From assembly GCA_036277115.1 (NCBI GenBank), contig DASUNM010000021.1, positions 62,001 through 126,000 on the forward strand: 64,000 bases of DNA, read 5' to 3'. The stretch comes from Pyrinomonadaceae bacterium. GTDB lineage: Bacteria; Acidobacteriota; Blastocatellia; Pyrinomonadales; Pyrinomonadaceae. Below, one piece after another: positions 1 to 64,000 of the stretch. Below the pieces are notes generated by a model. It saw nothing but the letters and a program-made list of their open reading frames with translations, was not told the DNA's origin and did not search any database. The position numbers and the translations under genes are program-made. Position 1 is the stretch's first letter, and each line of letters starts with the position of its first letter.

Positions 1-54
1 TCCTGTGGGTGCAGGGTTCAGAAGAGTACGACGAATGAAGGACTAAAAGTCGTC

Positions 55-118
55 ACTGCCCACTGCCCACTGCCCACCGTTCACTGATTACTGCCCACTG
101 CTCAGTGATTACCGCTCA
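55..118. repeat. Degenerate heptamer array (CACTGCC type)
   Basis: Imperfect tandem copies of a 7 bp unit, CACTGCC or CACTGCT, with a few degenerate units. The array runs into the 3' end of the oxidoreductase gene on the minus strand, so that the last residues of that protein and its stop codon are made of repeat units. The unit length is not a multiple of three, so array growth would change the reading frame. Bases 1-54 hold nothing I recognise. Confidence 0.85.
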
Positions 119-1092
119 CCACCCACTGCGACAATCACTTTTCCGCGCGCGTGTCCTTCTTCGAGGTGTCGCATCGCGTCCGCGCATTCAGTCAAGTCGT
201 AAACTCGATCGATGACCGGCGTTAGTTCGCCGCTGACGATCAGGTTTCCTATGAAAGCCAGGTCGTCCGCGTTTCCTTTGGCCAGGAACGACGTCACTTT
301 CCGATCTGAGAACATTGACAGACGCATCGCCGAGATGGCGCTGGCCAGCAAGCCAATCATCGACAGATCGTGCGGCGCACCCACACCGATGCTTCTGCCG
401 TTAGGTTTGAGCACGCTTTGTAGTTGGGAAGGCGATTTGTTACCGACGCATTCGAATATCACATCGTATCGTTCCGGCAGGTTCACGAAATCTTCTTTCG
501 TGTAATCAATCGTCCTGTCAGCGCCGATTGAGCGCACCATCTCGACATTACGCGTGCTGCATACGCCGGTCACCTCAGCGCCCAGGTGCTTCGCCACCTG
601 CACCGCGAATGTGCCGACGCCTCCCGCGGCGCCGTTGATCAGAGCCTTCTCGCCGCGTTGCAGCTTCGCCTTATCGCGCAGACCCTGCAAGGCCGTGAGG
701 CCCGCGACGTTAATCGACGCCGCTTGTTCAAACGTCACTCCCACCGGCTTGAGCGTGACCTTCGCTTCGCCTGCACACGCGTATTCGGCAAGCGCCCCAA
801 CACAACTGCCGAACACTCCGTCGCCCACCTTAAACTTTTTGACGTTACTGCCGACTGCCTCAACTTCGCCCGCGACGTCCACACCGGGGCGGCCGGTTCC
901 TGTTCCCCCCATCAGTTTGGCCATCACCCGAATGATCTTTGGCTCGCCGCGCATCAGACGCCAATCGAGCGGATTGATGGACGCCGCGCGCACTTTGATC
1001 AGCACTTCATTGTCTTTTGGGACGGGCTTTTCGACGTCTTCCAGCTTGAGCACGTCTGCGGAACCGTGTTCGTGATAGACGATTGCTTTCAT
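109..1092 (-). CDS. Zinc-independent MDR oxidoreductase (quinone oxidoreductase type)
   Basis: A 327-residue protein of the medium-chain dehydrogenase/reductase family, likely a cytosolic NADPH-dependent quinone or enone reductase. The N-terminal GroES-like half begins MKAIVYHEHG and has the PGVDVAGEVEAVG segment. A Rossmann half follows with the NADP-binding motif NGAAGGVGTFAVQVAKHLGA near residue 150. No structural zinc cysteine cluster is present, as expected for the quinone reductase branch. I chose the ATG at 1092 because homology begins there; the frame is open 26 codons further upstream but runs into an octamer repeat. The last residues, VGGER, and the stop are encoded by heptamer repeats. 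The substrate cannot be told from sequence. Confidence 0.9.
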   Translation of the reverse strand: MKAIVYHEHGSADVLKLEDVEKPVPKDNEVLIKVRAASINPLDWRLMRGEPKIIRVMAKLMGGTGTGRPGVDVAGEVEAVGSNVKKFKVGDGVFGSCVGALAEYACAGEAKVTLKPVGVTFEQAASINVAGLTALQGLRDKAKLQRGEKALINGAAGGVGTFAVQVAKHLGAEVTGVCSTRNVEMVRSIGADRTIDYTKEDFVNLPERYDVIFECVGNKSPSQLQSVLKPNGRSIGVGAPHDLSMIGLLASAISAMRLSMFSDRKVTSFLAKGNADDLAFIGNLIVSGELTPVIDRVYDLTECADAMRHLEEGHARGKVIVAVGGER

Positions 1093-1149
1093 GACAGTCG
1101 TCCTACGAGTGGGCAGGAGCGAATGTTTCGGCGGGGATGAATCACCTGG

Positions 1150-1202
1150 TTCATTGATCCATTGATCCATTGAAACAATGAGTCAATGATTCAATGGATC
1201 AG
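1150..1202. repeat. Octamer array (ATGAATCA type)
   Basis: Tandem copies of an 8 bp unit of the form ATGANTCA or ATGGATCA, seen on the plus strand as ATTGATCC and TTCAATGG runs. It lies between the divergent oxidoreductase and M23 genes, where their promoters should be. Related arrays occur near 6757, 7795, 37748 and 38812. Confidence 0.8.
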
Positions 1203-1262
1203 CTCGCTAAATCAGCGTAATCTGTGGAGTCCTCCTTAACCGGAGCACAAACAGGTCTCGTC

Positions 1263-1958
1263 ATGAAATGGGCACAAAGGCAACGCACGAAAACTCTTCT
1301 GCTCGCGCTGGTGTTCCTCGCGACACTTGGCATCGTTCTGAGTTGGCTTAGCCGCAGACAAGCTCACCGAAACGTTCTCACCGTTAGTCCTTCGCCAGTT
1401 GCTGAGCCATCACCGTTCACGATTTCGCCCCCGATAACTTCCGTGAGTCCATCTGCCGAAGTATCTCCCGCGCCTATACCCACAGCGAATAACAGCAACG
1501 CTCAATCCAGTCCGGCTCCCATTGTTCAACCGTCGGGTTTAATCATTCCGGTCGCCGGCGTAAGCAGTGCTCAACTGCTCGATACATTTACCGCGGCACG
1601 CGGAGACGGACGTGTGCACGACGCCATCGACATTGCAGCTGCGAAAGGGACACCGGTACTGGCGGTTGCGGCGGGCAAAATCCTGAGACTGTTTCAAAGC
1701 AAAGCCGGCGGGACGACCATCTACCAGCTAAGTGACGACCAAAAGTTCATTTACTATTACGCCCACCTGGAACGTTATGCCGACGGTTTGTATGAAGGCG
1801 GCTTCGTAATTCAGGGTCAAACGATCGCTTACGTTGGCGATACGGGGAACGCCGGGGCCGGGAACTATCACCTGCACTTCTCCATCGCGATGACCTCCGA
1901 TCCAAAGCGCTGGTGGGACGGCGTCAACATCAATCCTTATCCACTGCTGCGACGTTAG
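1263..1958 (+). CDS. M23 family metallopeptidase (LytM-like), membrane-anchored
   Basis: A 231-residue exported protein. A single N-terminal membrane segment (about residues 10-30) is followed by a Pro/Ser-rich linker and a C-terminal peptidase M23 domain. The zinc site is visible as HDAID (the HxxxD motif) and, near the end, NYHLHF (the HxH motif), so the domain looks catalytically competent and should cut peptidoglycan cross-links or act as a LytM factor. The ATG at 1263 is preferred over an upstream start at 1224 because it places a charged MKWAQRQR just before the membrane helix. The next gene is another cell-wall enzyme. A partial family B repeat begins at the stop codon. Confidence 0.9.
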   Translation: MKWAQRQRTKTLLLALVFLATLGIVLSWLSRRQAHRNVLTVSPSPVAEPSPFTISPPITSVSPSAEVSPAPIPTANNSNAQSSPAPIVQPSGLIIPVAGVSSAQLLDTFTAARGDGRVHDAIDIAAAKGTPVLAVAAGKILRLFQSKAGGTTIYQLSDDQKFIYYYAHLERYADGLYEGGFVIQGQTIAYVGDTGNAGAGNYHLHFSIAMTSDPKRWWDGVNINPYPLLRR

Positions 1959-2060
1959 TCCGCGGAGCGGACGACAGCATAAAGCCTGGGGTGCGCAGCG
2001 GAACTCCAGGAAGCCGTTCAAGAGAATATTCAGCCCGCGGAGCGGGCTCGACAGCGCGTG
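1958..2060. repeat. Family B element, partial (copy 1)
   Basis: It starts with the palindrome GTCCGCGGAGCGGAC overlapping the stop of the M23 gene, followed by CAGCATAAAGCCTGGGG and then an inner palindrome of the GCCCGCGGAGCGGGC type. The right half of the element is missing. The rest of the gap to 2268 shows nothing recognisable. Confidence 0.7.
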
Positions 2061-2268
2061 GATCTCTTAATCCGGTTAACCCGGTAAATCCTGTCAAAGA
2101 TCATTTCACCGCACTCCGAAAGGCGTCCCTCCCGTGGACAGAAAGCCCAATCAACGTTCGCTTATCGGTCAACCGCCACTCCGATTCATCCCGGTTTGAA
2201 AGCATCAGACATCAGGAATGAGCGTTGCAACGATTTCTCAGAAACTACTTCTGGTACCGGAGAAATTG

Positions 2269-3594
2269 ATGAGACTTTTTATTCATATCGCGATTCTAAG
2301 TGCGCTCGTGCTGACGGCCGGGTGTACTCCGCAACCTGATTCGAAAATTCAGACGAACAGCGCCGGCTCACCTTCACCGTTGTCTTCGCCCTCGCCACTG
2401 AACACAGATTCTGCCAATGTGAAACCAATCACGCTGCCCGTGCTTGATGCTTTTTTCGCCGACAACTCGTTCGCCGAAACACTGAAAACCCGTCTGAAGC
2501 TAAACGACGAGGAAGTCACCAGGTTGAAGGAACTGGCTCGCGCTGAGACCGCTAAACTGGACGAGGCAGAGTTGGAAAAGCGAGAGGGAAGCGTGCGCGC
2601 TCACGCGGACGCGCAAGAGAAGATCAAGGCAGTGATCGGCGAGGAAAAGTCCGGACAACTTGCGGCCCTGGTTAATGAACTCTGGCGCGGTGAAGACGCG
2701 TCCGACAAAACGGCAGGAAGCGGCACCGCGAAGGTGAATGAAGTCCCCACCGACACGCGAGTGATCGTGAACGCTCCGGCATATCGGATGGATGTGTTTG
2801 ACGGTGGGCGGCTGGTGAAGTCTTACAAAATCGCGATCGGCTATCCCGAATTTCCTTTGCCGACCGGTCACCGAAAAGCCCGCACGATTATTTTCAATCC
2901 GACTTGGACGCCGCCCGACGAGCCCTGGGTAGCGAAGATGAAAAATGTCAGCGCTGGAAAAACGGTCGAGGCCGGTAGTCGTTTGAATCCGCTGGGCCCG
3001 ATCAAGATTCCCATCGGCGGACCGTCGCTCATTCACGGCGGAAAGTCTCCGGCCAAACTCGGCAAGTTTGGCTCGCATGGTTGTGTCGGCCTGACGACGC
3101 CGCAGATACGTGAATTTTCAAAGCAACTGGCGGGACTGGGCGGCAACATGCTGACTGACGCGGAACTGAATACATTTGCGCGCGCTAAAACGGAAACGAA
3201 GGAAGTGAAACTCAAGGAATCTATTCCGGTTGAACTGCGGTATGAAACGATTACGGTCGAGGACGGCAGCCTGCACGTCTATCGCGACGTGTACGACCAA
3301 AACACCAACACCGAGGAAGGCCTGCGCGCGGTGCTGGAAGCATACGGAGTAAAGCTGGAAGACCTTACCGCCGATGAGCGCACGCAGGTGGTAGAAGCGC
3401 TCGCAAAGATGTCCGGCAATTCCACTGCTTCGACCACGGCGCCATCACCGAGTCCTTCGGTTGCAAAAACAGAGAAGGGAACACGCGCCGTCGCGAAGCC
3501 CGCGAAACAGACGCGCTCGCAAAATCAAAACGAGATCGTCATCGCGATCGCCGCGCTTAAGGGCAAAGGCTATCCGGCGCCTGTCGGGCTGTGA
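2269..3594 (+). CDS. L,D-transpeptidase (YkuD) lipoprotein
   Basis: A 441-residue protein with a lipoprotein signal (MRLFIHIAILSALVLTAGC; the lipobox LTAGC places the acylated Cys near residue 19). A Ser/Pro linker and a helical charged region precede the YkuD catalytic domain, recognised by HGG followed by SHGCVGL with nucleophile Cys272. Such enzymes form 3-3 peptidoglycan cross-links or attach proteins to the wall. The roughly 150-residue C-terminal extension is basic and Ser/Thr/Pro-rich. I chose the ATG at 2269 because a GGAGA ribosome site lies 5 bases before it and the signal peptide starts there; the frame is open back to 2218. Confidence 0.92.
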   Translation: MRLFIHIAILSALVLTAGCTPQPDSKIQTNSAGSPSPLSSPSPLNTDSANVKPITLPVLDAFFADNSFAETLKTRLKLNDEEVTRLKELARAETAKLDEAELEKREGSVRAHADAQEKIKAVIGEEKSGQLAALVNELWRGEDASDKTAGSGTAKVNEVPTDTRVIVNAPAYRMDVFDGGRLVKSYKIAIGYPEFPLPTGHRKARTIIFNPTWTPPDEPWVAKMKNVSAGKTVEAGSRLNPLGPIKIPIGGPSLIHGGKSPAKLGKFGSHGCVGLTTPQIREFSKQLAGLGGNMLTDAELNTFARAKTETKEVKLKESIPVELRYETITVEDGSLHVYRDVYDQNTNTEEGLRAVLEAYGVKLEDLTADERTQVVEALAKMSGNSTASTTAPSPSPSVAKTEKGTRAVAKPAKQTRSQNQNEIVIAIAALKGKGYPAPVGL

Positions 3595-3615
3595 GGTCAA
3601 TATCCGACCCGGGGC

Positions 3616-3793
3616 CAGGCGCGAAGCGCCGTCGTGGAATAGCCCCGACCGTCAGGTCGGGGTCAACATTCCAACAGACATTGAGGCCCGAAGGGCCGAC
3701 ATGAATCATGCCGATCCTTCGGACCTCGTTGTGTTGGAGGCTTCTTGACTACGACCTGACGGTCGTGGCTAATTCCTAACGGCCCTTCGGGCC
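3616..3793. repeat. Family A element (copy 1)
   Basis: About 180 bp made of nested palindromes: AGGCGCGAAGCGCC at the left end, CCCCGACC-GTCA-GGTCGGGG, AGGCCCGAAGGGCC in the middle, CGACCTGACGGTCG, and finally GGCCCTTCGGGCC. The two halves are roughly inverted copies. Near-identical copies lie at 8651, 25851 and 29078. Bases 3794-3974 hold only the leader of the subtilase gene. Confidence 0.85.
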
Positions 3794-3974
3794 GTCCCCG
3801 CGTTTAAATTAGTAATCCACACCCTCCCGCAAGCTAAATGCAATTTTGAAATAACCAGTCCCGTAACTTTCATTTCCCGAACTAGGCGACAAGTAACCAT
3901 TCAATTTCGGAGATCACTCTGAAGGTTCTTGAAACGCGTAAGACCAACTCTGCCTAACCAAAAGGAGATAGATC

Positions 3975-5228
3975 ATGTCGAAGTCCAAGCAATTCCTCGT
4001 TGCCATGCTTGTTGTTGCCTTCTTCGCCGGGATTACCATTTCGACCCAGTCATCCAGTGCGCAGCCGGATCTGGTTCAGGGTCTAAGCAAACTGCTCAAG
4101 GTCGAAAATGCGGTGGCTGACCAATACATCGTAGTGCTACATGATTCGGCGGCGGGGCCGAGAGGTGAACACTCGCTAGCGCCGACACTTGCCGCCCTCC
4201 TGACGGGAATTTACGGAGGAGAGGTAAATCACATTTACCGCCACTCGCTCCAGGGTTTTTCAGTGCGGATGCCGGAAGCGGCAGCGCGCCTGTTAAGTCT
4301 GGATCCGCGGGTCGCCTACGTCGAGGAAGACAGCCTCGTGACGCTCTCAGCGACGCAATTCAATCCGACCTGGGGACTGGATCGGATTGACCAGCGCAAT
4401 CGGCCGCTGTCGGCTTCATATACTTACAGCGCGACCGGAGCCGGCGTTAAGGCTTATGTCATTGATACCGGCATACGCGCCACTCATCAGGATCTCGCTG
4501 GACGCGTGCTCGCGGGCATCAACACCGTTGACGCGACGCCCAGCACTGAGGACTGCAACGGACACGGCACGCACGTCTCGGGAACGATCGGTGGTTCGAC
4601 TTACGGCGTTGCCAAGGGCGTCACGTTGGTCGCGGTGCGTGTCTTTGGTTGCGGCAACTCGACTTCTACGTCGGCGATCATCGCGGGTGTGGACTGGGTT
4701 ACTGGAAATCATCAAGCCGGACAGCCTGCGGTAGCCAACATGAGTCTGGGCGGCAGCGCGAACGCTGCGCTCGACACCGCGGTGCGCAATATGATCAACG
4801 ACGGTGTCTCCACTTCGATCGCGGCCGGCAACGGGAATGCTTTGGGCTTCCCGGTAAATTCCTGCAACCAATCGCCGGGGCGTGTTGCCGAAGGCATTAC
4901 GGTCGGGGCTTCGGACATTAACGATGCGAAGGCCTCGTTTTCCAACAATGGGACCTGCGTTGACCTGCATGCGCCGGGCGTGGATATCACTTCGGCGTGG
5001 GGCACAGGCGACACGGCCACCAACACCATCAGCGGCACTTCGATGGCGACTCCGCACGTGGTGGGCGTGACCGCGCAATATCTGCAACTCAACCCGGGGG
5101 CTACTCCGGCTCAGGTGCAGACCGCGATCAAGAACCTCTCTACTAAGGGAGTGGTGACTGGCACCGGCGGAGGTCTGTTAGGAGGAGGCTCCACGCCTAA
5201 CAATCATTTGCTGTTTACGAATTTCTGA
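3975..5228 (+). CDS. Secreted subtilisin-like serine protease (S8, proteinase K type)
   Basis: A 417-residue preproenzyme. A signal peptide (about residues 1-30) is followed by an I9 inhibitor propeptide (about 48-120, with the typical VADQYIVVLHD start and VAYVEEDSLV end) and an S8 catalytic domain. The triad is visible as Asp164 in AYVIDTGI, His197 in NGHGTHVSGT and Ser356 in SGTSMATPH. It is the usual length for a self-processing extracellular protease with no C-terminal extension. An AAGGAG ribosome site precedes the ATG. A family B element follows immediately and may act in termination. Confidence 0.95.
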   Translation: MSKSKQFLVAMLVVAFFAGITISTQSSSAQPDLVQGLSKLLKVENAVADQYIVVLHDSAAGPRGEHSLAPTLAALLTGIYGGEVNHIYRHSLQGFSVRMPEAAARLLSLDPRVAYVEEDSLVTLSATQFNPTWGLDRIDQRNRPLSASYTYSATGAGVKAYVIDTGIRATHQDLAGRVLAGINTVDATPSTEDCNGHGTHVSGTIGGSTYGVAKGVTLVAVRVFGCGNSTSTSAIIAGVDWVTGNHQAGQPAVANMSLGGSANAALDTAVRNMINDGVSTSIAAGNGNALGFPVNSCNQSPGRVAEGITVGASDINDAKASFSNNGTCVDLHAPGVDITSAWGTGDTATNTISGTSMATPHVVGVTAQYLQLNPGATPAQVQTAIKNLSTKGVVTGTGGGLLGGGSTPNNHLLFTNF

Positions 5229-5235
5229 AGTGTGA

Positions 5236-5485
5236 GTCCGCGGAGCGGACGTCAGCGTAAAGACTTCCACCCCAGCCGAGATGCTCGGCTGGGGACCCCG
5301 GCCTGGGGTGCAGCGAGCGAAGCGAGCAAACCCCAGGATCGCGAATAAACAAAACCAAGCCCGCGGAGCGGGCGACAGCTCGTTGGACGCAACATCTGCC
5401 GCCCGCTTCGCGGGCTTTTAGATTTAACTCGACGGTTCCCGGGGCTTACGCCCCGGGCTTTATGCTGGCGTGCGCTCCGCGCACT
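5236..5485. repeat. Family B element, full length (copy 2)
   Basis: Bounded by inverted terminal palindromes: GTCCGCGGAGCGGAC with CAGCGTAAAG on the left, and GGCTTTATGCTGG with GTGCGCTCCGCGCAC on the right. Inside are a CCCCAGCCGAGATGCTCGGCTGGGG hairpin (25 bases, given here by its ends), a GCAGCGAGCGAAGCGAGC segment and paired GCCCGCGGAGCGGGC / GCCCGCTTCGCGGGC hairpins. A short CACTGCC array follows at 5493-5521. Confidence 0.88.
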
Positions 5486-5545
5486 TCTGGACTGCCACTG
5501 CCCACCGCCCACTGCCCACCGCGTGAGGCGTATACTCCACTTACC

Positions 5546-6511
5546 ATGAAATCTCAGCTTTTGCGGATCCTCGCCTTCATCATTCTGGCGACAGTCGCGC
5601 GCGCTCAAACTCCTCCGGCCGCAGACCATCACCAACACATCTTCAGTCCGCCATTAGTTAAGCTGCTCATGCCCGGCGCGCCCGAGTCGCAAACCCTCGC
5701 GGCGGCGGACGTGATTGCGCTGCTGGACAAGGCCGGCATTCAGCGCGCTCTTTTGCTTTCGGTTGCTTACACCTGGGGGAATCCGTCGCGCACCATCGAA
5801 GACGAATACACCAAAGTCCGTGCTGAGAACGACTGGAACAGCGCGCAGGCGGCGCTCTATCCGAAACGCCTGCGCGTTTTCTGCAGCTTCAATCCGCTCG
5901 AGGACTATGCGCTCGCCGAACTCGAACGGTGCGCGAAAGATCCAAATCTCAAGCGCGGTCTCAAGCTGCATTTCGGTAACTCAGATGTACAGCTCGAGAA
6001 TCCGGCGCACGTCGAGCAGGTAGGCCGAGTCTTCCGCGCAGCCAATAAGCATCGCATGACAATCGTGGTGCACCTGCGCGCATCCATCTCGAAACAGCGG
6101 CCGTATGGCGCTGTTCAGGCGCGTGTGTTTCTGGAACAACTGCTGCCGCTGGTTCGGAACGTTGATGTGCAAGTGGCGCATCTGGCGGGGACTGGACCGG
6201 GCTACAATGATCCGCGGGCGGATGAAGCGATGGCTGAACTCGCCGCCGCAGTCGAGCGGCGCGATCCGCGTGCGCGTCGCCTATGGTTTGATGTGGCGTC
6301 GTGTGTGGATCTGAATATTTCGCCGGCCAACGCTGCCCTCGTGGCTAAGCGAATTCGCCAGGTGGGAGCGAAACGAATCTTGTTTGGTTCGGATGCTGCG
6401 GCTGGAGGCAATCTCCATCCGCGCGAGAGCTGGGCCTCGTTCCGCCGCTTGCCGCTTACCGAAGCCGAGTTCAATCAGATCGCCAAGAACGTCGCGCCCT
6501 ATTTGCGTTGA
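5546..6511 (+). CDS. Secreted amidohydrolase-family protein (amidohydrolase 2 type)
   Basis: A 321-residue protein with a cleavable signal peptide ending at VARAQT. The mature part begins with DHHQHIF, the metal-binding HxH of the TIM-barrel amidohydrolase 2 family, and ends with an LFGSDAAAGG strand carrying the catalytic Asp. A central HLRAS histidine and VAHLAGTG segment supply further expected ligands. It is probably a periplasmic hydrolase or decarboxylase of unknown substrate. I chose the ATG at 5546 because the signal peptide begins there; the upstream part of the frame is repeat DNA of family B. Confidence 0.85.
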   Translation: MKSQLLRILAFIILATVARAQTPPAADHHQHIFSPPLVKLLMPGAPESQTLAAADVIALLDKAGIQRALLLSVAYTWGNPSRTIEDEYTKVRAENDWNSAQAALYPKRLRVFCSFNPLEDYALAELERCAKDPNLKRGLKLHFGNSDVQLENPAHVEQVGRVFRAANKHRMTIVVHLRASISKQRPYGAVQARVFLEQLLPLVRNVDVQVAHLAGTGPGYNDPRADEAMAELAAAVERRDPRARRLWFDVASCVDLNISPANAALVAKRIRQVGAKRILFGSDAAAGGNLHPRESWASFRRLPLTEAEFNQIAKNVAPYLR

Positions 6512-6528
6512 GCTACGTTCGCGGTTTA

Positions 6529-6735
6529 GCGCGCGGAGCGCGCGTCAGCATAAAGCCTGGGGCGTCAGCCCCAGGTACTCGTCGGAAAACGAACCAAGCC
6601 CGCGAAGCGGGCGACAGCTGTTGAGGCAATGGGGCTTTCGCCCACTCCGCGGGCTTTGAAAATTTGCGACGACGGCTTCCTGGGGTTCCGCTACGCTCCA
6701 CCCCAGGCTTTATGCTGCCGTCCGCTCCGCGGACT
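6529..6735. repeat. Family B element, full length (copy 3)
   Basis: The left terminus GCGCGCGGAGCGCGC with TCAGCATAAAGCC and the right terminus GGCTTTATGCTGCC with GTCCGCTCCGCGGAC enclose a shorter interior with GCCCGCGAAGCGGGC and CCACTCCGCGGGCTTTG. It begins just after the amidohydrolase stop. An octamer array follows at 6757-6796. Confidence 0.88.
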
Positions 6736-6756
6736 CGGCGACCACTCGAGCATTGC

Positions 6757-6796
6757 ATCAATGAATCAACGAATCAATCAGTCAATGGCTCAATGA
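6757..6796. repeat. Octamer array overlapping the 3' end of the LLM gene
   Basis: Units of the ATGAATCA type run on the plus strand from about 6757. The minus-strand flavin oxidoreductase gene takes its last residues (SLSH) and its TGA stop from these units. Confidence 0.8.
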
Positions 6797-7780
6797 ACGA
6801 ATCTCCCCGACGATCTCATACGACCTGACACGCGCCGCATGATCATAGAGGCTCGTGACCACCATTAACTCGTCGGCATTAGTCAGCTCAACAAAGCTTT
6901 CCAGCCCTCTGCGCACCGTCTCCCTCGAACCGACGATCGAGTGTTCCAGCATGCGCGAAGCCGCGCGCTTTTCCGCCGGCGTCCAATACTCTTCGATGTT
7001 GTCGATGGGAGCCTGCAACTTCCCGCCGGTGCCACGCACCAGGTTTGTGAATGACTGCTGCACCGTGGTGAACAGACGTTGCGCCTCTTCATCCGTTTCC
7101 GCCGCCACGACATTCACCCCCACCATTGCATAGGGACCATCAAGCTGTTTCGAAGGATGGAACGTTCGGCGATAAATATCGAGAGCTTCAAACAGCGCGC
7201 CAGGCGCGAAGTGTGAAGCAAAGGCGTAAGGCAGTCCGAGGGTTGCGGCGAGCTCTGCGCCGAACAAACTTGATCCGAGGATCCAGATGGGGACCTCTGT
7301 GCCGGCGCCGGGAACCGCGCGCACCGCCTGGCCGGGCTTCACCGGCCCGAGTAACGCCTGCAACTCCAAAACGTCGTGCGGAAAATCATCGGCGCGTCTC
7401 GGATCGCGGCGTAACGCGTGAAGTGTTCGTTGATCAGTTCCCGGCGCGCGGCCCAGACCGAGATCAATGCGTCCCGGATAGATCGATTCGAGCGTGCCAA
7501 ACTGCTCGGCGATTACCAGCGGCGAATGATTAGGCAGCATCACCCCACCGGATCCTACGCGAATAGTTTTGGTGCCGCCCGCGAGGTAACCAATCACCAC
7601 AGAGGTCGCCGCACTGGCAATCGCGGTCATGTTGTGGTGTTCAGCAACCCAGTACCGCGTGTAACCAAACCTTTCGGCGTGTTGAGCCAGGTCGAGACTC
7701 TTCGGCAGCGCCTCGCGGGGCGTCTCACCGAGTATTACCGGAACTAGATCGAGTATGGAAAAGGGAATCACGCGGGGCAT
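6782..7780 (-). CDS. LLM-class flavin-dependent oxidoreductase (luciferase-like)
   Basis: A protein of about 332 residues from the bacterial luciferase-like family, likely an FMNH2- or F420-dependent monooxygenase in the cytosol. It begins [15 protein letters not shown] and carries [29 protein letters not shown] and [11 protein letters not shown], which are hallmarks of the group-1 (YhbW-like) branch; the early SILDLVPV segment is typical. An ATG at 7792 is possible, but its first codons (MNEA) fall in an octamer array, so I prefer 7780, although its GAGG site is only 2 bases away. The substrate is unknown. Confidence 0.88.
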
Positions 7781-7794
7781 TGCCTCATTCACTT

Positions 7795-7930
7795 ATTGCT
7801 CATTGTTTCATTGATCCATTGACTCATTGAATTCATGGGTTCAATGAACCGATGGATCAACTCGGTGGATAGACTCCTGCTCACTGCTCACTGCTCACCG
7901 CTCACTGCTCACCGCTCACTGCTCACTGCA
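7795..7930. repeat. Octamer array followed by heptamer array
   Basis: From 7795 to about 7858 there are ATGAATCA-type octamers, and from about 7877 to 7928 tandem CTCACTG-type heptamers. The two array types sit side by side between two minus-strand genes and reach the 3' end of the phosphatase gene. Confidence 0.85.
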
Positions 7931-7933
7931 TTG

Positions 7934-8575
7934 CTACGTTCCCGGCAAGGATCGCATTGCCTCGCTCAAATGACTACGATCAGCGAGCGTGTGCAACAGG
8001 GGCCCGGATGTAGAAAACTCCACCACACTAACTGAACCCACCGGACAGCCGAGCCGGTAACGAAAGCGGCCGACATCGATCCCGAGCAAGCTGCAAAGAA
8101 TGATTCTGATCGTGGCTTTGTGAGACACAATCAGGACGTTGCCGTCATCAAACTCCCGCTTGATTTCATCGATTACTCCTAAACCGCGGCGGGCCACGGC
8201 AATTGCCGACTCGCCTCCAGTCGGTGCGTGCCAGGCCGGATCTGCGAGCCAACTGATGTAATCATCGTGATACTGATTGTCGACGTCCGCCTTGCTCGAT
8301 CCTTCCCACTTGCCGTAGCTGATTTCGTTCAAGTCAGCACGCACCTGCATTCCAAGTCCCAACTCATCGCATAGAGGCTGCGCGGTAGTGATGCCTCGTC
8401 GCAGACTGCTGGAGTAAATCGCGCGCCATGGTTTTGTGCGATAGGCCGCGGCAAAAGCCTGGGCCATCTCCAATCCTTCACGGGTCAACTCCGGATCAAG
8501 CCCGGATCCGCAGAACACGTCATCGCGACTGAGCGCTGTCTGTCCGTGACGCAGCAGCTGGATGGTCAGAGTCAT
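7934..8575 (-). CDS. Histidine phosphatase family protein (phosphoglycerate-mutase-like)
   Basis: A 213-residue cytosolic protein with the catalytic LLRHGQTALS motif near the N-terminus (phospho-acceptor His in RHG), YSSSLRRGITTAQPL, a catalytic Glu region (EISYGKWEG) and the second histidine in VSHKATIRI. The length fits the branch-1 cobC/gpmB-like phosphatases. It could act on a small phosphate ester such as alpha-ribazole phosphate or a sugar phosphate; the context does not decide. No operon partner is apparent. Confidence 0.9.
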   Translation of the reverse strand: MTLTIQLLRHGQTALSRDDVFCGSGLDPELTREGLEMAQAFAAAYRTKPWRAIYSSSLRRGITTAQPLCDELGLGMQVRADLNEISYGKWEGSSKADVDNQYHDDYISWLADPAWHAPTGGESAIAVARRGLGVIDEIKREFDDGNVLIVSHKATIRIILCSLLGIDVGRFRYRLGCPVGSVSVVEFSTSGPLLHTLADRSHLSEAMRSLPGT

Positions 8576-8650
8576 GCTGGTGTTTTTTGAAAACAGTATA
8601 TGACCGGTAAAGATAACAAATTAGTCCATAGACACGCACAAATGGTGAAG

Positions 8651-8827
8651 AGGCCCGAAGGGCCGAGACGTATTAGCTTCGACCGTCAGGTCGGGGTAAC
8701 AATCACAAGAGAATATTGAGGCCCGAAGGGCCGACATGAACCATCCCCGTCCTTCGGACCTCATTAATGTTCATACACCTCCACCACGACCTGACGGTCT
8801 GGCTATTGAATCTCGGCCCTTCGGGCC
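8651..8827. repeat. Family A element (copy 2)
   Basis: It contains GGCCCGAAGGGCC, GACCGTCAGGTCGGGG, a second GGCCCGAAGGGCC, CACGACCTGACGGTC and the terminal GGCCCTTCGGGCC, in the same order as copy 1 but starting one hairpin later. It lies in the leader of the TAP-type hydrolase gene, whose frame is open into it. Bases 8576-8650 show nothing recognisable. Confidence 0.85.
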
Positions 8828-8877
8828 TTGCGCGGCAAAACTTGTTCTCGTCTCCAGAAAGCGCTATATCAACATCG

Positions 8878-10359
8878 ATGCGAAAACTATTGATCACAGT
8901 CACGGGTCTGTCGCTTGTCGCTTTCGGCTTGCTAAGCGTCGCGGCGGGACAAGATGCAAAAAAGCCGGCACGGCTTGAACTGACGCCCTGTCAGGTTACG
9001 GGAGTTACTGAGAAAGTTCTCTGCGGGACTTACCAGGTATTCGAAGACCGCGCGGCGCGCAAAGGACGGCAGATCACCCTCAAGGTGGTCGTATTTCCGG
9101 CTACGGGACCGGCGCGTGAACCTGATCCCTTCGTCTATATTCCCGGAGGCCCTGGTTCTTCCGCGACCGAAGATGCTCCCGGCATCGCCCAGGTGTTCGC
9201 CCCCATCCGCGCCCGTCGCGATATGGTTTTTATCGATCAGCGTGGCACCGGCGGCTCGCATCCACTGGACTGCAAACTTTTTGATCCCGCCAATCCGCAA
9301 AGCTACCTCGGATACTTTTTCCCGCTCGAAGACGTGCGTAAGTGCCGCCAGGAATTAGAGCCGAAAGCGAATCTCAAGCTCTACACCACGCCGATCGCCA
9401 TGGATGATCTCGATGAAGTACGCGCCGCGCTCGGTTACGAACGGCTGAATCTATTCGGCGGTTCGTATGGAACCCGCGCCGCGCTGGTTTATCTCAAGCG
9501 CCATCCGAAGAGCGTCCGCACGGTGACTTTGCAGGGCGTGGCGCCGACGAACCAGTTTATGCCGCGCGACTTTGCCCTCGTGAACGAGCGCGCGCTGCAG
9601 GGAATCATTGCTGAATGCGGCGGCGATGACGCATGCAATAAAGCGTTTCCGAATTTGCGTGAGGAAACAAAAGCGGTTCTTGAACGACTCTTGAAGGGAC
9701 CGATAGAAGTTGCAATCGGTCTCCCGAACTCAGCCACTGCGAAAGTTTCACTCTCACGCGATTTGGCGGCCGAAGCCATTCGCTACATGCTCTACCAGCC
9801 GCGGGCGGCGAGTCGAGTACCTTTGGTTATTCACCTGGCGGCCCAGGGAAACTTTGCGCCCCTCGCCGAAGCGGCGCTGATGTACCGCCAGCAAATCGTC
9901 GCCACCGGCAGCAACGGCCTCTACCTGTCAATTACGTGCGCGGAAGATCTTCCCTGGATCAAACCCGGCGAAGGCGAACGGCTGTCGGCCAACACTTTTC
10001 TCGGCGACTATCGCCTGCGTCAACAGCGAGAAGCCTGCGCGCTCTGGCCGCGGGCGACGATTTCGAAAGACTACAGCGAGCCGACTAAAGGCGACGCGCC
10101 GGTTTTAATTCTCACCGGCGAATGGGATCCGGTAACGCCGCCGGCACACGGGGACGCGGTCGCAAAACATCTTTCGAATAGCCTGCACCTTGTGGTGCCG
10201 CATGGCGCCCATGGTCTCGGCGGTTTGCAGGGCAGCGACTGCATCGTGGGTGTCATGGCTGCGTTTGTTGAGCGAGGTACGACGAAAAATTTAGACACGT
10301 CGTGCGTGAAGAACGTAAAAAGAAATGGGTTCGCCCTTACCCTTCCGCCGCGTCGTTGA
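8878..10359 (+). CDS. Secreted alpha/beta hydrolase, TAP/S33-like peptidase
   Basis: A 493-residue protein with a signal peptide (MRKLLITVTGLSLVAFGLL, cleavage near AAGQ). The alpha/beta hydrolase core shows the oxyanion segment YIPGGPGSSA, the nucleophile Ser196 in GGSYGTRAA, the acid in LTGEWDPVTPP and the catalytic His in VPHGAHGLG. This matches tripeptidyl aminopeptidases of the S33/TAP type, with the C-terminal TAP-like domain carrying the last two residues. It probably acts in the periplasm on peptides. The ATG at 8878 is chosen for the signal peptide; upstream codons are in a family A repeat. Confidence 0.9.
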   Translation: MRKLLITVTGLSLVAFGLLSVAAGQDAKKPARLELTPCQVTGVTEKVLCGTYQVFEDRAARKGRQITLKVVVFPATGPAREPDPFVYIPGGPGSSATEDAPGIAQVFAPIRARRDMVFIDQRGTGGSHPLDCKLFDPANPQSYLGYFFPLEDVRKCRQELEPKANLKLYTTPIAMDDLDEVRAALGYERLNLFGGSYGTRAALVYLKRHPKSVRTVTLQGVAPTNQFMPRDFALVNERALQGIIAECGGDDACNKAFPNLREETKAVLERLLKGPIEVAIGLPNSATAKVSLSRDLAAEAIRYMLYQPRAASRVPLVIHLAAQGNFAPLAEAALMYRQQIVATGSNGLYLSITCAEDLPWIKPGEGERLSANTFLGDYRLRQQREACALWPRATISKDYSEPTKGDAPVLILTGEWDPVTPPAHGDAVAKHLSNSLHLVVPHGAHGLGGLQGSDCIVGVMAAFVERGTTKNLDTSCVKNVKRNGFALTLPPRR

Positions 10360-10375
10360 AGAACGCCTTTACTGA

Positions 10376-10620
10376 GTCCGCGGAGCGGACGTCAGCATAA
10401 AGCCTGGGGCGTAAGCCCCAGGATTGAAGACACCAAAACCAGTTAGCCCGCGAAGCGGCGAGAGCCGTTGCATCAACGGCTCTCGCCCACTCCGCGGGCT
10501 TTGAAAATTTTTCAACTGCGGTTCCCTGGGGTTCCGCTTCGCTCCACCCCAGGGCGGGGTCCCCAGCCGAGCATCTCGGCTGGGGTGCGAGACTTTATGC
10601 TGCCGTCCGCTACGCGGGCT
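10376..10620. repeat. Family B element, full length (copy 4)
   Basis: The left end is GTCCGCGGAGCGGAC plus TCAGCATAAAGCCTGGGG and the right end CTTTATGCTGCC plus a decayed GTCCGCTACGCGGGC. The inner arms are GCCCGCGAAGCGGC / CCACTCCGCGGGC around an inverted AGAGCCGTTG / CAACGGCTCT, with a CCCCAGCCGAGCATCTCGGC hairpin on the right. A short CTGCCCACTGCCCACTGC array follows. Confidence 0.88.
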
Positions 10621-10668
10621 GCCGTCGGCCTTCTGCCCACTGCCCACTGCTTTTGTTAAAATGCCGGA

Positions 10669-12354
10669 ATGTCACGTGCCAAATTCGCGTTCTGTATCTC
10701 GCTATTTCTCTTCGCCTTGAATGCCAACTCCGCGCAGTCTCAGTCCTCAGTACTCAGTACTCAGTCCTCAGCAGACCTGCCAAAAACACGCGCCGAGCTC
10801 ACTAACTATGAGGAGACAACCCGGTATGAAGAAGTCCTGAGCTTCATCACGGAACTGCAGAAACGCAGTCCGCTCCTGCGCCTCGAGTCCTTCGGTACTT
10901 CGGAAGAAGGTCGGAAGTTGCCGCTCATGATTTTCTCGGATACGCCGATCTCAAATCCGCGTGATGCCCGCGCCAGCGGTAAGCCAATTGTCTTTATCAT
11001 GGGCAACATTCACGCGGGCGAAGTCGAAGGCAAAGAGGCGGCGTTGCATCTTTCCCGGCGCATTCTGTTTGGCGACCTTAAGCCCCTGCTCAGCAAGGTG
11101 ATCATTCTGATCGCCCCCATTTACAACGCGGACGGCAACGAGAAAATCAACGTCAATAACCGCACCGCGCAGTATGGACCGGTGGCCGGTGTCGGCGTGC
11201 GCGAAAACTCTAAAGGCTATGACCTGAACCGTGATTTCATGAAGCTCGATTCACCCGAAGCGCAATCGCTCATCAATTTATGCAACCGTTGGGACCCGCA
11301 CCTCACGGTTGATTTACACACGACCAACGGGTCGTATCACGGCTACCACCTAACGTACTCGCAGCCGCTGAATCCAAATACCAGCCCGGCCGTTTTAAGT
11401 TATCACCGCGACCGGATGCTGCCGGCGATTACGCGCGCGATGCTGCAACGTCACAAGTTTCGCACTTACTACTACGGCAACTTTCCCCGCTTTGAAAATC
11501 TGCCAAAACCGGGCGAGAAGACGAGGTGGGAAGCCTTTACGCACCAGCCGCGCATCGGCCAGAACTACCACGGCCTGCGCAACCGCCTGACAATTCTTTC
11601 TGAAGCGTACAGCTATCTGACTTTCAAACGTCGCGTGGAAGTGACCGAAGCCTTTGTCGAAGAGATCTTTCGGTACGCTGCCGCCAACGCTCCGGAAATT
11701 TACCACCTGACCAAACGCGCGGACGAAGAGACCGTGCGCCAGTTCATGAGTAACGCACCGGTCCAACACGGCGTCGCGTTTGAAATGCGTCCCCTCCCAA
11801 AGCCTGTAGACATTCTGATCGGCGAAGTGGTGAAGGTGAAAAATCCGCGCAACGGCAAGGACATGACCGCGATGGTCGAGGATAAATTTAAGCCGATGAG
11901 GATGGATGATTATGGCATGTTCGCTGCGACTAAGACCGTACCCGCTCCTCATGCTTACCTCTTCAAACCCGAAAAAGATTTGCAAGGTGTGATTGAAAAA
12001 CTTCGACAGCACGGAATTGCCGTTGAGGAGCTGACCGCGCCGCTGACGGCGGAAGTAGATGTATTCACGATCGCAACTGCCACGCGCTCCCAACGGGCTT
12101 TTCAGAAACATAATGAAATGAAAATCACCGGCGCGTACAAGAAAGAGCAGATGACCTTTCCCGCCGGCACCATCCTCGTGCGGACCGCGCAACCTCTGGG
12201 CCGGCTGGTTTGTTATTTGCTTGAACCCGAAAGCGACGACGGTTTAGTTGATTGGAACTTCTTCGATCCTTACCTGGAAACGGGAAAGACCTTCCCCGTC
12301 TATAAACTCATGCAGAATGTGAATGCGGCTAGCAGATTGATGGAAGGGAAGTAA
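10669..12354 (+). CDS. Secreted M14 family zinc carboxypeptidase
   Basis: A 561-residue exported peptidase. The signal peptide (about residues 1-24) is followed by the M14 domain. The zinc ligands are His115 and Glu118 in NIHAGEVEG (HxxE) and a His near 216 in [11 protein letters not shown]. The motif [10 protein letters not shown] and the Arg-containing [11 protein letters not shown] supply the substrate-binding residues expected for M14. It probably degrades peptides or cell-wall fragments outside the cytoplasm. Oddity: the segment coding for [12 protein letters not shown] just after the signal peptide is itself a CAGTCCT/CAGTACT heptamer array, so a tandem repeat is part of the coding sequence. 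Confidence 0.9.
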
Positions 12355-12393
12355 TCCACAGATTACGCAGATTACACAGATTCAAACGGGCAG
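12355..12393. repeat. Short ATCCACAGATTAC-type repeat
   Basis: Tandem decamer-like units (CACAGATTAC, GCAGATTACA) begin at the stop of the M14 gene. Related single or double units occur near 1213, 23056, 26263, 30169, 44990, 46937 and 52286, usually close to the start or stop of a gene. Confidence 0.65.
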
Positions 12394-12423
12394 TAGCGCC
12401 ACCGTAAGGGAGGGCGTGACCTC

Positions 12424-12578
12424 GCGGCTACGCCGCAGCACAGTGCGGTAAGGCTTTGCCTTACCGGCCAGCATCTTCCTTTAATCGTCCGGCGAGGCTG
12501 AGCCTCGCCGGACATTCTTTTAAGAGCCTGAGCCGGAAAGCCGGAGGCTTTCCGCTATGTGCTGCGGCTGAGCCGCTC
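12424..12578. repeat. Family D element (copy 1)
   Basis: A symmetric element. The outer arms are GCGGCTACGCCGCAGCACA with GCGGTAAGGCTTTGCCTTAC, against the inverse GGAAAGCCGGAGGCTTTCCG with TATGTGCTGCGGC. The centre is a CCGGCGAGGCTGAGCCTCGC hairpin. Similar elements lie at 14319 and 25626. Confidence 0.75.
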
Positions 12579-12603
12579 GCCGTCCCTGCTCACTTGCTAA
12601 AGA

Positions 12604-12709
12604 CACTCATTACTCATCACTCATTACTCATCATCTCATCACTCATCACTCATCACTCATCAACTCATTACTCATCACTCATTACTCATCAACTCATTAC
12701 TCATCACTG
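12604..12709. repeat. Heptamer array (ACTCATC/ACTCATT type)
   Basis: About fifteen units of ACTCATY with occasional 4-5 bp slips. It is a different unit from the CACTGCC arrays but has the same 7 bp period. Bases 12710-12884 carry only a small AGGTTCG/CGAACCT hairpin at 12817 and the ribosome site of the ankyrin gene. Confidence 0.85.
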
Positions 12710-12884
12710 CATCGGGCTTGACCCCCTCTTCGCCGCAACGCTATTCTCGGCCCGGCGTACAGGCCGCCACCGTCCGCGGACAGGACTGAGTCCACCTGAT
12801 TGATACAACCAGATTCCAGGTTCGAACTGCGAACCTCCTTCGCCCGATAGCGGACTTGGGCGACTGCATGAAAGGAGGCTCGTT

Positions 12885-14228
12885 ATGTCCATACACAATC
12901 CACAGGATCGACACCTTCCTGTCCGGCCCAACCTCGATCAACTTAAACATCAGGCTAAAGATCTTTTGCGCGCGATTCGCGCCGGAGAGCCGGAAGCGGT
13001 TGAAGAATTCAAGAAATATCATCCGCAGCGTGCAGACAAGATATCCGCCGGCCGCACGCCGGATGCGCGCCATCCCGAGGTCACCCTCGCTGATGCGCAA
13101 TTCGTTCTGGCGCGCAGCTATGGAGTGCCCAGCTGGCCGCGCCTGGTTCAATGTTGCCAACTCGTCGACGCAATTTGGAATGACGACGTTGACGCAGTAC
13201 GCAATTTGATTCTCAGCAACCCGCACTTGCTGACGGAAAGCGCGCTGGTTCGCCAGAGCAACTGGGGACCGCCGATGAGTTATGCCGCGAACGTCGGCCG
13301 CAACGAGATAATCCGGATGCTGCACGACCTCGGAGCGACGGACCACCGCCACGCTATCGATCGGGCCATGCTGCAAAGCCGAATCGACACCGCGCATCTG
13401 CTTTACGATTTGATGGGCCGCCCAACGGTGCCGGATGACGCGCTTGGGGGACCGGCGTACACGCTCAGCGTTTCCGGCACGGCCGTCGCGCTGGAATTTG
13501 GCGCGCGCGTGGTCGACGCGCATGGCAAGAGGATTGCCCCCGTCGATGTTGTGCTGGAAACTGACAGCCGCAACCCTGAAGCGAAGCATGCGATTCTTGA
13601 GATGTATTCGGCGCACGGTCTTGAACTGCCCGATACGCCGGTGATGGCTTTGCATCGCGGCCGCATCGATCTGCTGGAAGAACATCTGCGCCGCGACCCA
13701 CAACTTTTGACGCGCACGTTCACGCACGAAGAGATTTACCCGCCGGATATGGGCTGTCATGACGAAGTAAACGCGACGCAGGGCACGCCGCTGAAGGGGA
13801 CGACGCTGCTGCATCTGTGTGCGGACTATGACGAGATCGAGATCGCGCGCTGGCTGCTGGCCCAGGGGATGAATGTCGACGCGAAAGCCGCGGTTGACGA
13901 AGAGGGTTTTGGGGGCCACACCGCACTCTTCGGCACGGTTGTTTCACAGCCTAATTTCTGGATGAACTATAAGGGCGGTTGGGCCCACACTCGCAAACAG
14001 CTGGCGGCGCCATTCGCGGAGTTGTTACTCGAGCACGGCGCTGATCCCAACCTACGCGCCTCGCTGCGCAAGAAACTGCATCCCGGCTATGGCCCAAAGT
14101 ATGACGTTGAGAACACGTACGAGTATCGCGACGTCACTCCGCTCGCGTGGGGCCGGCGCTTCCACGCCAAAGTCTTCGTCAGCGAACCAGCGATGCAGTT
14201 AATCGAGGCCGCCGGCGGAGTTGAGTAG
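12885..14228 (+). CDS. Ankyrin repeat protein
   Basis: A 447-residue cytosolic protein without signal peptide. It starts with a helical DQLKHQAKDLLRAIRAGEPEA region, followed by ankyrin-like repeats recognisable as GPPMSYAANVGRNEIIRMLH, TPVMALHRGRIDLLEEHL, TTLLHLCADYDEIEIARWLL and FAELLLEHGADPNLRAS. It is presumably a protein-protein interaction scaffold; no enzymatic motif is visible. A strong AAGGAGG ribosome site precedes the ATG. The partner is unknown. Heptamer repeats start 9 bases after the stop. Confidence 0.85.
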   Translation: MSIHNPQDRHLPVRPNLDQLKHQAKDLLRAIRAGEPEAVEEFKKYHPQRADKISAGRTPDARHPEVTLADAQFVLARSYGVPSWPRLVQCCQLVDAIWNDDVDAVRNLILSNPHLLTESALVRQSNWGPPMSYAANVGRNEIIRMLHDLGATDHRHAIDRAMLQSRIDTAHLLYDLMGRPTVPDDALGGPAYTLSVSGTAVALEFGARVVDAHGKRIAPVDVVLETDSRNPEAKHAILEMYSAHGLELPDTPVMALHRGRIDLLEEHLRRDPQLLTRTFTHEEIYPPDMGCHDEVNATQGTPLKGTTLLHLCADYDEIEIARWLLAQGMNVDAKAAVDEEGFGGHTALFGTVVSQPNFWMNYKGGWAHTRKQLAAPFAELLLEHGADPNLRASLRKKLHPGYGPKYDVENTYEYRDVTPLAWGRRFHAKVFVSEPAMQLIEAAGGVE

Positions 14229-14236
14229 CATCCGAG

Positions 14237-14319
14237 TCAGTGAGCAGTGAGCGGTGAGCAGTGGGCGGTGAGGAGGGGGCGGTGAGCAGTGGGCGGTGAG
14301 CAGTGGGCCGTGAGCAGAA
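14237..14319. repeat. Heptamer array (GTGAGCA/GTGGGCG)
   Basis: About eleven units of GTGAGCA or GTGGGCG with one slip. It ends in GCAGAA directly against the palindrome GTGCGCGGAGCGCAC, a junction also found at 23149 and 54277. Confidence 0.88.
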
Positions 14320-14377
14320 GTGCGCGGAGCGCACGCGGCTTTGCCCCAGCACAGTGCGGTAAGCCTATGGCTTACCG
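14319..14377. repeat. Family D element, short (copy 2) with a family B terminus
   Basis: GTGCGCGGAGCGCAC, the terminal hairpin of family B, is joined directly to GCGGCTTTGCCCCAGCACA and GCGGTAAGCCTATGGCTTAC of family D. The same fusion is present at 25626, so it is unlikely to be chance. Confidence 0.7.
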
Positions 14378-14420
14378 TTCCGCTCGACTTAGTCGGGATA
14401 CGCGCTAGTTACTGCCCGTC

Positions 14421-14525
14421 TCTTGCGCCCCTTCAGGGCGCCGATTTTTTTCTAACACTGATCCAGGGGTGTCGCTCGCTGTGCTCGCTCACCCCTGGCT
14501 ACTTTCTGGCAGCCTTTCAGGCTGC
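14421..14525. repeat. Family C element (copy 1), same architecture as the transposase flanks
   Basis: Three hairpins in order: GCGCCCCTTCAGGGCGC, then CCAGGGGTG...CACCCCTGG with a GCTCGCTGTGCTCGC loop, then GCAGCCTTTCAGGCTGC. The spacer GCTACTTTCTGGCA between hairpins two and three is identical to that in the right flank of the transposase at 17112-17124. An inverted copy lies at 41155. Confidence 0.85.
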
Positions 14526-14543
14526 TTACGGCACCCTGGCTAG

Positions 14544-16211
14544 TTAACGCATGCCTGCCGCCGCACGATATTCGGGTGTCCAGCGCAGCACGTGATAATG
14601 CGGGTCGAGTGTGACTGAGCGGGCCCGGAACCCTACCGGCACCACAAAAGTTGTGCGTGCGCCGCCAACTCTCACGTTCCGCAACAAGCGTCTTCCATTG
14701 TCACCTTCGATCTCAATCTGAAGAGTGGTGCGATAGTAGGGGGCCGCTTGCGTGATTGCGCCGCTAACTCTACTGCCTGCTTGTGTCCAATTGAGTTGAA
14801 ACTCAGGCGCGCCGGTTCGCTCAAACCACTGATCATAAAACCATCCCAGATCCCGTCCCGCGCCGGCTTCTATCTCTCGCCAGAATTCCTTGAGCGTGAG
14901 TCGCCGGAACGCATAACGCCGGGTGATGCCGCCCAGCACACTTTGAAACTTGCGCCGGCCAATTTCGCGGGAGAGCATGTCCCAGACGAGAAAGCCTTTG
15001 TTGTAGGCAATATTCCGAAACTTCTCGTCTGCCGGAAGGTCACCGATCGGCGCGTCAATTCCTTTACCTACCAACTTGAAGTATTCCAAGGCGCTGTAAA
15101 TCGGATCATGTTCATACCCGATGCGGCGAAAGCGTTCAGCCGCGGCCGGACCCGCAATCGTTTCCACGGCGCGCAGCCCGCCGTACTCGGCCAGCATTTC
15201 TTCAATGAAGCGCCCGCCCGGTCGTTTTAGCGAGACCACATGGGGCCACCATTCATGACTGTATTCGTGGCCGTACCATTCCAACAAAACGTTGAACCTC
15301 GCCGCTGAAACATTGAAGGCGTTACTGTTGATATAAGCGAAACCCTGTGGCGTGGCCGCGTTGAAACCGGACTTTTTGGCCAGCTCTCGGGGTATCTCGA
15401 CAAGGGCAAACTCTTTAAAGCGATAAGGCCCAAACTCTTCGGCAAGAGTCTTTAGAATTCTCTGTACGCCTGCCAGATACTCCGTCATGCCGGGCCGGGC
15501 GCGGAGGAGATAAACCGAAACACGCACCGGGCCGTCGCGACGAACCACGGTGAACTTTCCGGCCGCAAACGAAAGAAACGTAGGATGCCTGATTTGAAAC
15601 CGAAAGATTCCGCGCTCTTCCTCGCTGAGGGTACTGGTCCTGTCGCCTGACGCGATCGCCTGCTCACCGGCGGGAACGGAGATTTCCATCGACCCGATCC
15701 CTTGTGAGGCTTCATTAAGTTGCGGGTACCACGTGGTGCCGTATGCGGATGCGAAAGTTACTTCAGGGCCAACGTGAAATATGAAACGCGCGGTGCCGCC
15801 GCCTGAATACCGGAATCTCAGTTCAATGGGTTCACGGGCCGGAAATGGTTTGCTCGGATGGACGCGGTAAACAGCGTCTCGGTTCGGCGTGCCGTCAGTC
15901 GTGAAAAAACCTCCTTCAGTGCGCGCGTTCTCGACCCTGGCCAGACCACTACTGGCTCGGGGGCTGAGTACTTCCACGCGCACCTCGCGCATCAGCTCGC
16001 TTAAAGAGAACTCGACAAAATCACGTTGCGCTGCGGCCGCGGCGACACTCATCGTACCTGTGACTTCGAGTGTTTTATCCGCCGCCAGTACCTTCACGGA
16101 CATCTGGTATCGAGTTCCGTCTTGCGCATGGGAAAGCTTTTGCGCATGTGATATCGAGTTTCCGAAGGTGAATGAAAAAGCGAAAACAAGGGGCAAGATA
16201 GACAGACGCAT
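14544..16211 (-). CDS. Secreted M1-like metallopeptidase (gluzincin)
   Basis: A 555-residue protein with a signal peptide (about 1-24, ending SHAQ). The N-terminal beta-rich half resembles the M1 saddle domain. The catalytic domain has GHEYSHEWW, an HExxH zinc motif, with a third ligand Glu about 18 residues on in FIEEMLAEYGGL. A classical GAMEN exopeptidase motif is not evident, and a C-terminal PDZ-like region is not clear, so the substrate may differ from N-terminal amino acids. It is likely periplasmic. It is one of three M1-type enzymes in the window and much shorter than full aminopeptidase N. Confidence 0.85.
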   Translation of the reverse strand: MRLSILPLVFAFSFTFGNSISHAQKLSHAQDGTRYQMSVKVLAADKTLEVTGTMSVAAAAAQRDFVEFSLSELMREVRVEVLSPRASSGLARVENARTEGGFFTTDGTPNRDAVYRVHPSKPFPAREPIELRFRYSGGGTARFIFHVGPEVTFASAYGTTWYPQLNEASQGIGSMEISVPAGEQAIASGDRTSTLSEEERGIFRFQIRHPTFLSFAAGKFTVVRRDGPVRVSVYLLRARPGMTEYLAGVQRILKTLAEEFGPYRFKEFALVEIPRELAKKSGFNAATPQGFAYINSNAFNVSAARFNVLLEWYGHEYSHEWWPHVVSLKRPGGRFIEEMLAEYGGLRAVETIAGPAAAERFRRIGYEHDPIYSALEYFKLVGKGIDAPIGDLPADEKFRNIAYNKGFLVWDMLSREIGRRKFQSVLGGITRRYAFRRLTLKEFWREIEAGAGRDLGWFYDQWFERTGAPEFQLNWTQAGSRVSGAITQAAPYYRTTLQIEIEGDNGRRLLRNVRVGGARTTFVVPVGFRARSVTLDPHYHVLRWTPEYRAAAGMR

Positions 16212-16330
16212 AGACCAATCGCTCTTGAGACGTTTTCCCGTCGAAACTAACAGGAGACTTTGCTTACGGTCTTACCTGATTCATGCGTGTTTGTCTGTAG
16301 TTAGCGCCGGCGATGTGTCCTGGGGAGGGG

Positions 16331-16399
16331 CTTTGCCTCAAAAGTCCGAAAAGGTAGCTCTCATTCACGGGCTTTAGCCCGGTGATAAGCAGAGTGCGA
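16331..16399. repeat. Family F element (copy 1)
   Basis: GCTTTGCCTCAAAAGTCCGA, then TCATTCACGGGC and a GGGCTTTAGCCC hairpin, then GATAAGC. The same order occurs at 61281. The word GCTTTGCCTCAAAAGTC also occurs at about 63785. Bases 16212-16330 hold nothing recognised. Confidence 0.65.
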
Positions 16400-16445
16400 G
16401 ACTAGTGAACTTTTAACCGGATTTATATAGTCGAACTCACTTCGA

Positions 16446-16540
16446 CAACCCGAAGGGTTGCAAGAAAGTAGCCGGTGGTCGGAGTCCGCGGAGACCACCG
16501 GAAAGGCGATATTAATTTGGTCGCACCCCGGAGGGGTGCC
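16446..16540. repeat. Left inverted flank of the transposase element
   Basis: It contains CAACCC-GAA-GGGTTG, a CCGGTGGTC/GACCACCGG stem with a 12 bp loop, and GCACCCC-GGAG-GGGTGC. It lies 54 bp upstream of the transposase start and is an inverted copy of 17044-17138. Confidence 0.88.
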
Positions 16541-16594
16541 AGATCCTTCGCTGTAAAGATCTTTCACATTGACCTGTAATCTAGACTTCAGATT

Positions 16595-17038
16595 ATGGGT
16601 TCAACCTTCTTCAGCCTGCACTATCACATCGTCTTCTCGACCAAGGAGCGGCGACCCTTCATTAAGCCCGAATGGCAACCACGTCTTCATGCATACCTCG
16701 GCGGGATCATTAAAGGCATGAACGGCGTGCCCGAGATTGTCGGCGGAGTTGAGGATCACCTCCATATCCTTGCGAGTCTCAGGCCAGTGCATTGCATTGC
16801 GGATGTACTTCGCGACTTGAAGAAGGAATCGTCCACGTGGGCTAAAGAGAATTTTGATCGCAGATTCACCTGGCAAGAGGGTTATGCGGCGTTCACCGTA
16901 AGCCCCACGGCGACCGAATCCGTGAGGCGCTACATTGCCACGCAGGAGGCGCATCATCGTAAACATTCGTTTGTTGATGAATTGAGAGAGCTTCTTAACG
17001 CGGCCGGTATCGAATTTGATGAGAAGTACTTGTTGTGA
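16595..17038 (+). CDS. REP-associated tyrosine transposase / IS200-like Y1 transposase
   Basis: A 147-residue single-domain HUH endonuclease. The metal-binding HUH motif is HLHI (near residue 60, after GGVEDHLHILASL), and the catalytic Tyr is in the helix RRYIATQEAHH near residue 110. It starts FFSLHYHIVFSTKERRPFI, a typical Y1 N-terminus, and its length matches IS200 TnpA and RAYTs. No tnpB accompanies it. It is expected to cut single-stranded DNA at structured ends. The reading frame is intact and both key motifs are present, so it may be active. Flanking hairpins on both sides suggest that these are its substrate. Confidence 0.93.
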   Translation: MGSTFFSLHYHIVFSTKERRPFIKPEWQPRLHAYLGGIIKGMNGVPEIVGGVEDHLHILASLRPVHCIADVLRDLKKESSTWAKENFDRRFTWQEGYAAFTVSPTATESVRRYIATQEAHHRKHSFVDELRELLNAAGIEFDEKYLL

Positions 17039-17043
17039 CGTCT

Positions 17044-17138
17044 GGCACCCCTTCGGGGTGCGGTCATGATTAACGACTTTTCCGGTGGTCTCCGAGGACT
17101 CCGACCACCGGCTACTTTCTGGCAACCCTTCGGGTTGC
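17044..17138. repeat. Right inverted flank of the transposase element
   Basis: GCACCCC-TTC-GGGGTGC, then CCGGTGGTC/GACCACCGG, then CTACTTTCTG and GCAACCC-TTC-GGGTTGC. It begins 5 bp after the transposase stop. The minus-strand araC-type gene ends inside it. Confidence 0.88.
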
Positions 17139-17975
17139 GCTGGTATGCTCATCACGAAACTCTTTGGGAGTCAGACCGGTGTGCGCTTTGAAAACCCGCG
17201 AGAAGTGGGCTTGATGCGCGAAGCCTGCGGCCAAAGCGATCTCGACGATGGGCTTATTGGAATCGGAAAGTTCACGGCGGGCAAAATCGATGCGGAGCTG
17301 CCGTACATAATCGCCGGGTGTACAACCGAATGAGCCGCGAAAGGCCCTGGCCAGCTGCACCGGATGAATCCCAACTGTCGCCGCCACTCCGGCCAGACTC
17401 ACGCGGTTGGGGAACTCCGCGTGAAGAATGTCTTTGGCCTGGTCCAGCCAGCGAGGCCGCTTCCTCATCGAGCGAGTGTGTTGGCGGGCCAGACTCGCCA
17501 CGACTTCCAGCATCAAGCCTTCAATGGCGAGAATCGAGGTTTCGTCCTGCAGACGAAACTCGTTGTAGATTCTTGTTCCCAACAACGACAACAGTCCGCC
17601 GCGAACGTGGCGGACTTCGGCGAGCGCTCGGGAGCATGGATAAAGATCGTCCAGCTGTGGCCCCGTGATCTCCACGAGGAGACAGCGCATGCCTGCGGTT
17701 CCGTAGCGATTCGCATGGGCTTCGCCGGGTGGCTTGATCAAGACACTCTGCCGGTCACATTCAATCGAGCGCCGATCAAGAATCTCTGTGAATGATCCAG
17801 CGACGACGAAGGCGAGGTTCGTGAGTTCGTGAAGGTGACGAGGCAGCTTCTGTTCCGGCCGATGAGTTGTTTCCGTTAGGACAAAACCGCCGGCGTTGAA
17901 AGTCAGCAGGCGTTGTCCGAGTGTGATTGGACTGAATTGCTGATGCATGACGGCGACGGATAGTGACGATAGCAC
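17112..17975 (-). CDS. AraC family transcriptional regulator
   Basis: About 287 residues. The N-terminal half is a cupin-like sensing domain (HLHELTNLAFVVAG, VLIKPPGEAHANRYG). The C-terminal half is a double helix-turn-helix with RVSLAGVAATVGIHPVQLAR and the hallmark GFAHQAHFSRVFKAHTGLTPKEFR. It is a DNA-binding activator or repressor with an unknown ligand. The start at 17975 is a GTG with a GAGG close by; an ATG at 17948 is an alternative. The last residues, RRVARK, and the stop are encoded by the flank of the transposase element, so the natural C-terminus was probably replaced on insertion, without damage to the HTH. Confidence 0.9.
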   Translation of the reverse strand: MLSSLSVAVMHQQFSPITLGQRLLTFNAGGFVLTETTHRPEQKLPRHLHELTNLAFVVAGSFTEILDRRSIECDRQSVLIKPPGEAHANRYGTAGMRCLLVEITGPQLDDLYPCSRALAEVRHVRGGLLSLLGTRIYNEFRLQDETSILAIEGLMLEVVASLARQHTRSMRKRPRWLDQAKDILHAEFPNRVSLAGVAATVGIHPVQLARAFRGSFGCTPGDYVRQLRIDFARRELSDSNKPIVEIALAAGFAHQAHFSRVFKAHTGLTPKEFRDEHTSATRRVARK

Positions 17976-18519
17976 TAACCTCTGACGTGTTCACGGTGGA
18001 AACGTCCGTCCCCCAACGCCCGTTCCAAAATCATCTGGAAAGTGAAAATCACGGGCGACGCGAGGTGGATTGGGTTGCCGTGTGCCGCAACACTCATGAC
18101 TCATTACCATTACTTTTTGCTCTACAAACTAATCAGAACGAAACGGGGCCATTAGGTTGATAGAGAGGCAGTAGCCGATGAGTCTTTCCTGCCTCTGGTT
18201 CTGTTTAGTGCGGCGGCCTCGACGGCGTTTTGGATTATGTGGGCCTACCGAGACTGAACTTAGAATTTTCGCCTCGGAACGCTCACTTTCAGACTCAGAA
18301 CTTCAACATGCTGACGAGGAATGACCGCGTTGCCGCTCGGAACTTGGCAGTTCCGAGACGGAACATCGAAATCAACTTGAACATGCGCCTTCCTGAGCGA
18401 AACGCGCACGCTCCTTAAGAGGACTCGAACGTTCCAAGAATCAAGGTTGATTTTTCTTTAGTATTACGAGAAGGCAGAAGGCACATTTTGGGCGCTATAA
18501 TCAAAGATTGGTGAATTCT
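17976..18519. other. Gene-free stretch at the edge of the AT-richer island
   Basis: No convincing gene. Between about 18265 and 18415 the word GGAAC or a close variant recurs roughly every 20 bp, including a CGGAACT-TGGC-AGTTCCG hairpin at 18339-18356. A 62-codon open frame here is Asn/Arg-rich only because of that recurrence. It may contain the promoter of the small gene that follows. Confidence 0.5.
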
Positions 18520-18990
18520 ATGGCAAACGAAGACGGAAGAGACACATGGAGCAATCTAACAATCGATCAAATTCTAGCCCATCTGAACATGTTAAAGATG
18601 AGAGTGCCTTATCTCACGGGGAAACTGACTATTGCGCTCGCTCGGGGTTCGTCGCGTGGAGCCGATATTACAGTTTCTCTTTCTGATGAACAGGGCATCC
18701 AACATGTTCTTATGTTTGAAGTGGAACAGTACGCTTCCGGGCGCGGCCACGGTGAGAAGATCGTACGTTGGGCGGAGAGACATAACACCACTGAGAATTC
18801 GATGACGGTCGTAATTAGCTTAGTGATGCAAGCTTTCTTTAATCGTATCACTGGGAGTTATTGCGAGGACGAGTCTATTCGCCAAATGGTTTACTCAAAG
18901 AACTTTCGAATTTATGCAGGCAGTGGAGATGGACGACTCACTGATGAACTAAAGACTTTCATTACGTTATGGATAGAAGAACGGTTGTAG
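18520..18990 (+). CDS. Small protein of unknown function, possible nuclease-like core
   Basis: A 156-residue soluble protein that I do not recognise. It begins MANEDGRDTWSNLTIDQIL. The stretch GADITVSLSDEQ...HVLMFEVEQ followed by GEKIVRW places Asp49, Glu67, Glu69 and Lys80 in an arrangement reminiscent of a PD-(D/E)xK core, a beta strand ending in Asp then a strand with ExE, but this is a weak pattern match only. The ATG at 18520 is preferred over TTG or GTG codons just before it. It converges with the three-gene methyltransferase operon, 28 bp from its last gene, and may belong to the same island. Confidence 0.7.
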   Translation: MANEDGRDTWSNLTIDQILAHLNMLKMRVPYLTGKLTIALARGSSRGADITVSLSDEQGIQHVLMFEVEQYASGRGHGEKIVRWAERHNTTENSMTVVISLVMQAFFNRITGSYCEDESIRQMVYSKNFRIYAGSGDGRLTDELKTFITLWIEERL

Positions 18991-19018
18991 CTCGCTTTTC
19001 AAAGCGACCCGCGCTCAC

Positions 19019-19951
19019 TTAAGGCAACTTACCAGAGGTCGATACTTTTAGGTGTTTATTCAAGACGAAGTCACACCACTTTTGATAACGTGGGTCTGAT
19101 TGGATTGTCTTGTTCTCTTGGAATGACCAGTATGCGATTCGACAGCGATCAAAGAGTACGCCCGTTCTTCGCGCGCGTTGGTCCCAGAGGTCCTTGCGAA
19201 TCCTGTGAGGGATGTAAAAGGTCCGAATATGCGGACTCACTCTCGGTATGCTCATCCATTGCGCCCAAAAAGGCTCCGGATCCAAGTCTGAATCTTTGTC
19301 CAACCAGTCCGCGCCTGCAGCACATTGGCCGAAGATAACCAGCTTGCTTGGCCATCCGTCATTAAAATCTTTCCAGGCGACGAGGTCGACCTTGTCGTCT
19401 TTTACGCCGCGTATAGGTTGGTCCCTAAACCCTCCGCCTTCACCAAGAGCTTTTCCCAACTCGTCGACACTGATCCGAAAAGCCTTTAGTGCTTTGTTAC
19501 TCTGTCCACGGGACGTTCCAAAGCTTATGACGGTGCCAGCCAAATAGTTCTTGGCTGCGATTGAACAAAGTTCCTCAAATAACAACCATGGATTGATACC
19601 TACTTCTTTATGACGTTGAGACTTCCAGCGAAAGTAAGACAGAAACAAACAGAAAAGGTAACCCACGAACTGATTCCTGTCTTGTTTTACCTTAACCGTT
19701 CCTCCTTCAATGGTAAAAGGATAAGAGCTGTCCGCGGATTTTGATCGTTCTTCCAACTCGCTGAACACTTGAAGGCACTTCTCCTCGATGGCCGCATCGC
19801 CCTTAGCTTCCAAGACGGAAGCGGTTTTGAGTGCGCTTTCGAGGTCGCCCCTACTTGAATTCTCATCAGGCGAGAGTAAGGCGAGTATCTCGACCCAATC
19901 GGCGAGCATCAATTCGTTTGTGGGTGCTGAAGGGAGGGTTAAACGAGGCAT
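19019..19951 (-). CDS. Uncharacterised protein, restriction-endonuclease-like pattern
   Basis: A 310-residue soluble protein, third in the methyltransferase/ParB operon and only 2 bp after the ParB-like stop, so probably co-translated. I do not recognise the family with certainty. Residues 125-138 (LFEELCSIAAKNYL) look like the helix that opens many restriction-nuclease folds. Then VKDDKVDLVAWKDF (Asp189) and LVIFGQCAAGADW (Gln209) match the spacing of the Asp and (E/Q)xK strands of Mrr-like PD-(D/E)xK enzymes, but the usual Lys after QC is Ala. It is either a nuclease with a shifted lysine or an inactive relative. The context supports a DNA-directed role. Confidence 0.8.
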   Translation of the reverse strand: MPRLTLPSAPTNELMLADWVEILALLSPDENSSRGDLESALKTASVLEAKGDAAIEEKCLQVFSELEERSKSADSSYPFTIEGGTVKVKQDRNQFVGYLFCLFLSYFRWKSQRHKEVGINPWLLFEELCSIAAKNYLAGTVISFGTSRGQSNKALKAFRISVDELGKALGEGGGFRDQPIRGVKDDKVDLVAWKDFNDGWPSKLVIFGQCAAGADWLDKDSDLDPEPFWAQWMSIPRVSPHIRTFYIPHRIRKDLWDQRARRTGVLFDRCRIAYWSFQENKTIQSDPRYQKWCDFVLNKHLKVSTSGKLP

Positions 19952-19953
19952 AA

Positions 19954-21087
19954 TTATTTCTTCGTGCGTTTCGCAATCACAGACTGCATTGACTCAATCA
20001 TCCGTTCAATCAGAAAAAGCATTTCTTTCCCCAGTTCAAAAAGATCAGATTCTCCCGAGTACCCGAGAGCCATTGAACCGTTTGCCTCAGTAAGGTCTTC
20101 TTTGGCTTTTGTCATTGCTTCCCGAAATCTTAGTTTGTCTCCGCGAGAGATCTCGACCGCCCGTTCAAGCGGATAGCCTGCTCGAAGGGCCGCTAAGGCG
20201 GATTTATTGCCAAGAACAACTCTAAGATTGGTTAGATCAGGATGCTGCGTTGAGACAACCGGCTTTTTGTTCTCTTCTTTGCTTCCATATATCCACACCA
20301 TTAGTTCTCTAAGCTCTTTTAGCTTCTTTCTCGGAACCGGATTTGCCTTTAGTGAATTTTCGGAAGTAATACCAAGGAAGTCTTGATACCCTTTTTGATC
20401 GGCTGCGGTGTACAAGTGGGAAAAATAAAACTTGTTCCTGATTCTATCTTCGCGGTTAAAGCCAGCTTGAGATTCCGCCTGACGAAGTATCTGATATCCA
20501 CGGTAGAGTTTTTTGACCGTCGAGTGCTGATCACCGATCCGCTCTGCGATCGTGTCTAGTGAGACGCGATAATTCGTCTTTACATAAGCAATGTACTTTG
20601 CCTTGCTAAATGAATCCCACGCTTTAGGGCCATTAATATGTCGGAATCCGAAGTACTCCCATAAATCCTTGCGACTCTCGTAAATTGCGACAGGTAACTC
20701 ATCAAGTGCTTTCTTCTCACGTGCAGTTAATCTTGGGAGGTCGGTAGCTTTCACTCGTTGCCGAAGTCCGTCCTCTCTTAATAGACGGACAGCCGCGAAA
20801 CGTCTGTTGCCTTCGACGACGATGTACTTCTTTTTCTTTGGGTCCTTCTCTCTCGGATTCTCGGGAATCGCAAACAGATTCTCTTCTGGGAAGAATCCGT
20901 TGGCAGCGATCGACAGAGCAACCTCATCTACTGCCATCTCTGTCCAGAGCAGCTTCACAATATCGTCCTGCGTTGTAAAGTCGCGACCCGAGGCAAGCCG
21001 AGGATTGTCGTAATCGAGTAGGAGTTGATCGACCTTAATATGAACGACCCGATGATAGTTGTTTGGTTCTGATGATTCAGGGGCCAT
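19954..21087 (-). CDS. ParB-like nuclease-fold protein
   Basis: A 377-residue protein with an N-terminal ParB/Srx-type domain. HIKVDQLLLDYDNPRLASG opens it and VEGNRRFAAVRLL (residues 91-103) is the ParB box with the EGNRR phosphate-binding motif. A central HTH-like region follows (VSLDTIAERIGDQHSTVKKLYRGYQIL), then a charged helical C-terminus. True chromosomal ParB would sit next to ParA; here it lies between an adenine methyltransferase (35 bp upstream) and a nuclease-like gene (2 bp downstream), so a role in DNA recognition or CTP/ATP-dependent switching in a modification system is more likely. Its base composition is lower in GC than the flanking genes. Confidence 0.85.
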   Translation of the reverse strand: MAPESSEPNNYHRVVHIKVDQLLLDYDNPRLASGRDFTTQDDIVKLLWTEMAVDEVALSIAANGFFPEENLFAIPENPREKDPKKKKYIVVEGNRRFAAVRLLREDGLRQRVKATDLPRLTAREKKALDELPVAIYESRKDLWEYFGFRHINGPKAWDSFSKAKYIAYVKTNYRVSLDTIAERIGDQHSTVKKLYRGYQILRQAESQAGFNREDRIRNKFYFSHLYTAADQKGYQDFLGITSENSLKANPVPRKKLKELRELMVWIYGSKEENKKPVVSTQHPDLTNLRVVLGNKSALAALRAGYPLERAVEISRGDKLRFREAMTKAKEDLTEANGSMALGYSGESDLFELGKEMLFLIERMIESMQSVIAKRTKK

Positions 21088-21122
21088 CGGATTTCCTCTC
21101 TTCCAGATTCATTTTGAACTGC

Positions 21123-22010
21123 TTAATTAGCCGACGCCGGAAGCCGTTTGAGATTGGTTATAAATAGTTCCTTTGTCTTTTGTCGAGTGCCCGCGGATGC
21201 GATCGAATACAAGTGTTCGACGTGATTCGTGCCGTTGGCACCCGAGGAGTACATTTTTACAATTTCTGGTGCGTTATCGTAACTCAATAGCCAAGGTCGC
21301 TTAAATGTATTTAAGAAGCGGCACAGTTCAAGATGATCTTGATCTTCAAAGTAGTACCGATACAACCTGTCAGCTTTAGCATAAAATGGCGGGTCAAAAT
21401 AAAAGAAGGTTTCCTGAGGTTTGTAGTCTAGCGCTTTAACTTTTTTGATAGTACTTTTCCATCCGCCTCGATTAACAAATTTTACCCGATCCTTAAGTTC
21501 ACTCGCTTGGCGGATTCGCTTTATCACATCCTCTTTGTTAAACCTGCAATCGATCTTGTAGTCCGAGGCCTGGTTCGGCCCTCCAATTGGCCCAGCAGAG
21601 TCTGCAAGTATTCCGGAAAAGCTAGTTCGGTTTAGAAAGATGCACGCCAATGCAGATTCTCGATTCGTTCTGCAGACACGGTCGCGATATGCCTTCCAGT
21701 TCTCTACTGTGATTTCCAACCGCTCGACTTGCTCTACAAGCCACTCAGTGTCCTTGAAGACCGTTTTCCAAAAGCCAGCTACAAGCGGGTCTTTTTCGCC
21801 AATCGCTATATTTTCAACTAAGTTCTGGCTTAAGAGTCTTAAGCTGACGCTCAACCCGCCCGCAAGAGGTTCACAGAAAAGTTTAGGCTTGAGCGAGTTC
21901 AACTTAAGTGTCTCGGCGATTGGTGTAAGCAGCCGGAGCTTGGCTCCCGGATATCGCAGAGGCGACCTAATCAGACCGCTGGTATCCTTAGTATCTTTCT
22001 CAGTTGTCAC
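21123..22010 (-). CDS. D12-class N6-adenine DNA methyltransferase (Dam-like)
   Basis: A 295-residue enzyme expected to transfer a methyl group from SAM to adenine N6 in DNA. SPLRYPGAKLRLL near residues 16-28 is the family's opening (the YPG(G/A)K motif). FCEPLAGGLSVSLRLL is the SAM-binding motif I, NRTSFSGIL is the D12 conserved block, and FFYFDPPFYAKADR (DPPF, residues 206-209) is catalytic motif IV. All motifs look intact. It is the first gene of a three-gene operon with a ParB-like and a nuclease-like protein. The start is a GTG without a strong ribosome site. The local base composition is clearly AT-rich (about 40 % GC over the 60 bases at 21361). Confidence 0.92.
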   Translation of the reverse strand: MTTEKDTKDTSGLIRSPLRYPGAKLRLLTPIAETLKLNSLKPKLFCEPLAGGLSVSLRLLSQNLVENIAIGEKDPLVAGFWKTVFKDTEWLVEQVERLEITVENWKAYRDRVCRTNRESALACIFLNRTSFSGILADSAGPIGGPNQASDYKIDCRFNKEDVIKRIRQASELKDRVKFVNRGGWKSTIKKVKALDYKPQETFFYFDPPFYAKADRLYRYYFEDQDHLELCRFLNTFKRPWLLSYDNAPEIVKMYSSGANGTNHVEHLYSIASAGTRQKTKELFITNLKRLPASAN

Positions 22011-22196
22011 TTTTCAGGCAATGTGCAGACGTGCTCGTTGAGAGTGCATGAGTCTAACACAGGCAACAACGGGTCTCACGTGATAAGTATGAGTGTAATG
22101 AGAGATCCGAAACTTGGTTCAGACCTGCGGTTGTAATTTGGGTTGTACGGCTGATCTTGCAGCCATCAAAACCACCACAGCTCCCTTCGGCGGTAG

Positions 22197-22241
22197 AATC
22201 CTTGTGGACTTCGTGGCCACGAAAGGTCGCGCGCAATTCCA
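22197..22241 (-). pseudogene. Remnant of a paralogue of the protein at 24997
   Basis: Read on the minus strand, this stretch encodes LELRATFRGHEVHKDS, which matches ELEIRATFRGHEVHKDF at the C-terminus of the protein encoded at 24997-25431. The DNA agrees in about 36 of 44 positions. An in-frame stop lies just upstream and nothing of the rest of the gene is present. Like its full-length relative, it sits beside a TCAGAGG-type heptamer array. I read it as a leftover of a duplication. Confidence 0.6.
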
Positions 22242-22332
22242 GAAAACCAGAGGTCAGAGATCAGAGGTCAGCAAGCAGAAGGCAACGGCAGACGGCAGGA
22301 GGCAGAACGCAGAACTCAGAAGTCAGAATCTT
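22242..22332. repeat. Degenerate heptamer array (TCAGAGG type)
   Basis: Repeats of CAGAGGT, CAGAGAT and GCAGAAG-type units, increasingly degenerate towards 22330, ending beside the stop codon of the SGNH hydrolase gene. Related to the cleaner array at 24925-25000. Confidence 0.7.
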
Positions 22333-23044
22333 ACTCCAGCGACGCGGCCACCACCGGCCACATCTTTTCGGCCCAGAGATCGTAACCAGCGTCAGAGGGA
22401 TGGAAGCCATCCCGCGAAAAGTATTCAGGGTGTTGTTGTAACTCTTCGTGCGTAAATTGATAGATGTCAAAGAGTTGAACGGCCCGCTTATTCGCGACCT
22501 CGCGTAGCCGCGCGTTGAATTGCTCAATCATCGCTTGCATCTGGATGCGAACTACCGCCGGAACGTGTCTTGAGCTGGAGAGGTCAGGAATATTAGAGAT
22601 CACCACCGTCGCGTCGGTTTCACTCGTTAGTCGGACCAGTATTTCATCGTAATTCGCCGCAAATCGTTCTGCCGAAACGCCACGTCTGATGTCGTTAACC
22701 CCGACGCTGATTGTTATGAGCTGAGGTTTTGCCGCAACTGTCTTTTCAATTTGGCGCGAGACATCGGCCGTGGTGCCGCCGCTCAGTGAGTAGTTATGGA
22801 GCTTTGATCCCGGGCGCACCTGCTCTAGCTTCCGGGACAGGACAGGCACATAGCCGCCCCGAGTTCCTCCGACACCGATCCCGGTTGAATCTCCAAGTGC
22901 AACGTAAGTGATCGGTCCGGCAATCATAGGTTTTCTTTGTTGGCTCTCTACCGTTCGTTCTGCGTCTTTAGTGACGGCAGGGTTTCGCGAAAGACAACCG
23001 GCGGCCGTCATTGAAAGCATAATCAACAGCAATGCTGATCTCAT
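22331..23044 (-). CDS. SGNH/GDSL hydrolase lipoprotein
   Basis: About 237 residues. The lipoprotein signal MRSALLLIMLSMTAAGC has lipobox TAAGC. The SGNH blocks are in order: VALGDSTGIGVG (block I, nucleophile Ser in GDS), a Gly block in LSGGTTAD, ISVGVNDIRRG (block III, GxND) and RDGFHPSDAGY (block V, catalytic DxxH). It is likely a periplasmic esterase or deacetylase acting on small esters or acylated polysaccharide. The ATG at 23044 gives the intact signal peptide. The gene ends against a heptamer array. Confidence 0.92.
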   Translation of the reverse strand: MRSALLLIMLSMTAAGCLSRNPAVTKDAERTVESQQRKPMIAGPITYVALGDSTGIGVGGTRGGYVPVLSRKLEQVRPGSKLHNYSLSGGTTADVSRQIEKTVAAKPQLITISVGVNDIRRGVSAERFAANYDEILVRLTSETDATVVISNIPDLSSSRHVPAVVRIQMQAMIEQFNARLREVANKRAVQLFDIYQFTHEELQQHPEYFSRDGFHPSDAGYDLWAEKMWPVVAASLE

Positions 23045-23078
23045 CGAAGGAACCAAACTTATCCACAGATTACTCTAG

Positions 23079-23148
23079 AACAGTGGGCAGTGAGCAGTGG
23101 GCAGTGGGCAGTGGGCGGTGAGCAGTGAGCAGTGGGCGGTGAGCAGAA
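23079..23148. repeat. Heptamer array (GTGGGCA/GTGAGCA)
   Basis: About ten 7 bp units, ending GAGCAGAA directly against the terminal palindrome of family B copy 5. Confidence 0.88.
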
Positions 23149-23412
23149 GTGCGCGGAGCGCACGGCAGCATAAAGCCCGGGCGTAAGCCCCGGGAAAGTG
23201 TCGAGTTTGAATCAAGAGCCCGCGAAGCGGGCGGCAGATGTTGCGTCGAACGGCCTGTCGCCCGCTCCGCGGGCTTGGCTTTAGTTTGTAAATCGCGATC
23301 CTGGGGTTTGCTCGTCCCGATACATCGGGACTCGCTGCACCCCAGGCCGGGGTCCCCAGCCGAGCATCTCGGCTGGGGTGGAAGTCTTTATGCTGACGTG
23401 CGCTCCGCGCAC
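23149..23412. repeat. Family B element, full length (copy 5)
   Basis: The longest copy. The left end is GTGCGCGGAGCGCAC with GGCAGCATAAAGCC; the right end is TCTTTATGCTGAC with GTGCGCTCCGCGCAC. The inner arms are GAGCCCGCGAAGCGGGC and CCCGCTCCGCGGGC. It is nearly identical to copy 6 (26048) over their shared part, except that copy 5 carries TCCCGATACATCGGGA, itself a palindrome, where copy 6 has GCTGCGC. Confidence 0.9.
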
Positions 23413-23422
23413 TGCAGGGAGC

Positions 23423-24847
23423 TCATTTCACTGGCAGCCTGTTAGTAATGAAATCCGCAACTCGGCTGGCGCCAGGTGGGTCAATGTTTGCCAACACTGC
23501 GATTACGTAGCCTGGGCCGGGGCAGATCTTGAGTTCGCCATTCATGCCCGGGGCGCCGCCACCGTGCCCGAAACACCGCGTGCCGTTAATCACCGAATCC
23601 TGGAACCCATAAGCGTACTTACTACCACCCGGTGTATCAACCTTCCCGGTCGTCAGCATTTCCGTATATTGCGCATTGAGCAGTTTGTGCGTTTGCAGCG
23701 CGGTCGCAAACTTCAATAGATCTTCCACCGTTGAATAGCCACCGCCCGCGGAAGTTCCGCGGTAGGGCAGAGTGTCAGTGTTGGGCCGCAAGCCCGCGCC
23801 ACCGAATCGCGTGTAGCCCATGCTTCGGTCCGCCACGAGTTGCTCTTCCGGTTCAGAGGCAGTCCCGGTCATTCCGGCCGGCTTGAAGATGTGATCACGC
23901 ACGTAGTCGTAATAACTTTGACCGCTGACTTTTTCGACTAATACACCGAGCAGAAGAAAACCGTAGTTGCTGTACTGCCAGCGACTGCCCGCCGCGAACC
24001 CCGGTGCGCGATTACCATAGAGCTTCACATAATCCTGCAAAGTCTTTAGTTCAAGACGATTCTTGTCGAACTCAGGACCAAAGATGTCGCCCGTGCCTCC
24101 GGTGTGTGACAGCAGCTGTTCGATGGTTACCTTTGAAGCAACGTCTTTATTCGGATAGTCGGTCAGGTAGTTGCCGAAGGGCGCTTTCAAATCGAGTTTC
24201 CCTTTTTGCACGAGTTGAAGCGCGGCAACCGCGGTGAACATCTTGTTCATTGAGCCGATTCGGAAGCGCGTTTTCAAAGTGTTCGCGGTTTTCTTTTCGC
24301 GATCTGCCAGCCCGTACGCTTGAGAGAAAACAGTCTTACCGTACCTGGCGACCAGAACGGCACCGGAAAAACGATCAGCCGCCGCGGCGTCGTCGAGATT
24401 CTTTTTTAAGGCAGTAATGAGTTCGCTCTCGCTCAAATGAGGAAGGGCAAATTCCGCCGGTCGGGGAATCGGTTGCAGGTCGAGTCTGGTCATCTGGTGG
24501 GGCGCGGTGGCATTCACCTCAACGGTCAGCCGGACAAACCGATCAGTATTACGTTCTTCGGCGAGGACGACGAGCTTTGCCGGGGTCGACTCCTCGATCT
24601 TCTTCAGTGCGAGGCCGCCAACCGCTTGCCGCGATTCCATGTGCTGAGCAGCTCGTTCCAGACGAGCCGGCAAATTCTTGCTGAGGAACTCCTTGTACTT
24701 CTCGAGGTCTCCAGCATTGAAAGCATCCAACCATGCCTTCGTCTGATTACCGGCAGGCGTATCGGGAAACTGTGTTTGCGCCAGGCAGGCTGGGGCGATG
24801 AATAATAAAGCTATGACGGCTAATAGCAGATGGTTTCTGTGCTTCAT
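23423..24847 (-). CDS. Beta-lactamase-family serine hydrolase (class C type)
   Basis: A 474-residue exported protein with a signal peptide (about 1-23, ending LAQT). An N-terminal roughly 130-residue region of unknown role precedes the serine hydrolase domain. The active-site motifs are SMNK (SxxK, in FRIGSMNKMFTAVAAL), YSNY (YxN, in WQYSNYGFLLLG) and HGGG (in FGHGGGAPGMNG), replacing the usual KTG. This fits DD-peptidase or esterase relatives of AmpC rather than a true beta-lactamase. Expected in the periplasm. A family B element lies just past its stop. Confidence 0.9.
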   Translation of the reverse strand: MKHRNHLLLAVIALLFIAPACLAQTQFPDTPAGNQTKAWLDAFNAGDLEKYKEFLSKNLPARLERAAQHMESRQAVGGLALKKIEESTPAKLVVLAEERNTDRFVRLTVEVNATAPHQMTRLDLQPIPRPAEFALPHLSESELITALKKNLDDAAAADRFSGAVLVARYGKTVFSQAYGLADREKKTANTLKTRFRIGSMNKMFTAVAALQLVQKGKLDLKAPFGNYLTDYPNKDVASKVTIEQLLSHTGGTGDIFGPEFDKNRLELKTLQDYVKLYGNRAPGFAAGSRWQYSNYGFLLLGVLVEKVSGQSYYDYVRDHIFKPAGMTGTASEPEEQLVADRSMGYTRFGGAGLRPNTDTLPYRGTSAGGGYSTVEDLLKFATALQTHKLLNAQYTEMLTTGKVDTPGGSKYAYGFQDSVINGTRCFGHGGGAPGMNGELKICPGPGYVIAVLANIDPPGASRVADFITNRLPVK

Positions 24848-24924
24848 GAGTCTTACTCCCGGGTGATGCAGATGACACAGAAAACCACAATGGATGCTGA
24901 GGATGCAAGAAACCGGAAACCAGA

Positions 24925-25000
24925 TGTCAGAGGTCAGAAGTCAGAAGTCAGATGTCAGAAGTCAGAAGTCAGAGATCAGAGATCAGAGATCAGAACTCAC
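24925..25000. repeat. Heptamer array (GTCAGAA/ATCAGAG)
   Basis: About ten clean 7 bp units: GTCAGAG, GTCAGAA, GTCAGAT, then ATCAGAG. The minus-strand gene that follows has its stop codon at the array edge. Confidence 0.9.
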
Positions 25001-25431
25001 TCACTAGCTAACTTAGGTGCGGGAAAATCTTTATGCACTTCGTGACCGCGAAAGGTCGCGCGTATTTCTAACTCACTAATCTGATTTGAACCGACGGAAT
25101 TCGGATTGAACGCAGCGCCTTGTTCGTTGGTGAGACTAAGAAGAGAGTGTGTGACGGTCTCGCCGGGACGGATCGTGCCGATCTGCATGCTGTAGAGCGT
25201 TCCTCCCACGTAAATCCTTAAACTTGTGTTCAAGTATGGCTCTTGTTCCGTATTGCGGATGGACACGTTCCCGGAGTCGTAAGTTACTGCCGGCCGGAAG
25301 GGAAGCGTCGCGTAAGGATCGCTGGCGACGTTCGGAGACTGTCGCAGCCAGAGAACTGCACTCACGATGAACCCGGCAACGGCAATCGACACTAAGACGG
25401 CAAGGATCAGGATGCGTAACTTTAGGCTCAA
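24997..25431 (-). CDS. Membrane-anchored protein of unknown function
   Basis: A 144-residue protein with one N-terminal membrane helix (residues 5-28) and an exported beta-rich domain containing SIRNTEQEPYLNTSLRIYVG and IGTIRPGETVTHSL. I do not recognise the family; the layout resembles small periplasmic Ig-like domains. The last residues, LASE, and the TGA stop border a heptamer array, so the natural C-terminus may have been trimmed. A 16-residue piece of a paralogue survives at 22197-22241, on the other side of the beta-lactamase-like gene. Confidence 0.75.
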   Translation of the reverse strand: MSLKLRILILAVLVSIAVAGFIVSAVLWLRQSPNVASDPYATLPFRPAVTYDSGNVSIRNTEQEPYLNTSLRIYVGGTLYSMQIGTIRPGETVTHSLLSLTNEQGAAFNPNSVGSNQISELEIRATFRGHEVHKDFPAPKLASE

Positions 25432-25456
25432 GACAATCGACAGATTACTCTAAAAA

Positions 25457-25556
25457 CAGTTGGCGGTGGGCAGTGAGCTGTGGGCAGTGGGCGGTGTGCA
25501 GTGGGCAGTGGGCGGTGAGCAGAAGTCAGTACCACCTGCGGTAGCGGGTGGGTTCA
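25457..25556. repeat. Heptamer array followed by a family G unit
   Basis: Units of GTGGGCA, GTGAGCA and GTGGGCG up to about 25522, then AAGTCAGTACCACCTGCGG and TAGCGGGTGGGTTCA (family G). The same array-plus-G order occurs at 28000-28080 and 38752-38808. Confidence 0.82.
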
Positions 25557-25625
25557 CGCCGAGGCGCCAAGACGCAAAGGAACTCAAACGGATCCAAAGC
25601 GCCGTCGAGGCCGGCGCAGTCCAAA

Positions 25626-25806
25626 GTGCGCGGAGCGCACGCGGCTGTGCCGCAGCACATAGCGGAAAGGCTCGGCCTTTCCGGCTCGCTCTTCAAGTAG
25701 CTCGAGGCTGCGCCTCGAGCTTCGGCGGCGTAGCCGCAAATCAAAAACCAATCACCACAGGGTAAGCCAGAGGCTTACCGCCATGTGCGGCGGCAAAGCC
25801 GCGTAA
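25626..25806. repeat. Family D element (copy 3) with a family B terminus
   Basis: GTGCGCGGAGCGCAC leads into GCGGCTGTGCCGCAGCACA, a GGAAAGGCTCGGCCTTTCC hairpin, GCTCGAGGCTGCGCCTCGAG, GCGGCGTAGCCGC, a GGTAAGCCAGAGGCTTACC hairpin and finally TGTGCGGCGGCAAAGCCGC. It is a longer version of copy 2. Confidence 0.75.
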
Positions 25807-25850
25807 GGCAGACGACAGGAGGCGAAAGGCAGAAATCAGAAAGCAGAAAT

Positions 25851-26030
25851 CAGGCGCGAAGCGCCGCGATGAAATAGCCCCGACCGTCAGGTCGGGGTAA
25901 CAGTCACCAACAAGTGCATGAGGCCCGAAGGGCCGAGATGATTCATGCCGGTCCTCCGGACCTCGCCAATCATCCATAACCGTCACCACGACCTGACGGT
26001 CGTGGCTATCTCCTAACGGCCCTTCGGGCC
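25851..26030. repeat. Family A element (copy 3)
   Basis: Full length, with AGGCGCGAAGCGCC, CCCCGACCGTCAGGTCGGGG, AGGCCCGAAGGGCC, CACGACCTGACGGTCGTGG-CTATCTCC and GGCCCTTCGGGCC. It lies between a family D and a family B element with almost no spacer. Confidence 0.88.
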
Positions 26031-26047
26031 TGCCGTTTTGGATCAAA

Positions 26048-26229
26048 GAGCCCGCGAAGCGGGCGGCAGATGTTGCGTCGAACGTCGCCCGCTCCGCGGG
26101 CTTGGCTTTAGTTTGTAAATCGCGATCCTGGGGTTTGCTCGCTGCGCTCGCTGCACCCCAGGCCGGGGTCCCCAGCCGAGCATCTCGGCTGGGGTGGAAG
26201 TCTTTATGCTGACGTGCGCTCCGCGCACT
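26048..26229. repeat. Family B element lacking its left end (copy 6)
   Basis: It starts at the inner arm GAGCCCGCGAAGCGGGC and continues to the right terminus GTGCGCTCCGCGCAC. The left terminus is absent, with family A copy 3 in its place. CTCACTGCTCACTG heptamers follow to 26258. Confidence 0.88.
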
Positions 26230-26307
26230 ACTGACCTCACTGCTCACTGCTCACTGTTTGAGGAATCTGTGGATTATATTAGTCGCACCAGCGGAGATCT
26301 GATCACG

Positions 26308-28005
26308 ATGCATAAATGTAAATTGGCGATACTCGCAATTGCAGTACTACTACTGCCGCACTCCGGCGCCGGTTATCTATTTGCCCAAAATCCTCGAATT
26401 GCTCTGGGCCCACAAGAGACTAAGACCGAACCGATCACTCGCCAGGAAACACTGCGCGGCTCGATCACGCCGGAACGCGAATGGTGGGACGTTCTGCATT
26501 ACCACTTGCAGGTGGAGTTCTCACCGGCAACCAGAAGGTTGAAAGGGTCGAACACAATAACTTTCAAGACGCTAAAACCGGGTAACAAAATGCAAATTGA
26601 TTTGCAGCCGCCATTAGCAATCACCAAGATCACCCACGGCGACTCGCAACTCAAATTTGAACGTGAAGGAAATGTCTACTGGGTCATGTTTGCCAGGGAC
26701 ATTCCCAAAGGCACTGAGGACAAGATCGAAATATTTTACGAAGGCGTGCCGGTGGTCAGCAGGAATCCGCCCTGGGTGGGCGGGATAACTTGGGGAAGAG
26801 ACGATCTGGGAGAGCATTTCATCGTGACCACTTGTCAGGGCATTGGCGCGAGTATCTGGTGGCCCAACAAAGATCATGGCTCTGAGGAACCCGAACGCGG
26901 CATGAAGATCAGTGTAACGGTGCCGGAGAATTTATCTGCTGTTTCGAACGGGCGCTTGAAAAAGACGGATCATGATGTGGCGGGGAAGAAGAAAACCTTC
27001 CATTGGGAAGTCCTGAATCCGATCAACAACTACGGCGTCAACGTCAACATCGCCAACTACATAAAGCTCGCGGAAAAGTACCAGGGGAAAGGTGGCGTGC
27101 TGGATATCGAGTATTGGGTCCTGCCTCATCAGAAGGAAGCGGCGCTCAAACACTTCAAAGAAGTTCCGCGGATGCTGGAAGCGTTCGAGCACTGGTTTGG
27201 GAAATATCCTTTTTATGAAGACGGTTACAAACTGGTCGCGGTCCAATATCCGGGGATGGAACATCAGAGCTCGGTTACTTACGGCAACTGGTTCAGGAAC
27301 GGCTATTGGGACCGGGACCCTTGTGCCTGCGGGGTCGGGTTCAAATTTGACTTCATCATTGTCCACGAATCGGCGCATGAGTGGTTCGCCAACAACATTT
27401 CCATGAAAGACGCAGCCGACATGTGGATTCATGAAGGCTTTGCCAATTACGCCGAAAACCTTTTTGTCGAATACCACTTCGGGAAGAAGGACGCGGAGGA
27501 TTACGTCGTCGGTACCCGCCGCAGCATCGGAAACGACCGTACGATCATTGGCGTTTATAACTCGAACCGGCAAGGTTCAGGCGACATGTATCCCAAAGGC
27601 GGGAACATGCTGCACACCATCCGCCACATCATCAATGACGACGCGAAGTGGCTCGCGATCCTGCGCGGTCTCAACGCTGATTTTTGGCATCAGACCGTGA
27701 CGACGGAACAGATCGAAGGCTATATCAGCACTAAGGCCGGGATTGATCTCAGTAAGTTATTTGACCAATACCTGCGGACGACAAAGATTCCCTTGTTGAA
27801 ATACAACGTGAACGGGAAGAGCCTGTCGTTTTACTACGAAAGAGTCGTTAAGGGATTCGCCATGCCGGTTCGCGTAACTATTAATGGCAAGGAAATTCAG
27901 ATAACACCGAACGAAGTAAAACAGACTCTTGAGTACACTGAAGAAATCAAAACCTTTGAGGTGAATCGCAACTTCTATATTGATGCAGCGAAGAGTGAGC
28001 AGTGA
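26308..28005 (+). CDS. Secreted M1 family metallopeptidase
   Basis: A 565-residue exported peptidase. The signal peptide (about 1-28, ending LFAQ) is followed by an M1-type beta saddle (WDVLHYHLQVEF) and a thermolysin-like domain with VHESAHEWFANN (HExxH) and the third ligand in IHEGFANYAENLF. The segment YPGMEHQSSVTYG replaces the GAMEN motif with GMEH, consistent with this subgroup. It is shorter than aminopeptidase N and lacks the long helical C-terminus. The ATG at 26308 gives the signal peptide. The final residues SEQ and the TGA stop are encoded by GTGAGCA heptamers. It is probably a periplasmic aminopeptidase. Confidence 0.9.
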   Translation: MHKCKLAILAIAVLLLPHSGAGYLFAQNPRIALGPQETKTEPITRQETLRGSITPEREWWDVLHYHLQVEFSPATRRLKGSNTITFKTLKPGNKMQIDLQPPLAITKITHGDSQLKFEREGNVYWVMFARDIPKGTEDKIEIFYEGVPVVSRNPPWVGGITWGRDDLGEHFIVTTCQGIGASIWWPNKDHGSEEPERGMKISVTVPENLSAVSNGRLKKTDHDVAGKKKTFHWEVLNPINNYGVNVNIANYIKLAEKYQGKGGVLDIEYWVLPHQKEAALKHFKEVPRMLEAFEHWFGKYPFYEDGYKLVAVQYPGMEHQSSVTYGNWFRNGYWDRDPCACGVGFKFDFIIVHESAHEWFANNISMKDAADMWIHEGFANYAENLFVEYHFGKKDAEDYVVGTRRSIGNDRTIIGVYNSNRQGSGDMYPKGGNMLHTIRHIINDDAKWLAILRGLNADFWHQTVTTEQIEGYISTKAGIDLSKLFDQYLRTTKIPLLKYNVNGKSLSFYYERVVKGFAMPVRVTINGKEIQITPNEVKQTLEYTEEIKTFEVNRNFYIDAAKSEQ

Positions 28006-28080
28006 GTGCGCAGTGCGCAGTGCGCAGTGGGCAGTGGGCGGTGAGCGGTGAGGTCAGTACCGGGAGCGGTAGGACCGGGT
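27994..28080. repeat. Heptamer array and family G unit
   Basis: AGTGAGC and AGTGCGC units begin inside the M1 gene, providing its stop, and are followed at 28052 by GTCAGTACCGGGAGCGGTAG, a family G unit. Confidence 0.8.
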
Positions 28081-28157
28081 AAGAGGTTCATCCGTAATGT
28101 GTGGATAACTTCTTTGCGCCCTTGTGTGAACCTGCCGGTTGGTAATATTCCTTTCCC

Positions 28158-29063
28158 ATGCGGACTAAACGCACTTCGATCCTGCGAGCGGTGTTCATCG
28201 TTCTCTGTGGCTTAACCGCAGTCGCGGCGCAGGCGCAAAACAAACTCCCGCGTAACACCAGAGAGGGATTCATAACTACGCGCGATGGAGTGCGGATTCA
28301 TTACTACGAGTCCAAACCCAAATCGCCGAATCGGAATCCGACCCTCCTGTTTGTCCCGGGCCTGATGACGCCCGGATGGATTTGGGAGCATCAGCTTGCA
28401 CACTTCGCCCGGGCCCACCGCGTGGTGGCGATGGACCCGCGCTCACAAGGTCAATCTTCGAAGCCTGCCGACGGCCACTACCCGGCGGCGCGGGCCCGCG
28501 ACATAAAAAGCGTCGTGGACCAATTGAAATTGAAACCGGTGGTGCTGGTGGCCTACACCTCAGCGGTCACCGAAGCTGCTTCCTACGTAGATCAATTCGG
28601 CACCGAAACCCTCGCCGGCCTGGTTCTGGTGAACGGGATTGCCGGGCGCGAGTACGACGAGGCGACGCTGTCCGGCCTGCTCGCCTTCACGAACTCATTT
28701 CAGCTCGACCGGCGGAAGGCGGCCGACCGTTTCGTGCGCGGACTGTATAAGAAGCCGCAGAGTGAGGACTACATTCGCAGGATGACGCAGGCGACGCTGC
28801 GGATGCCGACCGATTCCGTCGTGGCGCTAATCGTCGGAGGCGTGTCGTCCGATAACCGTCCGGCTTTGGCGAAGATCGATAAGCCGACGCTCATCGTCGT
28901 CGCGCTGGTCAGACCGTGGATGCAATTTTACGAGGATTTGCAGAAGCGCATTCGCGGGTCGCGCATGGAGATTTTCGAAGACGCGGGGCACGCGCTGTTT
29001 GTGGACGAGGCCGCGCGGTTTAATAGGCTGCTTGAGTCATTTCTTAAAACACTGCAGAACTGA
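28158..29063 (+). CDS. Secreted alpha/beta hydrolase-fold protein with altered active site
   Basis: A 301-residue protein with a signal peptide (about 1-26). The fold is clear: LLFVPGLMTPGWIWEHQ, then MDPRSQGQSS, then the nucleophile-elbow strand VVLVAYTSAVTEA, and a final His in FEDAGHALFVDE. The elbow should read GxSxG but is AYTSA, placing Thr134 where the Ser nucleophile is expected, and the acid-bearing strand (PTLIVVALVRPW) has no Asp. Only the His is conserved. It is therefore either a non-hydrolytic member or one with an unusual mechanism. It might belong with the exported peptidases nearby but is not in an obvious operon. Confidence 0.85.
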   Translation: MRTKRTSILRAVFIVLCGLTAVAAQAQNKLPRNTREGFITTRDGVRIHYYESKPKSPNRNPTLLFVPGLMTPGWIWEHQLAHFARAHRVVAMDPRSQGQSSKPADGHYPAARARDIKSVVDQLKLKPVVLVAYTSAVTEAASYVDQFGTETLAGLVLVNGIAGREYDEATLSGLLAFTNSFQLDRRKAADRFVRGLYKKPQSEDYIRRMTQATLRMPTDSVVALIVGGVSSDNRPALAKIDKPTLIVVALVRPWMQFYEDLQKRIRGSRMEIFEDAGHALFVDEAARFNRLLESFLKTLQN

Positions 29064-29077
29064 GTGCGCTCTTCCTT

Positions 29078-29256
29078 AGGCGCGAAGCGCCGCGATGTAA
29101 TAGCCCCGACCGTCAGGTCGGGGTAATAGTCACCAACATGAGCAAGAGGCCCGAAGGGCCGACATAATTCATGCCGATCCTTCGGACCTCGCCAATCATC
29201 CGTAACCTTCACCACGACCTGACGGTCGTGGCTATTTCCAAACGGCCCTTCGGGCC
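29078..29256. repeat. Family A element (copy 4)
   Basis: Full-length copy with the same hairpin order as copies 1 and 3, ending CACGACCTGACGGTCGTGG-CTATTTCC-AAACGGCCCTTCGG. It lies between two convergent genes, where it could also act as a two-way terminator. Confidence 0.88.
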
Positions 29257-29260
29257 TAAC

Positions 29261-30148
29261 TCACCGCAAATATCTGATGAACCATTCGAGCGTGCGCGTC
29301 CAGGCCAGCTTGGCGGCGGCTTCGTCATAACGCGGCGTGGTGTCGTTGTGGAAGCCGTGCTGTTTGCCTTCATACATGTGTGACTCAAACACTTTGTTGT
29401 TGGCTTTCAGCGCCGCTTCATAGGCTGCGATGCCGGAGTTAACCCCCTGGTCGTTGCCCGCGTAATTAAACATCAGCGGCGCGGAAATCTTCGGGACATC
29501 AGCGACGCCCGCCTGCCGGCCATAGAACGCAACGCCGGCGTTCAGATCAGAGCCCAGCAGCACGGCCAGTTGATTCACCATTCCGCCGCCGAAACAAAAA
29601 CCGACCGCGCCAAGTTTGCCGTTGGAATCTTTACGGGCTTTGAGCCACTTGGCTGCCGCGACGAAATCTTCGGTCATCTTCTTTCCATCCACGTTCCGAA
29701 AAGCAGCGCGAGCTTTGTCTTCGTCGCCGGGATAACCTCCGACCGACGTCAAGCCATCGGGCGCAAAGGCGATGAAGTTGGCGATCGCGAAGCGACGCGC
29801 CACGTCTTCGATATAAGGATTGAGTCCGCGGTTTTCGTGAATGACGAGCACGACCGGGCGCTTGCCACTTTTTGCCGGGCGCGCGAGGTAGCCTTTGATG
29901 GTGCCGTTTCCGGCCGGGGAGGGCACAACTTCGTAACCAACCTTGATGCGTTTGTCAGCGGGCGGCACCTGCTGAGCCCAGGCGAAGTTCGGCGTCATTT
30001 CCCGGAAAATTGCCGCGACGGTCAGGCCGCCGATCGCAAACTTAGCGGCGCCATCGAGGAAAGCGCGGCGGTCAATGTCGCCGTGTTGGTATTCGTGAAA
30101 GAGGTCTAACAACTCCTGCGGATAGTCGGCTGCTGTTTTACGTTCCAT
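29261..30148 (-). CDS. Dienelactone hydrolase family protein (YghX-like), Tat signal
   Basis: A 295-residue alpha/beta hydrolase. After a roughly 25-residue leader, RRAFLDGAAKFAIGG looks like a Tat signal, so export in a folded state is likely. The catalytic triad is Cys in GFCFGGG, Asp in YAGNDQGVN and His in KQHGFHND, as in dienelactone hydrolases. Together with the leader, the sequence resembles E. coli YghX. It hydrolyses lactone or ester substrates of unknown identity. A GGGAGGAA ribosome site precedes the ATG. Upstream lies a CACAGATTAC-type tandem repeat. Confidence 0.9.
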   Translation of the reverse strand: MERKTAADYPQELLDLFHEYQHGDIDRRAFLDGAAKFAIGGLTVAAIFREMTPNFAWAQQVPPADKRIKVGYEVVPSPAGNGTIKGYLARPAKSGKRPVVLVIHENRGLNPYIEDVARRFAIANFIAFAPDGLTSVGGYPGDEDKARAAFRNVDGKKMTEDFVAAAKWLKARKDSNGKLGAVGFCFGGGMVNQLAVLLGSDLNAGVAFYGRQAGVADVPKISAPLMFNYAGNDQGVNSGIAAYEAALKANNKVFESHMYEGKQHGFHNDTTPRYDEAAAKLAWTRTLEWFIRYLR

Positions 30149-30168
30149 GGGTTCCTCCCAGAATCATC

Positions 30169-30305
30169 CACAGATTACACAGATTACACAGATAAGAATA
30201 GACAGGATTTAATGATTTACACGATTCACACACAATGCTCACAGTCAGAAATGCTACGCTTTCGTGTGGCGAGAAATATCCTGTAAATCTTGTTAATCCT
30301 GTCTC
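30169..30305. repeat. CACAGATTAC-type tandem units in the gap between two minus-strand genes
   Basis: ATCCACAGATTACACAGATT and ACACAGAT at 30169-30194, followed by AT-rich sequence up to the regulator gene. The phrase TCCTGTAAATC recurs as a loosely inverted CAGGATTTAATG. I see no gene here. Confidence 0.6.
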
Positions 30306-32156
30306 TCACCGCCGCAGTGTCACCGTTCCGCGCTCAACAGCAAAGAGTCGCCAGTCACCGGGAAGGTCAGCGAAGGTGTGAACCCCCTTGTCCGCAAACT
30401 CGATTCCTGAACCGGCCACTAGATCCTTAACCGTGCTGGAAACCAGAACTTCGCGGGCGGCCGCGCGGTTTGCCACTTGCGCGCCGACGAGCGGAGCAAG
30501 GCCGCGCACCTTCACATCACTTGTCACCCCGCCCGACAAACTCTCCATCTCACACTCGCCGGTGTGTAACCCCGCACGCATCAAGACACCCAGGCGCGAG
30601 GCGGACTCGGTGATCGCGCACGCACATCGAATCGCACGTGCCGGCCCATCGAAAATTGCGAGCGGGCGATCGCCGACCATGTCGATCCCGCGTCCCCGGA
30701 ACCACTCAATCTCTTTCCGCACCTGCTCGCGCAAGCGATTAAGGAGCGCATACCACTGTTCATTTCCCAGACGTTGGGCATGCGCGTTCGAGTCGATGAT
30801 CTGAGTGGACAAAACCGTAGCCAGAACCGTGTCACGCTCCTGCGTCTGGCGGACGCCGGTCAAAAATTCCTCAACTTCATCGAGAATCGCATCCTGATCG
30901 CCCACGAAAGGAAGATGATCCTCGCCCGGTAGTTCCACGTACTTCGCATTCGGAATGTGCTCCGCTACATATCGGCCTTCTTCTACTTTCAAACACTGGT
31001 CGCCAGTACGATGAATGACCAGCGTCGGCACATGAACTGACGGCAAGACCGGGCGCACATCGATCTCCGCGTTCATCTGAGTCAGGGCCAGGGCGGCGCC
31101 CGGACTGGCGCCCATGCGCAGATAGGTGGCCCACCATTCGCGAAACTTCGGATCGCCGGCGACGCTGGGCGCGCGTTCTTCGAGACCAACCGGCCCGCCC
31201 CACTGTTCACGCATCTCTTCGAAAAAGTGTTGGCGCTGTTCGGTGGTGGGCGCCCAGGGGTAATCATCGTCACGAATCCGTTTGGCGTAGGTACCCATCA
31301 TGACCAGGGCGAGCGTTTTTTCCGGATAGGTCGCGGCAAAAAGACTGCACATGGGCCCGCCTTCAGAGACGCCGCAAAGCGCTGCGCGTTCTGATCCGAC
31401 CGCATCCATTACCGCCCGGACGTCGTCCATGCGCTGCTCAAGGGTAGGCAATTCATTAAGCGGCACGCGGTCCGAAAGTCCGGTGCCGCGTTTATCAAAG
31501 AGAATGAGCCGCGCGAAAGAAGCGAGGCGCATGAGGAAGCGCGCGAAACTCGGCTCGCGCCAAAAATACTCGAGATGCGAAACCCAACCCATGACGAAGA
31601 CGAGATCAATCGGGGCTTCCCCAATCACCTGGTAGGCGATATTCACATCGCCACTGCGCGCGTACATCGTCTCGGGAGGGCGGTCGAGAGTGACGGGGGT
31701 ACGCACTCCTCCGGAGTGCTGCATGCCAGAGGCATGCGTGCCGACCTGGCCGCCGTCGACGATAGCGGAGGTACGCAGTCCTCCGGAGTGCTGCATGCCA
31801 GAGGCATGCGTACCAACTTCATCACGAATCTCTTTCACGTCCGCGACGAACCGGTAGCCACGTTTCGGCACCGTCTCGATGTACTTGGCTCCACCGGCGC
31901 CCAGAACCTTTCTCAACGTCGAAATGTTTTGGGCCAGATTGTTTCCCTCGACGAAGCTATCCGGCCAAACCTGCGTCATTAACTCCTCAGTGGTGAGCAG
32001 TTGACCGTTGTGCTCAACGAGGGCGAGGAGGGTGTCAAATGCCTTAGGAGTCAGCGAAACAAGGCTGTTTTTGTGGAAAAGCAGGCGCTCGGTCACATCC
32101 ACCCGAAAGGCTCCGAATTCGTAGGAAAGCTTTGTCCGGGCTTTGATCACGGTCAT
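30306..32156 (-). CDS. Winged-helix / alpha-beta hydrolase / class III cyclase fusion
   Basis: A 616-residue three-part protein. Residues 10-105 are an OmpR/CadC-type winged helix (LTPKAFDTLLALVEHNG, YIETVPKRGYRFVADV). Residues 160-435 are an alpha/beta hydrolase domain with LILFDKRGTGLSDR, the elbow CGVSEGGPM (GxSxG intact) and a final His in GEDHLPF. Residues 440-616 resemble a class III adenylate cyclase (DGPARAIRCACAI, RAGLHTGECE). The first metal-binding Asp of the cyclase (usually FTDIVGST) is Gln452, so cyclase activity is doubtful; the second, Asp496, remains. The linker (115-152) carries two in-frame copies of a palindromic repeat. It is probably a one-component sensor-regulator of unknown ligand. 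Confidence 0.88.
   Translation of the reverse strand: MTVIKARTKLSYEFGAFRVDVTERLLFHKNSLVSLTPKAFDTLLALVEHNGQLLTTEELMTQVWPDSFVEGNNLAQNISTLRKVLGAGGAKYIETVPKRGYRFVADVKEIRDEVGTHASGMQHSGGLRTSAIVDGGQVGTHASGMQHSGGVRTPVTLDRPPETMYARSGDVNIAYQVIGEAPIDLVFVMGWVSHLEYFWREPSFARFLMRLASFARLILFDKRGTGLSDRVPLNELPTLEQRMDDVRAVMDAVGSERAALCGVSEGGPMCSLFAATYPEKTLALVMMGTYAKRIRDDDYPWAPTTEQRQHFFEEMREQWGGPVGLEERAPSVAGDPKFREWWATYLRMGASPGAALALTQMNAEIDVRPVLPSVHVPTLVIHRTGDQCLKVEEGRYVAEHIPNAKYVELPGEDHLPFVGDQDAILDEVEEFLTGVRQTQERDTVLATVLSTQIIDSNAHAQRLGNEQWYALLNRLREQVRKEIEWFRGRGIDMVGDRPLAIFDGPARAIRCACAITESASRLGVLMRAGLHTGECEMESLSGGVTSDVKVRGLAPLVGAQVANRAAAREVLVSSTVKDLVAGSGIEFADKGVHTFADLPGDWRLFAVERGTVTLRR
31699..31812. repeat. Two in-frame palindromic repeats inside the regulator gene
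   Basis: Two 42 bp copies (31699-31740 and 31771-31812), 72 bp apart, so exactly 24 codons. Each holds the near-palindromes ACTCCTCCGGAGT and GCATGCC-AGA-GGCATGC. They differ at very few positions. On the coding strand both read THASGMQHSGG. They lie in the linker between the winged helix and the hydrolase domain, so the insertion does not break a domain. Confidence 0.85.
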
Positions 32157-32394
32157 TCAGAACTCTCTAACAAGAATCTCAGAAGGATTTCAGACCCACC
32201 TAAATACGCGCCGCCGCAGAAAGGGTATCGTCCATCGCGGTTAGACAAGTGACGACAAAATTCTTTGAAAAGTTTTTAGGAACGGCTTCGCAAGATATAG
32301 CCCAGGGCGCGTCTATCTTACTGCGAAATCCGGCAACGAAAAAACTTACGCCATCTTGATTCAAAATTACACCAACAAAGAAGGAGTTTCTGAG
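32157..32394. promoter_or_regulatory. Divergent intergenic region, promoters presumed
   Basis: A 238 bp gap between the divergent fusion regulator and the secreted protein gene. It holds an AAGAAGGAG ribosome site at about 32377-32386 for the plus-strand gene and AT-rich stretches, but no hairpin repeat. A winged-helix regulator often controls its divergent neighbour, so an operator may lie here; I cannot point to one. Confidence 0.4.
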
Positions 32395-33030
32395 ATGATC
32401 ACCCGCTTTGCTTTAACGTTAACGCTGCTCTTGATGGCCTGCGCCATCGCTAGCGCACAACCTCAGGCCAAGGGCACCTACAAGTTCACGCTCGGCGACA
32501 ACAATGCGAAACACGTAGAGTTCGACGCCCAGGGCCGCGAGGGCGGCGGAGCGTCCGGCACCCTGTTCGTGAGTGACGAGGCCACCATCGTCTACCACGA
32601 CGTCGATGGAGATGGCTCCCCAGAAGAGAAGTACACGGGCTACTCGATGCTCGTCGCGTTCGACGACATGACCGTCGATAAAAACCAGGCGGTAATGCAG
32701 GGCGTCGTCCGTGACTCGACTATCCCGTTCCTGGTCGGGCAGCGCGTGCTGCTCACGGTCGAGGACAACGGCAACAACGAGCGCGAGCCGGATCGGCTGA
32801 CCTGGGGTGTCTACAAGCCAATCGAAAGGAATTGGATACCGTCGGACGCTGAATGGAAAGACGACCCCGGAGTGGGCTTGCGGTGGTGGGCAACTGACGC
32901 CGAGCGCAAAGACGACGTGGGTTACGAGATGCCGCGGGAAGATAAGATTAGCATCAAGTCCTTCACCCTTTCCGCGTACCTCTTTGTCGACACGAACGAC
33001 GGAGTTGGCGACATCATCGTCAGGCCGTAG
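32395..33030 (+). CDS. Secreted protein of unknown function
   Basis: A 211-residue protein with a signal peptide (MITRFALTLTLLLMACAIASAQ). The mature domain is rich in Asp and Gly (YHDVDGDGSPEEKY) and ends RWWATDAERKDD...SFTLSAYLFVDTNDGVGDI. I do not recognise it. The ATG at 32395 has an AAGGAG site 8 bases before it. Just after its TAG stop, in another frame, lies a second copy of its C-terminal module, so the gene may once have been longer. It lies opposite the winged-helix fusion regulator, which could control it. Confidence 0.75.
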   Translation: MITRFALTLTLLLMACAIASAQPQAKGTYKFTLGDNNAKHVEFDAQGREGGGASGTLFVSDEATIVYHDVDGDGSPEEKYTGYSMLVAFDDMTVDKNQAVMQGVVRDSTIPFLVGQRVLLTVEDNGNNEREPDRLTWGVYKPIERNWIPSDAEWKDDPGVGLRWWATDAERKDDVGYEMPREDKISIKSFTLSAYLFVDTNDGVGDIIVRP

Positions 33031-33039
33031 CGTTCGCGC

Positions 33040-33205
33040 GGATTGGAAATGGTGGGCCACGGACGCAGAGCTCGAAGACGAGATACGCGTTCAGTCCGCG
33101 AACATCATTCCCGGCAGCCAAACAAGTTGTAAGGTCTTTTCGCTTTCGACCTATTCGTTTGCTGATGTGAGAAGTGGCGAAGGGCAGATTCAAGTTCAAC
33201 CGTAG
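33040..33205 (+). pseudogene. Out-of-frame duplicate of the preceding gene's C-terminal module
   Basis: In the frame shifted by one relative to the gene above, this reads WKWWATDAELEDEIRV...KVFSLSTYSFADVRSGEG and then a stop, matching RWWATDAERKDDVGYE...KSFTLSAYLFVDTNDGVGD of the intact gene. There is no start codon or ribosome site of its own. It is either the lost end of an originally two-module protein, cut off by the TAG at 33030 and a frameshift, or a partial tandem duplication. Confidence 0.65.
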
Positions 33206-33245
33206 AGCGTCCGTTGGGGGATGGCACGCAATCCGGTTGCTAACA

Positions 33246-33290
33246 GGCTCCGTTAGAGGGAAATGTGAACTCCCTTCTAACGGAGCCGTT
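33246..33290 (+). terminator. Rho-independent terminator
   Basis: GGCTCCGTTAGAGGGA pairs with TCCCTTCTAACGGAGCC across a short loop (one bulge) and is followed by GTTTT. It lies downstream of the secreted protein gene and its duplicated module. Bases 33291-33499 hold degenerate TCAGAGG units near 33325 and nothing else clear. Confidence 0.75.
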
Positions 33291-33499
33291 TTCCGTAGGC
33301 TAATTCCCAGCACGAAAGCAGAGGTCACGTCAGAGGTCAGAGAATCAGCCAAGTCAGGCGCAGAATGTAAAAGCCTGGGCCACTTCAGGGCGGCGACGCT
33401 GCCTCTGACCTCTGAGCTCTCATCCGGGCGACCGCCGGTCGCTTACCCCTGGCTATTCTCTCTGTCACGCCTTCGCCGTGATGACAACGCCCTTCCAGA

Positions 33500-34903
33500 T
33501 TATCGCCGCCGCCTCCTCTTTATGGTCATGACCGCGCCACCAACTCTTACGTCCGACTGAGATTGGCCGGCGGTCGGCCTGCCATCGATCTCAATGTCTC
33601 GCGGGACGATGGTTACCGGCATGGTGTCTCCCGCCGACTTTAGCGCTGCGTTGAGCGCGCGATTGAGACGGAACGAGAAGCGAGCCGGCTTAAACTGGTG
33701 GTGCGTGTCGCTGCGTATGCCGGTACTGAACAGCGACATGTTGCCGACGTAGAACGGACTCTTCGGATCAGGTTCAGCATCGGCGGGCAGGCCAACGTAG
33801 ATTTCGTAAGTGACGCCCGGCGGCCGATCAGCTTCCACGTTTTCCACCTCAAGAATTATGTCGTCCCTCGTGCTCGCCGCCAGTGTGGTAAGCCGCTGCC
33901 GGAACGGTCTGATGTCCATGGAAATTGTCATTTTTTCGGAACGGAGCGTCATCGGCTGCATGGGGACGCGGAACAGAATTTCCCTTTGAAAGATGAACGG
34001 CGGGAGGATGATGTTCAGGCAGAACTGTTTAACCTGCGTCGGCTCACTCTCGTACGTATAGTTCAGCTGCGCGGCGGCGCGCAGGACCTGGCAGCCTGAC
34101 ATCTTTACCTCAGCCCCGTTTTCATCGAAGAAGGTAAATTTCTTGTTCTTCCACTGCGTATGCGAAAGAGGATTGGTGCGCCCCCCGCCTTGAGCCAGCC
34201 AGAGATTCCAGAGCCGGTCGATGTTGCAGTGGTGAATGTAGAACAATGGATCCTTAGCTGCCGTGGCCACGGATCCCATCCCTCCGCCGACTCCCACGTG
34301 CACATCATCGTGTGGGGTGCTCTCAAGTGACTCCTGTCCATCCCCAAAGTCGGTCTCACTCATCCCGGCGCTGGTGTTGACTGCGGATGTGAGTAGCGCT
34401 CCCGTACCATTATTCATAGCCGCTTTGCGGCTGGCGAAGAGCACGCTCGATGAGTCGCGAAACATGGCGGGGATTTTCCGGGATGCCAGCGTACCGGCGG
34501 AATAGTTCCAGAAGGGCAGCGCAAAGTTCGCGTCGCCCGAATGCTTTCGAATGATTCGCTCAAACCAGTAAAGATACATCCGGTGCCAGGACCAGAAGAA
34601 GAAGGTGTGGTGCTCGCAAGTGTTCCAGGCTGGAAAACCGCCTCCGCCCGATGAGGCATGGATGCCTGCCTGATAACCCCAACTGATCGGATTGCTATCG
34701 GGCAGGGCCTTCATCGCAGTGATGGCATTGCGATACGAAACGATGGTCGGGCTACTGGCGGTTAGGCCCGCGATACTGCGCCGCATCACCGGTGCGGCCT
34801 GCACGATTGATTCGATGTCGAACGCGGTCGGCACGATGATCGCAGCAGAAACTGCAACGCCTGCGGTTTTGATAAACCCGCGACGAGTGATTTTGTTCTT
34901 CAT
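33500..34903 (-). CDS. Tyrosinase family copper oxidase, Tat-exported
   Basis: A 467-residue protein with a Tat signal (KITRRGFIKTAGVAVSAAII). The CuA site histidines are in IHASSGG and CEHHTFFFWSWHRMYLYWFE, the typical HxxxFxxWHRxxLxxFE block. The CuB site shows DPLFYIHHCNIDRLWNLW. A C-terminal beta-rich domain may shield the active site. It oxidises phenols to quinones using oxygen, probably in the periplasm; Tat export would fit folding with copper. A GGAGAA ribosome site lies 6 bases before the ATG. No copper chaperone gene is adjacent. Confidence 0.93.
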   Translation of the reverse strand: MKNKITRRGFIKTAGVAVSAAIIVPTAFDIESIVQAAPVMRRSIAGLTASSPTIVSYRNAITAMKALPDSNPISWGYQAGIHASSGGGGFPAWNTCEHHTFFFWSWHRMYLYWFERIIRKHSGDANFALPFWNYSAGTLASRKIPAMFRDSSSVLFASRKAAMNNGTGALLTSAVNTSAGMSETDFGDGQESLESTPHDDVHVGVGGGMGSVATAAKDPLFYIHHCNIDRLWNLWLAQGGGRTNPLSHTQWKNKKFTFFDENGAEVKMSGCQVLRAAAQLNYTYESEPTQVKQFCLNIILPPFIFQREILFRVPMQPMTLRSEKMTISMDIRPFRQRLTTLAASTRDDIILEVENVEADRPPGVTYEIYVGLPADAEPDPKSPFYVGNMSLFSTGIRSDTHHQFKPARFSFRLNRALNAALKSAGDTMPVTIVPRDIEIDGRPTAGQSQSDVRVGGAVMTIKRRRRR

Positions 34904-35282
34904 AAAAATTTCTCCGTCTTCGAGAGGGCTCTCCTTTAAGAGAGGGCAACCAGGAGTTTTGAGGTTTGCCGGGATGACTTGCGTCAGGTAACGAAGACCC
35001 GGTAAACGGTTTCTTTACCCAAACAGGCTCAACTGAGGACGGAAATTATTCCCGTCAGCCGCCGTTGTCAAGTATCCCTTCGATTTTTGTGCATGTATTT
35101 TGCGCAATTCTCCCTAACTCCTTGTGCGTAAAATACATACTTCCAAACAAAATACCCTCGCTGGCAGAGAGGCCGTAGTCATTCAGATTCGTGCAAATGC
35201 GATAGGCGCAAGAGCAGTTCAGCAATCAGGCCCGGGAGTCTTTTTAGCTTGGGGAAGGATTGCCTATACTCTCAGTCCAAGC
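34904..35282. other. Gene-free divergent region
   Basis: A 379 bp gap between the divergent tyrosinase and peptidase E genes. Near 35095-35140 it is AT-rich (TTTTGTGCATGTATTTTGCG) and may hold a promoter. The peptidase E frame is open back to 35124, but that part shows no homology to the family. I see no repeats. Confidence 0.5.
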
Positions 35283-36005
35283 ATGACGACTGAATCAAGC
35301 AACACAACTCGCCTTTTACTAATTAGCAATTCGACACTTCATGGCAGCGGGTATCTCGATCATGCGGCGAACGAGATATCCGACTTTCTCGGCGACGTGA
35401 AGCGAGTGCTGTTTGTTCCTTACGCGCTTCACGACGAGTCGAAGTATGCAACTCAGGCGCGCGCGCGGTTTGAAAAGATCGGCTACGCGCTCGATTCAAT
35501 TCACACGGCGATTGAACCTGCGAAGGCTGTTCGTGAGGCGGAAGCAATCTTTATCGGCGGCGGTAATACCTTTCGGCTTCTGAAGGCGCTCTATGATCAA
35601 GAGGTGCTCGACGCTATCCGCGAGCGGGTCCGCGCGGGGATGCCTTACATCGGATCGAGCGCCGGCTCGAATGTCGCCGCGCCTACCATCCGGACAACCA
35701 ACGACATGCCCATCGTGCAGCCGCCGTCCTTAGAAGCGCTTCGTTTGGTCCGATTTCAGATCAATCCGCATTACCTGGATGCGGATCCAAATTCGACGCA
35801 CAAGGGAGAGACGCGCGAAGAAAGAATTGTTCAGTTCCTCGAAGACAACGAAACGCCGGTGGTCGGCCTGAGAGAAGGCGCGATGCTGAGAATTGAAAAC
35901 GGCGCGACGCTATTGAAGGGTTCGACCGGAGCGCGCATTTTCCGAAGAGGACATGAACCGGTTGAGACTCTGCCGGGTGCCTACCTCGATGAGTTGCTTG
36001 CTTAG
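35283..36005 (+). CDS. pepE: Dipeptidase E (peptidase S51)
   Basis: A 240-residue cytosolic serine peptidase that hydrolyses Asp-X dipeptides. LLLISNSTLHGSGYLDH opens the family, FVPYALHD follows, then AIFIGGGNTFRLLKAL and the nucleophile elbow YIGSSAGSNVA with the catalytic Ser in SSAGS, then INPHYLD with the active-site His. The ATG at 35283 gives the family's usual length. Peptidase E in enteric bacteria has about 229 residues, so this is full length. A GACCTAAG tandem array follows. Confidence 0.93.
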   Translation: MTTESSNTTRLLLISNSTLHGSGYLDHAANEISDFLGDVKRVLFVPYALHDESKYATQARARFEKIGYALDSIHTAIEPAKAVREAEAIFIGGGNTFRLLKALYDQEVLDAIRERVRAGMPYIGSSAGSNVAAPTIRTTNDMPIVQPPSLEALRLVRFQINPHYLDADPNSTHKGETREERIVQFLEDNETPVVGLREGAMLRIENGATLLKGSTGARIFRRGHEPVETLPGAYLDELLA

Positions 36006-36025
36006 CCGCTCATTCAGAAACAAAC

Positions 36026-36080
36026 TACGACCTAAGACCTAAGACCTAAGACCTAAGACCTAAGACCTAAGACCTAAGAC
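36026..36080. repeat. Octamer array (GACCTAAG)
   Basis: Nearly perfect tandem copies of GACCTAAG, about six and a half units. Unlike other arrays here it is almost free of mismatches, suggesting recent expansion. It lies between the convergent peptidase E gene and the next minus-strand gene. Confidence 0.93.
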
Positions 36081-36082
36081 TC

Positions 36083-36805
36083 TTATCCGTTCTGCTTCAC
36101 ATTAACCATCACCGGAGAGGTTGCGCCCAGATTGCCATTGAATTCAGTAGCCACGATTCGAATGGAATAGTCTCCCGGGGCGGGAAAAGTATAAGGCGCT
36201 GAAAACAAGCTGGGCTGACCCCCATAGCTCAAGGTTAAAGGTTCTTCATTGCCGGCGTTGCTGATAATCGCTTGCACGTTGAAATTTGCGGCCGGCCAAA
36301 ACAGGTTATCGATCATGCAGCCACACATCATGCGCACCTGGGCGGTGATGGTTGTTGGGGTTCCCGCAACAATGGATGCTGAGGCGGCCGGTTCAGTTAA
36401 CGCGGTCAGTAGTCCTGGTATCACGATCACCACCGCCATCGCGCCAGTGAGCTTCACATTCGGTATTACCAGCCGTTTGCACGAAACCGCGATCCGAGGA
36501 TCGGCCACCGAGGTGGCCACGAAAGTCAGCACCGTGGGTTCGGTCAAAGCGATTTCGGCGGTAAACTCCGTTGCCTCATCCGCACGTACCGGGTAACCCC
36601 AAAGATAAGGTTGGTCCATGATCAAAGGCGTAACGCCGGAGCCATCGGTGTTCGCTACCAGGCCCTGATCCGTCCGACCGGATGCCAAAGGTTTGTCGGC
36701 ATCGTCGGGTCCGTAAATGTCGATCATGGCAAAGCCCACGTGCTGGCCAACGAATTTACCGCCGAAGGCCAAAGCCCTCACGGATATGGTGGTTGTGCTG
36801 CTCAT
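36083..36805 (-). CDS. Uncharacterised beta-rich protein
   Basis: A 240-residue protein without signal peptide. It is rich in Val, Thr and Gly and ends with PYTFPAPGDYSIRIVATEF, which looks like an Ig-like or bacterial surface beta-sandwich strand pattern. A CGC motif (VRMMCGCMIDNLFWPAANF) in the middle could bind metal. I do not recognise the family. An AAGGAG site precedes the ATG by 5 bases, supporting this start. It lies just downstream of the esterase gene on the same strand (23 bp), so co-transcription is likely. Confidence 0.75.
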   Translation of the reverse strand: MSSTTTISVRALAFGGKFVGQHVGFAMIDIYGPDDADKPLASGRTDQGLVANTDGSGVTPLIMDQPYLWGYPVRADEATEFTAEIALTEPTVLTFVATSVADPRIAVSCKRLVIPNVKLTGAMAVVIVIPGLLTALTEPAASASIVAGTPTTITAQVRMMCGCMIDNLFWPAANFNVQAIISNAGNEEPLTLSYGGQPSLFSAPYTFPAPGDYSIRIVATEFNGNLGATSPVMVNVKQNG

Positions 36806-36828
36806 GTAATCTCCTTAGGGGTTGTGAA

Positions 36829-37734
36829 TCAGTCGTTTCGCGTTTTTATGAACTCTATGGTCCGTTTGATGATCTCGCGGGTCCTCGCATTATCGTCGAG
36901 CACATCAAAGCCGTGGCGTCCGTCCGGGTGATTGCTGAAATCCAGAGTTGCTTTCCTCTCAACCGCCACCTGGATAAAAGTGTCGACTGCGGCGTTTAAG
37001 GCGGGCTCTTCACGGCCAGCTCTGGCGATAAAGATCGGCGGAAAAGTGAAGCGCGCTCTTCTCAGACGATTAATCGGCGAAAACTCGCGGGTGACGTCAT
37101 CGGTGATGGCGGGCCGCTGTTTGCGCATCGGTTCCAGATCCATGATCGGATAATAAAAGACGAGGCAGCGAATGTGCGATGGAGGCTCGCTGATCGGCGA
37201 ACTGAGCAATACGCTGCCGGCCGACAGCGACCAAAGACAAATGCGATTCTTGTCAACGCCAAGTCGCGCTGCGTTATCGCGCACATAAGCGATCGCCGCG
37301 GAGACATCACTGCGGGCATCCGACAGTGGATACATGTCCCAACCATAGAAGCGGTGATTGAATGTGATGCCAACGAAGCCGGAGGCCGCCGCCAGTTGAC
37401 CAAGAGAGACGTATGCGCCCCACTCTTTCGGCTTGGTGCGCAAGTTCGAGGGAATTGCGCCGCCGTGAACGAAGACGATGGCCGGACTCAGTGCGCCGCG
37501 CCGGCGACTGCGGGGCTGATATACATCCAGCTTGAGTTCTTCTTTAGAAACGCTCTTGTAGGTCAGGTCCTTCTGCGGCCGGATTCTCTCCATGCCGGGA
37601 ACCGCATAAAAAATTCGCTGGGTGGCGACTAGCTTAATCCACGGCGGGTCTTCTAACTTCGCCGGCTGCTGCGCGACGGTCAGCGATTGCGTGAAGAGCG
37701 AACACAGCAGGGCAAGTAAGGTCGATTTAGTCAT
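36829..37734 (-). CDS. Secreted alpha/beta hydrolase (esterase/lipase, BD-FAE type)
   Basis: A 301-residue exported esterase with a signal peptide (MTKSTLLALLCSLFTQSLTVAQ). The oxyanion HGG is in IVFVHGGAIPSN, the nucleophile elbow is LWSLSAGSVL (SLSAG in place of GxSxG), and the His is in HPDGRHGFDVL. The N-terminal LKLDVYQP is typical of the bacterial feruloyl-esterase-like group. Expected to act on esters in the periplasm. The ATG at 37734 is preferred because sequence upstream is an octamer array. It is followed on the same strand by the beta-rich protein. Confidence 0.88.
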   Translation of the reverse strand: MTKSTLLALLCSLFTQSLTVAQQPAKLEDPPWIKLVATQRIFYAVPGMERIRPQKDLTYKSVSKEELKLDVYQPRSRRRGALSPAIVFVHGGAIPSNLRTKPKEWGAYVSLGQLAAASGFVGITFNHRFYGWDMYPLSDARSDVSAAIAYVRDNAARLGVDKNRICLWSLSAGSVLLSSPISEPPSHIRCLVFYYPIMDLEPMRKQRPAITDDVTREFSPINRLRRARFTFPPIFIARAGREEPALNAAVDTFIQVAVERKATLDFSNHPDGRHGFDVLDDNARTREIIKRTIEFIKTRND

Positions 37735-37747
37735 TGAACTAATTCTT

Positions 37748-37839
37748 TCATTGACCACGTGAATCAATGAACCGATGGATGAATTGAGCGGCACCTGGGC
37801 TTACGCCCATGCTTTATGCTGACGTCCGCTCCGCGGGCT
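37748..37839. repeat. Octamer array and truncated family B element (copy 7)
   Basis: ATGAATCA-type octamers occupy 37748-37785. From 37793 to 37839 only the right end of a family B element remains: CCTGGGCTTACGCCC, GCTTTATGCTGAC and GTCCGCTCCGCGGGC. Confidence 0.78.
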
Positions 37840-37847
37840 AGCACCGG

Positions 37848-38450
37848 TTAATACTTCAGATGAGTAACCGTGGCCTTGCCCTTGGCATAGACAGTTACCA
37901 CAAACAGATCATTAAACTCTTTTTCGTCTATGGTCGGAACCACATCTCCGCCCAGTGCTTTGATCACATCGGGCACTGAGTTGCTGTGGCCAATTACCAG
38001 CGCGTTCTCACCCGGTCTCTGAAAAATCTTATCGGTTATCTCCTTAATAGACTCCGGCGTCACCTGTCTGGGATTGGCCGCACTCGTCTTCAGCGAGATC
38101 GCGACGCTTTCGATGCCCAACTGCTTCGCGAGCGGTTCCCCAGTGGCCTTGGTGCGAAGGTACTGAGATGTGTAGATGGCCTTAATTCCGGATTTTGCCA
38201 GGATGCGTGCAAGTGCCTGCGCCCGGGCGGTTCCCGTTTCCAGCAGCGGCGGGTCCTCGCGTGGGGCGTCCGCTCGTTCTGCGTGACGCACCAGAAACAC
38301 GGTGGTCGCTTTGAAGTCTTCCTGCGGAGACGTCGCGCCGGCCGCGGGTCGGCTCCCCACGCTGGAAACAAAGAGGCAGATGCTTGAGACCGCAAGCAGG
38401 CTCAGGCCCGCCAACCATCTTAATTTTCGAGAATAGGGCATTGATTTCAT
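37848..38450 (-). CDS. Exported histidine phosphatase (SixA-like)
   Basis: A 200-residue protein with an N-terminal membrane segment or signal (LRWLAGLSLLAVSSICLFV). The phosphatase core has VFLVRHAERAD (RHAE), a YTSQYLRTKATGEPLA region and the second His in VIGHSNSVPDV. It belongs to the short SixA branch of histidine phosphatases but is exported, so it may act on extracellular phosphate esters. The ATG at 38450 has an AGGAG site about 10 bases upstream. A family B element follows in the gap beyond its start. Confidence 0.87.
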   Translation of the reverse strand: MKSMPYSRKLRWLAGLSLLAVSSICLFVSSVGSRPAAGATSPQEDFKATTVFLVRHAERADAPREDPPLLETGTARAQALARILAKSGIKAIYTSQYLRTKATGEPLAKQLGIESVAISLKTSAANPRQVTPESIKEITDKIFQRPGENALVIGHSNSVPDVIKALGGDVVPTIDEKEFNDLFVVTVYAKGKATVTHLKY

Positions 38451-38522
38451 TTGAGAGCTTCTCCTAATCAAGTTTCTAAATCAGTCAATTACTTTACCAG
38501 AGGTCGCGTTAAGCAAGCAGAA

Positions 38523-38732
38523 GTGCGCGTCGCGCACGGCAGCATAAAGCCTGGGGCGTAAGCCCCAGGTGGGTGTCGATTTGAATCAAGAGCCTGCGAA
38601 GCGGGCGGCAGAGGCTGCTTCGAACAACCTGTCGCCCGCTCCGCGGGCTCGGCCTTTTGGGCGCGCGATCCTGGAGTTTGCTCGCTTCGCTCGCGGCACC
38701 CCAGGCTTTATGCCGTCGTGCGCTCCGCGCAC
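38523..38732. repeat. Family B element, full length (copy 8)
   Basis: The left end is GTGCGCGTCGCGCAC (a symmetric variant of the terminus) with GGCAGCATAAAGCC; the right end is GGCTTTATGCCG with GTGCGCTCCGCGCAC. The inner arms are CTGCGAAGCGGGCGGCAG and CCCGCTCCGCGGGC. GCAGTGAGCAG heptamers follow. Confidence 0.88.
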
Positions 38733-38751
38733 TGAAACAAACACAAGGCAT

Positions 38752-38850
38752 TGAGCAGTGAGCAGTGAGCAGGAAGTCAGTACCACCTGCGGTAGCGGGT
38801 GGGTTCAACCAATGAACTAATGAGTCAATGAGTCAATGAACCAATGGCTC
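38752..38850. repeat. Heptamer array, family G unit and octamer array in series
   Basis: GAGCAGT heptamers (38752-38770), GTCAGTACCACCTGCGGTAG of family G (38776 onwards), then ATGAGTCA octamers (38812-38850). Three repeat types follow one another without spacers, and the last gives the META-domain gene its stop codon. Confidence 0.85.
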
Positions 38851-39373
38851 ATTCCTGCTTCGTCGTGAGCGGCTCCAACTCGTAGTAACCGCCGGCAGCC
38901 ATTCCCGATAAGAACAGGTGCCCATCTTTGATCGAGTACGAGCGCGGGTTGGCGCCCTCGGTAACAATCTTATCGTGAAGGGAACCGGGGCCACACTTAG
39001 CACTCCCTCTCGACCACGATCCAAATTGCAGTTCACCCGCGCGCGGTGTCTTCCAGGTACTACTGGCTTGGTTGCAATCAACGCGCGTGGTTACGCGGCC
39101 GTTGGCGCCAAAGGTGATGGTGTACTTCGACCCGTCATCCGGCACGTGCGTCTCCTCATCTCCTGTTTGCAGCTTCACCAGTTTCCAGGACGTCCCGGAA
39201 AGTTCATCGGTCCGCTTCTGGTCATGCGCGTTTGCAGGCAGAGTGTCCGGCGTCGTTGCCCCGGTCGCGGTAGCACTTTGATTAGCGGCCGACGCCACCG
39301 GATCTTGTTGTCGTGCGCAAGCAGGAAGAGTCGTTACCAACAGAAGTGTAATGAGCCATTGAAGTCTCTTCAT
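38849..39373 (-). CDS. META domain lipoprotein (HslJ-like)
   Basis: A 174-residue protein with a lipoprotein-type signal (MKRLQWLITLLLVTTLPAC, lipobox LPAC). A low-complexity Ala/Thr linker precedes a META domain: LSGTSWKLVKLQTGDEE, YTITFGANGRVTTRVDCNQ and LFLSGMAAGGYYELEPL. Related proteins are involved in heat tolerance or export of virulence factors; the exact role is unknown. An AGGAGG site precedes the ATG. The TGA stop falls in an octamer array. Confidence 0.87.
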   Translation of the reverse strand: MKRLQWLITLLLVTTLPACARQQDPVASAANQSATATGATTPDTLPANAHDQKRTDELSGTSWKLVKLQTGDEETHVPDDGSKYTITFGANGRVTTRVDCNQASSTWKTPRAGELQFGSWSRGSAKCGPGSLHDKIVTEGANPRSYSIKDGHLFLSGMAAGGYYELEPLTTKQE

Positions 39374-39576
39374 AGGATCCTCCTGAAAGTGTGGCTCATT
39401 GTTCCATGATTCAAAAAGGAACGCGATGAGCTTTCAAAAGAATTTACAACTCTTAACATCGGAAAAACGCTGTGAATGGTAAATAGTAAATCGTAAATAC
39501 ACTGCCAAGCTCTCCCCAAGTCGCGAAGCGAGGCGCGACACTTCTTTCCTGCGCAAAAGATCGAAGGAGCACAGCT

Positions 39577-41079
39577 ATGTCACGCAACAGATCCGTTCTG
39601 ATTTTACTTTCCCTGATCTTCGCTTCGACGGGCGCCCTAACCGGTTGTTCAAACGTGGCCGAGAGTACTGAGACCAAGACTACGGTTGAAGCCAAGGAAT
39701 CGAGTGCCGCCGGGAAGATTCCCATCACTACTTCTTCCGAGGAAGCGCGCAAGGCTTTTCTGCAAGGCCGGGATCTCAACGAGAAGTTGCTGATCCAGGA
39801 TTCCATCACGCACTTCGACAGGGCAATCTCGCTCGATCCCAACTTTGCCTGGGCAGAGCTGAGCCGGGCCAACGTTAGTCCTACGGGAAAAGAATTTTTT
39901 GATCACCTGAAGAAAGCGGTGAGCCTCGCCGACAAAGCTTCCAATGGCGAGAAGCTGCTTATCCTCAGCACGGAAGCCGGCGCTAACGGCAATCCGGCGA
40001 AACAGAAGGAACACCTTGACCAGCTAATCGCCGCTTATCCGAATGACGAGCGGGCGAACTTTGCGCTGGCTGGTTACCACTTCGGCCAACAGCAGATGCC
40101 GCAGGCGATTCAGTATTACAAGAAGGCGACTGAGCTCGAGCCAAAGTTTTCTTCAGCCTTCAACCTGCTCGGCTATGCGTACCGCCAGAACGAGGAGTAC
40201 GCGAACGCCGAAGGTGCGTTCAAGAAATACATTGAGCTGATTCCTAACGATCCGAATCCGTATGACTCGTACGCGGAACTGCTTTTGAAGATGGGCAAGT
40301 TTGACGATGCGATCACGCAGTACCGCAAAGCCCTGTCGATCGATCAGAACTTCATTAACGCTCATCAGGGCATTGCGATGGCTTTGCTTTACAAGGGCGA
40401 CGCGGCTCAAGCGACGGCTGAGTTACAGAAGATTACCGACAAGGCGCGCAGTGATGCGGAACGGCGCACGGCGTTGTTTGCTTTGACGGTGGTGGATGTC
40501 GATAGCGGCAAATGGGACAAGGCGCTGGCGGATGTCGACCAGCAATACGCTCTGGGAGAGAAGACCAGCGATGTGCCGGGGATGACCGGCGACTTGCAGC
40601 TCAAGGGAAACATCCTGCTTGAGATGGGCAGGTATGACGACGCGAAGACGCAATTTGAGAAAGGTTTGAAGATGACCGAAGCGTCAACTCTTTCCCAGGA
40701 GATCAAGGACAACGCGCGACTGTTTCATCATTACAATCTCGCGCGCGTGGCTTTGGGCAAGAAAGACTTGCCGGCGGCGAAGCGGGAAGGTGACGCGTTT
40801 CGCACCGGCACTGAGGCGAAGAAGAACCCGGCGCAGATGCGGCAAGCCCATCAACTCATCGGACTGATCGCGCTTGAGATGAAGGATTATGAGAAGGCGG
40901 TCAGCGAGTTTCAGCAAGCCAATCAGCAGAATCCGTACGATCTGTATCGCTTGTGCCAGGCGTATCAGGGCAAAGGTGATGCGGGTCAGGCGAAAACGTT
41001 TTGCGGGAAGGCTGCGAACTTTAATTCGCTGCCGGCTATTAATTACGCGTTTGTAAGGACGAAAGCGGCGAAGGCGTGA
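39577..41079 (+). CDS. TPR repeat lipoprotein
   Basis: A 500-residue protein with a lipoprotein signal ending LTGCSN. After a short linker it is built of about nine tetratricopeptide repeats, seen as AIQYYKKATELEPKFSSAFN, GYAYRQNEEYANAEGAFKKY, AELLLKMGKFDDAITQYRKA and IALEMKDYEKAVSEFQQANQ. It is likely an outer-membrane or periplasmic scaffold. Such TPR lipoproteins accompany many exported enzymes, but no direct partner is adjacent. An AAGGAG site lies before the ATG. The gene has no visible internal break. Confidence 0.88.
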   Translation: MSRNRSVLILLSLIFASTGALTGCSNVAESTETKTTVEAKESSAAGKIPITTSSEEARKAFLQGRDLNEKLLIQDSITHFDRAISLDPNFAWAELSRANVSPTGKEFFDHLKKAVSLADKASNGEKLLILSTEAGANGNPAKQKEHLDQLIAAYPNDERANFALAGYHFGQQQMPQAIQYYKKATELEPKFSSAFNLLGYAYRQNEEYANAEGAFKKYIELIPNDPNPYDSYAELLLKMGKFDDAITQYRKALSIDQNFINAHQGIAMALLYKGDAAQATAELQKITDKARSDAERRTALFALTVVDVDSGKWDKALADVDQQYALGEKTSDVPGMTGDLQLKGNILLEMGRYDDAKTQFEKGLKMTEASTLSQEIKDNARLFHHYNLARVALGKKDLPAAKREGDAFRTGTEAKKNPAQMRQAHQLIGLIALEMKDYEKAVSEFQQANQQNPYDLYRLCQAYQGKGDAGQAKTFCGKAANFNSLPAINYAFVRTKAAKA

Positions 41080-41154
41080 TTACGACAGTGGGCGGTCAGC
41101 AGTGGGCCGTGGGCAGTAAGCAAAAAGCGGAAACCAGAAGGCAGAGGGCGTTGA

Positions 41155-41254
41155 GCAGCCTGAAGGGCTGCCGGAAACTAGCCAGGGGTGAGCGAGCCTA
41201 GCGAGCGACACCCCTGTCACAGTTCAAAAAAGACCCGGCCCTGAAGGGGCGCAA
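41155..41254. repeat. Family C element (copy 2, inverted)
   Basis: An inverted copy of 14421-14525: GCAGCCTGAAGGGCTGC, the spacer CGGAAACTAG, CCAGGGGTGAGCGAGCCTAG with its pairing GCGACACCCCTG, and CCGGCCCTGAAGGGGCGCAAG. A short GCAGTGG heptamer array precedes it at 41085-41115. Confidence 0.82.
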
Positions 41255-41322
41255 GAATCAAGAGTGAACAAAAGGACGTGAGTGGTTAGTAGTGAGCGAA
41301 TGCGGTTGGCGAGTCTTAAGGA

Positions 41323-41367
41323 TTCGATCCCTTCGCGCAAGCCCAACGGTTTGCGCGAAGGATCGAA
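41323..41367. terminator. Bidirectional hairpin terminator
   Basis: TTCGATCCCTTCGCGCAA pairs almost perfectly with TTTGCGCGAAGGATCGAA around a 9 bp loop. It lies between the convergent TPR gene and the small membrane-protein gene, which suggests termination from both sides. Confidence 0.65.
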
Positions 41368-41375
41368 GTGTCCTA

Positions 41376-41669
41376 TTAAGCCTTTTCGTTGCCTTTATCG
41401 ACCACGGCCTTTAACGCCTGAAAAGTAGGCGGCCAGAGACCTACGAAAATTCCCGCTCTTTGTTTTCCACTCAGGAATAGTGCGACCGATGCACCGATTG
41501 CTCCCAGAGTCAGAATGTGAAAAAAGCTCATACCTGTAGCTTTCTGCGTTGTATTGTCTACTGTTTTCAGTACCGATTCCGCCACGTCACGTTTTGCAGG
41601 TGCCTGCAAACCGCCGTTTTCGCGAATGTCGGTCACGATTCCTGATAATGCTGTCTGTGTTGCTGACAT
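41376..41669 (-). CDS. Small membrane protein of unknown function
   Basis: A 97-residue protein. The N-terminal half is soluble (MSATQTALSGIVTDIRENGG). Residues 47-66 (SFFHILTLGAIGASVALFL) form one likely membrane helix, followed by IFVGLWPPTFQALKAVVDKG. I do not recognise the family. An AGGGGAC site before the ATG and convergent terminators support a real gene. Confidence 0.7.
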   Translation of the reverse strand: MSATQTALSGIVTDIRENGGLQAPAKRDVAESVLKTVDNTTQKATGMSFFHILTLGAIGASVALFLSGKQRAGIFVGLWPPTFQALKAVVDKGNEKA

Positions 41670-41871
41670 GTGTCCCCTTTAGTTTGAATTGATACAGCTA
41701 AGATTAGCTTAATCATTAACCCTGCAATGGGCGTACCGCCAGCGCGTTGGATCATTTGGGGTGACACATGTACCCGTTGATTGCGTTTCGCAGATTGAGT
41801 TCAACGTCATCACGGCTTTTCTTTGTCGCCGAGTCGCGACCTGGACACTTCTTCGAATTCACTCTCGCTTT

Positions 41872-44565
41872 TCACTCTTCCAACAAGGTTCGCTGGAACA
41901 CCTTCTGTCCGGCCAGCGAAATGTAAAAGCCGTAAATTGCCAGACCGAACAGAATCACGGCCGCAAAAATCGTATTGCCGAAATACCAGCTCGAGAAATC
42001 GGACGTAATCGCGTTGTGAAAACTCAACTCAAAAAAGATTGCTCGCGAAATCATCGCCAAAAGTCCGAATCGAGCAATGCCAACGACGGTGATAGTGGTC
42101 ATCAAAGCCGTTCCGAGTAAGTCAATCCAATGCGATCCTCTCATAAAAGCTAAACCTTCAACCGAGAACACCAATATCCAAAACACAGCGGTTGCCAGCC
42201 ATTGTTTTCTGAAAATTGTTACCAGCAGAATCAGAAGCAGCAAAAGGAAGAAAGGCCCAAACACACCGGCTGGCATGAACATTAAGAAATTCGCCCACAG
42301 ATGCCTGATACCGTCAAGATATGAAATGTCCAAACCGGCATTCGGAAAAGCCCTGCCGCTACTCCAGGTTGCCAACAGAACCGTTACGTAAATCGCAGCA
42401 GTATGCCCAAGCCCCAACATGCCACCCACAAGAATGTCGCGCCCGACCATCGGGTCGCGCCAATCGCCAACCAAAAGTCGATTCCAGGAAATAATCAAAT
42501 TCGGCCAACGACGACGCACGTAGGGTTCGAGCGCAAGGTAAATCAATCCAATCGTCACCGCCCCAAGAAGCGAATATCCCGCCATTTTAAGCAGCAGCGG
42601 AATTTCTTTGGTGAGATCGGGAATGTGGTCGGCAATAAGCAGGTTTCCCGCCAAACCCATGAAAAAAACGAAAATCGAAACCTTGAACGCGCCTTTCGTA
42701 TCGCTGCGCCCCTGACGCAAGTTGCGGCGGGCGAGAAAGACTGCTGCCATAACGACGCTCAAGAGAACCGAAATCGCGATCACCGCGGCCGCTCTACGAC
42801 GCGCACTCAAGACGGTTTCTTCCTGCCGCAGCGGTTGGTCCCACGGCGCGACGACTTGAAAATAGACGGGCTTACCTTGATAGGCCGCGGCTTCGATGCG
42901 AACGGGAATTTGCGCGTGGTCAACGTGCGGGCCTTCCCAGGACAAACTCGCGTCAGCAAAAAAAGGTGGTGTCCAGTTAGATTCTGTTTGCCGGTAATTG
43001 CGGATGTCCAGGCCGGCTTCCGTGAAAAGCGTCGCCCAATCAAACTCGCTCGTCTGCGCGTTTTTTTTCTTGACCTGAGGCGGCACGACTTGAAATTCGA
43101 GCAAGCGTCCGCGCACGTCTAAAATGACTTTGGTCATCCCCGTGACATCATTCGGCGGGTCATTGAGCAAAACCAATACGTCATACCAGGGTTCGAGATA
43201 GCGCGGGCTGCTGCGATGCCAAAAATAAATCACGGGGGGCTGTCCGGTGCGGAGTCTTTCATAATGATCCGGCGATGGATCCGTGCGGGCGTAACTGAAA
43301 AAATTGTTCTCGAACCCGTAATCAGTATCAATCGGGACGCTCGTATAGCCGAGTTTTTTGACAATCGAATCGGCGCGTTCTGCCAAAGCCTCTGGCGATT
43401 TTTCGAGCGGAATCCATTCGTGATGTCTAACTTCGTCCGAAAAGAAAGCGATGAATACAAAAAGCCCGAGAACCGTCGCGAGACAAGCAAGTGCAACGAT
43501 GGGCTTGAGCGCGCCTTTCTTCGGGGCTGCGGCAACCATCTCCGGTGAGGGCGTTTCGCCTGCCGCGATTGCCGCTTCGAGAGGATTTCCGCCCGGCAGC
43601 ATCATGGCCACTTGCAACGCTGTCGCGGGTCGCTCGCGCGGGTCCTTTTCGAGACAGCGAAGAATTACCTTCTCAACCAGCGGGTCAATGTCTTTGAGAA
43701 CTTCGGAAGGGGTAGTCGGCGCGGAGGTTCTGTGCTGACGTACCAGTTCGCCGATTGTGTCGCCGGCAAAGGCTCGCTTCCCGGTGAATACTTCATAGAG
43801 CACCAGACCGAGCGAGTAGATGTCGCTCTTCGCCGTTAACTCTTTGCCGGTGATCTGTTCGGGCGACATGTAGGCGGGCGTGCCCGCAATGGCGCCCTCT
43901 TTCAACTCGCTCTCCAGACCGGCGACGCCGAAATCCGTGATACGCGCCTTGCCACGCCCATCAATCATCACATTCGCCGGCTTGAAGTCGCGGTGCAGAA
44001 TGCCCGCCTGGTGAACCGCGTGAAGTCCGGCGCAAAGTTGTCTGCCGATCTCAAGCGCTTTATCAGGAGGAAGTCTGCCGATGCGACGCAGCAGCGAAGA
44101 CAGATCGTCCCCGTCGATAAACTCCATTGAGAGAAATTGCGCGCCGTCCACTTCGCCGATGTCGAAAACGCGACAGACGTTGGGGTGCGAGACCTGCCGC
44201 GCGGTGCGAACCTCGCGGACGAAGCGTTCATGTGCGGCCGGGTCTTCAGCGAAGTGTTCGGGCAGAAACTTCAAGGCGACGGTTTGATCCAGTTTGAGGT
44301 CTTCGGCTTTATAGACTTCGCCCATTCCGCCTCGGCCCAATAAGCCGGTGATGCGGTAGCGATCATTGAGAACTGTTCCGGCTAAGAACTTCCCTTCGCT
44401 GCGCGCGCTGGCAGAGGTAGAGCGCGAACTGGTCGGAGCTTTGCTTTTTTCTTTTGGCGGCGGCTGACGAATGGTGGCCTGTGTTTCGGTTAACGCCGCG
44501 CCGCAGGCAGGGCAGCGCGAAGTGTTCTCAGGAACTGAGGCTGAACAGGCGGGGCAGGTGTTCAT
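41872..44565 (-). CDS. Membrane serine/threonine kinase with zinc ribbon and multi-helix C-terminus
   Basis: An 897-residue protein. Residues 1-25 form a zinc ribbon (CPACSA...CPACGA). A Pro/Ser linker precedes a complete Hanks-type kinase domain (about 68-335): GRGGMGEVY (77-85), Lys99 in VALKF, HRDFKPANV (191-199), DFGVAG (211-216) and GTPAYMSPEQ. A membrane segment (about 350-370) leads to an exported region of about 230 residues. From about 595 to the end there are eight or so further hydrophobic segments. The C-terminal membrane domain is unlike PASTA-type sensors. It probably senses an envelope signal. No phosphatase gene is adjacent. Confidence 0.9.
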   Translation of the reverse strand: MNTCPACSASVPENTSRCPACGAALTETQATIRQPPPKEKSKAPTSSRSTSASARSEGKFLAGTVLNDRYRITGLLGRGGMGEVYKAEDLKLDQTVALKFLPEHFAEDPAAHERFVREVRTARQVSHPNVCRVFDIGEVDGAQFLSMEFIDGDDLSSLLRRIGRLPPDKALEIGRQLCAGLHAVHQAGILHRDFKPANVMIDGRGKARITDFGVAGLESELKEGAIAGTPAYMSPEQITGKELTAKSDIYSLGLVLYEVFTGKRAFAGDTIGELVRQHRTSAPTTPSEVLKDIDPLVEKVILRCLEKDPRERPATALQVAMMLPGGNPLEAAIAAGETPSPEMVAAAPKKGALKPIVALACLATVLGLFVFIAFFSDEVRHHEWIPLEKSPEALAERADSIVKKLGYTSVPIDTDYGFENNFFSYARTDPSPDHYERLRTGQPPVIYFWHRSSPRYLEPWYDVLVLLNDPPNDVTGMTKVILDVRGRLLEFQVVPPQVKKKNAQTSEFDWATLFTEAGLDIRNYRQTESNWTPPFFADASLSWEGPHVDHAQIPVRIEAAAYQGKPVYFQVVAPWDQPLRQEETVLSARRRAAAVIAISVLLSVVMAAVFLARRNLRQGRSDTKGAFKVSIFVFFMGLAGNLLIADHIPDLTKEIPLLLKMAGYSLLGAVTIGLIYLALEPYVRRRWPNLIISWNRLLVGDWRDPMVGRDILVGGMLGLGHTAAIYVTVLLATWSSGRAFPNAGLDISYLDGIRHLWANFLMFMPAGVFGPFFLLLLLILLVTIFRKQWLATAVFWILVFSVEGLAFMRGSHWIDLLGTALMTTITVVGIARFGLLAMISRAIFFELSFHNAITSDFSSWYFGNTIFAAVILFGLAIYGFYISLAGQKVFQRTLLEE

Positions 44566-45000
44566 CGGCCCGCTAGTTTATAGACTTGCGTGAAACTTAC
44601 AAATTATTTTTGCGGATCACTCTGCGCTTCAGCTAGTTACGCGGCTTTGCTCTAAAGTCCGGCGACGCGCACGAACTAATAGTCGAGCTGCGAAGCAGCG
44701 GTCATAGCTAAGCCCAAGGCGAGGCTTTGGGAGCATTGGGTGTAACCATAGTTTTTAGATTAACGGAGCCCGGCTCCGCCGCTCCAAAACGATTTGTGTG
44801 CACCCGTTACCCAAGGTTCGCAGAGCCTCGCCTTGGGTTTAACTATCTGCGCTGCTCCGCAGCTCGTTGCGTATTGTCGGTCACACGTTCCGTGATGAGC
44901 GCGCGCTTACGGCACCTGAGACTTTTTTGGGCAAAGCCCATTTGCGCTCAACCACTCCGCGGATCAACGTACCCGCCTGCCTATGTGTGTAATCTGTGGA
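44566..45000. repeat. Family E long inverted repeat in a gene-free gap
   Basis: The core lies at 44695-44865. The left arm has GAGCTGCGAAGCAGCG and TAAGCCCAAGGCGAGGCTTT; the right arm has AGAGCCTCGCCTTGGGTTTA and CTGCGCTGCTCCGCAGCTC. In the centre is GGAGCCCGGCTCC. I saw no second copy in this window. Outer sequence shows GCGGCTTTGCTCTAAAGTCC, related to family F, and a TGTAATCTGTGGATTA unit at the stop of the M1 gene. Confidence 0.75.
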
Positions 45001-46902
45001 TTATTCTCCTGGCCACTTGAGGTCCGCATCGATCGATGCGACTGCAATCGGATGATAGGTCGGCCGCGCCCGCCGATAAATCTCTATTGCGCGCGCTTTG
45101 CCCGCGGCTGTCTTCGCTAATTCCTGATACAGCGGCCGGATGAATTTGCGGCGACCAACCGACAAGAGGAATTCCTCTAAACGCCGGTCCGCCGGATCGT
45201 AACGATTGCGAATCGACATCAGCAGCCACTGAAAAGCGATCTCGGAATTGCCTGATTGGGTCAGACGAAAGGCGTTATCAAGTTCTTCCATACGCGCACC
45301 GGGGGGCGCGGTCCCCGGGGGAACTGACAAAACGACACGGTCTCCCTCCAAACCTTTGCTGAGTTGATCCTGAACGAACTTCAGGAAATGCAGCCATTCC
45401 TGTGTATTCCACTTAGCAGCTCCGATTTGCGCCGCGGGAATCTGACGTCGGAGCCAAAGGGTCGCTTGTTCTTCCACGCGAGCGAACGCCGGCGAGGTTG
45501 GCTTCGGCGCGCTATCGGGAAGGCCCGGTCTTCCGATCCACTCACTCACCGGAACACGTTTCGCCAGCTCTGGGTTCTTATCCAGCAGATTCTTATTCAG
45601 GTAATCGACAAACTGGGCGGTGGTGATGCTTTGAAACGCGAAATGATCGAAATAACCCCTCAAAAACTGATCGAATCGCGCGCGGCCGAAAGTCTCTTCG
45701 AGGTGACGCAGAAAGAGCGCGCCCTTCTCGTACGGAATATCGTTCGAGCCTTCGTCCGGATCGCGACCCTGCAGATCGATGTGCAAAATCTCGTCTCGAT
45801 CTTCAAGCGACGCGATCACGTCATTCAGGTCGCGCAGGCCCAGGGTGGCTTCCATCTCGGCGCGGGCGCGGCCATAAACTGCCTCCTGGATGCGGCGCTC
45901 GAGATAAGTCGTGAAGCCTTCGTTGAGCCAGAAGTCGCGCCAGGTCGCGTTCGTAATTAGATTGCCGGACCACGAGTGGGCCAGCTCATGCGCGATGAGC
46001 GACACGAGACTTTTATCGCCGGCGAGAATTGTTGGCGTGGCGAAAGTCAGCCGCGGATTTTCCATACCGCCGTAAGGAAAGCTGGCCGGCAAAACCAGAA
46101 TGTCGTAGCGGCCCCAGCGGTACGGACCGTAGAGCCTCTCGGTAGCCACCACCATTCTTTCCGTGTCGCTGAGTTCACTGGCCGCTCGCGCAATCACCTG
46201 AGGCTCGGCGTAAACACCGGTGCGCCGGCCCAGGCTGCGAAAACGCAGATCGCCCACGGCGAGTGCGATCAAATAAGACGGAATCGGCTGGCGCATGCGG
46301 AAGCTGTAGTCGCCATCGCGTGGCGTGCGCGCATCGTTCTCGGCGCTCATCACGGCGAGCAGGTTGCGCGGCGTGCGCACGCGCGCAGTGTAAGTCACGC
46401 GCACCGACGGTGTGTCCTGCAAAGGAATCCAACTGCGCGCATGAATCGCCTGTGACTGTGTGAACATGAACGGATCTTTTTTGCCGGCGGTTTGCGCTGG
46501 TGCGAGCCATTGCAATCCGGAAGCGCCCGGTGAAGTTGAGTAATGAATGCGAACGCGGGTGGCATTCGCGGGTAAGGGAATTGTCAGCGACGCGCCGAGA
46601 ATTGGATCGCTCGCTCCCACGGTGAACGTGCCCGCCGCGTACGTCGTGCCGTTGCCCGACGTCTCAACCTTCTCAATCTTCAAGTCGCGCGTGTCGAGAA
46701 TCAGCGGTTCGGTTGGCGACGTTCGCTCGACGGTCAACGTCGCTGAGCCTTTCAGAATCTTCTGATCGAAGAGCACGTCCCAATCCAGATCAACGTGACG
46801 TACCCGTACCGCAGCTGGGTTGGCGAAAGAATGGTAGTCCTGAGCGGCCGCGCTGGTGCCCATGGTGATTAAGATGAGTAAGCAGAAAACAGAATATCGC
46901 AT
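45001..46902 (-). CDS. Secreted M1 aminopeptidase, LTA4H-like
   Basis: A 633-residue exported aminopeptidase with a signal peptide (MRYSVFCLLILITMGTSAAA). The beta-saddle domain is followed by the exopeptidase motif in FPYGGMENPRLTF (GGMEN), LIAHELAHSWSGN (HExxH) and the third zinc ligand in WLNEGFTTYLER. A helical C-terminal domain like that of leukotriene A4 hydrolase ends the protein. All catalytic motifs are intact, making this the most complete of three M1-type enzymes here. The start could be 46908 or 46902, two Met codons apart; GGGAA lies before both. Confidence 0.92.
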   Translation of the reverse strand: MRYSVFCLLILITMGTSAAAQDYHSFANPAAVRVRHVDLDWDVLFDQKILKGSATLTVERTSPTEPLILDTRDLKIEKVETSGNGTTYAAGTFTVGASDPILGASLTIPLPANATRVRIHYSTSPGASGLQWLAPAQTAGKKDPFMFTQSQAIHARSWIPLQDTPSVRVTYTARVRTPRNLLAVMSAENDARTPRDGDYSFRMRQPIPSYLIALAVGDLRFRSLGRRTGVYAEPQVIARAASELSDTERMVVATERLYGPYRWGRYDILVLPASFPYGGMENPRLTFATPTILAGDKSLVSLIAHELAHSWSGNLITNATWRDFWLNEGFTTYLERRIQEAVYGRARAEMEATLGLRDLNDVIASLEDRDEILHIDLQGRDPDEGSNDIPYEKGALFLRHLEETFGRARFDQFLRGYFDHFAFQSITTAQFVDYLNKNLLDKNPELAKRVPVSEWIGRPGLPDSAPKPTSPAFARVEEQATLWLRRQIPAAQIGAAKWNTQEWLHFLKFVQDQLSKGLEGDRVVLSVPPGTAPPGARMEELDNAFRLTQSGNSEIAFQWLLMSIRNRYDPADRRLEEFLLSVGRRKFIRPLYQELAKTAAGKARAIEIYRRARPTYHPIAVASIDADLKWPGE

Positions 46903-47000
46903 GATCATTTCCCGGAAACGCAGATTCGAGGAGAGGGTTGAATCCACAGATTAGCGCGGATTGGAGGGATTAGAAAAGCGGCGGGGCGAGGATGCTGTTG

Positions 47001-47120
47001 TGTCGGTACCCGGAGCGGTAGCGACGGGATCTAGAGGCTATGCCAGAAAATTTACTTGCGTCATAGACTGAGTTTTCACTAGCCTCTTGATCCGGTCGCT
47101 ACCGCTCCCGGTACTGACAC
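47001..47120. repeat. Inverted pair of family G units
   Basis: Left GTCGGTACCCGGAGCGGTAG (47002 onwards) with CTAGAGGCTA; right TAGCCTCTTG with the inverse CGCTACCGCTCCCGGTACTG (47098 onwards). The two arms enclose about 45 bp. It lies between the M1 aminopeptidase start and the DUF4199 gene. Confidence 0.82.
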
Positions 47121-47148
47121 GGCCCGCCATCATGACCACCCAACGTCT

Positions 47149-47715
47149 TCAGGCATTCGAAGAAGCGAGTGATCCCGCGCCGTCAGCATCCTCTTTAGCC
47201 CGGCCTGATTTCTTCCTCAAAATTAAAGCCGAGATAACCGTGATCACCAGCCCGACCGGAAACGGCTCGAGGAAAACGAACAGGTTGTGGAAGAAGGGGT
47301 TCTTGACGAGCTGTTTCATCTGATCCATCTCCTGAGTCTGGGTCTGAATCGCCTCAGGAGTGGCGCCTGACGCGCGCGCTTTCTCGATGACGTGCGCCGC
47401 ATACTTGTCGAAGAAGTCAGGCATGAAGTTGTGAAAAAGAATCTGCCAGGCAATCACGTAACAGATTGATGAGATCAGCGTGATCAGAATCCCGATCACA
47501 AAGGCGCGGCCAAAGGTCACCGCGCCGCCGTTAACGTTCTCGCGATACGATCGGATGCCGAAGAAAACCAGGATGAAGGCCAGCACAATGCTCGTGTAAC
47601 CAACGATTAGGCCCTTGTCAAAACCGATCTTGTCTATGAACGGTATAGTCGCGAACATGAAGATCGCCATCAGCGCGCCGGAAATAAGACCGAAGATCAG
47701 AACAATCTTTTTCAT
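47149..47715 (-). CDS. DUF4199 family membrane protein
   Basis: A 188-residue protein with four predicted membrane segments: IFGLISGALMAIFMFATIPF, GLIVGYTSIVLAFILVFFGI, AFVIGILITLISSICYVIAW and a last one near VGLVITVISALIL. The loop between the third and fourth is charged. It matches the DUF4199 pattern (FFGIRSYRENVNGG, FGRAFVIGI). The function is unknown. It follows a LuxR-type gene and a DUF1579 gene on the same strand with 45 bp spacing, a set probably transcribed together. Confidence 0.85.
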   Translation of the reverse strand: MKKIVLIFGLISGALMAIFMFATIPFIDKIGFDKGLIVGYTSIVLAFILVFFGIRSYRENVNGGAVTFGRAFVIGILITLISSICYVIAWQILFHNFMPDFFDKYAAHVIEKARASGATPEAIQTQTQEMDQMKQLVKNPFFHNLFVFLEPFPVGLVITVISALILRKKSGRAKEDADGAGSLASSNA

Positions 47716-47760
47716 TTGGAGAATCCTTTCGCAGTTAAATCAGAAAGCGGCACGAGTGCT

Positions 47761-48222
47761 TTACTCTTTGCGGCGCGTGTACACCGTCTCTACCGCTTTA
47801 CCTTCCTGCCCATCCGGAGTGATGTTGTAGGCGGTGATCGTGAGGTGATCATCGTCAATCAGTTGGTACACCGTCTTCCATCCCCAAGGCGGCGAATCCG
47901 GCCAATCGTACTTGCCCAGGACGGCAAATCCTTGCGGAGTGGCTTCGCCCTGGGAGAACAGAATCGCGTAACTCATGTGAAAGTCGTCCACCCAGGCGAC
48001 TTCGAAACGTTGCGTCACGGTGTTAAAGGCGAAGGTCTCTTCGCCGTGTCGCGGTTTGCCCTGCATTTCACCTTCATAGGTATGACGAATGAACCGTCCG
48101 TCGAGGAGCGGGCGAAATTCGCCTTTGACTCTCGACTCGTCAGCGAGCTTTCCGGGCTCAAACCAGGTCTGGACAGGTCCTTCCCATGAACCGACTAGTT
48201 TTAATAGAAACTCCTTTTGCAT
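47761..48222 (-). CDS. DUF1579 family protein
   Basis: A 153-residue soluble protein with the family's hallmarks: LVGSWEGPVQTWFEPG near the N-terminus, LDGRFIRHTYEGEMQGKP, and a WGWKTVYQLIDDDHLTITAY block at the end. It is a beta-barrel-like fold of unknown ligand, possibly lipid or small molecule. It lies between a LuxR-type regulator and a DUF4199 membrane protein on the same strand. Confidence 0.87.
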   Translation of the reverse strand: MQKEFLLKLVGSWEGPVQTWFEPGKLADESRVKGEFRPLLDGRFIRHTYEGEMQGKPRHGEETFAFNTVTQRFEVAWVDDFHMSYAILFSQGEATPQGFAVLGKYDWPDSPPWGWKTVYQLIDDDHLTITAYNITPDGQEGKAVETVYTRRKE

Positions 48223-48298
48223 AGTTTTCCCTCTCTTGAAGTTTTGAATTGGTGCCGCCGCTTAACCTGCTGCTCTTCCAATGCGGCGTGAGATTAGC

Positions 48299-48371
48299 GA
48301 AACGCCAGGTGCAAGTCATCATCCTTTCGGGTGATTTTGGCGTTTGCGAGGAGAATCATCCTTTCGGGTGA
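48299..48371. promoter_or_regulatory. Repeated and inverted sequence upstream of the DUF1579 gene
   Basis: The direct repeat ATCATCCTTTCGGGTGA occurs at 48318-48334 and 48355-48371. The first copy lies inside a larger inverted pair, GAAACGCCA and TGGCGTTTGC. It sits between the LuxR-type gene and the DUF1579 gene, so it may be an operator or an attenuating hairpin; no experimental support is available. Confidence 0.45.
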
Positions 48372-48396
48372 GGGAACAGCCTGCGGAGCAGGCTCG

Positions 48397-48867
48397 TCAC
48401 GGAATCAATCTCAGCTCTTTCGCGATTTGCACTGCCTGGGTCCTCCGCTTTGCGTTCAGCTTGTCGAGCAGGCGGCTGGAATGCGTTTTCACGGTGTTCT
48501 CACTGACGAATAGTTTTTCAGCGATCTCACGTGTGCTCATACCCCCCGCTATTAGCTGGAGGATTTCCAGCTCGCGCGCAGTGATGCCGAGCTCCTGTAA
48601 CCTCGATTGATCGACCGTGAACGGTTCGCGAGTCGGAACTGGAACCTCGACGGTTACTTCAACCGGAACTTCCTTAACCACAACCGTCTCTTTGTTTTTC
48701 GTGAGCTTGAGGCCGAGCCAGATTCCGACTGATGCAAACAGCAGCGCGATCAAGCCGCCATAGATCTCAATTGAGCGTTCAATGATCAGAAAGCGGTACT
48801 CGATCAATTTCAGCATGACGATGAGGAGGCCGCCGCAAATGCCGTAAATGAGAATGTGCTTCTTCAT
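48397..48867 (-). CDS. Membrane-anchored LuxR-type transcriptional regulator
   Basis: A 156-residue protein. Two membrane segments (about residues 5-22 and 38-54) precede a charged linker with VVVKEVPVEVTVEVPVPT, and a C-terminal LuxR helix-turn-helix: LTARELEILQLIAGGMSTREIAEKLFVSENTVKTHSSRLLDKL (quoted in part: ARELEILQLIAGG, VSENTVKTHSSRL). There is no receiver domain. It thus binds DNA from the membrane. It is followed on the same strand by DUF1579 and DUF4199 genes, likely its targets or partners. A family B element lies immediately upstream of its start. Confidence 0.88.
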   Translation of the reverse strand: MKKHILIYGICGGLLIVMLKLIEYRFLIIERSIEIYGGLIALLFASVGIWLGLKLTKNKETVVVKEVPVEVTVEVPVPTREPFTVDQSRLQELGITARELEILQLIAGGMSTREIAEKLFVSENTVKTHSSRLLDKLNAKRRTQAVQIAKELRLIP

Positions 48868-48877
48868 TAAAGAGGTA

Positions 48878-49073
48878 AGCCTGCGAAGCAGGCGGCAGCT
48901 TCAAGTCTTCCACCCCAAACCCAAAGTTAGCCCGCGAAGCGGGCGACAGACTTTGCGAGTGTGCTCAACGGTTTGACCACATTTCTGTCGCCCGCTTCGC
49001 GGGCTCCCAGGCTTATCATCGCAGTCCTGGGGCTTACGCCCCAGGCTTTATGCTTTCGCCTGCTTCGCAGGCT
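48878..49073. repeat. Family B element, divergent termini (copy 9)
   Basis: The termini are AGCCTGCGAAGCAGGC and GCCTGCTTCGCAGGCT rather than the GTGCGC form, with GGCAGCTTCAAGTC and GGCTTTATGCTTTC next to them. The inner arms are GCCCGCGAAGCGGGC and GCCCGCTTCGCGGGC. Structure is conserved while sequence of the ends has changed in a compensated way. Confidence 0.8.
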
Positions 49074-49080
49074 GGATGGA

Positions 49081-51048
49081 CTACCTCCTGACCACGGTAA
49101 TCGTCACTGACGATGGATGCTGTTTCGAATGGTGCACGACGTTGTGGGCGACGATGCCTTTCGTTTCATCATAGTTACGACCGCCCGTGTTCAAGTTGCG
49201 ATCGAAGCGCGGGAAGTTGCTGCTCGATATCTCAATCCGGATACGATGCCCCACCTCGAAGTAATTGCTCGTGGTCATCGGTTGAAAACTGAATTTGTAA
49301 ACCTTGCCGGGCTCTATCCAGGCCGGCGGCTGATCGTAGCCGTTTCGATATCGCATGCGCTGAATCGTCTCGTCCAAATTGTATGCGCGGCCGTCCGGAT
49401 AAACGTCGAGCAGCTTCACCGTGAAGTCGGTGTCCTTTACATCCGAAGAGACGTAGAGCGTCACGGTGATCGGGCCGCTCAGTTCAATTCCTTCCTTCAA
49501 AGGTTCTGTGCTGTAAACAAGAACGTCATTGCGCTCTTCCGTCTTTCGCTGATCGAACGCGCCGCCCTGGATCGCGTTTCCGGTACAGCAAACATTGCCG
49601 CCGTATGAAGGCACCGGGTTCATTGGATCGTAATCAAACTTATCCGGCGAATCAGTTTCGGGCGCATTCGCGACAAGTGTGCCGTCACCGTTGAGGGTGT
49701 TGGCTTTGCCACCGCTCGATAAATAAAAGGTAAGCGGTTGGGCGCCTTTCGGTGGCCAGGTGTCGGACGCCTGCCATTTGTTCATGCCCATGGTGAAGTA
49801 ACGCACTTTCGGCATCTTCTCCAAAACACCATTGTTCTCGCCTTTGAGAAAGCGATCGAACCAGCCCCAGGTCAGTTCGTCGTAATTCAGGCGGGCGTCC
49901 CCCATGCTCCGCTCACCGACGACTGTGTTTTCTGTGGCGCGGCGATAAGCACAGTGCAGTGTCGGCGCGATCACTGCGTACTGCTGATTGGCAATTTCGG
50001 GTGAAGCAGTCTTGCGCACATGATTGTACGCAGCCAGGTTTGGGCCAACCGACACGTCATACCAGGACATAAACCAAAAGCCCGGCACGTTGATGCGCAT
50101 GTTGTCGTGCCAGAGACCGCCTCGGTACCACGCCGGATCATTCGGCGTTCTCTTAATCATCGAACCCTTTGTGTCAACCGGCATTTCATCGGCAAAGACT
50201 CCGCGCGGACCGTCGATGGCTTTGTAGATGTCCATCACGGGCAGGTGACGCAAAGCTTTCGACCAATCGACCGGCGGCATTTGCGGCGCGAGGTCGAACA
50301 TGCGTGAAGCGCGAACTAAATCTTCCTGAGAAGTATTCGGCGGAAAGCTGGGCCGCAACTGATTCTGTTCGCCGTAAAGCCACGCGATGAAAAGCATCTG
50401 CACCGCGCCGCCGCGGTACCAGTTACCCTGCTCCCAGTAAGGAGCCACGCGCCCCACGCCCGCGCCGAAGCCCTGCGGAATGATTGCTGCCAACGCGGGG
50501 TTTCCGGCCGCGGCGACCGCTAACTGCCATTCAGCGGTTGAAGAACAGCCGATCAATCCCACCTTGCCGTTTGACCAAGGTTGCTTCGCTATCCAGTTAA
50601 GTTCGTCATCACCATCTGTCAGCGGCGGGCCCAGAATGTCGTAGTTGCCTTCGGAAAAGAAATGTCCCCGTTCGTTCATCAGCACGTAGGCGTAACCACG
50701 CTTGACGGCGTCAAGCGGGGAACTCATGTCTCGAGGCACGCCATTGCGCACGTCCCAGAAGTTAAAGTTGTAAGGCGTGCGCACAAAGACGGTCGGATAC
50801 TTTTTTGAAGTGTCTTTGGGCCGATATACGTCGGCGGCAATACGTACGCCGTCGCGCATCGGAATCATGAGCTTGCGGTCGACGATAGCAATCGACTGCA
50901 ACTCTTTTTCGAGGGCGTGACGCTGGGCGATTTGTTCCGGCGTGAGGCCGGTCCGTTGTTGAGCGTCGACGGTTGTAGTCTGAATCGAAAATGCCGGGAG
51001 CAGAGCGGCGACGACCAGAATCGCCAACATCAAGATGTGCTTACGCAT
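49081..51048 (-). CDS. Secreted CocE/NonD family hydrolase (X-Pro dipeptidyl-peptidase type)
   Basis: A 655-residue exported alpha/beta hydrolase with signal peptide (about 1-25). The S15 core starts [16 protein letters not shown] and has the nucleophile elbow [13 protein letters not shown]: Ser in GCSST, so the second Gly of GxSxG is Thr. The acid lies in [11 protein letters not shown] surroundings and the His in [10 protein letters not shown]-terminal jelly-roll PepX_C domain ends with [22 protein letters not shown]. It likely cleaves acyl-Pro or ester bonds in the periplasm. A GGAGGAG site precedes the ATG. Confidence 0.9.
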
Positions 51049-51119
51049 TCGGGACTCCTCCAGCGGTGTTTGTGCGCCTGATGTGCGGAAAGCCCATGAG
51101 TCGGGATTCCGCAGAAGTT

Positions 51120-52280
51120 CTATGATTTTAGACCCTTCATTATTTTCATGTGCGCGCGAATGATGTTATCTCGCTGATCGGCCCGCGGCTCAAGCGACCA
51201 GTCATCGTGATCAAAAGTGCCGCCGAGCACGATGCCGTCATGGCGTGGAAACATGTGTCCCGGGCCAAGGTAGCAGTAATCGATCTCTGGTTGGGGCAGC
51301 AGGATGGCCAGCTGGCCGCGCACGGGCCCCAGCTTCTGATCATTGAAAAGGGCGCGCGCGCCCAGGCCGGTGCAATTGAAGATCACGCGCTCAGGCAATC
51401 GCATTAGTTCACGGCGATCGCGAAACTCTTTCACGATCACTTTGCCGCCGGCGATGTAAAAGTCGCGCAGCAGCGCGCTCAGGTATCGCTGCGGCTCGAT
51501 CAGCATCGTGCTGTGCTGGCGCACAAAGGGAAAGCCAAAGTAACGGTCAGGATCGCGGTGGATCTGATACTCGGGATAGAGATCGTTGCCGCCCTCGAGC
51601 TCTTCATTCAAGTGTGATTCGTCGCGATAGAGTCTGAACGTGTCGATCCAACGCACACCGTACTCAGGACCAACCAGAAGTTGATAAGCTCGATTCGAAA
51701 TGCGCGCAGCCTGTCGAAACTGTTCGGTGAACTGGGGCGTGATCGATGATTCGTCGAACAGCGACGTCGGTGACCAAAAGCCACCCGCGATGTTTGAAGT
51801 GGTATCGGGAGGCAGGTGTTTTGCGTAGATGGTTACGGTGGCGCCCGCGTTACCGTACCGGCGCTGCAGCATGCGCGCGGTTGAGAGACCATTGACGCCG
51901 GCGCCGAGAACGGCGAAGCGGGTTGCGGCCGTCTGCCCGCGTGGCCGCCGGGACCCGGTCGCTATCGCTCCCGGTACTGACAAAAGGTCGACGGCGAGCG
52001 ATGCCGTTCCCCAGGACAGAGTGATGCCCGCCCCGCCATGTCCGTAGTTGTGTACGAGCAGCTTGTCGCTTAAGCGTTCAGCTGCGACCACAAATCCCTC
52101 TGCGCGGTAGGGCCGGAGGCCGACGACTTCACGAATGATTCGATCGCGCGAGACCTTGACCGGCGCCAGCCGGCGTTGCGGAGTGACCAACGCGAATGCG
52201 TTCGCGCGAGTGGCGGCGATGACTGCGCCAGTCGCGAGCGCTCCGCGCAGAAAACTTCGGCGAGGGATCTCCGGCAACAT
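51120..52280 (-). CDS. D-amino-acid-oxidase-like FAD oxidoreductase, permuted domain order
   Basis: A 386-residue protein with a Tat signal ([18 protein letters not shown]). Residues 50-100 ([31 protein letters not shown]) match what is normally the C-terminal end of D-amino acid oxidases. Only then comes the FAD-binding N-terminus, [18 protein letters not shown] (GxGxxG 126-131), with [12 protein letters not shown]. The protein ends at the point where the first segment would usually begin. So the domain order is a circular permutation. The joint (residues 101-120, [20 protein letters not shown]) is partly encoded by a family G repeat. Substrate and electron acceptor are unknown. The start is ATG at 52280; GTG at 52289 is an alternative. 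Confidence 0.88.
51951..51981. repeat. Family G unit inside the oxidase gene
   Basis: GGACCCGGTCGCTATCGCTC and CCGGTACTGACA, the inverse of GTCAGTACCGGGAGCGATAG. On the coding strand it reads [10 protein letters not shown], in frame with the oxidase, exactly in the linker joining the permuted segments. Confidence 0.82.
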
Positions 52281-52349
52281 GGAATGCACAGATTACGCAG
52301 ATTGGAGGAATTATGGAAGAACCTTGTGCCGGGTGGCAGTCAAGGTGAA

Positions 52350-52484
52350 GTGAAGTCAGTACCCCCTGCACCGGGGTCCCCGGCGCGGCAGCCGTGCTGG
52401 GGTGGTCGATAGCGGGTAGGTCGATCGCTCATGTAGTTGAACGGTCGACCCATCCGCTCACGTAGATGTTACTGACTTCCTGAC
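52350..52484. repeat. Family G units in inverted arrangement
   Basis: Outer ends GAAGTCAGTA (52353 onwards) and TTACTGACTTC (near 52471). In between are CACCGGGGTCCCCGGCGCGG, GTGCTGGGGTGGTC, TAGCGGGTAGGTCGATCGCT and CGGTCGACCCATCCGCTCAC. It lies between the oxidase and the histone-like gene, with CAGATTACGCAGATT units on the left at 52286-52305. Confidence 0.7.
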
Positions 52485-52491
52485 CGCTGGG

Positions 52492-53085
52492 TTAGCGTTT
52501 CTTGGCGCGCCGATTTGTCGCGCTGCTCTTCCCGCGTTTCTTGGTCCCGCCCTTCGCGGCTGAACCAGCAGCATTTGTAGTCCGCTTAACGGCTTTGCTC
52601 GCGCCGCGGGCGACTTTTGCTGCCGTGCGCTCTACGTTCTTTGCTGCTTTCTTGACGGTTTTTGTCGCGCGCCGTTGCGCCTTGTTTGCGGTTTTCGAAG
52701 CATTCCGCGTTGCTTGTCGCGCGGCGCCGCCGACTCGCTGGGTCGCGTCGCTGACAGTGTTCCGCGCCTGGCGCGCCACGTTCGTGGTCGTTTCAGCGGC
52801 GCGTTCAACCATATCAGCTTCGGCCCTTGCCAGCCGGCGGTTTTGATTAGCCGCCGTCCGTGCGACGCTGGTCACCACGGTACCGACAGTAGTGGCGCCT
52901 CTCCGGCCCGGTTTCAATTGCTCGGCCGCCGTGTTACCCGCGGTTTTCGCCACGCTGGCTGTTTGCGCCAGCGCGCGTTCAGTGAATTCGGCGACGCGAT
53001 CGCCGGCCTCGCTTACCAATTCGGCCGCGCGCTCAACGACACGCGTCACCACGTCCTCATTCTTTCGAGATTTCTTGGTTGCCAT
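52492..53085 (-). CDS. Histone-H1-like Ala/Lys/Arg-rich protein
   Basis: A 197-residue strongly basic protein with no signal peptide. The first 100 residues form amphipathic Ala-rich helices (VVERAAELVSEAGDRVAEFT), like phasins or late-embryogenesis proteins. The last 80 are composed of KTANKAQRRATKTVKKAAK and similar repeats, like the C-terminal tail of eukaryotic histone H1 or bacterial HctB/AlgP. It likely condenses DNA or coats polymers. An AGGAGA site precedes the ATG. Variants of such tails often differ in length between strains. Confidence 0.82.
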   Translation of the reverse strand: MATKKSRKNEDVVTRVVERAAELVSEAGDRVAEFTERALAQTASVAKTAGNTAAEQLKPGRRGATTVGTVVTSVARTAANQNRRLARAEADMVERAAETTTNVARQARNTVSDATQRVGGAARQATRNASKTANKAQRRATKTVKKAAKNVERTAAKVARGASKAVKRTTNAAGSAAKGGTKKRGKSSATNRRAKKR

Positions 53086-53266
53086 GCTTAGTTCTCCTCA
53101 AAAATTGTATTTAATGAGAAAGAAATACAACGGGCGGGATGTGGAAATTGTGTCGCGAGTCATGCAATAAGGTCGCGAATCGCTGCTGGGTGGCTGGACA
53201 AGTTACCCGAGGAGGCAACGTTATTAGCTATACTGACGTCTAGGATGTCTTTAAAAGAGGTGTGCA

Positions 53267-54235
53267 ATGCGTAAATCAGTTTCAAAATATGTTTTCGTTT
53301 CGTTGGCAGTAACCTGCTTCATGCTCGCTACGTCCGCGTCAGCGTTCGCGCAACTGGGTGGCTTGGGTGGGCTTGGGGACAAGCTGAAAAAGAAGACGCC
53401 GAATCTTCTGGGCGAAAAGGCGCCAATTACGACCAGTCTTTCCGACGCAAAGTGGGGCGATGCGTCCAAAGATGGCTTCACTCCGCGCGAGGCGACGCGT
53501 TCTTTAATGACGCTCCAGCGTACTCCGAACGGCGGATTCGTGTTGCAACCGGGCTCGTATGAAATGCAGACGCAGAGTTACTGCCTGAAGGCGGGAACGC
53601 ACGGGCCAGGCGACGGGGATGGTTATCTGTACGCGCCTCCGAAAGGGCCTGCTGAAGATGCGGTAATGACGATCGTGCGCAACTCAGTCAATCGTCCCGA
53701 GATCCCGCAGCAAAACATCCAGGCCTTGCTGTGGGCAATCATCGCGCGTGCGAAGTTCGAGGATCTCCAATCAGAATTGAAAGCAACGGCCTCGCAACTG
53801 TTGACTCCGCGTCAGCTCGCATCGTTGAACCGAAGCGCATTGGATGTGCTGCAGGGCAATGCTCTGACCAATGCCCTCGGCGGCGTGCCTGAGCCGCTGC
53901 GCCAGATCGCGCAGGCTGAAGCGCAGTTACGCCAGATGCTGACGACTCCGGGTGCCAGCTTCGCCGAGATGGAGCGGGTGGCGGTGTTGAGTGGCAACGC
54001 GCCGTTAGGCCCCGGGAGCCAAAACGTACCGAGCGGCCGTTGGTCGATGCATCCTGACGGCTATTTCGTGCGTTACATTCCGAGTGGATATAGCTCAACG
54101 CGCGTGGAGATTTGGGTGCCACAGGGTAGTCCCTCCGTGGGAAAGGAATTCGATCCGGCGACACATATCGCCGTTCCCGGTAACACCGCACGTCAACGAT
54201 TGATTCAATCAGGACGAGCGCAGCAGCAGCATTAA
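53267..54235 (+). CDS. Secreted protein of unknown function
   Basis: A 322-residue exported protein with a signal peptide (about 1-28, ending SAFAQ). A Gly/Lys-rich stretch (GGLGGLGDKLKKKT) precedes a domain with FVLQPGSYEMQTQSYCLKAG and a helical central part (QNIQALLWAIIARAKFEDLQ). The C-terminus ends with DPATHIAVPGNTARQRL. I do not recognise the family. The AGAGGTG site before the ATG and the intact frame support a real gene. It is a single transcription unit with heptamer repeats right after its stop. Confidence 0.78.
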   Translation: MRKSVSKYVFVSLAVTCFMLATSASAFAQLGGLGGLGDKLKKKTPNLLGEKAPITTSLSDAKWGDASKDGFTPREATRSLMTLQRTPNGGFVLQPGSYEMQTQSYCLKAGTHGPGDGDGYLYAPPKGPAEDAVMTIVRNSVNRPEIPQQNIQALLWAIIARAKFEDLQSELKATASQLLTPRQLASLNRSALDVLQGNALTNALGGVPEPLRQIAQAEAQLRQMLTTPGASFAEMERVAVLSGNAPLGPGSQNVPSGRWSMHPDGYFVRYIPSGYSSTRVEIWVPQGSPSVGKEFDPATHIAVPGNTARQRLIQSGRAQQQH

Positions 54236-54276
54236 TCTGTGAGCAGTGGGCAGTGAGCAGTGGGCAGTGAGCAGAA
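54236..54276. repeat. Heptamer array before family B copy 10
   Basis: GTGAGCA and GTGGGCA units ending GAGCAGAA against the element's terminal palindrome. Confidence 0.85.
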
Positions 54277-54527
54277 GTGCGCGAAGCGCACGGAAGCATA
54301 AAGACCTCCACCCCAGCCGAGATGCTCGGCTGGGGACCCGGCCCGGGGGCGTAAGCCCCGGGGACAGCCAGCGAGATTCAATCAAAGAGCCCGCGAAGCG
54401 GGCGGCAGATGTTGCATTGAACGAACTGTCGCCCGCTCCGCGGGCTCTATTTTTCTCCACACGGATCTGGGGTTGCTCGCTTCGCTCGCTGCACCCCAGG
54501 CTTTATGTTTTCGTGCGCTTCGCGCAC
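54277..54527. repeat. Family B element, full length (copy 10)
   Basis: The termini are GTGCGCGAAGCGCAC and GTGCGCTTCGCGCAC, with GAAGCATAAAG and CTTTATGTTTTC. The inside carries the CCAGCCGAGATGCTCGGCTGG hairpin, here moved to the left as in copy 2, and the arms GAGCCCGCGAAGCGGGC and CCCGCTCCGCGGGCTC. Both ends are flanked by heptamer arrays. Confidence 0.9.
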
Positions 54528-54530
54528 TTC

Positions 54531-54590
54531 TGCTCGCGGCCCACTGCCCACTGCCCACTGCTCACTGCCCACTGCTCACTGCCCACTCCT
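54531..54590. repeat. Heptamer array overlapping the 3' end of the exonuclease gene
   Basis: About seven units of CACTGCC or CACTGCT. The minus-strand exonuclease frame ends inside it (SGQ then TGA). Confidence 0.9.
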
Positions 54591-55424
54591 GCACGCACGC
54601 AGTCTCTCTGCCAATCGCGGATTGCCAATCTTCTCCGCTACGGCTGGGAATTGTTCATGCGCACCGCGCCAGCGGAGCTTTGCCACTGACGTCGTTTTCC
54701 CGTTTGTGGGTGAATCGAGCGGCGCGTCAGTGCGCAGAGTAGCGAGGTTCTTGAATAGCAGCGCTAGTTCACGGTTTGTGTCGCTGAGCACCGAAGCAGG
54801 GAAGTTCTCGATGGGACCGTGCTGAGTGATCAGTCTGGCTGACGTCTTCGCTCCAAAGCCTGGCAATCCGGGATACCCGTCGGCCGAATCGCCAACCAGC
54901 GCCAGGTAGTCAGGAATAAACTCAGGCGCAACCCCGAACTTGGCGCGAATGGCTTCCGCCCCACGAATCTGATTCCGGCGGCCATCAATTTGCACCACGC
55001 GATCCTCAACTACGCACTGGGCAAGGTCTTTGTCCGGCGTCCAGATGCAAACCTTCTGCACCTTCTTGTCGCGCGCGGCGAGATGAGCTGCGGCAGCCAA
55101 ACCATCGTCAGCTTCGAACTCGACCATCGGCCAGACAACAACGCCCATCGCCGCGAGCGCGTCTTCGAGGGGGTGAAACTGAGCGCGCAGCGCCGCGTCT
55201 ATGCCCGCGCCGGTTTTGTATCCCGGCCACAGCTGATTGCGAAAAGATTCGATGACGTGATCGGTTGCGACGCCGACGTGGGTGGCGCCGTCTTCGAGCA
55301 GCTTCACTGTCATGCTGAGGACGCCAGCCACAGCTCCCAAAGGCGGATCGGTTTTGTGAAAACGCCGGAGGCCGTAGAAATGGCGAAACAGTTCGTAGGT
55401 TCCGTCGATGAGATGAACGATCAT
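54576..55424 (-). CDS. 5'-3' exonuclease / flap endonuclease family protein
   Basis: A 282-residue cytosolic protein resembling the 5' nuclease domain of DNA polymerase I. It begins MIVHLIDGTYELFRHFYG with the first metal-binding Asp. FEADDGLAAAAHLAARD (ADD) and WTPDKDLAQCV (DKD) carry the acidic cluster, and YLALVGDSADGYPGLPGFGAKTS is the helix-hairpin-helix with GDSADG. All are intact. It is likely a stand-alone repair nuclease. The ATG at 55424 gives homology from the first residue; the frame extends upstream into a heptamer array. The C-terminal SGQ and the stop are encoded by heptamers. Confidence 0.92.
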   Translation of the reverse strand: MIVHLIDGTYELFRHFYGLRRFHKTDPPLGAVAGVLSMTVKLLEDGATHVGVATDHVIESFRNQLWPGYKTGAGIDAALRAQFHPLEDALAAMGVVVWPMVEFEADDGLAAAAHLAARDKKVQKVCIWTPDKDLAQCVVEDRVVQIDGRRNQIRGAEAIRAKFGVAPEFIPDYLALVGDSADGYPGLPGFGAKTSARLITQHGPIENFPASVLSDTNRELALLFKNLATLRTDAPLDSPTNGKTTSVAKLRWRGAHEQFPAVAEKIGNPRLAERLRACRSGQ

Positions 55425-55427
55425 GAT

Positions 55428-55583
55428 CAGTGAGCAGTGGGCAGTGAGCTGTGAGCAGTAAAAGAAATCAATTACTCGCGGTGGCGAGCGCAAGCCCCTT
55501 TGCCCCTGAGGTAATCACGGGCATTCTTTCAGTTTCTACGGTCAACTGATTTACTGCTCACCGCTCACGGCCCACTGATTCAG
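55428..55583. repeat. Heptamer arrays in the gap upstream of the exonuclease
   Basis: GTGAGCA and GTGGGCA units at 55428-55461 and CTCACCGCTCACGGC units at 55553-55578, in opposite orientation. In between is TACTCGCGGTGGCGAGCGCA. No gene is seen. Confidence 0.75.
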
Positions 55584-55943
55584 TTACCCTGCGACCAAAA
55601 AATTAAAGCCGCCGTATGCCATCCGCTTGACGTCGAAAGGCATTGGACCTTTTTCCATCGACTTTTTGATCTCAGGATCGGCCATGACTTTCTTATTAAC
55701 CTGATCGCGGTGCGCGCGCGACTTGTAAACGATCCACGAAAAGATCACAGTCTCGCCGCGCTTCACCTTTGCCAGTTTCTTAAATGAAATTCCAAACTTC
55801 ACATCGAGATCATCGCCGACGGCCTCGACGTATTGGAGCGCCCCATGTTTGCGCCAAACTTTTTTACCCACGGTCGCCATCTTCTTATAGGCAGCCAGGT
55901 TTTTGGTTGGTACCACCAGGACAAATCCATCAACGTATTTCAT
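55584..55943 (-). CDS. DUF1428 family protein (YbaA-like)
   Basis: A 119-residue protein that begins MKYVDGFVLVVPTKNLAAYK and contains VWRKHGALQYVEAVGDD and FSWIVYKSRAHRDQVNKKVM, the hallmarks of DUF1428. It adopts a dimeric ferredoxin-like barrel in known structures; the activity is unknown. GGAGAAACTG precedes the ATG at 55943, so I chose this start over 55961. It is the last gene of a same-strand run with DUF1801, DoxX, AlkD and VOC genes, a typical neighbourhood of DGPF proteins. Confidence 0.9.
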   Translation of the reverse strand: MKYVDGFVLVVPTKNLAAYKKMATVGKKVWRKHGALQYVEAVGDDLDVKFGISFKKLAKVKRGETVIFSWIVYKSRAHRDQVNKKVMADPEIKKSMEKGPMPFDVKRMAYGGFNFLVAG

Positions 55944-55970
55944 CAGTTTCTCCTTCGGCAATTATTAGAA

Positions 55971-56360
55971 TTAGAGTTTCGTGCGCGCCCGGTCCAGTTT
56001 GATGCGCGTCTCGACGAGTTTCTTAATCAAGGTCGCAGACAACGGACGATCCGGCGTAAAGCGTATTGTTCCTTTTGAAGTTGGAAACGACTCCAGCTCG
56101 TCTCTATGCGCTTCGAGGGGTCCCGCGCCAGGAAAGAAACTGCAATGTGCTGAGAAAGCTGCGAACGAAACCAACATCCGGCCGTTCAGTTGGAAAGTGG
56201 GAATCTCGTAGCTGATTGTCTCCAGCGCTTCAGGGACGATTGACTTGATTGTGCGGCGGAGCTTTTCGAGCGCCGCCCGCGATTCCGCCGGCACGCGCGC
56301 GAGATATTCGTCGATGCTCTGCGGCTTTGCCTGCTTAACTGATTTCTTCTTCGTCGCCAT
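55971..56360 (-). CDS. DUF1801 family protein (YdhG-like)
   Basis: A 129-residue protein with SIDEYLARVPAESRAALEKL near the N-terminus, ISYEIPTFQLNGRMLVSFAA and TIRFTPDRPLSATLIKKLVE, typical of the DUF1801 family. The family fold is small and of unclear function, with a frataxin-like role proposed for some members. The Lys-rich N-terminus resembles that of several others here. It is 20 bp downstream of the DoxX gene, probably in the same operon. Confidence 0.88.
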   Translation of the reverse strand: MATKKKSVKQAKPQSIDEYLARVPAESRAALEKLRRTIKSIVPEALETISYEIPTFQLNGRMLVSFAAFSAHCSFFPGAGPLEAHRDELESFPTSKGTIRFTPDRPLSATLIKKLVETRIKLDRARTKL

Positions 56361-56380
56361 CTCGAGTTCACCTTCGCGCG

Positions 56381-56755
56381 TTATTTAGGCGAAATCGGCT
56401 TGAGCCGCCACCGCCCGTACGCGACAAGAAGAAGAAGCAAGCAAATTATAAGTGTGAAAGCCGCCGAAGCTTTCACGGGACCCATCAGGCCGATGACAGT
56501 CGCCCCAACCATTATGATCGCGAGACCTAAAGCTGCCCACGACGTCAGTCGGGGCTTGATCCGCAACAATGACGGAAGTATCAGACCGAGTCCTCCAAGA
56601 ACCTCGCAGATTCCAATGAAGTGCAAAAAGATCCCCGGCATCACCACCGGCGCCTGCGCGTTCATCTCTTCGACAGAAAATACAAACTTCGTCACGCCCG
56701 CAAAAAGAAATAACAGCCCAAGCAGAATTTGAAGAATCCACAGGATGATGTTCAT
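56381..56755 (-). CDS. DoxX family membrane protein
   Basis: A 124-residue protein with four predicted membrane segments: ILWILQILLGLLFLFAGVTK, a second near MPGIFLHFIGICEVLGGLGL, LTSWAALGLAIIMVGATVIG and TLIICLLLLLVAYG. GVTKF in the first segment is typical of DoxX. The role is unclear; relatives take part in redox or quinone metabolism. Its ATG overlaps the stop codon of the AlkD gene by ATGA, so the two are translationally coupled. Confidence 0.9.
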   Translation of the reverse strand: MNIILWILQILLGLLFLFAGVTKFVFSVEEMNAQAPVVMPGIFLHFIGICEVLGGLGLILPSLLRIKPRLTSWAALGLAIIMVGATVIGLMGPVKASAAFTLIICLLLLLVAYGRWRLKPISPK

Positions 56756-57519
56756 GTTTTGCTCCGCTTCGCTTTCGATTTACTTCCCAGACTCATGTAG
56801 TGCTCGCGTTGCTTCTTATCGAACTTCTCAAGCGCATATCGCAGGCACGTGCGCGGCATCGTCCCGGCGTGCTTGTCCAGAAACTTCAACAGCTTGTCCC
56901 GGTGAACGTCCCCGGCCGTGCGCAACATCCAGCCGGTGCCTTTGTGAATCAGGTCTTCTTTGTCATTGAGCAGCATCTCCGCAATCTTGAAGGTGTCGGC
57001 CGTCTCACCATTTCGGATTAGCGGGCCAGTGCCGACAATCGCCGTCCTGCGCTCCCAGATATTTTTTGAGCGCGCGAGTTTGTACAAGACCGCGCGCGGG
57101 TGATTGATCAGGTAAGTGCCAACGATGTAGAGCGCGCCCAAATCAACCAGGTCCCAGTTGTTCACTCGATCGTGACGCCGCATGTAGAGATCGAAGAATT
57201 GCTTTCGCAGCGCTTCCGGCGTTTTTTTGCGACGCCCGTGTATGCCCATGATGCTCAGCGAGCCTACGCGGGCTTCATGGATGGGACTGTCGAGCAGCTT
57301 CTCGAGTTCATCCAGGGGCATATCGCTGAACTCTTTGGCGAGGGCGAACACTTGTCCCATGCGCACGCCGATAAACTTATCGCCTGCGCCATACTCACCT
57401 TCGCCGGATTTGAAATAACGCAGCGTCTTCTCGGCTTCGGCCGCAGACCCCTGCGCTTTCAAACGCGCGAGGAACTCCTTGGCCGTGAGTTTTAGCGGCT
57501 TCTCGGGTTTCGTCGCCAT
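56752..57519 (-). CDS. DNA alkylation repair protein (AlkD-like HEAT repeat)
   Basis: A 255-residue all-helical protein of the AlkC/AlkD family. FIGVRMGQVFALAKEFSDMP, ARVGSLSIMGI, NNWDLVDLGALYIVG (the catalytic Asp and DNA-contacting Trp lie in NNWDLVD) and NIWERRTAIVGTGPLI are the family blocks. It should remove positively charged 3- or 7-alkylated bases by a non-base-flipping mechanism. The C-terminus is basic (SKSKAKRSKT). It is between the VOC gene (7 bp upstream) and the DoxX gene (4 bp overlap). The position suggests induction with the stress run. Confidence 0.92.
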   Translation of the reverse strand: MATKPEKPLKLTAKEFLARLKAQGSAAEAEKTLRYFKSGEGEYGAGDKFIGVRMGQVFALAKEFSDMPLDELEKLLDSPIHEARVGSLSIMGIHGRRKKTPEALRKQFFDLYMRRHDRVNNWDLVDLGALYIVGTYLINHPRAVLYKLARSKNIWERRTAIVGTGPLIRNGETADTFKIAEMLLNDKEDLIHKGTGWMLRTAGDVHRDKLLKFLDKHAGTMPRTCLRYALEKFDKKQREHYMSLGSKSKAKRSKT

Positions 57520-57526
57520 CGGTGCG

Positions 57527-57943
57527 TCAGCTTTGTGCCGGGCCGTTCGTGTTCACCATCCACGGCGTGCCGAAGCGATCGTTGCACATGCCAAAGCCCG
57601 GCGACCAGAACGTTTGCTGAAACGGCATGACCACGGCGCCCCCTTCAGAGAGTGCCGTGAAGATTCGTTCACCCTCAGCGGTGTCGTTGACACCGATCGA
57701 GACCCAAAGTCCCTGCGGCTTCTCGTATCGGTCGGGTGGAGAATCGGCGCCCATGATCGTTTGATCGCCCAGCGAGAGCGTGGTGTGCATGATCAGTTTG
57801 TGCATCTCGGCCGGGAATTGATCGGCGCCCGGCATCTCGCCCCAGGTTCCCATGAAGGTGATTTTGCCGCCGAGCACCTTTTCGTAAGTTTCAAAAGCTT
57901 CTCGGCACTGCCCGTTAAAGTTTAGATGTGGAACTATCTCCAT
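57527..57943 (-). CDS. VOC family protein (PhnB-like)
   Basis: A 138-residue protein of the vicinal oxygen chelate superfamily. It begins MEIVPHLNFNGQCREAFETY and contains IMHTTLSLGDQTIMGADSPP and FGMCNDRFGTPWMVNTNG, like E. coli PhnB and related 3-demethylubiquinone methyltransferase-like domains. It is likely a dimer binding a metal or small ligand. An AGGAG site 5 bases before the ATG at 57943 decides the start; the frame is open further upstream. It is the first gene of a run with AlkD and DoxX. Confidence 0.9.
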   Translation of the reverse strand: MEIVPHLNFNGQCREAFETYEKVLGGKITFMGTWGEMPGADQFPAEMHKLIMHTTLSLGDQTIMGADSPPDRYEKPQGLWVSIGVNDTAEGERIFTALSEGGAVVMPFQQTFWSPGFGMCNDRFGTPWMVNTNGPAQS

Positions 57944-58085
57944 GTTGTCTCCTTGTGAGTGCCGTAGGCACGAGATGTGTATAGAACAACTGTCTTTCAA
58001 TCCCTTCTCAGGGAGCAAGACAGCGAGCGCCATCTTGCTCTCCTGAACCACATATCAATCGCGTCGGGCTATAGACATTTCGCTG

Positions 58086-58574
58086 CTACGCGGCTTCCGC
58101 AGCGGCGGCTTCCAATTTTGCGATGTCGAGCTTGCGCATTTGCATCATCGCCTCCATCACCTTGCCTGCTTTGGACGGGTCCTTTGTTAATTCGGTGAGA
58201 CGCGTCGGCGTGACCTGCCATGACAAGCCATACTTGTCCTTCAGCCAGCCGCACATACTCTCCTGGCCGCCATCAGCCGTGAGCTTCTCCCAGTAATAAT
58301 CGACTTCTTCCTGGCTCTCGCAATTGATGACCAACGAAATCGCCTCGTTGAACTTGAACATTGGGCCGCCATTTAACGCCACGAATTTCTGTCCGTCAAT
58401 TTCGAACTCAGCAGTCATGACTAAGCCAGCCGGTTGGCCGGACTTCTCGGACACTTCGCCGCCCGGGTAACGGCTGACGTGACCCTGCTTTGAGTTTCTG
58501 AAAACCGAGCAGTAGAACTGCGCGGCTTCCTCAGCTTCCTTGTCGTACCACAACATTGGTGTGATTCCTCGCAT
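58086..58574 (-). CDS. VOC family protein (3-demethylubiquinone methyltransferase-like)
   Basis: A 162-residue protein of the VOC superfamily. It begins MRGITPMLWYDKEAEEAAQF and contains FEIDGQKFVALNGGPMFKFN, SLVINCESQEEVDYYWEKLT and KYGLSWQVTPTRL, the hallmarks of the YdcI/PhnB-like branch common beside DGPF genes. AGGAAGG precedes the ATG at 58574. The last residues are an Ala/Glu-rich tail. Function unknown. A GAGCAAGA/TCTTGCTC hairpin at 58014-58043 separates it from the next VOC gene. Confidence 0.9.
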   Translation of the reverse strand: MRGITPMLWYDKEAEEAAQFYCSVFRNSKQGHVSRYPGGEVSEKSGQPAGLVMTAEFEIDGQKFVALNGGPMFKFNEAISLVINCESQEEVDYYWEKLTADGGQESMCGWLKDKYGLSWQVTPTRLTELTKDPSKAGKVMEAMMQMRKLDIAKLEAAAAEAA

Positions 58575-58632
58575 GATCCTTCCTTTCAATTTGAGATGTT
58601 CTGTTCTTCAGAGCTCAGACCCAAAGGCTCTG

Positions 58633-59052
58633 CTACTTCTGCGCCTCGAGTTGTTCTCGGATTCGCTCTTCCTGCGCGCGTGCTTCAGGGGTGAATTCCT
58701 CGCCAAAGTCTTCCGCTTCGAACACCTGCCGAATCTCAACCTCGGTGTTTTCGAAGGGCGCCTTCTTTAGCCATTCAATCGCTTCTGCTTTCGAGTTACA
58801 TTTCCACACCCAGAATCCGGCGACTAGCTCTTTAGTTTCCGCGAACGGGCCGTCGATGACACTCGTGGTGCCTTTGCTACCGAATTTCACGCGCGCCCCT
58901 TTCGAAGACGGCTGAAGTCCCTCACCGGCAAGCATCACGCCCGCATCGACTAACTGTTGGTTGAAGTTGCCCATGTCGGTGAGCATCTTCTCAGTCGGCA
59001 TAATGCCTGCTTCAGAATCCTTGTCCGCTTTTACTATCACCATGAATCGCAT
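58633..59052 (-). CDS. YCII-related DGPF domain protein
   Basis: A 139-residue protein that begins MRFMVIVKADKDSEAGIMPT and contains TSVIDGPFAETKELVAGFWV, the DGPF signature of YCII-related proteins linked to ECF42 sigma factors. The C-terminus is a charged helix. These proteins form a dimeric ferredoxin-like fold; function is unknown. AGGAAGGAC precedes the ATG. Its upstream region carries TGTCGA-N17-CGACT at 59095-59122, a match to the promoter of the other DGPF unit. Confidence 0.92.
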   Translation of the reverse strand: MRFMVIVKADKDSEAGIMPTEKMLTDMGNFNQQLVDAGVMLAGEGLQPSSKGARVKFGSKGTTSVIDGPFAETKELVAGFWVWKCNSKAEAIEWLKKAPFENTEVEIRQVFEAEDFGEEFTPEARAQEERIREQLEAQK

Positions 59053-59094
59053 TGTTTTGTCTGTCCTTCCTAAATTTTGTTGCTTTCACTTGTT

Positions 59095-59122
59095 AGTCGA
59101 ACGAGCCGGCGCTGGATCGACA
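59095..59122 (-). promoter_or_regulatory. Predicted ECF42-type promoter of the first DGPF gene
   Basis: On the minus strand: TGTCGA at 59122-59117, 17 bp, then CGACTA from 59099. The last bases before the -10 are GTT. It lies about 43-70 bp upstream of the DGPF gene's ATG at 59052. The form matches what I recall as the published ECF42 promoter (TGTCGA in the -35 and CGAYT-like -10), and a twin lies at 59919-59946. Confidence 0.7.
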
Positions 59123-59125
59123 CCC

Positions 59126-59166
59126 GCCGATCTCAGATTTCAGATCTCAGATTTCAAATCTGAGAT
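59126..59166. repeat. Heptamer array (TCAGATT) at the end of a DGPF gene
   Basis: Units TCAGATT, TCAGATC and their inverse AATCTGA. Part of the array forms a hairpin. The minus-strand DGPF gene ends in it (ISDLKSEI then TGA). Confidence 0.85.
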
Positions 59167-59538
59167 CTCAGCACGCGCGGGCTGCTGACCTGGCAGCCCT
59201 TCTATTTCCAAAAGAGGCCGAATCTCGATCGTGCCGTAACGCGCGGGCGGTATTCGCTCGGCGATCGCCATCGCTTCATCAAGGTCTTTTGCGTCAACGA
59301 TGTAGTAACCACCGAGCTGCTCGCGGGTTTCGGCGAACGGCCCATCAGTGACGACGCGCCGTCCGTCGCGCACGCGCACACTCGTCGCGGTGGCGACGGA
59401 ATGCAAAGGGCCGGCGGCTACATATTGGCCTTTTGCATTAAGATCCTGCGTGAGTTGCGCGGATTCGACGTAGCACTGCTGCCGCTCTTGATCGGTGATC
59501 GCCTGCTCGTCCATGTAAACCAGTAACATGTATTTCAT
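59140..59538 (-). CDS. YCII-related DGPF domain protein
   Basis: A 132-residue protein beginning MKYMLLVYMDEQAITDQERQ and containing RRVVTDGPFAETREQLGGYY, the DGPF block, and DAKDLDEAMAIAERIP. It is a paralogue of the neighbouring protein at 59548-59898 and lies 9 bp after it, in one unit. The C-terminal ISDLKSEI and the stop are encoded by a TCAGATT heptamer array, so the natural end of the protein was probably elsewhere nearby. Confidence 0.92.
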   Translation of the reverse strand: MKYMLLVYMDEQAITDQERQQCYVESAQLTQDLNAKGQYVAAGPLHSVATATSVRVRDGRRVVTDGPFAETREQLGGYYIVDAKDLDEAMAIAERIPPARYGTIEIRPLLEIEGLPGQQPARAEISDLKSEI

Positions 59539-59547
59539 TTCTAATCC

Positions 59548-59898
59548 TCAGGCAGTGGGCGCCACCGGCCGCACCTCGATTGATCCCATTCGCGCCGAGG
59601 GAATGCGCCCGGCGATGGCATTTGCTTCATTCGCGTCCGCGGCTTCGATAAGAAAGAATCCGCCGAGTTGTTCGCGGGTCTCTGCGAACGGCCCGTCAGT
59701 GATCATCGGCTTGCCTTCGCGAACGCGAACGGTCCGGGCTGTCTTAGTAGGCTGTAACTCGTCGCCAACCAGATAAGTTCCTTTGGGCTCGAGTTCCTCA
59801 ATCAGCTTGCGATATTCGCGGTAGACTTCCTGTCTCTCTGCTTCCGTGAGAGCTCCCCAAATCTCTTCGTCCTGGTAAATCAGCAGCATGAACTTCAT
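59548..59898 (-). CDS. YCII-related DGPF domain protein
   Basis: A 116-residue protein beginning MKFMLLIYQDEEIWGALTEA with PMITDGPFAETREQLGGFFL (DGPF block) and DANEANAIAGRIPSARMGSI. The ATG at 59898 follows GGAGGACAGGAAC and gives the family start; the frame is open to 59931. It is first of two DGPF genes in a unit divergent from the ECF42-type sigma gene, whose start lies 96 bp away. Its promoter region holds TGTCGA-N17-CGATT at 59919-59946. Confidence 0.92.
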   Translation of the reverse strand: MKFMLLIYQDEEIWGALTEAERQEVYREYRKLIEELEPKGTYLVGDELQPTKTARTVRVREGKPMITDGPFAETREQLGGFFLIEAADANEANAIAGRIPSARMGSIEVRPVAPTA

Positions 59899-59918
59899 GT
59901 TCCTGTCCTCCACAGGAT

Positions 59919-59946
59919 AATCGAACCGCATCAGCCGAAATCGACA
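59919..59946 (-). promoter_or_regulatory. Predicted ECF42-type promoter of the divergent DGPF pair
   Basis: On the minus strand: TGTCGA (59946-59941), then 17 bp ending GGTT, then CGATTA (from 59923). It lies about 20 bp before the ATG of the DGPF gene at 59898, giving a very short leader that still carries the GGAGGA site. It matches the promoter at 59095-59122 in both boxes and spacing. No copy is seen before the sigma gene itself. Confidence 0.75.
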
Positions 59947-59994
59947 CCGCGGCGCTAAATTTTTTATGATTCGCAGGCAAGTCGCTCAGAAATC

Positions 59995-61254
59995 ATGATT
60001 TCCACGGTTAATACGGCGGTTGACGACGTTTATCGAGCCGATTGGGGTCGCATCGTAGCGACGCTGATCCGCTCGTTCGGCGATTTCGATGTTGCCGAAG
60101 ATGCCGCGCAAGAGGCTTTTGCCGCGGCCGTAAAGCAGTGGCCGAACGAAGGCGTGCCCGCATCTCCGGCCGCATGGATAATTCAAACTGCGAAGCACAA
60201 AGCCATCGATCGGCTCAGGCGCCAGACACGATTTCAAGAGAAGGCCGAATCCTACGCGCTGGAGCAGCCAACTACAACTGAGCAACCAGAGCTGACGGAC
60301 GGGGAAATTCCCGACGATCGACTGCGGCTGATTTTCACTTGTTGTCACCCCGCACTGGCCCCGGAAGCGCAGGTCGCTCTGACGCTGCGTACGCTTTGCG
60401 GTTTGGAAACGGATGAGATCGCGCGCGCCTTTCTGGTTCCAGCGCCGACGATGGCGCAGCGGCTGGTGAGAGCGAAGCGAAAGATTCGCGACGCCGGTAT
60501 TCCTTACAAGATTCCTGACACCAGCGAGATTCGTCAAAGGCTCGACGCGGTCTTGACGGTCATCTACCTGGTCTTCAACGAAGGTTACGCATCGACTCAC
60601 GGCGAACGTCTGGTGCGAACGGATCTGTGCGCTGAGGCGATTCGCCTGGCGCGCATCGTGCGGATGTTATTGGCGCCGTATCCACCCGCTGAAGTTACCG
60701 GCTTGTTGGCGCTGATGCTTCTGCATGACTCGCGGCGCGACGCGCGCGTGGATGAGTCCGGCGATCTAGTGGTGCTGGAAGAGCAGGATCGCGCGCTTTG
60801 GAATCAGTCCCAAATCGACGAGGCCTTTCCTCTTGTTAGGCAGGCAATCGCATCGCCTGCGGCGGGCACTTACGCGCTGCAGGCCGCGATCGCGGCGGAA
60901 CATTGCAAAGCGCAACGCTCGGAACAGACGGACTGGCGACAGATTGTAGAGCTTTATGATCGCCTCGCGCGTTTGCAGCCCTCTCCGATTGTCTCGCTCA
61001 ATCGCGCCGTTGCCGTGGCCATGGCTGATGGGCCAGAGAGCGGACTTCGCTTGATCGACGACCTGATGGCGTCCGGCGAGCTTGATGATTACCATCTGCT
61101 ACACGCCGCGCGCGCGGACCTTTTGCGCAGAAGTGGATCAAGCGAAGAGGCCGCTGCCAGCTACGATCGCGCGCTCGAGTTAACGAGCAACGACGCCGAA
61201 AGACGTTTCCTGGAAAAGCGCCGGCGGAACATGCAAGTAGCTTCAGGCGACTGA
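59995..61254 (+). CDS. RNA polymerase sigma factor, ECF42-type with C-terminal extension
   Basis: A 419-residue sigma-70 family protein. Residues 1-90 hold region 2 (DFDVAEDAAQEAFAAAVKQW, PAAWIIQTAKHKAIDRLRRQ). About 110-180 hold region 4 (LTLRTLCGLETDEIARAFLV, APTMAQRLVRAKRKIRDAGI). The long C-terminal extension includes TVIYLVFNEGYASTHGER (the DUF6596 block) and TPR-like helices, which identifies the ECF42 group. No anti-sigma factor gene is adjacent; the extension is thought to regulate activity in this group. It is divergent from two DGPF genes, its typical partners. The ATG at 59995 starts the conserved region. Confidence 0.93.
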   Translation: MISTVNTAVDDVYRADWGRIVATLIRSFGDFDVAEDAAQEAFAAAVKQWPNEGVPASPAAWIIQTAKHKAIDRLRRQTRFQEKAESYALEQPTTTEQPELTDGEIPDDRLRLIFTCCHPALAPEAQVALTLRTLCGLETDEIARAFLVPAPTMAQRLVRAKRKIRDAGIPYKIPDTSEIRQRLDAVLTVIYLVFNEGYASTHGERLVRTDLCAEAIRLARIVRMLLAPYPPAEVTGLLALMLLHDSRRDARVDESGDLVVLEEQDRALWNQSQIDEAFPLVRQAIASPAAGTYALQAAIAAEHCKAQRSEQTDWRQIVELYDRLARLQPSPIVSLNRAVAVAMADGPESGLRLIDDLMASGELDDYHLLHAARADLLRRSGSSEEAAASYDRALELTSNDAERRFLEKRRRNMQVASGD

Positions 61255-61280
61255 GAGAGTTGCCGGAAACGTCATCGCCA

Positions 61281-61340
61281 CAAAGTCCGAAAAGCGGTTC
61301 TCATTCACGCCGGGCTTAAGCCCGGTGTGAATAAGACAGA
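61281..61340. repeat. Family F element (copy 2)
   Basis: CAAAGTCCGAAAAGCGGTTC, then TCATTCACGCCGGGC and a CCGGGCTTAAGCCCGG hairpin, then GTGAATAAGACAGACTCTC. It lies between the convergent sigma and antiporter genes and may terminate both. It is similar to 16331-16399. Confidence 0.7.
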
Positions 61341-61374
61341 CTCTCCGACCTTTAGATGGCGGAGCGCCCGAACC

Positions 61375-63186
61375 TCAGGCTAGAACCTCGTCGCGCGTGC
61401 GCAAGTGTGCAAGCTGCTCATCCCGCAGTTTCTCAAACCCGTCACTGAGTCCAATTTCGATCACTCTTGCGACCTCACTTGAAGAATGGATGCGCGGGAT
61501 GAAGACGAAATCTGCGCCCCGGTCGTAAAGATCGATCGCGGCGCGCGGGCTGTCTGCGGTCACGATGATGTGCGCGTCGGGCGACAATTGACTGATCTTT
61601 TTCAGCAGCCGCTCGTTGTCAGTTCCTTTCAGAATGTGATCAGGAATTGTTGAGATGACGACCTCCGCGTCGTGAATTCGGGCATGATGCAGCGTGTCCA
61701 TATGCGCTATGTCCCCATAGACGCATTCAATACCGCGCCGTTGTAGTTCGGAATACACCACGGGATTGAAATCGATGACCAGCATCTCGTCGAGTAACGG
61801 ATGGCGTTGGTTTTCACCTCCACTCAATTCAAACTCGTGAACGATGGCGCTTGCCTCGCGAAAGAATCCGAGGAAGACCACGCGCTTAGGAGAAGCCGGC
61901 AGGGCTTCCGTGATGTTCTTTCCCGCCAGGTCCCTAATACGTAAGACCGACAGCACCCGACTTAACCCGGCGGCCAGTTGATGGTTATAGCTAATCATGT
62001 GGGTAGAGATGGTTGAAGTGATCACGAACACAAATATGATCAGCGAAACGGTTTGGCTATTGATATGGCCCAGGGCCAATCCCAAAGAAGCAATGACGAG
62101 CGAGAACTCACTGATTTGAGAGAGGTTGATCGCCGGAATCAGGCTGACGCGGTGGCCATAGCGCATCAGGTAGAGCACCGGAAAGATCGACATGAAGCGG
62201 CTGGCGATCAGAAAAGCTGAAGTCAGCGCAGCTAAGCCAAGGATACCGGGTGTGGGCATGGGAATTTTCATTCCCAGGGCCACGAAGAAGAGCGTGACAA
62301 AGAAATCCCTGATGCTGATGACTTTCGCAATGACATCCAAACTGTAAGGAAAGGTCGACAGTGCGACTCCCGCAATCAGTGCGCCCATCTCTTTCGACAA
62401 GCCGGAGTAGCTCGCCGCCGCGCAGACAAGAAAACACCAGGCGAGCGCCATGATGAGCACGAGTTCAGGTATTTTTGCTACCGACCGAAACAGGCGGGGA
62501 AGAACATAACGACTGAGCAGTAGCGTAACCGCCAGCAGCAGAATTCCTTTTCCAAATGAGGAGGCAAGAGGCGCGAATCGGGGATTACGGAGATTGGGTT
62601 GCAGCGCCAGCGCAATGATGGCCCAGATGTCCTGAAAGACCAGGATGCCGAGGGTGATGCGGCCGGGAAGCGTGTCGAGCTCGTACTTATCATAGAGCAG
62701 CTTCACCGCGATCATCGTGCTACTGATGGCGGCGGCTATCGAGAGGTACAACAATCCGAACTCGCCGCCAAATGCGTTTGGGTTGCCCGCGCGGAAGCCG
62801 AGCAACAGAAAAAAGGGAATGCCCAGCGCCACGCAGATCAGGAATTGGGTTACGCCAGTCGCGATCACGGGCTTGCCTGAAGCGCGAAGCTTCTTGAGGT
62901 CCATCTCCAGGCCGATGATGAACAGAAGTAGAACTAATCCAATTTCAGAAATGGCCTCGATGATTTCAGGGTCGGTGATGAGCTTGAATCCGATTTCAGG
63001 ACCAATCAGCACCCCGGCCAGCAAATAAGCGAGCAGTCCCGGCTGCTTTAACTTGTTCGCGACGAACGCCAGCACGGCCGCGACGATCACACACAACGCA
63101 ATGTTGTTTAGAAGTTCAGCGTGCCCGGAAGGTCCGGCAGCGAATAACAGAAGGTTGGCAGTTAGAGGAATCTCAGGTATCCCCAT
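61375..63186 (-). CDS. Monovalent cation:proton antiporter, CPA2 family with RCK domain
   Basis: A 603-residue inner-membrane protein. About 12 membrane segments occupy residues 15-400, with LAYLLAGVLIGPEIGFKL, GLVLLLFIIGLEMDLKKL and LSQISEFSLVIASLGLALGH typical of KefC/YbaL-like exchangers. The C-terminal RCK/TrkA-N domain (about 430-560) shows FLGFFREASAIVHEFE, CVYGDIAHMDTLHHARI and VVISTIPDHILKGTDNERLL; its first Gly-rich turn is not the canonical GxGxxG. It should exchange K+ or Na+ for protons, gated by a nucleotide or redox signal. It is a single gene. Confidence 0.92.
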   Translation of the reverse strand: MGIPEIPLTANLLLFAAGPSGHAELLNNIALCVIVAAVLAFVANKLKQPGLLAYLLAGVLIGPEIGFKLITDPEIIEAISEIGLVLLLFIIGLEMDLKKLRASGKPVIATGVTQFLICVALGIPFFLLLGFRAGNPNAFGGEFGLLYLSIAAAISSTMIAVKLLYDKYELDTLPGRITLGILVFQDIWAIIALALQPNLRNPRFAPLASSFGKGILLLAVTLLLSRYVLPRLFRSVAKIPELVLIMALAWCFLVCAAASYSGLSKEMGALIAGVALSTFPYSLDVIAKVISIRDFFVTLFFVALGMKIPMPTPGILGLAALTSAFLIASRFMSIFPVLYLMRYGHRVSLIPAINLSQISEFSLVIASLGLALGHINSQTVSLIIFVFVITSTISTHMISYNHQLAAGLSRVLSVLRIRDLAGKNITEALPASPKRVVFLGFFREASAIVHEFELSGGENQRHPLLDEMLVIDFNPVVYSELQRRGIECVYGDIAHMDTLHHARIHDAEVVISTIPDHILKGTDNERLLKKISQLSPDAHIIVTADSPRAAIDLYDRGADFVFIPRIHSSSEVARVIEIGLSDGFEKLRDEQLAHLRTRDEVLA

Positions 63187-63332
63187 CTCAAATTTGATCC
63201 TTGTCTGTGAATTAACTCAATCGTCCGGAGACTTGCAAGCGAGTTTGCGGCCGTGCAGCAAACTCGTGAAGCCAGTTCAGGCACAAAGATTGGCCCGCTC
63301 TAACTTCTGAAAGTCGTTAATTTTGAGATTAC

Positions 63333-63725
63333 TTAGACAGTGGAAGGCGGATCGCGGCCCGAGAGACGCGAGACGAATAGAGCAGACAAAACGGGCGCCG
63401 CCGGCCGGTCGCCGGAACCATACCGGCAAGTCGGCAGACTGCGCACCACTCCGCAGGGCGCGCAGACGAAATCTACTGTATGCCGCTTGTTACGCTTTTG
63501 GTTTTGCGGAGGGACATCAACTGGGCCGTACTTGTAAGGCGCGACTTCGCGGGAGGCCTTGACCGAGAATTGGCCATCCGACGCCTCGCCTGTGGTGATG
63601 GTCGAGACGGGAAATGGTGTGAGCCGCAGTCCTTCACCGATCGAGAAGCACAACGCGACAAGGACCACCAGCGAGACGATCCATGTCAAAGGCTGGATCC
63701 TAATTGTCTCTGAGAGCTGCTTCAT
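63333..63725 (-). CDS. Small membrane-anchored protein of unknown function
   Basis: A 130-residue protein with one N-terminal membrane helix (residues 13-32, LTWIVSLVVLVALCFSIGEG) and an exported basic, Pro-rich domain containing APYKYGPVDVPPQN and VDFVCAPCGVVRSLP with a CAPC pair. I do not recognise it. It has no strong ribosome site, and the C-terminal third could be spurious, so it is only moderately supported. It lies on the same strand as the antiporter, 146 bp upstream of it. Confidence 0.5.
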   Translation of the reverse strand: MKQLSETIRIQPLTWIVSLVVLVALCFSIGEGLRLTPFPVSTITTGEASDGQFSVKASREVAPYKYGPVDVPPQNQKRNKRHTVDFVCAPCGVVRSLPTCRYGSGDRPAAPVLSALFVSRLSGRDPPSTV

Positions 63726-63749
63726 TAAGGGCTGATTCTAGCGCACGTC

Positions 63750-63801
63750 GTGTCAGTACCCAGAGCGGTAGCGACGGATCAAACTGCTTTGCCTCAAAAG
63801 T
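63750..63801. repeat. Family G unit followed by a family F word
   Basis: GTCAGTACCCAGAGCGGTAG and CGACGGATC, then AACTGCTTTGCCTCAAAAGT as in family F. The combination lies between the small membrane protein gene and the partial gene at the right edge. Confidence 0.7.
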
Positions 63802-63855
63802 CTGAGAGTGCGGAATGTCGGCAGAAGGAGTCCGACACATCAGACGCATACTCTC

Positions 63856-64000
63856 CTACCGCACATGCCCCACCTTCCTCATTAGATCCGTAAACCTTGA
63901 ATCGGAACGAAGTGGATCGAGTAATGGCTCAACTTTGAGATGAATCATGTAGAACGAGCCTTCTTCGTATGACTTTGTGAGATGATGCAGCGCCTGCTCC
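63856..64000 (-). CDS. Partial gene, C-terminus of a TPR-type protein
   Basis: On the minus strand the last 48 codons of a gene enter from the right edge and end at a TAG at 63856. They encode EQALHHLTKSYEEGSFYMIH and LKVEPLLDPLRSDSRF, followed by TDLMRKVGHVR. The LDPLRSDPRF-type ending is common at the C-terminus of TPR proteins linked to winged-helix regulators or Ser/Thr kinases. The rest of the protein lies outside the window, so its main activity is unknown. Confidence 0.75.
   Translation of the reverse strand, partial: EQALHHLTKSYEEGSFYMIHLKVEPLLDPLRSDSRFTDLMRKVGHVR

What the first reader, a model, noticed from the sequence alone, without database searches (positions are those of the whole stretch)
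18520..22010. AT-rich island with adenine methyltransferase, ParB-like protein and nuclease-like protein: candidate modification or defence system
Seen: a D12 methyltransferase with DPPF, a ParB-like protein with EGNRR and a 310-residue unknown protein form one operon with gaps of 35 and 2 bp. Base composition is visibly lower in GC than the neighbours. Known: D12 methyltransferases and ParB-like nuclease folds occur together in phage and modification systems, and ParB boxes can act as CTP/ATP switches. Inference: the third protein has LFEELC..AAKNYL, then DLVAW and IFGQCAAGADW with the spacing of an Mrr-like nuclease core. I cannot place this exact trio in any described defence system.
Basis: partly seen in the sequence, partly recalled or inferred. 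Interest (0 to 1): 0.75.

Follow-up and report, generated by a model that had tools for sequence, protein, structure and literature searches.

The report
ParB-nuclease pair with swappable DNA methylase
Three neighbouring genes encode a DNA-marking enzyme, a ParB-type molecular switch and a predicted DNA-cutting enzyme; the last two travel together across about 20 bacterial phyla and many prophages while the marking enzyme is repeatedly swapped, which points to a widespread and poorly recognised restriction-type anti-phage defence.

Summary
Window 19019-22010 (minus strand) is a compact three-gene operon in the lowest-GC stretch of the window: a D12 adenine methylase, a ParB-like protein and a 310-aa protein. 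The nuclease guess also holds. The 310-aa family has an N-terminal winged-helix-like part and a PD-(D/E)XK domain. Its profile matches the catalytic D...QxK motif of MspJI (E 5e-4), and its model matches restriction enzymes. In 164 complete relatives a lysine sits at QxK or eight residues on: 163 have it, and only one has both.

The pair is close to obligate. The 310-aa gene follows the ParB-like gene in 80/80 viral loci and at least 74/80 genomic loci. A DNA methylase abuts the pair in 77/80 viral loci and lies within 1.5 kb in 67/72 genomic loci. Its class is C5, D12 or N6/N4, and it has switched repeatedly on the ParB tree.

The methylase and the ParB N-terminus match the validated system PD-Lambda-5. 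Its A protein, however, has a different C-terminus and no nuclease partner. P2-type phage Wphi, resident in E. coli W, carries the same pair with a C5 methylase.

Best reading: a restriction-modification-like defence with a ParB-type switch. Which subunit reads DNA, and whether methylation protects or licenses, is untested.

The parts
21123..22010 (-). D12-class (N6-adenine type) DNA methylase, 295 aa, GTG start, DPPF catalytic motif; first gene of the operon
   Evidence: Pfam PF02086 E 2.1e-12; PADLOC PD-Lambda-5_B E 3.6e-75; NCBIfam dam E 2e-15, below its curated cut-off; DPPF shared with the sister methylase of L106, DPPY in 48 of 52 relatives
19954..21087 (-). ParB-like protein, 377 aa: ParB/Srx NTP-binding domain (about 13-136, EGNRR box), HTH region (about 137-300), C-terminal helices; second gene
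   Evidence: PADLOC PD-Lambda-5_A over the N-terminus only (residues 15-167, E 7e-19); phrog_3694 full length E 3e-77; model pLDDT 92 matching KorB Z 11.5, Noc Z 10.1, ParB Z 9.8
19019..19951 (-). Predicted nuclease, 310 aa: N-terminal winged-helix-like part (about 8-109) and PD-(D/E)XK domain (about 91-290) with D189, Q209 and the shifted lysine K219; third gene
   Evidence: Profile match to MspJI over its D...QxK motif, E 5e-4; model pLDDT 89, pTM 0.90; Foldseek MspJI probability 0.96; VIA-align BsmI, MspJI, Nt.BspD6I and FokI Z 6.4-7.5; lysine swap in 164 relatives
22011..22330 (-). Intergenic region expected to hold the operon promoter; no clear promoter or inverted repeat found
   Evidence: Repeat scan and promoter scan gave nothing above expectation

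Best explanation
A three-component, restriction-modification-like anti-phage system. The methylase marks the host genome (inferred). The ParB-like NTPase and the PD-(D/E)XK nuclease are an obligate pair forming the restriction arm (pairing shown; complex formation inferred). The most economical mechanism: the ParB-like protein binds a short DNA site through its HTH region, is switched by nucleotide on its EGNRR domain, and recruits or activates the nuclease on DNA that lacks the methyl mark. Methylation of that site by whichever methylase is present blocks the step, so methylases of different chemistry can replace one another. Likelihoods: MTase-coupled restriction-type DNA defence about 0.7; mark protects rather than licenses about 0.6 of that; ParB as the site reader about 0.4.
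For: Nuclease assignment: profile hit to MspJI over D334...Q355-A-K357; model matches mostly to PD-(D/E)XK enzymes; invariant D189 and near-invariant Q209; lysine at 211 only in 47, at 219 only in 115, both in 1, neither in 1 of 164 complete proteins. ParB fold. Obligate pair: 80/80 IMG/VR loci and at least 74/80 GTDB contigs from about 20 phyla. Methylase beside it: 77/80 viral within 100 bp, 67/72 genomic within 1.5 kb. Methylase exchange: D12 12, N6N4 8 and C5 7 label changes on the ParB tree, fewest forced by starred branches 9, 7 and 4. ParB-nuclease distances correlate at 0.53-0.93, methylase-pair distances at 0.17-0.55 in the C5 and N6N4 sets and 0.76-0.79 in D12. Defence context: in Wphi and 12474III the trio lies between gene A and the portal side; portal gene within 1.5 kb in 36/80 viral loci, a P2 region examined as a defence hotspot in PMC9519451. 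PD-Lambda-5, which shares two of the three modules, was shown to block phages (PMC9519451).
Against: No trio of this exact kind has a phage phenotype that I could find. Structural Z scores (7.0-7.5) are in the range the tool warns may be common; Foldseek E for MspJI is 0.01. No recognition site, methylome or nucleotide-binding data exist. The Persicobacter pair (L003) has no methylase nearby, and L004 has a dcm gene 5.8 kb away, so the methylase may not always be needed. Attempts to tell which subunit covaries with the methylase were inconclusive.
Confidence: 0.68

Rival explanations
1. Self-mark-licensed restriction, as in SspE: methylated host DNA is sensed by the ParB-like domain, NTP hydrolysis switches the nuclease on, and the nuclease then cuts unmarked incoming DNA. 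The mark is an activator, not a shield.
For: SspE and GmrSD also couple a ParB-superfamily NTPase (DGQQR box) to a nuclease, and in SspE the host mark stimulates the GTPase (PMC13251355; PMC4619093). The C-terminal domain of the nuclease resembles that of modification-dependent MspJI.
Against: The same pair works with C5, N6 and N6/N4 methylases, hard to reconcile with one sensor pocket for one modified base. No modified-base reader domain was recognised; the N-terminal part is winged-helix-like, not SRA-like.
Confidence: 0.15
2. Abortive-infection guard: the pair is held inactive in healthy cells and the nuclease destroys cellular DNA when a phage disturbs the methylase or the modification state.
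For: The authors of PD-Lambda-5 describe it as a compacted prophage version of an RM+Abi system (PMC9519451). Prophage location is common for Abi systems.
Against: Nothing in the sequence separates suicide from direct restriction; the nuclease family is of the restriction type.
Confidence: 0.13
3. The ParB-like protein is only the operon's transcription regulator (a KorB- or C-protein-like role) and the nuclease with its methylase is an ordinary two-protein type II restriction-modification system.
For: Closest fold is KorB, a transcriptional repressor (Z 11.5). Controllers are common in type II systems.
Against: Controllers are usually dispensable and exchangeable, whereas here the ParB-nuclease link is the tightest and the methylase is the part that changes. 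PD-Lambda-5 keeps the ParB module with another C-terminal domain, as a working part would be kept.
Confidence: 0.12
4. Mobile-element maintenance or partition, not defence: the pair stabilises plasmids or prophages.
For: ParB-type fold; frequent on prophages and plasmids.
Against: Many copies lie in chromosomal contigs; the constant neighbour is a DNA methylase.
Confidence: 0.04

Closest known systems
PD-Lambda-5 (Vassallo et al. 2022, PMC9519451)
   Same: Its B protein is the same D12 methylase family (E 3.6e-75); its A protein shares the ParB N-terminal domain (residues 15-167); both occur on prophages.
   Different: PD-Lambda-5 proteins in AS1, Pkon1 and L129 are 439-486 aa with their own C-terminal domain. 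In AS1 and Pkon1 the gene is followed directly by the methylase, with no separate nuclease. Profile comparison of the window nuclease family with the Pkon1 A protein gives no match.
Phage Wphi gp98-gp96-Mth (E. coli W) and P2-type relatives
   Same: Same ParB-nuclease pair beside a DNA methylase.
   Different: The methylase is C5 and convergent with the pair; in the window it is D12 and first in the operon. No function is annotated for gp96 or gp98.
GmrSD / SspE (DUF262 + HNH)
   Same: A ParB-superfamily NTPase coupled to a DNA nuclease in defence (PMC4619093, PMC13251355).
   Different: Different nuclease fold (HNH), DUF262 DGQQR box instead of EGNRR, targets or needs modified DNA, no dedicated methylase.
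MspJI family of restriction enzymes
   Same: Catalytic PD-(D/E)XK domain: D...QxK motif aligned at E 5e-4; Foldseek probability 0.96.
   Different: MspJI is a single protein with an SRA-like reader of 5-methylcytosine; here the N-terminal part is winged-helix-like, there is a ParB partner and a methylase, and in most members the lysine has moved.
PADLOC candidate PDC-M38
   Same: The 715-aa PDC-M38A profile matches the ParB-like family over 82-336 (window E 1e-15, best 2.5e-27).
   Different: No match of the nuclease family to that profile; I found no paper describing it.

Membership tests
PD-Lambda-5 | Methylase of the PD-Lambda-5_B family | tested here: met
   E 3.6e-75 over residues 15-285
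PD-Lambda-5 | A protein matching PD-Lambda-5_A over most of its length | tested here: not met
   Best profile covers 6-157 of 440; true A proteins of Pkon1 and L129 cover nearly all of their best profiles
PD-Lambda-5 | Two-gene architecture without a separate nuclease | tested here: not met
   A third gene of constant family follows the ParB-like gene in 80/80 viral loci; none in AS1 or Pkon1
PD-(D/E)XK nuclease superfamily | Catalytic D...(E/Q)xK in the core fold | tested here: met
   MspJI motif alignment, model and fold matches, invariant D and near-invariant Q; canonical QxK in 48 of 166 relatives, lysine moved in the rest including the window
MspJI family (modification-dependent) | SRA-like reader of modified cytosine | tested here: inconclusive
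   N-terminal part aligns to winged-helix domains, not to SRA; a missing match does not exclude
ParB/Srx superfamily | ParB N-domain fold with a G(E/N)RR-type nucleotide box | tested here: met
   EGNRR invariant in 53 proteins; ParB, Noc and KorB Z 8-11.5
ParB/Srx superfamily | Nucleotide binding or hydrolysis | not testable with these tools
   Needs protein
Type II restriction-modification | Endonuclease and methylase of the same specificity, methylation blocks cleavage | not testable with these tools
   Both enzymes present; specificity unknown
GmrSD / SspE | DUF262 domain with HNH (DUF1524) nuclease | tested here: not met
   No Pfam match of the window pair to either; nuclease is PD-(D/E)XK

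The most novel reading that the evidence does not exclude
A ParB-type NTP-switched DNA clamp is the site-reading and loading subunit of a restriction endonuclease: it loads at an unmethylated site, spreads or signals, and delivers a PD-(D/E)XK nuclease, so that methylases of different chemistry can be swapped as long as they cover the ParB site. This would be a widespread, mechanistically new class of restriction-modification.
Probability: 0.3. Interest if true: 0.85.

Novelty: new variant of a known kind. Interest (0 to 1): 0.66.

Why it matters
The ParB-nuclease pair is present in about 20 phyla and many P2-type prophages, yet its nuclease has no Pfam or NCBIfam model, and PADLOC has none that matches the window protein. 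Defence finders could easily label such loci PD-Lambda-5 or an orphan methylase and miss the nuclease. It also offers a direct test of whether ParB-type NTP switches, best known from chromosome segregation, act as restriction subunits, and a natural series of methylase swaps on one restriction module. A copy of the same family sits in the common laboratory strain E. coli W, so the test is easy.

Tried and rejected
Single-sequence searches with the nuclease failed in both IMG/VR and GTDB contigs; the ParB motif EGNRR opened the family instead. The 160-aa convergent ORF was considered as a fourth component and rejected. An origin of the nuclease from the PD-Lambda-5_A C-terminus was tested and rejected. 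An empty-site comparison was not possible: relatives share the flanking lipase only distantly, 46% at best, and no flanking window gene occurs in the trio loci. A site for ParB upstream of the operon was not found. Correlation of methylase divergence with parts of ParB or nuclease did not single out a specificity domain. Literature searches for ParB with methylase and defence found GmrSD, SspE, Dnd and BREX papers but none describing this trio; subscription papers and preprints are not covered. Four of the 80 genomic loci have no recognisable nuclease beside the ParB gene: L155, L158 and L185 (the first two have a NotI-type enzyme instead) and L114; L116 stops at the contig end.
Full report
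Observation. The window holds, on the minus strand, three abutting genes: a 295-aa D12 methylase (21123-22010), a 377-aa ParB-like protein (19954-21087) and a 310-aa protein (19019-19951), with gaps of 35 and 2 bp. Their GC is 46-49%, GC3 47-53%, against 55.7% for the window and GC3 56-64% in neighbours; the 3.5-kb stretch is essentially the lowest in the window. The remaining left part of the finding is a 160-aa ORF on the other strand without relatives.

Family assignments. Pfam finds only the methylase. PADLOC assigns the methylase to PD-Lambda-5_B (E 3.6e-75) and the first 167 residues of the ParB-like protein to PD-Lambda-5_A (E 7e-19), but nothing for the third. PHROGs matches the ParB-like protein over its full length (phrog_3694, E 3e-77) and the third protein (phrog_14650, E 1e-30), all of unknown function. 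So phages carry both.

The third protein is a nuclease by prediction. An alignment of 57 relatives has an invariant D189 and Q209. Its profile finds exactly one solved protein, MspJI, over the stretch SGDGGVDFIGR...VVVLGQAKC that holds the enzyme's D, Q and K (that these are the catalytic residues is from my own knowledge). A model from this alignment is confident (pLDDT 89, pTM 0.90). Foldseek ranks MspJI with probability 0.96 but E 0.01. In the second look most of the best matches to residues 91-290 are PD-(D/E)XK enzymes (BsmI 7.5, MspJI 7.0, Nt.BspD6I 6.8, PaqCI 6.7, FokI 6.4, AspBHI 6.0, also Card1 and EndoMS), while residues 8-109 match winged-helix domains (FOXN1, FOXN3, E2F-DP). These Z values alone would not be convincing. 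Together with the independent motif match they are.

A lysine that moves. In MspJI the motif is QxK. In 166 relatives, 47 have the lysine there only, 115 have it eight residues downstream only (W-x-x-K), one has both and three have neither, of which two are truncated sequences. The window protein is of the second type (Q209-C-A, K219). Such near-exclusive use of two positions is expected if one catalytic lysine is needed and either position can supply it. Sequences are related, so the count is not a count of events, but the rule holds across the family.

The ParB-like protein. The model (pLDDT 92) matches KorB (Z 11.5), Noc (10.1), ParB (9.8) and sulfiredoxin (8.1). The nucleotide box EGNRR is invariant in 53 relatives. 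Nucleotide use is inferred.

The unit in other genomes. Starting from the ParB-like family, 80 IMG/VR loci were fetched. All 80 carry the nuclease family directly downstream, and 77 have a DNA methylase within 100 bp or overlapping; two of the other three stop at a contig end. From 84,980 species genomes the best 80 ParB-like loci come from about 20 phyla, including isolates of Bradyrhizobium, Kribbella, Paludisphaera, Pseudomonas, Microcystis, Dyadobacter and Pedobacter; many others are metagenome bins, whose binning can err. Seventy-two have the nuclease in the expected place, L121 has it after a disrupted start and L129 was missed by a coordinate filter; L128 is cut by its contig end but matches. 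Of the 72, 67 have a methylase within 1.5 kb: 43 D12 and 24 N6/N4. These are the loci closest to the window family, not a random draw. In the window's own phylum 4 of 297 genomes have the nuclease, each with ParB and methylase beside it.

The methylase is the exchangeable part. The classes are C5, D12 and N6/N4. On a tree of 101 ParB-like proteins the fewest label changes are 12 for D12, 8 for N6/N4 and 7 for C5; branches with strong support alone force 9, 7 and 4. The window's nearest relative (L106, 62-63%) has a D12 methylase, but the next (L009, L111, L107) have N6/N4 enzymes. ParB and nuclease distances are tightly correlated (0.90-0.93 in the D12 set, 0.76-0.83 in C5, 0.53-0.67 in N6/N4), while methylase distances follow them less in the C5 and N6/N4 sets (0.17-0.55; D12 0.76-0.79).

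Where it sits. Wphi of E. coli W has gp98 (ParB-like), gp96 (nuclease) and mth (C5 methylase) beside orf92, orf91 and gene A; 12474III has the trio between portal gene Q and gene A. A P2 portal gene lies within 1.5 kb upstream in 36 of 80 viral loci. In P2 this end of the genome carries the exclusion genes old and tin (own knowledge), and Vassallo et al. examined the neighbourhood of the portal gene as the P2 defence hotspot (PMC9519451). Among 146 other genes near genomic copies, Septu, MADS, AriA and type I restriction models appear two or three times each; I had no control for that count, so it is weak.

Relation to PD-Lambda-5. That system is experimentally validated (PMC9519451). Bona fide A proteins (Pkon1, L129, and AS1 more distantly) match PD-Lambda-5_A well beyond the N-terminus and in AS1 and Pkon1 are followed directly by the methylase. 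Their C-terminal part is unrelated to the nuclease family at profile level, while the ParB part is related (98.8% probability). L129 carries the trio and a PD-Lambda-5_A gene in tandem. So the window trio shares two modules with PD-Lambda-5 and replaces the effector by a separate nuclease; it is not a member by architecture.

Mechanism. Shown: gene arrangement, folds by prediction, conservation, methylase exchange. Inferred: that the methylase marks self, that ParB and nuclease act together, and that cleavage falls on unmarked DNA. That the restriction pair tolerates methylases of three chemistries fits a mark that blocks access at a site better than a mark read in a base-specific pocket, and the HTH region of ParB is the obvious site reader; neither is proven. 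The SspE type of logic, in which the host mark licenses the nuclease, remains open (PMC13251355).

Verdict. The unit is a widespread restriction-type system that shares parts with PD-Lambda-5, GmrSD/SspE and MspJI but equals none of them. No description of this trio was found in the searchable literature, which lacks subscription papers and preprints.

Noticed in passing
window 16446-17137: A Y1 (IS200-like) transposase gene (16595-17038) is framed by a 59-nt inverted repeat, 97% complementary (16446-16504 and 17079-17137), 1.3 kb from the AT-rich island: looks like a REP-associated transposase unit.
   Followed up: partly
window 22248-22325, 24921-25001, 25795-25862, 59127-59158: Interspersed arrays of a degenerate 7-nt unit (CAGAAGT/CAGAGAT type), 20 matches against 0.4 expected; one array lies just upstream of the operon.
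   Followed up: partly
window 22190-23413 and 25019-26229: Several blocks are repeated at a constant spacing of about 2.82-2.83 kb (83 and 58 nt identical, others 82-87%), a remnant of a tandem duplication next to the island.
   Followed up: no
window 18508-18990 (+): 160-aa ORF at the same low GC, convergent with the nuclease gene, no relatives in 199 genomes of the phylum or any family library.
   Followed up: yes
L155 6334-7215, L158 6335-7186: ParB-like and D12 genes with a NotI-type restriction enzyme (Pfam NotI E 3.5e-42 in L155) and no family nuclease: the nuclease may also be exchangeable.
   Followed up: partly
L129 4968-8483: ParB-nuclease pair with D12 methylase directly followed by a full PD-Lambda-5_A gene, two related systems in tandem.
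   Followed up: partly
L001 4848-12903; L004 1-8882: The pair also stands beside Z1-domain and Dcm-type systems (L004 also DUF262 and a PD-(D/E)XK motif protein); L001 holds two copies of the pair and is labelled a phage scaffold.
   Followed up: partly
L091; E. coli genomes: The Wphi trio has a match in 139 of 5426 complete E. coli genomes (103 cover at least 80% of it), including E. coli W.
   Followed up: yes
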